Shown here in pieces: positions 1 through 23,173 of a stretch of DNA of 23,173 nt (position 1 is the stretch's first letter; the number at the start of each line of letters is the position of its first letter). Under the pieces are notes generated by a model, which was not told where the DNA came from, made no database searches, and saw nothing but the letters and a program-made list of their open reading frames with translations. The position numbers and the translations under genes were made by a program. Source of the DNA: a virus; IMG/VR virus record IMGVR_UViG_3300022750_000031, positions 1 to 23,173 of that record. One strand, 5' to 3'.

Positions 1-1061
1 GCACCGGCAGGATCGAGGATGCCACCAGCAAGATTGTAAGCCATACCACTAGCACCGTCACCGATGGCCAGCATACGGGCATTCTCTTCGTCTTGGCGGT
101 TACGAATGTCCAAGGCCTCACGGAGAGAGCCAGTGTTCTGACGAAGCTCATCGACTTGTCGGATAGACCTACCATCCTCAATCTCATCCATGTGTGCTTC
201 ATAGTTGAAGTTAGGATCAGTAGGATGCAGGCCGTTATCCAAAGCCTCGGTAAGAGCATTGAAGGCGGAACCGACAACAGAGTTCTGACGAGCAGCATAG
301 CCGAGCTTAGTAGCCCAATCGAAGCTGTCCTCATGTCGTTGTTGGTTAGCATTAGACAAGCTACCCATTTCTGCTTCAGTACGGGCAGCACCGCTGTAAC
401 CAGTACGATCCGCAGCAGGCGTATTGCTAACCTCAGCAAATGCCTCACCAGCGTTCATACGATCTTGAGACGCACGGGGCAACCGCACAACCGAGGCACC
501 ACCAAGGATTTGGTCAGCCGTCAGAGCACCAGAGCCACGACGGCCCCCAGCGAGCGCCTCCGAGGCCGTCAGGGGCGTAAACTCCACGTTCGGGGTAGCT
601 GTAGCCCGAGGGGCTTGAGGCACGTCAGAGCCGCTCATATCGCGGTTCCCGTAGCCTAGCTTGAAGAAGGTGTGGTTACCTAGAGCCTGTCCTCCACTTC
701 TAGCCCATGCAGGAACAGCCCTACCCGCAGCAGCCTGTGCTTTCGGGGAGAAGAAGTGATCAGCGCCGTTGGTAGGGTCTTCGCCATTAAGAACTCGTTG
801 CAGGGCATCCTGTGTGGTAAGCCACTGTGTAGAGCCGGGACGGAACCCGCGCATACGCGTTTGGCCTGCCTCAGTAAACGTAGGCTCGTATTGCCCGCGT
901 TGACGCATAACCTGTTCCATAGTCAGGCCAGTCTGTCTAGCCCGGTTAGCAGTTACGGCTAGGACAGCTTGGAGACCAACCCTTCCCTCACTGGCAGCTT
1001 CCGCGAGCGCCACGCGAGTAACGAAGTCATTATCACCGACTTCTACTTTGTTGTTAGGCAT
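1..1061 (-). CDS. gp16-like internal virion (ejection) protein with N-terminal SleB-type cell-wall hydrolase domain, partial
   Basis: The reading frame is open from an ATG at 1061 to the window edge (353 codons, C-terminus missing). AGGAGG lies about 7 bases upstream of the ATG and fixes the start. Residues 12-135 read as a SleB/CwlJ-type hydrolase (Hydrolase_2): LAEAASEG with the probable catalytic Glu21, ANRA at 38-41, GADHFFSP at 99-106, PAWA at 117-120 and GNHTFFK at 128-134. From about residue 140 the chain is polar and Ala/Gly-rich, without a recognised domain. It follows the gp14-like and gp15-like genes, which is the place of T7 gene 16. T7 gp16 also has an N-terminal peptidoglycan-cutting domain, but of the lytic transglycosylase type. 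By inference this protein enters the cell with the phage DNA and opens the murein locally. The hydrolase call is strong; the gp16 role rests on gene order, because the long C-terminal part lies outside the window. Confidence 0.85.
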   Translation of the reverse strand, partial: MPNNKVEVGDNDFVTRVALAEAASEGRVGLQAVLAVTANRARQTGLTMEQVMRQRGQYEPTFTEAGQTRMRGFRPGSTQWLTTQDALQRVLNGEDPTNGADHFFSPKAQAAAGRAVPAWARSGGQALGNHTFFKLGYGNRDMSGSDVPQAPRATATPNVEFTPLTASEALAGGRRGSGALTADQILGGASVVRLPRASQDRMNAGEAFAEVSNTPAADRTGYSGAARTEAEMGSLSNANQQRHEDSFDWATKLGYAARQNSVVGSAFNALTEALDNGLHPTDPNFNYEAHMDEIEDGRSIRQVDELRQNTGSLREALDIRNRQDEENARMLAIGDGASGMAYNLAGGILDPAG

Positions 1062-1088
1062 AAGCCCTCCTAGTTATGAATGATCGGA

Positions 1089-1105
1089 CGGGGCACGAAG
1101 CCCCG
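1089..1105 (-). other. GC-rich RNA hairpin between the gp15-like and gp16-like genes
   Basis: A perfect 6-bp inverted repeat (CGGGGC/GCCCCG) with a 5-base TTCGT loop fills the short gap between the stop of the gp15-like gene (1111-1113) and the Shine-Dalgarno of the next gene. No T-run follows on the transcribed strand (the next bases are TCCGATCATT), so a full intrinsic terminator is unlikely. An RNA processing or stability hairpin, or a weak attenuator setting the ratio of ejection proteins, is more plausible. The pairing is certain; its function is not. Confidence 0.5.
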
Positions 1106-1110
1106 CCACT

Positions 1111-3345
1111 TTAATCCCAAGGACCCCGTACACCGGGGAGTAGGATAGCTGGACGATTATTTTCGGGTCGCCTAGCCCGCATGTTCTCTCTATCGGTATT
1201 CCGAAGCATGTCCGGAGTAACTGAGAAGTAGTGTGGTCGGCCTTGAGCATCTTGGGACCAAACATACCAGACCGAAGTTCCCGTATCGCCAGTGACGGCA
1301 GGGGTAACTTGGTAGCTGCTAATATCAATATCCGGATGCTGTGCCTTCTGTTGCTGAATGGTCTGATCCCAAACACCAACAAGCCTGTCTTCAGGGATGC
1401 GGGTAAGATCAGTCATACGCGGAGTACGTTGGGGTGTATGCCAGTAACGGCTACCCACCCGGTCCATAGTCTTAGAAGCGATCAGGCTTTCAACTTCAGC
1501 AGCAACAGCGCTCTCAACGGTAAGTCGAGGGTTAGCAGTCATACGCTCAGATGCACCACCGCCAGCCAGTTGCAAGATGGTCTCTTGACTAGCCGTGTCA
1601 GGCCCCGTAGCGCCCACCATACGGGCATACCACGCAGGCCGGAGCCTAGTAACCTGTTGAGCAATCTCCTGCCCTCTCGTGCCCTGTGGGCGAGGCGCAC
1701 GGCCCATTGTACCCGCTTGGGAACCGGGATCACCGAACGTCTGAGTGAAGGCCAGAACCTGTGGTGTACCGTTAGAGGTAAGCTGACTGTACCTCAGAAA
1801 AGTACGATCATGGTCTCCGAAGTACGTAGCCCTAGCTACAATACCCCCGTTCTCTTGTTGTCCGAATGCCTGCCAGACTTTATAGATTTTCTGGAAGCTT
1901 TCGCCATCAGCACCAGCCAGAGTATTAGCGGTAACAAACGCTTGGATATCTTGTGCTGTCCCACTAAACGTATATCCTCTCTGTTGGTTCATTCTAGTCA
2001 TTAGTCCGACTGCTTGAGCCGGGTCTTGTTGCCACCATTGACGAAGGGAGTTGTCAACGTCCTGCATACCGTATTTAGCGATGACCGTGGTAGGGTCGCC
2101 AGAAGCGAGGCCCATTCGGATATCATTAAGCTTAGCATCCGCAGCAGCGGCAATGTTAGCTGGGTTGGTAGGACTGATGCTGTATTGGAACTGACGTTCC
2201 TGTTCCCGCACGTCATCCTCATGCACATCGCGAACATAGCCCTTGACTGCATTGTTGATATCGTCGGCGGAGAACAACGGTACAGTAGACCCGGTATCCC
2301 GTTCTGCTTTTAGATTGACACCTTCCATCACGTCTCGGATTTCATCGCCCTTAAGTTCACGGGTAATGATCTGAGCGTTCAGGGTATCGATTAGTTCTCC
2401 GTTGTCGAGGGACCAATCGGTAAGGGCCTTACGACTTGCGGTATCCGCAGCAGACTGTATAGCACCAAGCTTGTCAGCATCCATAGCATGATAGAGTAGG
2501 CTGTCGTTCCCCCCGTCTGCCATAGCGCGATATGCAAAGAGGTTACCATCAGCCAGCACACCACGAGCAGCTTCTCCAATACCGTCTTGCCATGCAGCAT
2601 CGTGCATTCCTTCTAGCGGCGTGAAGCTCTCAAGGAACTGTTGCCGTGCTAAACTACGAACCTCATCAGGAAGTTCAGCGGTAGTCATCGTATTCTTAAG
2701 TGCAGCCCCAGCGCCCACGGCCCCACTGACAAAGCCCCGACGTAGCGTGGTTTGTTGCCACACGGTACGGGCTTCTGCGATAGCAGGGATAAGGGTAGCC
2801 TGACGCTGTAGGATTTCTCCATGCAGCGCATTGTCCGTGAAGGTATCGCCAGTGAGATACTCACCAGTCATATCTTCTAGAAGTGAAGGCAGTTGATCAG
2901 GAGGAACTTGTTTAAGCTCATCCATGTTCTCAAGGAGTTGGTTCTGGTATTTGTTCGCACTATCCTGTACGGTAAACGCAGCAGCACCAACTTGGAAATC
3001 TGTCGGGCCAAAGATCGCAGTAAGTCCCGGTTGCTCAGCAGCAATCCGTTCCATAGCAATCCCGTCCGAAGCAAGGGCATAACCCTCGCGCATACGTTTC
3101 TCTTGGGCCTGCTTAACAACCGGCTCCAAAAGCTTGTCTAGAAATCCGGGAACGCTAGAGCCTACCCCAATACTAATAGTAGGGTTCTGAGACTGAACCA
3201 CACCGCTTGTGTTCTCCCCAGCGCCAACAACGCCGGTGCGTCCTGAAGTAGGAGCACTAGCGCTATTGACTTGTCTTGCAGCAGGGGGAGTGAAAGCGAA
3301 GGTACGGCGAGTAGTCTCTCTATTGTCGTAGCCTTTAATCGCCAC
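1111..3345 (-). CDS. gp15-like internal virion (ejection) protein
   Basis: 744 residues, almost exactly the length of T7 gp15 (747). It lies between the gp14-like and gp16-like genes, as in T7. The first 60 residues are Ser/Gly/Thr-rich and low in complexity. They are followed by a long, mostly helical, polar protein without signal peptide, membrane segment or catalytic motif. The C-terminal section (about 620-744) has a compact Trp/Tyr-rich part (HTPQRTP, VWYVW) like the gp15 tail region. In T7, gp15 forms part of the trans-periplasmic ejection conduit with gp14 and gp16, and that role is inferred here. The start is GTG, with GGAGG 6 bases upstream; this GGAGG lies inside the last codons of the gp14-like gene, two bases before its end. 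Assignment rests mainly on length, order and overall character. Confidence 0.75.
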   Translation of the reverse strand: MAIKGYDNRETTRRTFAFTPPAARQVNSASAPTSGRTGVVGAGENTSGVVQSQNPTISIGVGSSVPGFLDKLLEPVVKQAQEKRMREGYALASDGIAMERIAAEQPGLTAIFGPTDFQVGAAAFTVQDSANKYQNQLLENMDELKQVPPDQLPSLLEDMTGEYLTGDTFTDNALHGEILQRQATLIPAIAEARTVWQQTTLRRGFVSGAVGAGAALKNTMTTAELPDEVRSLARQQFLESFTPLEGMHDAAWQDGIGEAARGVLADGNLFAYRAMADGGNDSLLYHAMDADKLGAIQSAADTASRKALTDWSLDNGELIDTLNAQIITRELKGDEIRDVMEGVNLKAERDTGSTVPLFSADDINNAVKGYVRDVHEDDVREQERQFQYSISPTNPANIAAAADAKLNDIRMGLASGDPTTVIAKYGMQDVDNSLRQWWQQDPAQAVGLMTRMNQQRGYTFSGTAQDIQAFVTANTLAGADGESFQKIYKVWQAFGQQENGGIVARATYFGDHDRTFLRYSQLTSNGTPQVLAFTQTFGDPGSQAGTMGRAPRPQGTRGQEIAQQVTRLRPAWYARMVGATGPDTASQETILQLAGGGASERMTANPRLTVESAVAAEVESLIASKTMDRVGSRYWHTPQRTPRMTDLTRIPEDRLVGVWDQTIQQQKAQHPDIDISSYQVTPAVTGDTGTSVWYVWSQDAQGRPHYFSVTPDMLRNTDRENMRARRPENNRPAILLPGVRGPWD

Positions 3346-3347
3346 TA

Positions 3348-4136
3348 CTAACCTCCGATATTCAAGCGCGGGCCATATCGGCTCTTGACGCTATTCCAAA
3401 TGTCTCTACCGTAGGGAGTGTTCCCCGCAGTAGTATAAGTCTTAAGACCTGTTAGGCCAGAAGTAAAAGCACTCTCTGCACGAGCAGCAGCACCATCGAA
3501 GTCCCCGTTAGCAGCACGGTTGTTTGCGCTCACTAGGTCAAGAACAGCAGAGCCAGCTTGAGGCCCACCAAAATAGGAAGCCGCAGCAGCAGCCGCAAAT
3601 CCAACGACCTTTTGTAGGCCCGTGACTTTAACATGGTCCACAAACTGTGTATAGTCCAACCCAGCTTGAAACGATTGGTTATCCAACCCTTCAACTGCAC
3701 CTGTAAGCGTTGAGCCCTTAAGCGCAGTATTAGCCAGCAGATCAGTACGCAGCCCGCGATCTTCAAGTTCTTCCTGTCGTGCTTGGTTTATCCTAAGTGT
3801 TTTGTTGAAGGTTTCCACTGAGGAACCACCAACACCCGCAGCAGCCGCAGCCGCTACGTTAGCACCAACTTCCTCAGCCGCAGCTAGTCTTGTGCTGAAG
3901 CGTCCGGTGGTAGCTGCGTCTAGGTTCCGTCCAATGTTGGCCGTGATGTCGTCAATAGACTTACCGGCGGCCTTCAGGCGTTTCTGATTGTTAAACGATT
4001 GCATCCAGCTATTAGATGCTGCCATCGCACCCTTAAGCTCATTACGAGCCTTCTGAGTGATCCGGCCTGCATCTATCTTAGCTTGCTCTCTAATATGTAC
4101 GGAATCGCTTGACAGTAGTTCAAAGGCACTACCCAT
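3348..4136 (-). CDS. gp14-like internal virion protein
   Basis: 262 residues (T7 gp14 is 196). The ATG directly abuts the gp12 stop (TAGATG), with GGAGAG about 5 bases upstream, so translation is probably coupled. The N-terminal half is helical and polar with many Ala/Gln/Arg/Glu residues, including an Ala run near residues 95-101. Around residues 175-195 lies a second hydrophobic Ala-rich stretch (VVGFAAAAAASYFGG) that could insert in a membrane. T7 gp14 is the ejection protein thought to form the outer-membrane pore of the DNA channel, and a hydrophobic Ala/Gly segment suits that. No enzymatic motif is present. Function is inferred from position between nozzle gp12 and the gp15-like gene and from the typical Ala/Gly-rich composition. 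Confidence 0.72.
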   Translation of the reverse strand: MGSAFELLSSDSVHIREQAKIDAGRITQKARNELKGAMAASNSWMQSFNNQKRLKAAGKSIDDITANIGRNLDAATTGRFSTRLAAAEEVGANVAAAAAAGVGGSSVETFNKTLRINQARQEELEDRGLRTDLLANTALKGSTLTGAVEGLDNQSFQAGLDYTQFVDHVKVTGLQKVVGFAAAAAASYFGGPQAGSAVLDLVSANNRAANGDFDGAAARAESAFTSGLTGLKTYTTAGNTPYGRDIWNSVKSRYGPRLNIGG

Positions 4137-6671
4137 CTACACTCTCCGGGTATTATTAAAGGATTGACCAAGCCACGAGATTGCGGTAATGGTTAGAGGA
4201 AGCCAAGTCTTTGCACTAAGCGTGTACTTACACTCCCGCACTTCTTTACCGATGAAAGCATTAACGGTAGTGGTAACGATAGGTTGCCTCCCGATCAGAT
4301 TGATGTTCTGGCCCAAGATGCGCCCATTGAAAGAAAGGGTTCTCTTAGTTCCAGCACTAGTCTCTACATCACAGAATAGCCCAGCGGTATCTGATACCGA
4401 CACACCAAGTCGCCCGAGCGTCAGACGCCCGTTAACAATCGCCTTGTCATTCTGATCCCTGACGTAAGGATTAGTCGGAGTGACAAAGGCGGGATAGGAT
4501 ATACCTGTCCAGATACTATCCTCAGACACGCCGGGGTACTGTGTAAGGAAGGACGTAAGCTGTGCATACGGACTACCAAGCAGGAAATATTCGGTGGTGT
4601 TATCAAAGGCAGCAATAGCGTCTAGTCCCGTACCCGGATGGATAAAGCCCTCGTCGTTAGACACAGGCCTCAGGCTATCCGCATAAGGCTTACTTGACAG
4701 ACTGCTATCGGTGACAAAGGTATCACAGGCAATATAAACCTGACCGTCTGAATGACGGATAGTGAACGCTAGGATTTCTCCGTTGTTAGAGCTAATGCCA
4801 ACAAGCGGTCCAATATCCTCTCCCCATTCCCAACGGTTCCAGCTATCGAACACACGCTCCGTCCCGGCTGGATTATCCAAATAGGTGTAGAGATATAGTC
4901 CGTAGCGAGAAGTCGTAGTTCTAAGGAAGACAATGTTAGGCGCAGTCACTGTAATGATCTGAGTGGGCAAACCACCGAGATACTTATCCAGTTGTTGTGA
5001 CACGTTGATGCTCTCAGGGTTATCCGAGAAAGCGCTAGTCTGAACTTGGTGAAGCGAGACCTTATTGTTTCGGCTCGTAGAGTAGTAAACAAAGTTGCCA
5101 CTATTCTTAGGATCAGCAAGCTGCCCATCCTCATACTCCGCAACCACAACAATGGATGCGTTCTTAGAAGTGAGGCCTACCCGGCCATTCACAGTGTACC
5201 ACTTACGTTTACCGCATAGCAGTAGGCTACGGTCATACGTAGTCGAGCTAGTTATTGTATCATCCTCTGCACCAAGGGCGTAGATTTCAATCGGGTCAGT
5301 ATCCTGCGCGGTTAGCACAGAGCCTCTAAACCAGTTGAAGTAATCGCCGGGGCGAGAGAATAGTACGGTAGCACCAGAGCCTATGACCAGACGGTCTTGG
5401 AAGATGCCTAGGTAGTCAATACGCTTACCAAAGAAAACAGGGGCAGGAGTAGTCACTTCATCCCCAACCGAGTTGGGTTTGTATAGCGGGTTATCCTCTC
5501 CCGTTAGCCCTGTGAGGTACGCAGCCGAGGATGCGAGATACAGGGTCTCATTCTTCACAGTGCCCTGTACGAAGACGCTAGTAGGCTGCATGAGCACACC
5601 AGCGGCCTCTTGCCAAGTCACTTCCGTCCATGACGTAGCGTTGGTATTCTTAGGGATAGCTTTGAGGTAGAAGACTTCTTCACCGGCTTCCTTCTTAGGG
5701 GAAACCTTAACGACCTTACCGGGCCAATGAATAGTAGACACTAAGTCCAACGCATCAACGGTATTGCCTACAGTGCGAATGAGCGTGCCATCAGCACCAT
5801 CGTCCCCGTCAACCTCAACGAAGTTAAAGTCGTCAATGCCTAGGGTGCTTCCGATGATAGTCATGTTCTGAACGCCTTGTGCGATCAGTTGCTCTTTAAG
5901 CTGGAAGATAATATTCTCCGGAGTAGCATCCGCAGCCGCCTCACCAATGTACGCGGTGACAGCAGAGTTGTACGCATTAGTCCGGTCATTCACTTTCTTC
6001 TGATAATCTGGGTCACTCGTAAGAATGTCCGAGGTGTTCAGAAGCTCGGGATAGGATGAGGGCTTGGTCTTATAAGATGCCTTAAGTTCCGTGCCATCCG
6101 TTTTAGTAAGAGTAACAGAGAAGGTTCGGCTGTATGCCCCGCCCCTAATCCAAATCGCGAGTTTAATCTTGTTGTCAGGATCAGTGTAAGGATTGGTCAG
6201 TGTGTAGCTAGGGACAATGCTGTTCCCGGCTAGGTAGATATATTTCCCGACGTTAACTGCCGCCGATACACCGCCTGCCTTGAGCAGGTTTATAGTAGTA
6301 TCCGCAGGGTCAGTAACAATAGGGATCAGCTTGCGAGTGTCCTTGTTAAAGGCCCACGCAAACGAAACGTTCTGAACTTCCACGTCCGAAGCTTTCGTTC
6401 TATAGACAAGTGCGTATTCCACACCGCCAACGAAGAACGTAAACTCCTTGTGGTTCTGAGTGTCAGCCACGAGAGCATCCCACAGGCCCGAGTTGTAATC
6501 AGCGATTACTTTCTCATCCTGCAAGACACTCCCATGCCGACGAGCCAATCCTTTAACAGGATCGGACATCATGTTCAGTTGTTCATAGTGTTGACCTGAA
6601 CGCCGGTCCTGAGGGACTTGTTCCGACACGCCCAGCACAACGCTGGCATAAGAGCCAGATACTTTACCCAT
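4137..6671 (-). CDS. Tail tubular protein B (T7 gp12-like tail nozzle)
   Basis: 844 residues (T7 gp12 is 794). The N-terminus has the typical gp12 opening: GVSEQVPQDRR, then a 'QLNMMSDPVKGLARRHGS' section, matching T7's 'GGISQQP...' followed by a segment ending in KRPP. The rest is rich in beta strands, with nozzle-type phrases such as FFGKRIDYLGIFQDRLVIGSG and FSRPGDYFNWFRGS near the middle. In T7, six copies form the tail nozzle below the gp11 ring and bind the fibres. AAGGAGG lies 6 bases before the ATG. The gene follows the tail-fibre gene after only 15 bases, whereas in T7 it directly follows gene 11. The family assignment is firm. Confidence 0.93.
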   Translation of the reverse strand: MGKVSGSYASVVLGVSEQVPQDRRSGQHYEQLNMMSDPVKGLARRHGSVLQDEKVIADYNSGLWDALVADTQNHKEFTFFVGGVEYALVYRTKASDVEVQNVSFAWAFNKDTRKLIPIVTDPADTTINLLKAGGVSAAVNVGKYIYLAGNSIVPSYTLTNPYTDPDNKIKLAIWIRGGAYSRTFSVTLTKTDGTELKASYKTKPSSYPELLNTSDILTSDPDYQKKVNDRTNAYNSAVTAYIGEAAADATPENIIFQLKEQLIAQGVQNMTIIGSTLGIDDFNFVEVDGDDGADGTLIRTVGNTVDALDLVSTIHWPGKVVKVSPKKEAGEEVFYLKAIPKNTNATSWTEVTWQEAAGVLMQPTSVFVQGTVKNETLYLASSAAYLTGLTGEDNPLYKPNSVGDEVTTPAPVFFGKRIDYLGIFQDRLVIGSGATVLFSRPGDYFNWFRGSVLTAQDTDPIEIYALGAEDDTITSSTTYDRSLLLCGKRKWYTVNGRVGLTSKNASIVVVAEYEDGQLADPKNSGNFVYYSTSRNNKVSLHQVQTSAFSDNPESINVSQQLDKYLGGLPTQIITVTAPNIVFLRTTTSRYGLYLYTYLDNPAGTERVFDSWNRWEWGEDIGPLVGISSNNGEILAFTIRHSDGQVYIACDTFVTDSSLSSKPYADSLRPVSNDEGFIHPGTGLDAIAAFDNTTEYFLLGSPYAQLTSFLTQYPGVSEDSIWTGISYPAFVTPTNPYVRDQNDKAIVNGRLTLGRLGVSVSDTAGLFCDVETSAGTKRTLSFNGRILGQNINLIGRQPIVTTTVNAFIGKEVRECKYTLSAKTWLPLTITAISWLGQSFNNTRRV

Positions 6672-6686
6672 CAGGGCCTCCTTATA

Positions 6687-8825
6687 TTAACCTGAGTAGT
6701 TGGTAGTACGATACGTGGTTTCACCACCGAACCGCACTTTAGTAGAAGCCAGAGTTTCTCTAAGGATCAGAGCGCCACTTACAGCGTTAAGCTGATAGTT
6801 GACAGGCTCGATCAAGTTACCTCCTAGGCTGCTTTCATCATTGATGCCATAGATACCATTGGTGCCCATGTTAATATGGAGTGTACCGATAGTATTTTTG
6901 GTAGGTCGCCAGTTGTTAGGTCCACCGCTGTTATCAATCAGGCAAACGGCCCCAATGGTAGCAGTAGAAATAAACGCGTTCTGGTAGTTGAGGTTAGAGA
7001 TAACCCCGCCAGCGAACACGTTCCCTTCCGTATGACCAGCGCCTGCATTAGGAGAGCCAGAGAGGCAAACACCCCAGCGCCCAATATCTTGCATATTGAA
7101 AGCACTGAACGTATTGTACTTAGCCCCGTGGACCAGCTTAATGCCAGCGTCTCTAGCTTCCTTAATCGTGCCGGGTCCAAAGTTACAGTTTCTGGTTTGA
7201 ATGTCAATAGCTTCACTCAAGTTCCGGAACTGATAACCAGCAATGGTATGTCCACCGTCATCAGCACTAAAGGTGATACCGTCTGTCTGTTCTCCGAACA
7301 ACGCCTTAAGCGTAGCACCCATAGTGATGTCATTCACCTTAATGTAAGGGAAGAAAATACCATAAGAGTTGGAGGGCGAGATATGATCGTTATCGATTTC
7401 AATGCCAGAGATTTGACGCTGACCCGCATAAGCGAAGTTGGACGTCATGTCATGCACGTAGGGGTTAATGATCGATCGACCACGAACGCCGGACAGTGTG
7501 ATACCGACACCCATAGGGATACCGAAGACTTCAACGTCCATGTTCAAGTTTGTTACGTTTTGCGCAACAATCCCACGGAGGTAACGTCCATTATCTGTAG
7601 CCTCAGCTTGAACGATAACACCCTCAAGGTGCTGCTGGTTACCGGGAGTATAAGCTCCGGAGTTAAGCCCATCGAACTTCAAACCCACAGCCGATGTGCC
7701 GTAGCCACGATCCACCGTATTGGTGAAGTTAGCAGCAGGCATAAAGATTGTTGGCTGATTAGCGTGATCGCAGACAATGCCAGTGTTAGACGGGAACACA
7801 AGCGTACCACCGGGCCGAAGCTGATCACCGCCACGCATAGACAGAGGCTTGGTAGCCGTAGCAAGATAGGCGTTGATAGCTGTAGTATTTGCGGTAGCTT
7901 GAGCCGTGGAGGCCGCACCCATAGTAACGCCAGAGATATCGTTGACGTAGGTTCTAACGATGTGCTTCTGTACGGTTGTAGGAGTTACGCCGTCATCAGA
8001 TAGAGCGCCTACAAAAGCAGCAGCGCTAGTCAGTGCAAGGTTTGTACTGTCCCAAGGGGTAGCGCCCCATTGGGGCCGGGTAGAAAAGCCTGCTTGACCA
8101 GTAGCTCGGTTAAGAGAGAACGCTGTGCCAAGAGAAGCGCCGGTATCATCATATCGAATAATAGTATAGTTTGAGCCAGCGTTAGCGCCAGCCTCTGCCG
8201 TACCATCACCCATATTGGTGATCCAGCGCCGAGAAGTACCTGTCCTAGCGTCAAGCTGCTTAGGGGTGCCAGCAGCGCCGTCATAGCGGATCACACCAGT
8301 AAACGTAGGACTAGCTGACGGAGCTTTAGCAGCCATGTCAGTAGTGTACGTTGTGGTATCCACCTTTAACGCCAAGCCTGAGGTCAGCGCTGTAACGTCC
8401 GCTTTCAACGCTAAACCAGAGGTCAAGGCTGTGGTATCCGCTTTCAAAGCCAACCCTGAGGTATAGGTCGTAGTGTTGACCTTCAAGTTCAGGGCTGCTA
8501 GTTGTGCGGTGCTAACAGGTTTATCAGCGTCGGACGTATTAGTTACGTTACCTAGGCCAACGGAGGCTGCACTAATAGGGCCTGTGATTTTGGTAGCCAA
8601 GGCTGCGATAGCCTCATAACTAAGGGGCTTCTCAAGGTCCGGGGTGTTGTTCACCAGATCGAGACCAAGGTTTACCTTAGCCGCAGGAATACTAACAAGG
8701 TCCGAGAGGTTAGCGTCTTTACGCACTCTCAGGCCAACGGCAGTTCCCATAGCTTGTGCAAGGGCGATAGTACCGATGTTGATATCTTCAACGTCCTGTG
8801 CGGACGCATAGCCACTAACTGCCAT
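6687..8825 (-). CDS. Tail fibre/tailspike with N-terminal repeats and C-terminal beta-helix
   Basis: 712 residues from the ATG at 8825. I chose this start because GAGG lies 9 bases upstream; starts further upstream fall inside gp11 or directly against the GAGG. It overlaps the gp11 end by 11 bases. Residues 1-45 are a helical virion-attachment candidate. Residues 46-115 hold two copies of a fibre motif (NLGLDLVNNTPDLEKPLS and GLGNVTNTSDADKPVS). Residues 121-172 hold four 13-residue repeats, ending in the common fibre phrase SPTFTG. Residues 180-255 are beta-rich. From about 300 on, repeating short beta-strand/turn patterns with Asn, Gly and Val suggest a right-handed beta-helix of the pectate-lyase-like type, as in depolymerase tailspikes. 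It probably recognises, and may cleave, host surface polysaccharide. A catalytic residue cannot be named from sequence alone. Unlike T7 gene 17, it lies between gp11 and gp12. Confidence 0.85.
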   Translation of the reverse strand: MAVSGYASAQDVEDINIGTIALAQAMGTAVGLRVRKDANLSDLVSIPAAKVNLGLDLVNNTPDLEKPLSYEAIAALATKITGPISAASVGLGNVTNTSDADKPVSTAQLAALNLKVNTTTYTSGLALKADTTALTSGLALKADVTALTSGLALKVDTTTYTTDMAAKAPSASPTFTGVIRYDGAAGTPKQLDARTGTSRRWITNMGDGTAEAGANAGSNYTIIRYDDTGASLGTAFSLNRATGQAGFSTRPQWGATPWDSTNLALTSAAAFVGALSDDGVTPTTVQKHIVRTYVNDISGVTMGAASTAQATANTTAINAYLATATKPLSMRGGDQLRPGGTLVFPSNTGIVCDHANQPTIFMPAANFTNTVDRGYGTSAVGLKFDGLNSGAYTPGNQQHLEGVIVQAEATDNGRYLRGIVAQNVTNLNMDVEVFGIPMGVGITLSGVRGRSIINPYVHDMTSNFAYAGQRQISGIEIDNDHISPSNSYGIFFPYIKVNDITMGATLKALFGEQTDGITFSADDGGHTIAGYQFRNLSEAIDIQTRNCNFGPGTIKEARDAGIKLVHGAKYNTFSAFNMQDIGRWGVCLSGSPNAGAGHTEGNVFAGGVISNLNYQNAFISTATIGAVCLIDNSGGPNNWRPTKNTIGTLHINMGTNGIYGINDESSLGGNLIEPVNYQLNAVSGALILRETLASTKVRFGGETTYRTTNYSG
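8310..8465 (-). repeat. 39-bp (13-residue) tandem repeat in the tail-fibre gene
   Basis: Four consecutive 13-residue units at fibre residues 121-133, 134-146, 147-159 and 160-172. The first three are near identical (consensus [YL]TSGLALKxDxTx); the fourth is diverged (YTTDMAAKAPSAS). The three similar units also repeat at DNA level, with third-base differences, so duplication is not very recent. Such heptad-like Leu/Ala repeats in fibres usually form a trimeric coiled-coil or triple-helical shaft. By inference this is the stalk between the virion-binding head and the beta-helix, and a site where fibre length could change by recombination. Confidence 0.85.
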
Positions 8826-9504
8826 TTTCTGCATCCTCAAAGACAGCGACGTAATCCACATTGGGAAGATCGACAGGGGCGGGTGTGATACCCTGTGTGG
8901 TATTAGGAAGCACTCCACCGCCATAGCCCATAAGCCCACGTCCACCCAGCATGTTCATCTTAGCGAGAACAGAGCCACGGTAGAGAAGGTTACTGTCTGT
9001 AGCGCGAATGTTCTCTGCATTCAACACAGTGTAGGTTTCTCGTTTTTCATTGAGAAGAAGTTCAGTCTTACGCGCATCCGCATCATAGTCTTTACCAAAG
9101 TCCAACTGCGCGCATATGCCGATGTAAACTTTGGCCAGAGCAGGCAAGTCCTCGAAAGGAACCTTCCTAACCATACGTACACGAACAGCACGTCCGATAG
9201 TATAGCCAGCACCATTAGGATCATAGAGCCTGCGTCCACGGGCAACAAGGTGCGTCCATGGATTTAGTGGATCAATGCTAATGGTGTCTTCAGGAATGAA
9301 TACGAAGTTTGTAATAGGGTCCGGTTGTAGGTCAACCAACTCGCGGTTAAACCACCAAGATTTCGCTTGTTCTCTAGTGTTGGCTACACGTAGCTTAGCC
9401 AGCGCGGAAGCGACCATAGGATGGTCTTCTTCCAAAGAGTTGAGTGGGCTTTCCCCGAGCAGCGCAATGCAGTCATTGACCACATCAAGAGTAGTATCGG
9501 GCAT
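8815..9504 (-). CDS. Tail tubular protein A (T7 gp11-like adaptor/gatekeeper)
   Basis: 229 residues (T7 gp11 is 196). The start at 9504 is set by AGGAG 7 bases upstream; an 18-codon upstream extension would run through the terminator hairpin and is rejected. Features typical of gp11: VVNDCIALLGESPLNSLEEDHP near the N-terminus, a helical ANTREQAKSWWFNRE segment, PWTHLVARGRRLYDP in the middle and EDLPALAKVYIGICAQLDFG in a C-terminal helix. In T7, twelve copies form the ring between the portal and the gp12 nozzle. Here the gene lies just after the capsid terminator and overlaps the fibre gene by 11 bases. The family assignment is firm. Confidence 0.92.
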   Translation of the reverse strand: MPDTTLDVVNDCIALLGESPLNSLEEDHPMVASALAKLRVANTREQAKSWWFNRELVDLQPDPITNFVFIPEDTISIDPLNPWTHLVARGRRLYDPNGAGYTIGRAVRVRMVRKVPFEDLPALAKVYIGICAQLDFGKDYDADARKTELLLNEKRETYTVLNAENIRATDSNLLYRGSVLAKMNMLGGRGLMGYGGGVLPNTTQGITPAPVDLPNVDYVAVFEDAENGS

Positions 9505-9514
9505 AGAAGCTCCT

Positions 9515-9554
9515 AAAACGAAAAGAACCCGGACAAGCATAAGCTCATCCGGGT
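9515..9554 (-). terminator. Rho-independent terminator after the capsid gene (T7 T-phi equivalent)
   Basis: On the minus strand, 10 bases after the capsid stop, a 7-bp stem ACCCGGA/TCCGGGT (9548-9554 with 9527-9533) encloses a further AGC/GCT pair with a TTAT loop. It is followed by the T-rich tract TTCTTTTCGTTTT. This is a standard intrinsic terminator in the same place as T-phi of T7, which follows gene 10. Partial termination here would keep capsid transcripts in excess over tail transcripts. Confidence 0.85.
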
Positions 9555-9564
9555 CCAATGGTGA

Positions 9565-10581
9565 TTATGGCAGCAGGATTGCGCCCGCGTATTCAGCGCG
9601 GTTCGGAGTAACCCCGAAGGCCATGTGGCTGTCAACGAACCACATCTTGTAAATCTTGTCGTAGAAGACATCGCTTTCCAGCGGGATGGTTTCACCAGCC
9701 AGCAGAGCACGGGGCGAGAACGCCAGACCTGCAAGCTTAGAGAAGTCACCGTTGTAGGCGTTACCATTAGCCGTGTTCGACAGCAGGTGTCCAGTGATGT
9801 TCGTGTTCGGAATGTTATTCGAGCTAACAACCGGAGCACCAAGGGCCTTAAAGACAAGACCTTCCTTCTGCGTACCATCAGCAGTATGATACATACCGTT
9901 CTGGATTTGCTCACTATCGCGCAGGGCGGCGAACACGTCAGGCCGGAAGGCCAGCATGATGTCGTCGTCCATGAAGTCCACGTCCTTCAGAGCCATCTTG
10001 GTTTGAAGGTTCGAGACCGCACGATACATTTTTGCCGGATCAGTAACATCAGCAGCGTTAGCAAGAGTTTCTTGCGAACCGCCGAAGTGACCATCGGGCT
10101 TACCAGAAGCGCCGCCGTCTTGATAACGCGATTGCGTCAGCAGGGCAGACCTAGCAGCTTGAATGAAGAAGGCTTGGTCACGGAACTTGGCGATCTTCTT
10201 GCCGTGTTCAACACCAACTTCCTTACGCGCATCATACTGCGTTTGGAACACGTCCAGCAGCGGGAAGATGTTACGGGCATAGATAACCGTATCAACGGTC
10301 AGTTCAGCCTTCGAGAAGTCGATACCACTAGCGGCAGGAGCAACACCGGGTTCAACCTTACCTAGGGTAGCTTCACCCACGGCATAGTTACGAACAGTGT
10401 TAGTGCCCCGAATAGAGCGCATAGGAATCCAGTCTGCAAGAACAGACTTACGTTCGATGGTGCCCTCAACGTGGCCTGCATATTCTGCAATGACCAGAGC
10501 GTTGGTGTCACCAGTTTGTTGTTTTTGGTTCGGGTAGGTAACCGGAGCCATTACGTCGGTAGTAGGAAACAAACCGGGCAT
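9565..10581 (-). CDS. Major capsid protein (T7 gp10-like)
   Basis: 338 residues (T7 gp10A is 345). HK97-fold coat protein of the T7 type: an N-terminal arm (about 1-45), then ALVIAEYAGHVEGTIERKSVL (28-48), the long helix region LLDVFQTQYDARKEVGVEHG (about 108-127) and a C-terminal section with LAFSPRALLAGE and AFGVTPNRAEYAGAILLP. The gene follows the scaffold gene by 26 bases and is followed by a terminator, the same arrangement as T7 genes 9-10-T-phi. The Shine-Dalgarno AAGGA is rather far (about 12 bases) from the ATG, but no other start fits better. I see no convincing -1 frameshift extension like T7 gp10B. Confidence 0.93.
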   Translation of the reverse strand: MPGLFPTTDVMAPVTYPNQKQQTGDTNALVIAEYAGHVEGTIERKSVLADWIPMRSIRGTNTVRNYAVGEATLGKVEPGVAPAASGIDFSKAELTVDTVIYARNIFPLLDVFQTQYDARKEVGVEHGKKIAKFRDQAFFIQAARSALLTQSRYQDGGASGKPDGHFGGSQETLANAADVTDPAKMYRAVSNLQTKMALKDVDFMDDDIMLAFRPDVFAALRDSEQIQNGMYHTADGTQKEGLVFKALGAPVVSSNNIPNTNITGHLLSNTANGNAYNGDFSKLAGLAFSPRALLAGETIPLESDVFYDKIYKMWFVDSHMAFGVTPNRAEYAGAILLP

Positions 10582-10607
10582 AGTATTATGTAATCCTTAT
10601 GCGCTTC

Positions 10608-11495
10608 TTATGATCGCGTAAAGCGAGCGGCGCGTTGTTGGAGGGCTCTATATTCAGGAGAGCCATTGTTGATTGCATCCACACCCCTCTCGCGTGAAAG
10701 CTTGTCTAGAGCTTTAGTATATTCTCGCGGAGAGAGTGGGGCATTAGCATCAGTTACCGCACCACCAGCAGGGACAGCGCCCTTCAATGGATTGGCAGGG
10801 GTTACAGTAGTACCACCAGCCTGATTGTATAGTTGCTGAAGCATAATGACAGCAGCCCGTGCAGAGACGGGGCTTTCGTTCAGCATCTTATTAACTTGGA
10901 TTTTCTCTGCGTCGGTAGCTGTTTCTTTAGCCCAACCTTGCAGAGTAGCCCAAGCATCCTCACCACCGGCTGTCTCATGTACTGCCGAGGTAATAGTAGC
11001 CGCATTAGCCTGAGCGGTCTTAACCGCCGAGTTATACGAGTTCTTTGCTAGTTCGACGTGTTGTTGCCAACCAAGGGCTTTATCCCCAAGGGCAGCAAGT
11101 TTCGCCTCTAGATATGAGAAGTCACCTTCACCTGCTTTAATCATAGCAGGGTCATTAGGTTCAAGACCAAGTTTGCCAACAAAGGCAAGAGCAATGTCCA
11201 TACCAGCATCGCCGGTCGGAGCATAGATTACACCAGCAGCGCCAGTCTCAGCTTCCAGCGGAGCGCTCTCAGCCTTAGCTGGCTCACCAATAGTAGGCGC
11301 AGCAGGAGTAATGAGAGGTTCCGGGGTAGCAGTAACCGCAGGCGGGACTTGGCCCTGTGCGAGCGCCTGAGCAGCCTCAGGGGTACTTGCGTTAGGGGCA
11401 GGAGCCACAACGGCAGGAGTGACGGGAACTGAGGTTGCCGCAGGGGCAATAACCGGAGCCGCGCCTTGGCTGTCTTGATTAGAAACGATAGTCAT
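10608..11495 (-). CDS. Capsid assembly scaffolding protein (T7 gp9-like)
   Basis: 295 residues (T7 gp9 is 307). Residues 1-85 are a disordered, Pro/Ala/Val-rich stretch. Then come an acidic segment, a central region around DAGMDIALAFVGKLGLEPNDP (about 94-114) that opens the conserved part, helices, and a basic Arg-rich C-terminus (ALQQRAARFTRS) suited to binding the coat protein. Scaffolds guide procapsid assembly and leave before DNA packaging. The ATG overlaps the portal stop by one base (TAATG), with AGGA 5 bases upstream. Position between portal and capsid genes, size and composition together make the assignment safe, even though sequence conservation in this family is low. Confidence 0.88.
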   Translation of the reverse strand: MTIVSNQDSQGAAPVIAPAATSVPVTPAVVAPAPNASTPEAAQALAQGQVPPAVTATPEPLITPAAPTIGEPAKAESAPLEAETGAAGVIYAPTGDAGMDIALAFVGKLGLEPNDPAMIKAGEGDFSYLEAKLAALGDKALGWQQHVELAKNSYNSAVKTAQANAATITSAVHETAGGEDAWATLQGWAKETATDAEKIQVNKMLNESPVSARAAVIMLQQLYNQAGGTTVTPANPLKGAVPAGGAVTDANAPLSPREYTKALDKLSRERGVDAINNGSPEYRALQQRAARFTRS

Positions 11496-13027
11496 TATTG
11501 TCCTGTTGCACCAGAGGCTACAATAGCTTCACCAGCATTAGCGCCCGCTTGTGCGGCCATCCGTTCCTGTTCAGCTTGTTGGGCTCTTTGTTGATCTTGT
11601 TGTACCTCAGCCTCGGACTTAATATAACGGGCGGGGTCAATGCGTCTAGCAGTTGCTAGGTCCGCTACCACGGCGTCAAGTTTCATACGGGCTAGTACGG
11701 TGGGTTGAATGTTGCTAAGGGACACTACGTCCGCAAGGAACATCTTAAAGGTTTCCAGATCACCGTCTCTAGACAGAGCGTCAAGGCCGGTAACGATAGA
11801 GGGTTCAATGTCCGTGCCACGAATAGAAAGTTCCACAATGTCCATGAGCCAATAGGCCATAGGCAGTTGGAAGTCCACGGCTAGGCGAGAGTAAGCACCA
11901 CCAAGGGAGGTCTCAAGCTCTTGCGCTTGCATGCGGATTTCTTCAGCAGTAACACGTTCAGCTTGCCGAGTAACAGCGGAGCCCATGAGAAAGCCACGGC
12001 CAATACGATTAATGTATTCGCTGGACATTTCGCCCATGACGGCGAGGTCTCTAGACTTGCTACTCTCAACAAGGGTAATGTCTCCCTCAACACCGGGAAT
12101 GACAGCACCGTTCTCACTGTTCTCAAAGTCCTCGGGTTTAGTAAACCCAGCAGGGTTAGCTAACCAACGAAACTCTGAAGAAAGAATAGCGCCTTGGATT
12201 TGTGCGGTGCTAAGCATGGACAGGCCAGCGAAGTCACCTTTGTAATCCTCAACCAGTCCAGTACCATAATGGGCGTCATCAGACAGGTCCCAAGTCAGTA
12301 CACGGTAAGGCAGGTTCTTTTCAGACCATTTACCATCAAACTTCTTAGACAGCCGGATAGTGTCCACATGCTGTTCCAGCTTGTAGTCACCGTTCTCATC
12401 CAGCTTAATCCATTTGTAAAGCTTGACCTCTTGGTCCTCTTTACGGCGCAAACCCTGACGCAGGCATTCTTCCTGCACAGCGTCATCAAGCTCATCGAAC
12501 TGAACGGTATCCTCAAGCAAAAGCTCTAGGACTTTACCGCTGGCCGAACGCCGTACTTGATATTTCTTAATGCCAATAACTCTGAGATTATCTTTCTCAA
12601 AGAACAAGAGTACGTTGCCTAGAACCACTAGGTTCTTGACGGCTTCGTACAACTTTGGTCGAACTGCCATGCGATCCAACGCACCAACGGCACGCTTCTC
12701 AGCTTGGGCTAGTTCTACTGACAGGGCTGCGGGGTCCAAACCTACTTCGGTTAGTTCCTTAAGCATCTTAGGCGTAGGGTCCAAACGGAAGAAGGGTCTG
12801 GACGGAGCGAACAACGCCAGCATAATCTTGTTAGCCAAGTGGTTGACAGCTTGTGCGCCAACGGCTTGGTAGTCGTGAGAAAGTTCCTCACTGTTTTGTG
12901 TGTACCCGGTAGGGGTGCAAAGTTTGGGTAGGGTGAGCGCAGCGTATTGTTCAAGCCGCGTAATAAATCCACGCCGCTTACCGTCTAGCTGTGTCCACCT
13001 AGCCGAAGCTTGTGTAGCGTGGGCCAT
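11495..13027 (-). CDS. Head-tail connector (portal) protein (T7 gp8-like)
   Basis: 510 residues (T7 gp8 is 536). Family features include a start close to RWTQLDGKRRGFITRLEQYA, then NHLANKIMLALFAPSRPFFRL at about 60-80. A wing/stem section follows (SDDAHYGTGLVEDYKGDFAGLS), then the helix with RQAERVTAEEIRMQAQELE at about 355-373. The C-terminus (about 470-510) is Gln/Ala/Glu-rich and likely disordered or helical. Twelve subunits form the DNA portal and the nucleation site of the procapsid. AAGGA lies 5 bases before the ATG. It is followed by the scaffold gene with a one-base overlap. Assignment is firm. Confidence 0.94.
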   Translation of the reverse strand: MAHATQASARWTQLDGKRRGFITRLEQYAALTLPKLCTPTGYTQNSEELSHDYQAVGAQAVNHLANKIMLALFAPSRPFFRLDPTPKMLKELTEVGLDPAALSVELAQAEKRAVGALDRMAVRPKLYEAVKNLVVLGNVLLFFEKDNLRVIGIKKYQVRRSASGKVLELLLEDTVQFDELDDAVQEECLRQGLRRKEDQEVKLYKWIKLDENGDYKLEQHVDTIRLSKKFDGKWSEKNLPYRVLTWDLSDDAHYGTGLVEDYKGDFAGLSMLSTAQIQGAILSSEFRWLANPAGFTKPEDFENSENGAVIPGVEGDITLVESSKSRDLAVMGEMSSEYINRIGRGFLMGSAVTRQAERVTAEEIRMQAQELETSLGGAYSRLAVDFQLPMAYWLMDIVELSIRGTDIEPSIVTGLDALSRDGDLETFKMFLADVVSLSNIQPTVLARMKLDAVVADLATARRIDPARYIKSEAEVQQDQQRAQQAEQERMAAQAGANAGEAIVASGATGQ

Positions 13028-13035
13028 CCCGATCC

Positions 13036-13344
13036 TTAAATATTAATGCCAGCACCGCTTCCGCGATTGGCTTGGAATGCAACTCGTTGAGGCCTACGAC
13101 GGCCAGTGGCGCTATCAATGACACCCTCATCCTGAGGGGCCAGGTCAACCTCGACTTGGTCCATAGGAATATTAAGTTTCTCTGAAGCAGCTTCCGCTGC
13201 ACGAGACTGTGCGATTGCACTTTCAATGCCCATCTGCGCTTGTTGCGCAGCTAAGCGGTCAGCCGCCGCTTGATCATTGGCAGCCTTAAGAGTAGCAGCC
13301 GCTTGTATCCTAGCGTTTCTTTTGCCGCCGAATAGATCACCCAT
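13036..13344 (-). CDS. T7 gp7.3-like small virion/tail assembly protein
   Basis: 102 residues (T7 gp7.3 is 99). The first 65 residues form an Ala/Gln/Arg-rich helix (probable coiled coil). A short acidic segment (VEVDLAPQDEG) and a basic tail ending in GSGAGINI follow; T7 gp7.3 ends in SSGGGINI, preceded by a GRKK-type basic stretch, as here (GRRRPQR). Its location just before the portal gene agrees with gene 7.3. In T7 this protein is needed for tail assembly or adsorption and is reported as a virion component. The ATG overlaps the previous stop by one base (TAATG), with AAGGA 6 bases upstream. Confidence 0.75.
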   Translation of the reverse strand: MGDLFGGKRNARIQAAATLKAANDQAAADRLAAQQAQMGIESAIAQSRAAEAASEKLNIPMDQVEVDLAPQDEGVIDSATGRRRPQRVAFQANRGSGAGINI

Positions 13345-13778
13345 TAGGCTTCCTTGATTAAAGAGACAGCCTCCTGATGAAAGCCGTGGTTATTATAAAC
13401 TTTACTCATAGCGCGGTCTGATAGAGCAAAGGCTGTGCCTACTCCTACCAATACCGCACCATGAGCTTGTCGCCGATCTTCTAGGAAAGCCGGGACGACT
13501 GAGAAAGAACTACCCTCGTCGCTTATGCGGAGAACTAGTTTTTCCTCAAGGTATGTGATGCTATCGTCAGCGTACCACGGAGTTCCTACAAGATAGGATA
13601 CTAAGTAAGTATCATCTACAATGTAAGTCTCGTTAACGTAGAGGCCTTGCATAACAGCATCTAAATCTAGATACTTGAACCATCCTTTACCGCCGCGAAG
13701 CTTATGCTTTCTAATAGCACTATCAATGATAGGATATAAGATAACACAATCTTCTTCGGTGATCTTTCTATATGTCAT
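13344..13778 (-). CDS. GNAT-like acetyltransferase-related protein
   Basis: 144 residues. The pattern of a long N-terminal helix (about 8-30), central beta strands (TYIVDDTYLVSYLVGTPWYADD at 51-72, KLVLRI at 80-85), a helix, and a C-terminal MSKVYNNHGFHQE segment (124-136) resembles the GNAT fold. The 'Y-x-x-x-GF' end is typical of GNAT motif B. Small proteins of this kind, with the GTPWY phrase, occur near the RNA polymerase/portal junction of T7-like phages. A clear acetyl-CoA pyrophosphate-binding motif (Q/RxxGxG/A) is not obvious; GAVLVGVGTA at 107-116 is the nearest candidate. Activity and target (host or phage protein) are unknown. Its start overlaps the stop of the small upstream gene (ATGA), and AGAAGG lies 9 bases before. 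Confidence 0.5.
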   Translation of the reverse strand: MTYRKITEEDCVILYPIIDSAIRKHKLRGGKGWFKYLDLDAVMQGLYVNETYIVDDTYLVSYLVGTPWYADDSITYLEEKLVLRISDEGSSFSVVPAFLEDRRQAHGAVLVGVGTAFALSDRAMSKVYNNHGFHQEAVSLIKEA

Positions 13779-13954
13779 GCTACAATACCTTCTCTAATCA
13801 TTTTGAGAACGTGTTGTACTCCTAGCATATAACCTGCTTGGATATCTGTAGTTTGACTTGTCGGTTGTGGAGAACCTAGCTTACGTTCAAGGTCTTTATA
13901 AACCTGTTCTGATATTCTATGTACTACAATAACCTTAGTTGTATCATCGGGCAA
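13775..13954 (-). CDS. Small conserved-looking protein, 59 residues, TTG start
   Basis: The frame starts with TTG at 13954, preceded by a strong AAGGAG 6 bases upstream, and ends with a TGA that overlaps the next ATG (ATGA). Both facts argue that it is translated. The protein has a short beta-like start (KVIVVHRIS), a polar helix (EQVYKDLERKL) and a C-terminal helix (AGYMLGVQHVLKMIREGIV). No signal peptide, membrane segment or metal motif is seen. I do not recognise the family. It lies between RNA polymerase and the GNAT-like gene. It shares the frame of the RNA polymerase gene, 16 codons after that stop, which is probably chance. Confidence 0.65.
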   Translation of the reverse strand: MPDDTTKVIVVHRISEQVYKDLERKLGSPQPTSQTTDIQAGYMLGVQHVLKMIREGIVA

Positions 13955-13995
13955 TAGATGCTCCTTGTGTCCGAGGGTGACGAAACTACGTGTGC

Positions 13996-14024
13996 CTCTA
14001 CCCTACGAGAAAAAGTAGGGAGAG
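13996..14024 (-). other. RNA hairpin spanning the RNA polymerase stop codon
   Basis: An imperfect inverted repeat, CTCT-A-CCCTAC and GTAGGGAGAG on the plus strand, forms a 10-bp stem with one bulged base and an 8-base loop. The RNA polymerase stop (14003-14005) lies in the stem. No T-run follows on the transcribed strand, so it is not a normal terminator. An RNase III-type processing site or an RNA end-stability element between the polymerase and the virion genes is possible. The pairing is seen; the function is inferred. Confidence 0.5.
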
Positions 14025-16426
14025 ACAAGCACGTCGCGGAGGTTCAAGCTACCCTTGTCAGGGAGGCCTGTCAGGTCATATCGTGTAGCGAAATCAGCCA
14101 GATGGTCCGAGGCTTCATACATCGCTACGAACGTTTCACGGATGATGTTATAGAACCTAGCGCTGTCGGCGGCATGGGTTCCGTAATCATCGTGGATCAT
14201 CGCAAGCTCTAGGCCTTCCAGTTTTGCAGCAACCGCCACAAGGTGTAGGTGGGCGGCGTCAAAGGAGTGGATGAAGTTTGGAGCAACACCGTTTCTATGC
14301 CTGTTACTATCGGGGTTCTCGGTCTCCTTGTGTATTTTAAGGATAGCCTTCCCACATAGGTTGGTTCGGATTTGATGTTCGGACCTTTCATTGTAAGCTT
14401 GGATCACGGGGAAACCACTAGGACTAACCCAACGAACGGTCTCGTTACCCTGCTTGATGATAGTCTTGGCTCCACGCTGAAGCCAGTTCATAGCCTCCTG
14501 AGCCTTGACCACAACCTCACCAATCGCATCCCATACGAAGTGCGACAGGTATTGTGCAGCCTTCTGATACTCAGCCTTCTCAAACTCCGGAGCCTTACCC
14601 ATCTTAAGGTAATCACCAACGATGAAGTCCGCGCAAGAGAAGCGAGTAGAGCCATAGGGCAGGGTCATCACAGAACGCTTAACGAGCGTCCGGTTAATCC
14701 CATGCTTCAGCCACTTGTCCCGATAGCCAGCCTCATCCGGTCCAATCTGGCGGAGAGCCAAGGCCGTAACCTCAGCGACCATTTGATAGATATCATTAGG
14801 CTTATCGCCGGGCATAAGGTTAGTAGCCTTGCCACCAATCTCATCACGGAGCATAGCCGAGAAGTTCTGTAGTCCGTTGCAAGTTCCATCCATACCAACG
14901 GGGATATGACTTACGAACGTGTGCGGGTTGGTCTTCCACTCAGCGTACTCAAAGCACCATGCAAGGAACTGAAGCGGGCTATCAGCCTCACGCCATTCAT
15001 TGTTCGACACATGGTCCGAAGCAAAAGCCATAATCTGATCGTGATGCTCAGCAACCCAAGCTACGCGATCATCCAAAGATACCTTATCATAGCCCCACTT
15101 ATTCGCCCCGTGAATACAGAACCACTTCTCTGCGTCCAGAGTTTCCAATGGCTTCCCATTGCTGAACCTCAACAACGCTTTCTGCATGTCGGACCCTTGA
15201 GGTGACACACCAGTTGTTTGTGCATACAACCTCCCACGGAAGTCCGCAAAGTACACGAAGTAGATCGCCGGGAATGCGCGGAACTTGTCCGCTACTGTGG
15301 TGGCTGTATAAAATCTTCCGTATTTGGTCCCGCGCAGTTTCATCTGCGTAAACCATTCCGCCTTCAATCGCTTCCAATGAACAAACTCCTCTTGTTGTGG
15401 AGGCGTCATTGTCTCCATCTTCATATCACCCATTAGCCAGTCAGGCTTCAGGGGAGCGGGGAACTCAGCTTGGCTGAGGATTTCTTCCATGTCGAAGTGT
15501 CTTGCAACGTCTCGGATCGCATCAAGCATTTTTGAGTTGATCTGCCATGCAGTAGATTGTAGAGCATTGATCGCTGCCAAGGGTATAGTGAGGTCTCCGT
15601 CAGAGAAGTCATCAGCGCTACGAAGGTTGACGGATCGGACAGCGAAGGGTTGCATCCGTCGCATTTCTTTAGTGTGGAAACCCCCGTCGTCAAGGGCAAC
15701 CCAATCTTTCGGCGGTTCAATGCAGGGAAGGTAATAGGGAGTTGTTCCAATGATATGTTCCTTAACTCCTCCGATAAGCTCAAGCAAAGGCTCAGCCAAA
15801 CGGATATGGATAGAGGTACGGAGGTTACCAGCCCGAGCCGTAGCCGGGGTATCATGCCGCGTCTCAACCATGCCCAACTGTTCAAGCTGATCAATCAGGT
15901 AGGAGCCAACTTGGATCACGCCGGACTGGCCCCATTCAGGAACAGGGATGCCATTCTCCTTGGCTTGCATCTTAAACACCGTCATGCGGTGCCGCTCACT
16001 TTTAGAGAGCCGACGATCCAGATCATTGACGAGAGTATAGAACAGGCTAGGGTTCAGGTGTTCAAACAGCACAAGACACTTCTCGTGATAGACAGCCTTG
16101 CCCATCTGAGAGGCTACCGTGCGGGCCACCGGGGTCTCACGCTCTGTCATCAACAGGTTCAGACAGTTACGCACAGCGAGGTACGCGATAGCCTCAGCGT
16201 TCATACCTTCTAGCAATGCGGTGTGAGCCTTGCGGCGGCCCGGTGACTTAGTATCCATGTCCTCTTGGATGATAGCAGCAAGAGGCAGAACGAACCTACG
16301 ATACACCGCTTGGGCGTAAGGATTAGCATTCGCCCTCCCTGCTTCTTCATTGGTATTCATCATGCGCTCAGCACGACCTTTACCAAAGTCATACATCTGG
16401 TGTTCAAGTTCGATCTGTGTAATCAT
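14003..16426 (-). CDS. Single-subunit T7-type DNA-directed RNA polymerase
   Basis: 807 residues (T7 gp1 is 883). All catalytic motifs are present: DFRGRLYAQTTGVSPQGSDM (395-414); motif A GMDGTCNGLQNFSA with catalytic Asp513; motif B with Arg579, Lys583 and Tyr591 (RTLVKRSVMTLPYGS), spaced as T7 R627/K631/Y639; motif C MIHDDYGT with Asp746. The region equivalent to the T7 specificity loop (about 690-712) is very different from T7, so its promoters must differ too. The C-terminus (LRDVLVSPYFFS) is complete and matches T7 LRDILESDFAFA. The gene lies between the replication block and the virion genes, the phiKMV-like placement; this polymerase therefore cannot drive its own first entry as in T7, and host RNA polymerase presumably transcribes early and middle genes. 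AGGA lies 6 bases before the ATG. Confidence 0.97.
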   Translation of the reverse strand: MITQIELEHQMYDFGKGRAERMMNTNEEAGRANANPYAQAVYRRFVLPLAAIIQEDMDTKSPGRRKAHTALLEGMNAEAIAYLAVRNCLNLLMTERETPVARTVASQMGKAVYHEKCLVLFEHLNPSLFYTLVNDLDRRLSKSERHRMTVFKMQAKENGIPVPEWGQSGVIQVGSYLIDQLEQLGMVETRHDTPATARAGNLRTSIHIRLAEPLLELIGGVKEHIIGTTPYYLPCIEPPKDWVALDDGGFHTKEMRRMQPFAVRSVNLRSADDFSDGDLTIPLAAINALQSTAWQINSKMLDAIRDVARHFDMEEILSQAEFPAPLKPDWLMGDMKMETMTPPQQEEFVHWKRLKAEWFTQMKLRGTKYGRFYTATTVADKFRAFPAIYFVYFADFRGRLYAQTTGVSPQGSDMQKALLRFSNGKPLETLDAEKWFCIHGANKWGYDKVSLDDRVAWVAEHHDQIMAFASDHVSNNEWREADSPLQFLAWCFEYAEWKTNPHTFVSHIPVGMDGTCNGLQNFSAMLRDEIGGKATNLMPGDKPNDIYQMVAEVTALALRQIGPDEAGYRDKWLKHGINRTLVKRSVMTLPYGSTRFSCADFIVGDYLKMGKAPEFEKAEYQKAAQYLSHFVWDAIGEVVVKAQEAMNWLQRGAKTIIKQGNETVRWVSPSGFPVIQAYNERSEHQIRTNLCGKAILKIHKETENPDSNRHRNGVAPNFIHSFDAAHLHLVAVAAKLEGLELAMIHDDYGTHAADSARFYNIIRETFVAMYEASDHLADFATRYDLTGLPDKGSLNLRDVLVSPYFFS

Positions 16427-16433
16427 GTTGTTC

Positions 16434-16727
16434 CTATAATCTTGGGCGAAGGTCTAACTCTACACCCTCACAAGTAACCCGGTCAAAGGTCATATCGTTA
16501 ATACGATATCCATGCCCATCAACCTGATGAACTATATCGTGTCTAACGGCTATTGCCATTTCTTCCATCGGGGTTGGTCTATCAACAGGACCAGTATAAA
16601 TGTAGTTCCAATCTCGTCTAATAGGAATATACATGACCGGGTTCTTAAAATAGAATGACCGATCACGCTCTTTCCAAGTCTTTCTAATAAGAGCCTCTCG
16701 CTCAGGCGTCAGGGGTTGTGACGTCAT
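16434..16727 (-). CDS. Hypothetical protein, 97 residues
   Basis: I do not recognise this protein. It starts with ATG at 16727 (AAAGG 8 bases upstream; a GTG one codon earlier is less likely), overlaps the ligase end by 26 bases and stops 7 bases before the RNA polymerase start. It is charged, with Arg/Asp-rich and aromatic segments (WKERDRSFYFKN, RRDWNYIYTGP, RHDIVHQVDGHGYRI). No membrane segment, cysteine pair or enzyme motif is seen. A short His/Asp-containing stretch (RHDIVHQVDGHG, about 62-73) could bind metal, but this is speculation. The tight packing and good start support a real gene. Confidence 0.7.
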   Translation of the reverse strand: MTSQPLTPEREALIRKTWKERDRSFYFKNPVMYIPIRRDWNYIYTGPVDRPTPMEEMAIAVRHDIVHQVDGHGYRINDMTFDRVTCEGVELDLRPRL

Positions 16728-17589
16728 CACGAATGCCTTTGAAGCGAGGCTCTCTCAGAAGTCCCTCGGAACTGTAGTCCATAGCTTCGACCTCAATGAT
16801 CTTTCCAACGATCGAACTTGGATTATCAAACCACGAATGTCGTTGAGCATCTGTCCCCGCATTGACGGAAAGCGCCTTGCCGTTGAAAAGAACGGTGATG
16901 CTTCCAGCTCTGCCTCTGTTTTTACCAAGACCCTCGACAACTCCTGTAACTCTAAGAGCGAAAGAAAGTTTGCGCTTGATCTTGATAATCTCACCTGTAG
17001 TTCCCGAACCAGCGGTCCAAGTTCCGTTAGGGTCTCGGTAGATAATGCCATCATATCCTCCCTTAGCAACATACCAGTTGCAGTTTTCCTGCGGATCAGT
17101 TTCTACCAGCTTCATTGAAGAGACAGGTCGAACTACGTTTCTATCCTGACCTAGCAATCTTAGTTGAAGCGGAGCGAACCTAACATGATAAGGTACAGAA
17201 CTATGGCCCTTTTCAAACTCTTCAATCGTCAGCATATCGAAAGCTACCAGCCCCAGCCGATCACTCTCCTGATGCCGCCGGAAGTGCCCGCTGATCTCGC
17301 TGAACTGGTCAGCGCCGGGCCACCATGCCTCGCCTAATACAACATGCCCCGGAGGGATGATGCCCGCCAGTGCCCGCTCTACGCGGCCCATAGCGCGGTT
17401 CGGTTCGCCAGTACGGCTTAGGGTCTCGATATGACCTGAGTGCCTAATCTTGATTACAGCATTGCATCCATCATGCTTGGGCTGTGCAAGGTAGTTGGCT
17501 TGCAGATAGCCCGGAGCCTCTAGCACTTGGCGGCGGGCTTTCTTAACTTTAGAAAGCTCCACCGCCTTGTGAATGATGTAGTCGCTCAA
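16702..17589 (-). CDS. ATP-dependent DNA ligase
   Basis: 295 residues (T7 gp1.3 is 359). Nucleotidyltransferase motifs appear in order: motif I QPKHDG with the adenylated Lys38; SRTGEPN at 58-64; motif III LGEAWW (85-90); IIIa LVAFDML (114-120); motif IV YDGIIYRD (179-186); motif V IIKIKRK (201-207). An OB-fold domain follows, and the end (EVEAMDYSSEGLLREPRFKGIRDD) matches the T7 ligase end (SYMEETPDGSLRHPSFVMFRGTEDN). Motif IV has Asp-Gly instead of the usual Glu-Gly, a conservative change. It seals nicks during phage DNA replication and repair. The start is TTG at 17589, overlapping the MazG stop by four bases (TTGA), with only a weak Shine-Dalgarno (ACGGA), so it probably depends on translational coupling. 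Confidence 0.92.
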   Translation of the reverse strand: MSDYIIHKAVELSKVKKARRQVLEAPGYLQANYLAQPKHDGCNAVIKIRHSGHIETLSRTGEPNRAMGRVERALAGIIPPGHVVLGEAWWPGADQFSEISGHFRRHQESDRLGLVAFDMLTIEEFEKGHSSVPYHVRFAPLQLRLLGQDRNVVRPVSSMKLVETDPQENCNWYVAKGGYDGIIYRDPNGTWTAGSGTTGEIIKIKRKLSFALRVTGVVEGLGKNRGRAGSITVLFNGKALSVNAGTDAQRHSWFDNPSSIVGKIIEVEAMDYSSEGLLREPRFKGIRDDVTTPDA

Positions 17590-17948
17590 AGAACGTTGTC
17601 CGTGAAAGACAGCGAGGACTTGTATTCCCGCTGGCTAGTATAGGGAGGGATACGGCTGGACATAGAAGCCTCCGCGCCGGAGTACACACGTTCAGCAAGT
17701 CGGGCCAGCTTTTTAGCTTTAGCTTCCTCAACTCGATGCTCACCATACATGACAGCCAGTTGGGCCATCATAATCTGTACGTCCGCAATCTCACTGATCA
17801 CTTCCTGACCGGAGATACGACCTCGATCATAATGTCGAAGGGCTAGGATCAACTCCGCCATTTCCTCAATAGCCATTTCAACCTGAGGCTTCTCGCCCCA
17901 CTTCTTAATGGTGTCTTGATACAGTCTCTTTATAGCTGCGATGTTCAC
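17586..17948 (-). CDS. MazG-like nucleotide pyrophosphohydrolase
   Basis: 120 residues. It has the all-alpha NTP-PPase metal-binding pattern: Glu28, Glu29 and Glu32 (EEMAE), then Glu53 and Asp56 (EIADVQIMM), the EExxE...ExxD arrangement of MazG/dUTPase-like enzymes. Family members cut (d)NTPs to (d)NMP and pyrophosphate; phage MazG proteins act in nucleotide-pool control or alter host ppGpp levels. The substrate cannot be told from sequence. After residue 85 there is a basic, Ser-rich tail without known function. The start is GTG at 17948, overlapping the previous stop (GTGA), with a strong AAAGGAGA 9 bases upstream. It is the direct neighbour of the dATP/dGTP diphosphohydrolase-family gene, which suggests a joint pathway. 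Confidence 0.82.
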   Translation of the reverse strand: MNIAAIKRLYQDTIKKWGEKPQVEMAIEEMAELILALRHYDRGRISGQEVISEIADVQIMMAQLAVMYGEHRVEEAKAKKLARLAERVYSGAEASMSSRIPPYTSQREYKSSLSFTDNVL

Positions 17949-18304
17949 TTGCTCAGGTCTCCTTTGATTTGCTTGGGCATACGAACCTTATGTCGATCAT
18001 CGACACCGATGCCACGAAGCTTGAATGTCAGTAGGGCCATAGCATTCCACACAACGTGAGTGATATGCAAACAACCAGTCTCAGGATCACGGTCGATACC
18101 AGCTTTGAAGTCATGCCAATGGCGATCAAGGCTACCGATTACATTGCTGTAAGCCATACCCTTTTCCCAGTTCCGTTCGGCGTACTTAGAAGCACCGATA
18201 GTGAACAGGTCTGCCAAAGCTGCCAGAGCATCCGGAGGGATCAGATCAAACCGACGCTTCCCCGTATTGAACCGAAGTCCTTTATTGTCCACTTTGAGTG
18301 TCAT
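17945..18304 (-). CDS. dATP/dGTP diphosphohydrolase N-terminal-family protein (formerly DUF5664)
   Basis: 119 residues. The whole chain has the signature of this phage family (Pfam dGTP_diPhyd_N): KGLRFNTGKRRFDLIPPDAL (8-27), GASKYAERNWEKGMAYS (37-53), SLDRHWHDFKAGIDRDPETG (58-77), then HITHVVWNAMALLTFKLRG (80-98). The conserved Glu, Asp and His residues suit metal-dependent nucleotide hydrolysis. The family name comes from annotated dATP/dGTP pyrophosphohydrolases of phages; the actual substrate here is untested. The ATG directly follows the phosphoesterase stop (TAAATG), with GGAG 5 bases upstream, and the MazG-like gene overlaps its end by 4 bases, so the two are surely cotranscribed. Confidence 0.8.
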   Translation of the reverse strand: MTLKVDNKGLRFNTGKRRFDLIPPDALAALADLFTIGASKYAERNWEKGMAYSNVIGSLDRHWHDFKAGIDRDPETGCLHITHVVWNAMALLTFKLRGIGVDDRHKVRMPKQIKGDLSK

Positions 18305-19519
18305 TTATTCTCCGATGTGTCCGAGTTGGATCGTGAAGCTATCATAGAGGGATAGACGGGTGTCTTCACGTGGGACGTGGAAGCCCATCCATTGAGCCGC
18401 AACGGAGGAATATCCATTGATGCTACTGTATTCTTCGCCGCCGGGGCCTGATCCGAAGAACGCACCGTTAACGACGTACTGGCCAGCATTGAAGGTCGAA
18501 ACATTATGCTTGTCTCCCATACGGAAATACGTCAGGTACGACCGCTCTTGTTCGCTGCGCTTGGTCTTGTGGGAACGCATGGCGCTCTCAGTTACCGAGA
18601 CACCCACGCCGTGCTCATACAGAGCTTTCTGGCCGTAGAAGTCAACGATAGCGTAAGTACCATCAGGGATATTGAAAGTTACGTTGTAATACCCGAGGCG
18701 CTTCGTAGTGTACTCCAACCCCTTATAGAGAGGATATGCCAACATATCGCGACCGGGGCGATACATTCCCATGCCGTGCCCATCCCAATCATGGTTGCCC
18801 GCAATACCAATAACGTCCATAGGAATGCCGAGGCGAGCAAGAGGTTCGAGAACGTATTCAAAAATCGCAATCTGTGCATCGTACATCTGTTCCGAAGTGG
18901 AAGTATCTGTAGCACGGGCGGAGTTCTCATGTTTCTTGTCACTCTCGATGATGTCACCGAGAAGACCAAGCACAATGCGCTCTACCTTATAACCCAGCTG
19001 GATTTTCTGGCGGATGCCTACAATAGCAGCGCGCCCCATTTCAAAGAGACGACGACGAGCTACCTGTGTATTGTATCCCGGTTGCAGCTTACCGATCTGA
19101 AGGTCCGAGAGAATGATCTCTACCGTCATGGGCTTACCCTCAGGGTCCCCGATAAACTGGAAGAAGTCTGTAGGCTCTCGCTCACCGAGGGTCTCGACGA
19201 TCTGGCGCATACTATCCAGAAGGCTTTCCCTAGTGCCCAGCGCTTCAGTGAGCACACGGTTATCACGACGAAGATCGAGGTTGCTAGTCTGAGCATTCCT
19301 CTTTTCAAGGAGCAGCTTAGCACGGCTAACCTCAACGGTGACGTCACTGTCATCTAGCCGGGCAATCAGGAGCCGCAGCAGTTGGGGTGTCATGTGCGGG
19401 TACTTAGGCTGCAATCGCTTAGCAGCTTGGGCAATGCTCCATGACCCACGGCCTCCCCTAGGGAGAACCTCGATTAGCTCATCCGGAGAAGGGTTACGTG
19501 GGATTTTACGTTTCGTCAT
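18305..19519 (-). CDS. Metallophosphoesterase (calcineurin-like) with N-terminal helical domain
   Basis: 404 residues. Residues 1-65 look like a winged-helix or similar DNA-binding-type domain (QAAKRLQPKYPHMTPQLLRL). A charged helix follows (about 66-110), then the phosphoesterase domain: SDLQIGK (138-144), GLLGDIIESD (185-194), AGNHDWDG (240-247), YEHG with His303 and MGDKHN with His338. Canonical first and last motifs are DxH and GHxH; here they read DLQ and GDKH, so two usual His ligands are replaced by Gln141 and Asp336. Phosphoesterases of this kind are common next to endonuclease VII in phiKMV-like phages, where a nuclease role in DNA processing is suspected. It overlaps the resolvase gene by 4 bases (ATGA), with GAGGA 7 bases before the ATG. 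Confidence 0.85.
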   Translation of the reverse strand: MTKRKIPRNPSPDELIEVLPRGGRGSWSIAQAAKRLQPKYPHMTPQLLRLLIARLDDSDVTVEVSRAKLLLEKRNAQTSNLDLRRDNRVLTEALGTRESLLDSMRQIVETLGEREPTDFFQFIGDPEGKPMTVEIILSDLQIGKLQPGYNTQVARRRLFEMGRAAIVGIRQKIQLGYKVERIVLGLLGDIIESDKKHENSARATDTSTSEQMYDAQIAIFEYVLEPLARLGIPMDVIGIAGNHDWDGHGMGMYRPGRDMLAYPLYKGLEYTTKRLGYYNVTFNIPDGTYAIVDFYGQKALYEHGVGVSVTESAMRSHKTKRSEQERSYLTYFRMGDKHNVSTFNAGQYVVNGAFFGSGPGGEEYSSINGYSSVAAQWMGFHVPREDTRLSLYDSFTIQLGHIGE

Positions 19520-19890
19520 GCGTGTGTCCTCTTAAGGGCGCGGAGTTTCTGAGCTTTAAGATTGCGGGCAATCCGCTTCTCATCCTCCGTCTTGTGCAAC
19601 GGGTGAATGTATTGTGTGGGCGGGGCACGGAGGTAGTCGCCTACTCCGTACATAAAGGCTTCCAGTTGCCCCGGTGCATTGAAACCGAAGCGGGGAGCGT
19701 TGTTCTCTAGCTTGCCTAGCAAACTATTGCAGCGCCGGTGCACAGCGCCCCGCACTAGGCCTGACTTGTGGTCATGGTCCAGTACGATCATCTGTTGTGG
19801 TAGGGGCAGCTTACACAGGGCACATTTCTGTCCCTTGCCAGCCCATAGGGCGATAGCTGTAGGTTTAATGCCGGAGTGCGTCAGCTTCAT
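19516..19890 (-). CDS. Endonuclease VII-like Holliday-junction resolvase (HNH)
   Basis: 124 residues. It has the compact endonuclease VII core: zinc pair Cys23-x2-Cys26 (KCALCKLPLP), catalytic LDHDHKSGLVRG (37-48), then HRRCNSLLG (51-59). The usual third zinc Cys is His51 here, with Cys54 as fourth ligand, giving a probable CCHC site. The C-terminus is basic (LKAQKLRALKRTHA). Such enzymes cut branched DNA before packaging and debranch replication intermediates; T7 uses the unrelated gp3 for this, while phiKMV-like phages use endonuclease VII. The start overlaps the exonuclease end by 26 bases and has AGGA 7 bases upstream. Confidence 0.9.
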   Translation of the reverse strand: MKLTHSGIKPTAIALWAGKGQKCALCKLPLPQQMIVLDHDHKSGLVRGAVHRRCNSLLGKLENNAPRFGFNAPGQLEAFMYGVGDYLRAPPTQYIHPLHKTEDEKRIARNLKAQKLRALKRTHA

Positions 19891-20902
19891 CGCGTAGTCC
19901 TTTCACACGATTAACGAGTTTATTAGCTGCGGACCGTAGCTCGTCGGGAAAGGCTGTCGATATACACCCATGTCCTTGGTGACGTACAAAGTTGTCGATT
20001 GAGGCAGTCCCATCTGATCGCATCCAGAGTAGAGCCGCTTGTTCCACAAATCGATCATCCGCGAGAGAAGCTCTCTCACTTCGGCTGAGTTCAAGTTCTG
20101 GTCGGGCGTTGAGGTAATACTCTTGGTAGAGACCGTATACCTCAGCGAATGCAGCTTCGTTGCTGGATTTTCCTGCCAAGAACTTTTCGGCAGTCTTTTC
20201 ACCCATGAGTTTGAAAGCGGGCTTTCCTTTTGCGTCCGTGGTATAATACTTGGGAAGTCCGGGGATATTGTCGGCGGCGTCGCCTTGAAGCATTTGGAGC
20301 CAGAACCACTTGGTTCCATATTGTTTTCCATTCTGCTTACCGACTACATCATAAGCTCCTAGAGGAACTCGGATAAGCTCTTGCGTTTTCCAATCGATGT
20401 GTAGGCCGGGGAGCATACGCATGTCTTTATCTGCCGTAGCGATGACAATGTGACCCGGTCCTGAACTTCCTGCCGCATGATACGCGCATGCTGCGATACC
20501 ATCATCAGCCTCACGCGAGGCCCAAGACTTGACACGAAAATGTGGACCATCATAAGACATAAGCCAATCTTGAAGATAACCATGGTTCTTAGGTTTCTTT
20601 GAACCAGCGCGGTTACCCTGATATGGTTTAACAGTTGCAATGAGATAGCGTTCTCCCTTATGGCAATGGGGTGCGGTCATGTGTACGACGACCGTCTCTG
20701 CCCCGCTATAGATACGCAGCTTCTCAATGAAGGCAGCAGCGATAATCCTAGCTCGACCGGGTTCCATATCGTCGCCGCCAGCACAGTGATAGCAAATCAT
20801 ATCGCCGTCAAGGTGCATGACAAGGCCGGGAACTAGGAGAGGTATCTCACGAACTTGAGGCGTCTCAGCTTCAGCTAGAGCCTGTAGTTGTTCAATGTCC
20901 AT
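19865..20902 (-). CDS. 5'-3' exonuclease (FEN/T7 gp6-type)
   Basis: 345 residues from the ATG at 20902 (T7 gp6 is 300); a TTG one codon earlier is possible but not needed. Metal-binding motifs of the 5'-nuclease family appear in order: LDGDMICYH with two Asp near 32-34, SREADDGIAACAYHA near 128-142, ATADKDMRMLPG near 155-166, and LQGDAADNIPGLP near 207-219, the last being the helix-hairpin-helix region. It removes RNA primers and degrades host DNA in T7-like replication. The Shine-Dalgarno (CAGG, 4-5 bases before) is weak, so translation may be coupled to the small upstream peptide gene, which overlaps it by 11 bases. Confidence 0.9.
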   Translation of the reverse strand: MDIEQLQALAEAETPQVREIPLLVPGLVMHLDGDMICYHCAGGDDMEPGRARIIAAAFIEKLRIYSGAETVVVHMTAPHCHKGERYLIATVKPYQGNRAGSKKPKNHGYLQDWLMSYDGPHFRVKSWASREADDGIAACAYHAAGSSGPGHIVIATADKDMRMLPGLHIDWKTQELIRVPLGAYDVVGKQNGKQYGTKWFWLQMLQGDAADNIPGLPKYYTTDAKGKPAFKLMGEKTAEKFLAGKSSNEAAFAEVYGLYQEYYLNARPELELSRSERASLADDRFVEQAALLWMRSDGTASIDNFVRHQGHGCISTAFPDELRSAANKLVNRVKGLRDEADALRH

Positions 20903-20996
20903 CAAACCTGTCTAGTATAATGTGAATGAAAGCAACGGCCGCTAGGGCCGCCGCTACAACTAGCCAAGGTGCCAAGTTAGAAAGGAATGTCGTCAT
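20892..20996 (-). CDS. Small single-pass membrane peptide, 34 residues
   Basis: The frame runs from an ATG inside the end of the SSB gene to a TGA inside the start of the exonuclease gene, filling the only gap (about 70 bases) in the replication block. The peptide begins MTTFLSN, then has a clear hydrophobic segment (LAPWLVVAAALAAVAFIHIIL, about residues 8-28) and a short polar end (DRFDGH). It looks like a single membrane helix. The Shine-Dalgarno is weak (AAGAG about 10 bases upstream), which suits coupling to SSB translation. The DNA also holds a 5-bp GC inverted repeat (20936-20950). I do not know a family; small helices of this kind in phages may be spanin-, holin- or inhibitor-like. It could be a chance frame. 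Confidence 0.5.
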   Translation of the reverse strand: MTTFLSNLAPWLVVAAALAAVAFIHIILDRFDGH

Positions 20997-21840
20997 TCAG
21001 ATCATACTCTTGCTTGACGCCACCTTCCTCAATGTCCAGAGGATCACCACGAGGCGGGGTCTCAGCACCGTCAAGGTCCAAGCTATCCCCGCCAGCTACA
21101 ACAGCAGCGACAGGAGAGTTCTTGAAGTTCTTGGCTGCGAGGATGCGCTCTTGTATCCAGTTCTTGGACTTGCCCTCAGCGATAACGTTGCCCTTGTCAT
21201 CCTTCTTAGGATTGAAGACACCGTCGATGAACAGGCTGTCCCATTGTTCTTGGTCAGCGTAGTCCCACAGGAAAATCTTCAGCGGGGTTACAGCCTTGGG
21301 AACATTGATGCGCTTGCGCTCAACGCCACCTTCGCCGTCATCGGCATCGATGTACGGAGGACGGATCGTATAGCCATTGGTATCACGGAGGTTAGCATAC
21401 ACTCGACCATTAGCATCGGGCTCAGTCAGTACAACAGTACCGAGGAACTCCTTACCAACCAGCGAGGACATATGCTTGACGTCGTAGTCTTGGTTCATCT
21501 TCGTAAAGAGCTTGAAGAAGTTAGCCTTCTCACTCAGGAACTTGTTCTCAGTAATCGTGATGATGAACGGTGTCTCACGAGCTTGATGTTCGTCAGTCTC
21601 AGGAGCAGTAGCGGGATAGTTCTTCCCGAGAAGCTCAAACTGAAGCATGACTTGAGGCACGTCCTTATCAGGCTTGCCCGTAAACTTTTTAGTGTGCTCA
21701 CCGATTTCGATGTAGCTTACCAGACGAAGCATAGCCGTGCCTGCCTTAGGCATATCGAAGGGCTTGCCGCTGCCTTTAGTAGCAACGGTTTGATCCTCGC
21801 CTTGTTCGGCCATCTTTTGGATTTTGTTAATGTCAACCAT
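20977..21840 (-). CDS. Single-stranded DNA-binding protein with bacterial-SSB-like C-terminal tip
   Basis: 287 residues. An OB-type core is suggested by beta-rich segments (AMLRLVSYIEIG, PQVMLQFELLG, TPFIITITENKFLSEKANFFKLF). An acidic, flexible C-terminus from about residue 255 ends in YDLNDDIPF. The last five residues (DDIPF) equal the end of E. coli SSB, the tip that binds many partner proteins. T7 gp2.5 has the same plan (OB fold plus acidic tail ending in Phe) but a different tip. By inference it coats ssDNA at the fork and recruits the polymerase. The gene lies directly after the DNA polymerase, with AGGA 6 bases before the ATG. Confidence 0.82.
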   Translation of the reverse strand: MVDINKIQKMAEQGEDQTVATKGSGKPFDMPKAGTAMLRLVSYIEIGEHTKKFTGKPDKDVPQVMLQFELLGKNYPATAPETDEHQARETPFIITITENKFLSEKANFFKLFTKMNQDYDVKHMSSLVGKEFLGTVVLTEPDANGRVYANLRDTNGYTIRPPYIDADDGEGGVERKRINVPKAVTPLKIFLWDYADQEQWDSLFIDGVFNPKKDDKGNVIAEGKSKNWIQERILAAKNFKNSPVAAVVAGGDSLDLDGAETPPRGDPLDIEEGGVKQEYDLNDDIPF

Positions 21841-21848
21841 GTGTAATC

Positions 21849-23173
21849 CTAGTTCTTAAACGACGGACGATATCCGCCCATGTAGGTCTCATAGATTTTA
21901 GCACTGTACTTAGCTGTCAGTTCCTCATGGCCCTCAGGCATATGACTTTCTTCCAGCATGTTCGGGCCATACTCAGTTACTGAGGGAACAGGAACAGGAA
22001 CCTCCCAATCGAAGAGGTACTCCATGTAACCACTAGCCGCTTCCATGCAAGCATGAAGGGCTGCGCCCGCAACACTAACGGCGCTGTCATCTGCATCCAC
22101 GTATAGAGCATCGTGAACCTGATTGACCAGCAAAGCTTTGCCGCCGAAGTTTCCGGTACGATAGAACACCCGTACCGCAAGCCACATCGCCGCTTTAGCC
22201 CACTCGCCACCGCTTCCTTGAACAATGTAGTTCTTGATTTCGGTAGGAGAAAAGCTGGTAGTACAGCCCCCCTTGCTGAGGGGCTTCTTAGCGAGGAACT
22301 CCGGGCTTGCGCTCTCCTGCAAGCTGTAACGCTTGCCGTCAGGAGAGTAGAAGTGGGACTTCCGGAAGTTGCAAGTAAGATGTGGAAGATCGGGGTGAGC
22401 AGCGAACTTATTCGTGCTTTCACTGTTGTCTTTAACGATCTGAGTGAGGTTCTCATAGTAAAGTTCAATCTCCGGATAACGTTGGTTCTCAACAACGATG
22501 AGGGCCTTGACGTCATCAATGGGAATGCCGGTACTCTCAGAAATCTTAGGAGCGCCAGCACCGTAAGCACGTTGGAAGCTAAACTCCTTAGCGCCCTTAC
22601 GTTTCTCAGGCCAACCGGGCCGGGGCGGTATCTCTTTAGTGCCCTTACACCAGAGCAAGGCTTCCTCATAGGTACAGCCTTCCTTGTTAGCAACCCGCAC
22701 ACAGTGCATGTCTAGACCGGCCTTAAGGTCTTCGATCAGTTGGTCGCATCGTGTAAGCACAGCTTGGACGTAGACTTCCAGCGCGGTAAAGTCCGATTGG
22801 ATGATCTTGCCATTTGCAAATCGGCTAACGAACAGGGACTTAACCAGAGATTTCTGGCCAGTGGGCAGGTTCTGCAAGTTAGGGTCACTACTACTGAAGC
22901 GAGCAGTAACCGTCGAGGTATGATTGAGCTTGTGGTGAATGATACCCGTGGCTTGCACCAGAGTAAGCATCCCCTTCTGGACACCTTTCTCATCTGTAGT
23001 GATGTAATAGGTGCCTAGGTCCTTAGCTACGGCTTCAACTTGGCCGAGTTGCTTAAGGAACGGAATGTCCCGGTTAGCTAGGGCCTTGATGACGTCCGCA
23101 CTCGTGGACCATACACCCTCAGCAGCCAGTGCCCAACGTTTGTCAGGCTCAGTGATACGAGGGAACGTGTACT
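21849..23173 (-). CDS. Family A DNA polymerase, C-terminal part
   Basis: The frame is open from the right edge; 441 codons plus two bases of the palm/fingers region are present, and the N-terminal exonuclease domain lies outside. Motifs: TARFSSSDPNLQNLP; motif A IIQSDFTALEV with the catalytic Asp at 22791-22793; O-helix RKGAKEFSFQRAYG (22562-22601) with Arg, Lys and Tyr spaced as in T7 gp5; motif C VNQVHDALYVDA with Asp at 22110-22112. Motif C has Ala where T7 and E. coli Pol I have Glu (HDE). It replicates the phage genome, presumably with a helicase-primase outside the window. No processivity-loop claim can be made from this part. The SSB gene follows after 8 bases. Confidence 0.95.
   Translation of the reverse strand, partial: YTFPRITEPDKRWALAAEGVWSTSADVIKALANRDIPFLKQLGQVEAVAKDLGTYYITTDEKGVQKGMLTLVQATGIIHHKLNHTSTVTARFSSSDPNLQNLPTGQKSLVKSLFVSRFANGKIIQSDFTALEVYVQAVLTRCDQLIEDLKAGLDMHCVRVANKEGCTYEEALLWCKGTKEIPPRPGWPEKRKGAKEFSFQRAYGAGAPKISESTGIPIDDVKALIVVENQRYPEIELYYENLTQIVKDNSESTNKFAAHPDLPHLTCNFRKSHFYSPDGKRYSLQESASPEFLAKKPLSKGGCTTSFSPTEIKNYIVQGSGGEWAKAAMWLAVRVFYRTGNFGGKALLVNQVHDALYVDADDSAVSVAGAALHACMEAASGYMEYLFDWEVPVPVPSVTEYGPNMLEESHMPEGHEELTAKYSAKIYETYMGGYRPSFKN

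Follow-up and report, generated by a model that had tools for sequence, protein, structure and literature searches.

A SleB-type domain in place of the SLT module at the N-terminus of a gp16-like ejection protein in a T7-like phage

The window (the whole stretch of DNA analysed here, a virus record of 23,173 bases whose minus strand carries a T7-type set of genes) ends in what we take, with a probability of about 0.88, to be the front of a T7-like (Autographiviridae-type) gp16 ejection protein whose wall-opening module has been exchanged, an SLT domain having given way to one of SleB type; the activity of the domain and the ejection of the protein are predicted.

The genomic setting is that of a T7-type phage. 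Matches to phrog families on the minus strand identify genes for DNA polymerase, RNA polymerase, portal, capsid and internal virion proteins. The RNA polymerase is of the T7 single-subunit type (phrog_414, E 1.8e-293), and both portal (phrog_449, E 7e-183) and capsid (phrog_267, E 1e-80) are of T7 type, the combination by which we class the genome as Autographiviridae-type. The gene of interest starts at an ATG at position 1061, directly downstream of the genes for gp14 and gp15 (Table 1). It is the last gene of the window and reads without a stop to the left end of the contig; the protein is thus known for residues 1–353, with some 900 or more C-terminal residues falling beyond the contig; gp16-type ejection proteins run to about 1200–1350 aa and have a C-terminal membrane/DNA-binding part. 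Elsewhere in the structural region, a tail-fibre-like ORF of 752 aa (6687–8945, minus strand) lies between the genes for tail tubular proteins A (8815–9558) and B (4137–6671). A large ORF occupies the equivalent position in two relatives, L008 (1094 aa, with a similar N-terminus) and L009 (656 aa); Caulobacter phage Cd1 has no large ORF at this position.

Table 1. Features of the ejection-gene region of the window.
Feature	Position	Strand	Basis
Gp16-like ejection protein, N-terminal 353 residues	3..1061	-	ORF, body profile match, gene order gp14-gp15-gp16
SleB-type (PF07486) catalytic domain; residues 25-133, fold modelled over 1-134	663..989	-	Pfam, model, fold match
Glu21 codon, predicted catalytic acid	999..1001	-	Aligned with Glu of GESRGE in SleB 4f55
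Conserved gp16 body start, residues 149-353	3..617	-	BLAST and body profile
Shine-Dalgarno AGGAGG before gp16 ATG	1066..1071	-	Sequence
Gp15-like internal virion protein, 744 aa	1111..3345	-	phrog_3883 E 5e-77; 35-36% identical to L008/L016
Gp14-like internal virion protein, 262 aa	3348..4136	-	PF24072 T7_gp14 E 1.1e-6; phrog_11550 E 4e-56

The front of the ORF matches PF07486 (Hydrolase_2, SleB/CwlJ) with an E value of 5.1e-11 and a score of 43.5 bits, above the gathering cut-off of 27; the match spans positions 2–100 of the 100 in the profile. A six-frame search of the window placed the same family at 663–989 on the minus strand (E 1.2e-13). The motifs from which the initial annotation had recognised a SleB/CwlJ-type domain (Glu21, GADHFFSP, PAWA and GNHTFFK) are all present, and the profile comparison that it had proposed came out in its favor: PF07486 is significant and the ORF has no match to PF01464 (SLT). 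The gp16-like ORF thus lacks the SLT domain typical of gp16; an N-terminal SLT is, however, not strictly defining for gp16, because other homologues carry a glucosaminidase, or nothing, in its place. Across 40 aligned relatives Glu21, Arg40, Gly99 and Trp119 are invariant, and besides Glu21 the window domain conserves the DPTNGA, W119 and H130 positions; at one nearly invariant position it has a tyrosine (Tyr58) where its relatives have phenylalanine.

Structure prediction, likewise suggested at the outset, bears out the assignment. An AlphaFold model of residues 1–141, built with the alignment of 40 relatives, has a mean pLDDT of 92.7, and the solved folds closest to it are the SleB proteins of Bacillus cereus (4f55, Z 14.2) and B. 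anthracis (4fet, Z 14.0). Superposition on 4f55 covers 120 residues with an rmsd of 2.6 and pairs Glu21 with the Glu of GESRGE. No structures other than those of SleB stand out in the fold search, where the next match has a Z of 2.8, and Foldseek agrees; the whole 353-residue protein, folded as a single sequence, gave a pLDDT of 39. Although the Bacillus enzymes share the fold (Z 14) and the aligned catalytic Glu with the window domain, identity is about 23%, and SleB is a spore germination enzyme with a binding domain of its own. The score against TIGR02869 (SleB spore cortex-lytic enzyme), 26.5 bits, is far below the equivalog cut-off of 236.5, and the domain is therefore not a SleB orthologue.

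If the ORF is part of a gp16-like protein, then what follows the domain should resemble the body of gp16. Relatives were found in viral contigs through tail tubular protein B, and 50 records through the capsid protein. In BLAST comparisons with the proteins of the relatives, residues 137–353 align with residues 124–337 of L008, and shorter stretches of the body align with L016, L009, L030 and L017. A body profile made from six gp16-slot proteins, with the window left out, matches residues 149–353 over roughly its first 210 positions with 64.6 bits (E 2.6e-22 for a search space of 1), whereas 1000 shuffled versions of the window's own residues scored no higher than 9.3 bits; identity to the closest homologues is about 28–31%. 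A tblastn search of the phage collection with the whole 353-aa protein returned no match. The profile match argues against a free endolysin: as read to residue 353, the ORF is by sequence the N-terminal portion of a gp16-like ejection protein.

The module in front of this body varies among homologues. In a non-exhaustive survey of 34 homologous gp16 N-termini, several of them from fragmentary records, 23 carry SLT, four a glucosaminidase and none PF07486. The body is preceded by SLT in L008, L016, L009 and Cd1, and by a glucosaminidase in L017; no module was recognised in L030. Both of the closest body homologues, L008 and L016, are among the SLT-bearing proteins. PF07486 was absent from the viral-contig relatives to which tail tubular protein B had led (the three matches in that search belong to two Rhizobiales phages and an unrelated record, L002) and was not found in the 50 records obtained through the capsid protein; the window is therefore the sole case seen of this module on a gp16 body. 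The survey counts point to a genuine exchange of modules on a common body, as the initial annotation had surmised: at the exact position that the SleB/PF07486 domain occupies in the window protein, relatives whose bodies are homologous have SLT. The comparison is closest with T7 gp16 and its SLT-bearing homologues, such as that of Cd1 (ADD21673.1), which occupy the same slot after gp14 and gp15. In these proteins, as in that of the window, the homologous body directly follows an N-terminal murein-cutting module of about 140 residues, but there the module is SLT (PF01464) and here it is PF07486/SleB.

Other N-termini were seen in the course of the survey. A glucosaminidase or similar N-terminus stands in place of SLT in L017 (6870–10793), L137, L138 and L153, and these glucosaminidase-bearing homologues make stronger candidates for a genuine change in the bond that is cut. 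A "GIRQNNPGN" type of N-terminus is found in L022 (15972–21020), L192, L194 and L201; that of L022 is without a Pfam match and is possibly a further lysozyme-like module. No N-terminal wall-opening module is apparent by sequence in L030 (6176–9784), L175 (17161–20922) and L168 (7275–11054).

Function is suggested by analogy with T7, in which residues 1–156 of gp16 form a transglycosylase and residues 157–228 a "molecular tape" gripping the gp15 tunnel (PMC8954989). The layout of the window protein is the same, and its body start would include the stretch matching the T7 tape (PMC8954989). By this analogy, ejection of the gp16-like protein would follow adsorption; the domain at its N-terminus would cleave periplasmic glycan strands, probably as a lytic transglycosylase acting through the predicted Glu21, the segment that follows would bind the gp15 tube, and the remainder would form the inner-membrane or cytoplasmic part. 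Local glycan cutting during entry of the DNA is thus the likely role of the domain. The initial annotation went further, proposing that the swap brought another chemistry and might fit a host with unusual murein. Neither proposal finds support. SleB is itself a lytic transglycosylase with an essential catalytic Glu (PMC12331253), which places it in the reaction class of SLT, and the corresponding residue, Glu21, is conserved; the predicted reaction of the window module is therefore probably SLT's own, carried out on a different fold. As to the host, the SLT-bearing relatives include Cd1, a phage of Caulobacter crescentus.

The relatives of the domain provide some information on its source. A scan for PF07486-like domains yielded 80 loci, and the proteins that contain most of the best matches are 550–1,250 residues long. 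The closest, in L048, is about 50% identical and is internal to its protein (residue 235); the PF07486 loci of L048 and L053 adjoin a gene with a phrog_598 "DNA ejection" match. A maximum-likelihood tree pairs the window domain with that of L048 (support 98/91), although the end branch of the window domain is long (1.14). The group to which both belong (96/83) is composed largely of domains that form part of large phage proteins, and most free small hydrolases, together with B. cereus SleB, fall outside it. Gene order and phrog matches suggest that the large proteins of L048 type are candidate ejection proteins of P22/BPP-1-type podophages, a different phage lineage in which the protein outside the domain is not gp16-like. 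PF07486 is also fused to a phrog_5880 protein in L057 (6923–9598) and lies in the preceding gene in L067 (6578–11079); these are candidate P22-type ejection genes and the same kind of mosaic as the window gp16.

T7-like phages that carry PF07486 in ejection genes were already present among annotated genomes. In Agrobacterium phage Atu_ph03 (gp35) and Rhizobium phage Palo (gp47), both Autographiviridae, the domain lies about 230 residues into the protein of the gp15 slot, accompanied in Atu_ph03 by a Peptidase M15, and the gp16-slot N-termini have no Pfam match. These Rhizobiales domains form a tree group of their own (99/95), which points to separate acquisition, and it looks as though these phages came by PF07486 independently. 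A bacterial donor was sought in a scan of genome contigs, where relatives of the domain are only 27–33% identical and come nearly all from Bacillus-type genomes. Capture from the phage's own endolysin was considered: a six-frame search found no second PF07486 elsewhere in the window, and none was seen in the viral-contig relatives, although their lysis genes often lie outside the fragments. The likeliest source of the domain is the ejection-protein gene of another podophage, rather than the endolysin of this phage or, directly, a spore-former; the direction of transfer is inferred.

Three other readings of the ORF deserve consideration. It could encode a stand-alone endolysin or short virion lysin whose gene is adjacent to the ejection genes by chance. 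Free PF07486 proteins of 130–230 aa are common in phages, and several in Pseudomonas phages are annotated as endolysins; the initial annotation had itself named a nearby stop as the sign of such an enzyme. The ORF, however, stays free of stops for 220 residues beyond the domain, those residues match the gp16 body with 64.6 bits, and the nearest kin of the domain sit in large virion-type proteins and not in endolysins. As far as the contig reaches, the body match speaks strongly against a free endolysin, and we consider this reading extremely improbable.

It is also conceivable that the domain no longer cuts and survives as a catalytically dead remnant that binds the wall and guides ejection. 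Its enzymatic activity is a prediction, and Tyr58 departs from the phenylalanine expected; against this, conservation extends to Glu21, DPTNGA, W119 and H130, and the fold is intact (pLDDT 93), which makes a dead remnant very unlikely. Lastly, PF07486 might be ancestral in this gp16 lineage, with SLT gained by the relatives. Yet SLT is by far the commonest state (23 of 34, including L008 and L016), in T7, too, gp16 begins with a transglycosylase (PMC8954989), and the window holds the only gp16 with PF07486 in the survey; we regard an ancestral PF07486 as very unlikely. Replacement of SLT by a SleB-type domain on a gp16 body remains the preferred reading.

Exchange of domains between ejection proteins has been described in phages K1E and K1-5, where wall-cutting activity has moved between ejection proteins (gp35; PMC8954989). 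There, a lysozyme activity is found on the gp15 homologue, whereas in the window another fold has taken the very position of the gp16 module. The swap is accordingly not the first of its kind, but a clear, if not unprecedented, case of the mixing of interchangeable wall-opening parts. Our literature searches found no paper on PF07486 at the N-terminus of gp16; as far as they reach, what is new is the replacement of SLT by PF07486 at the front of gp16, together with the evidence on its source.

The window provides a clean natural chimaera, in which a shared ejection-protein body is joined to a different wall-cutting fold, and so allows a test of whether the ejection machine depends on one particular enzyme or just on some module that cuts glycan. 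The exchange also links the ejection genes of T7-like and P22-like podophages. The chances seem to us evenly balanced that the N-terminus of gp16 is a general exchange socket, with at least three module families (SLT, glucosaminidase and SleB), or no module, on one homologous body, and with cassettes, possibly tuned to host murein, traded between the ejection genes of T7-like and P22-like podophages.
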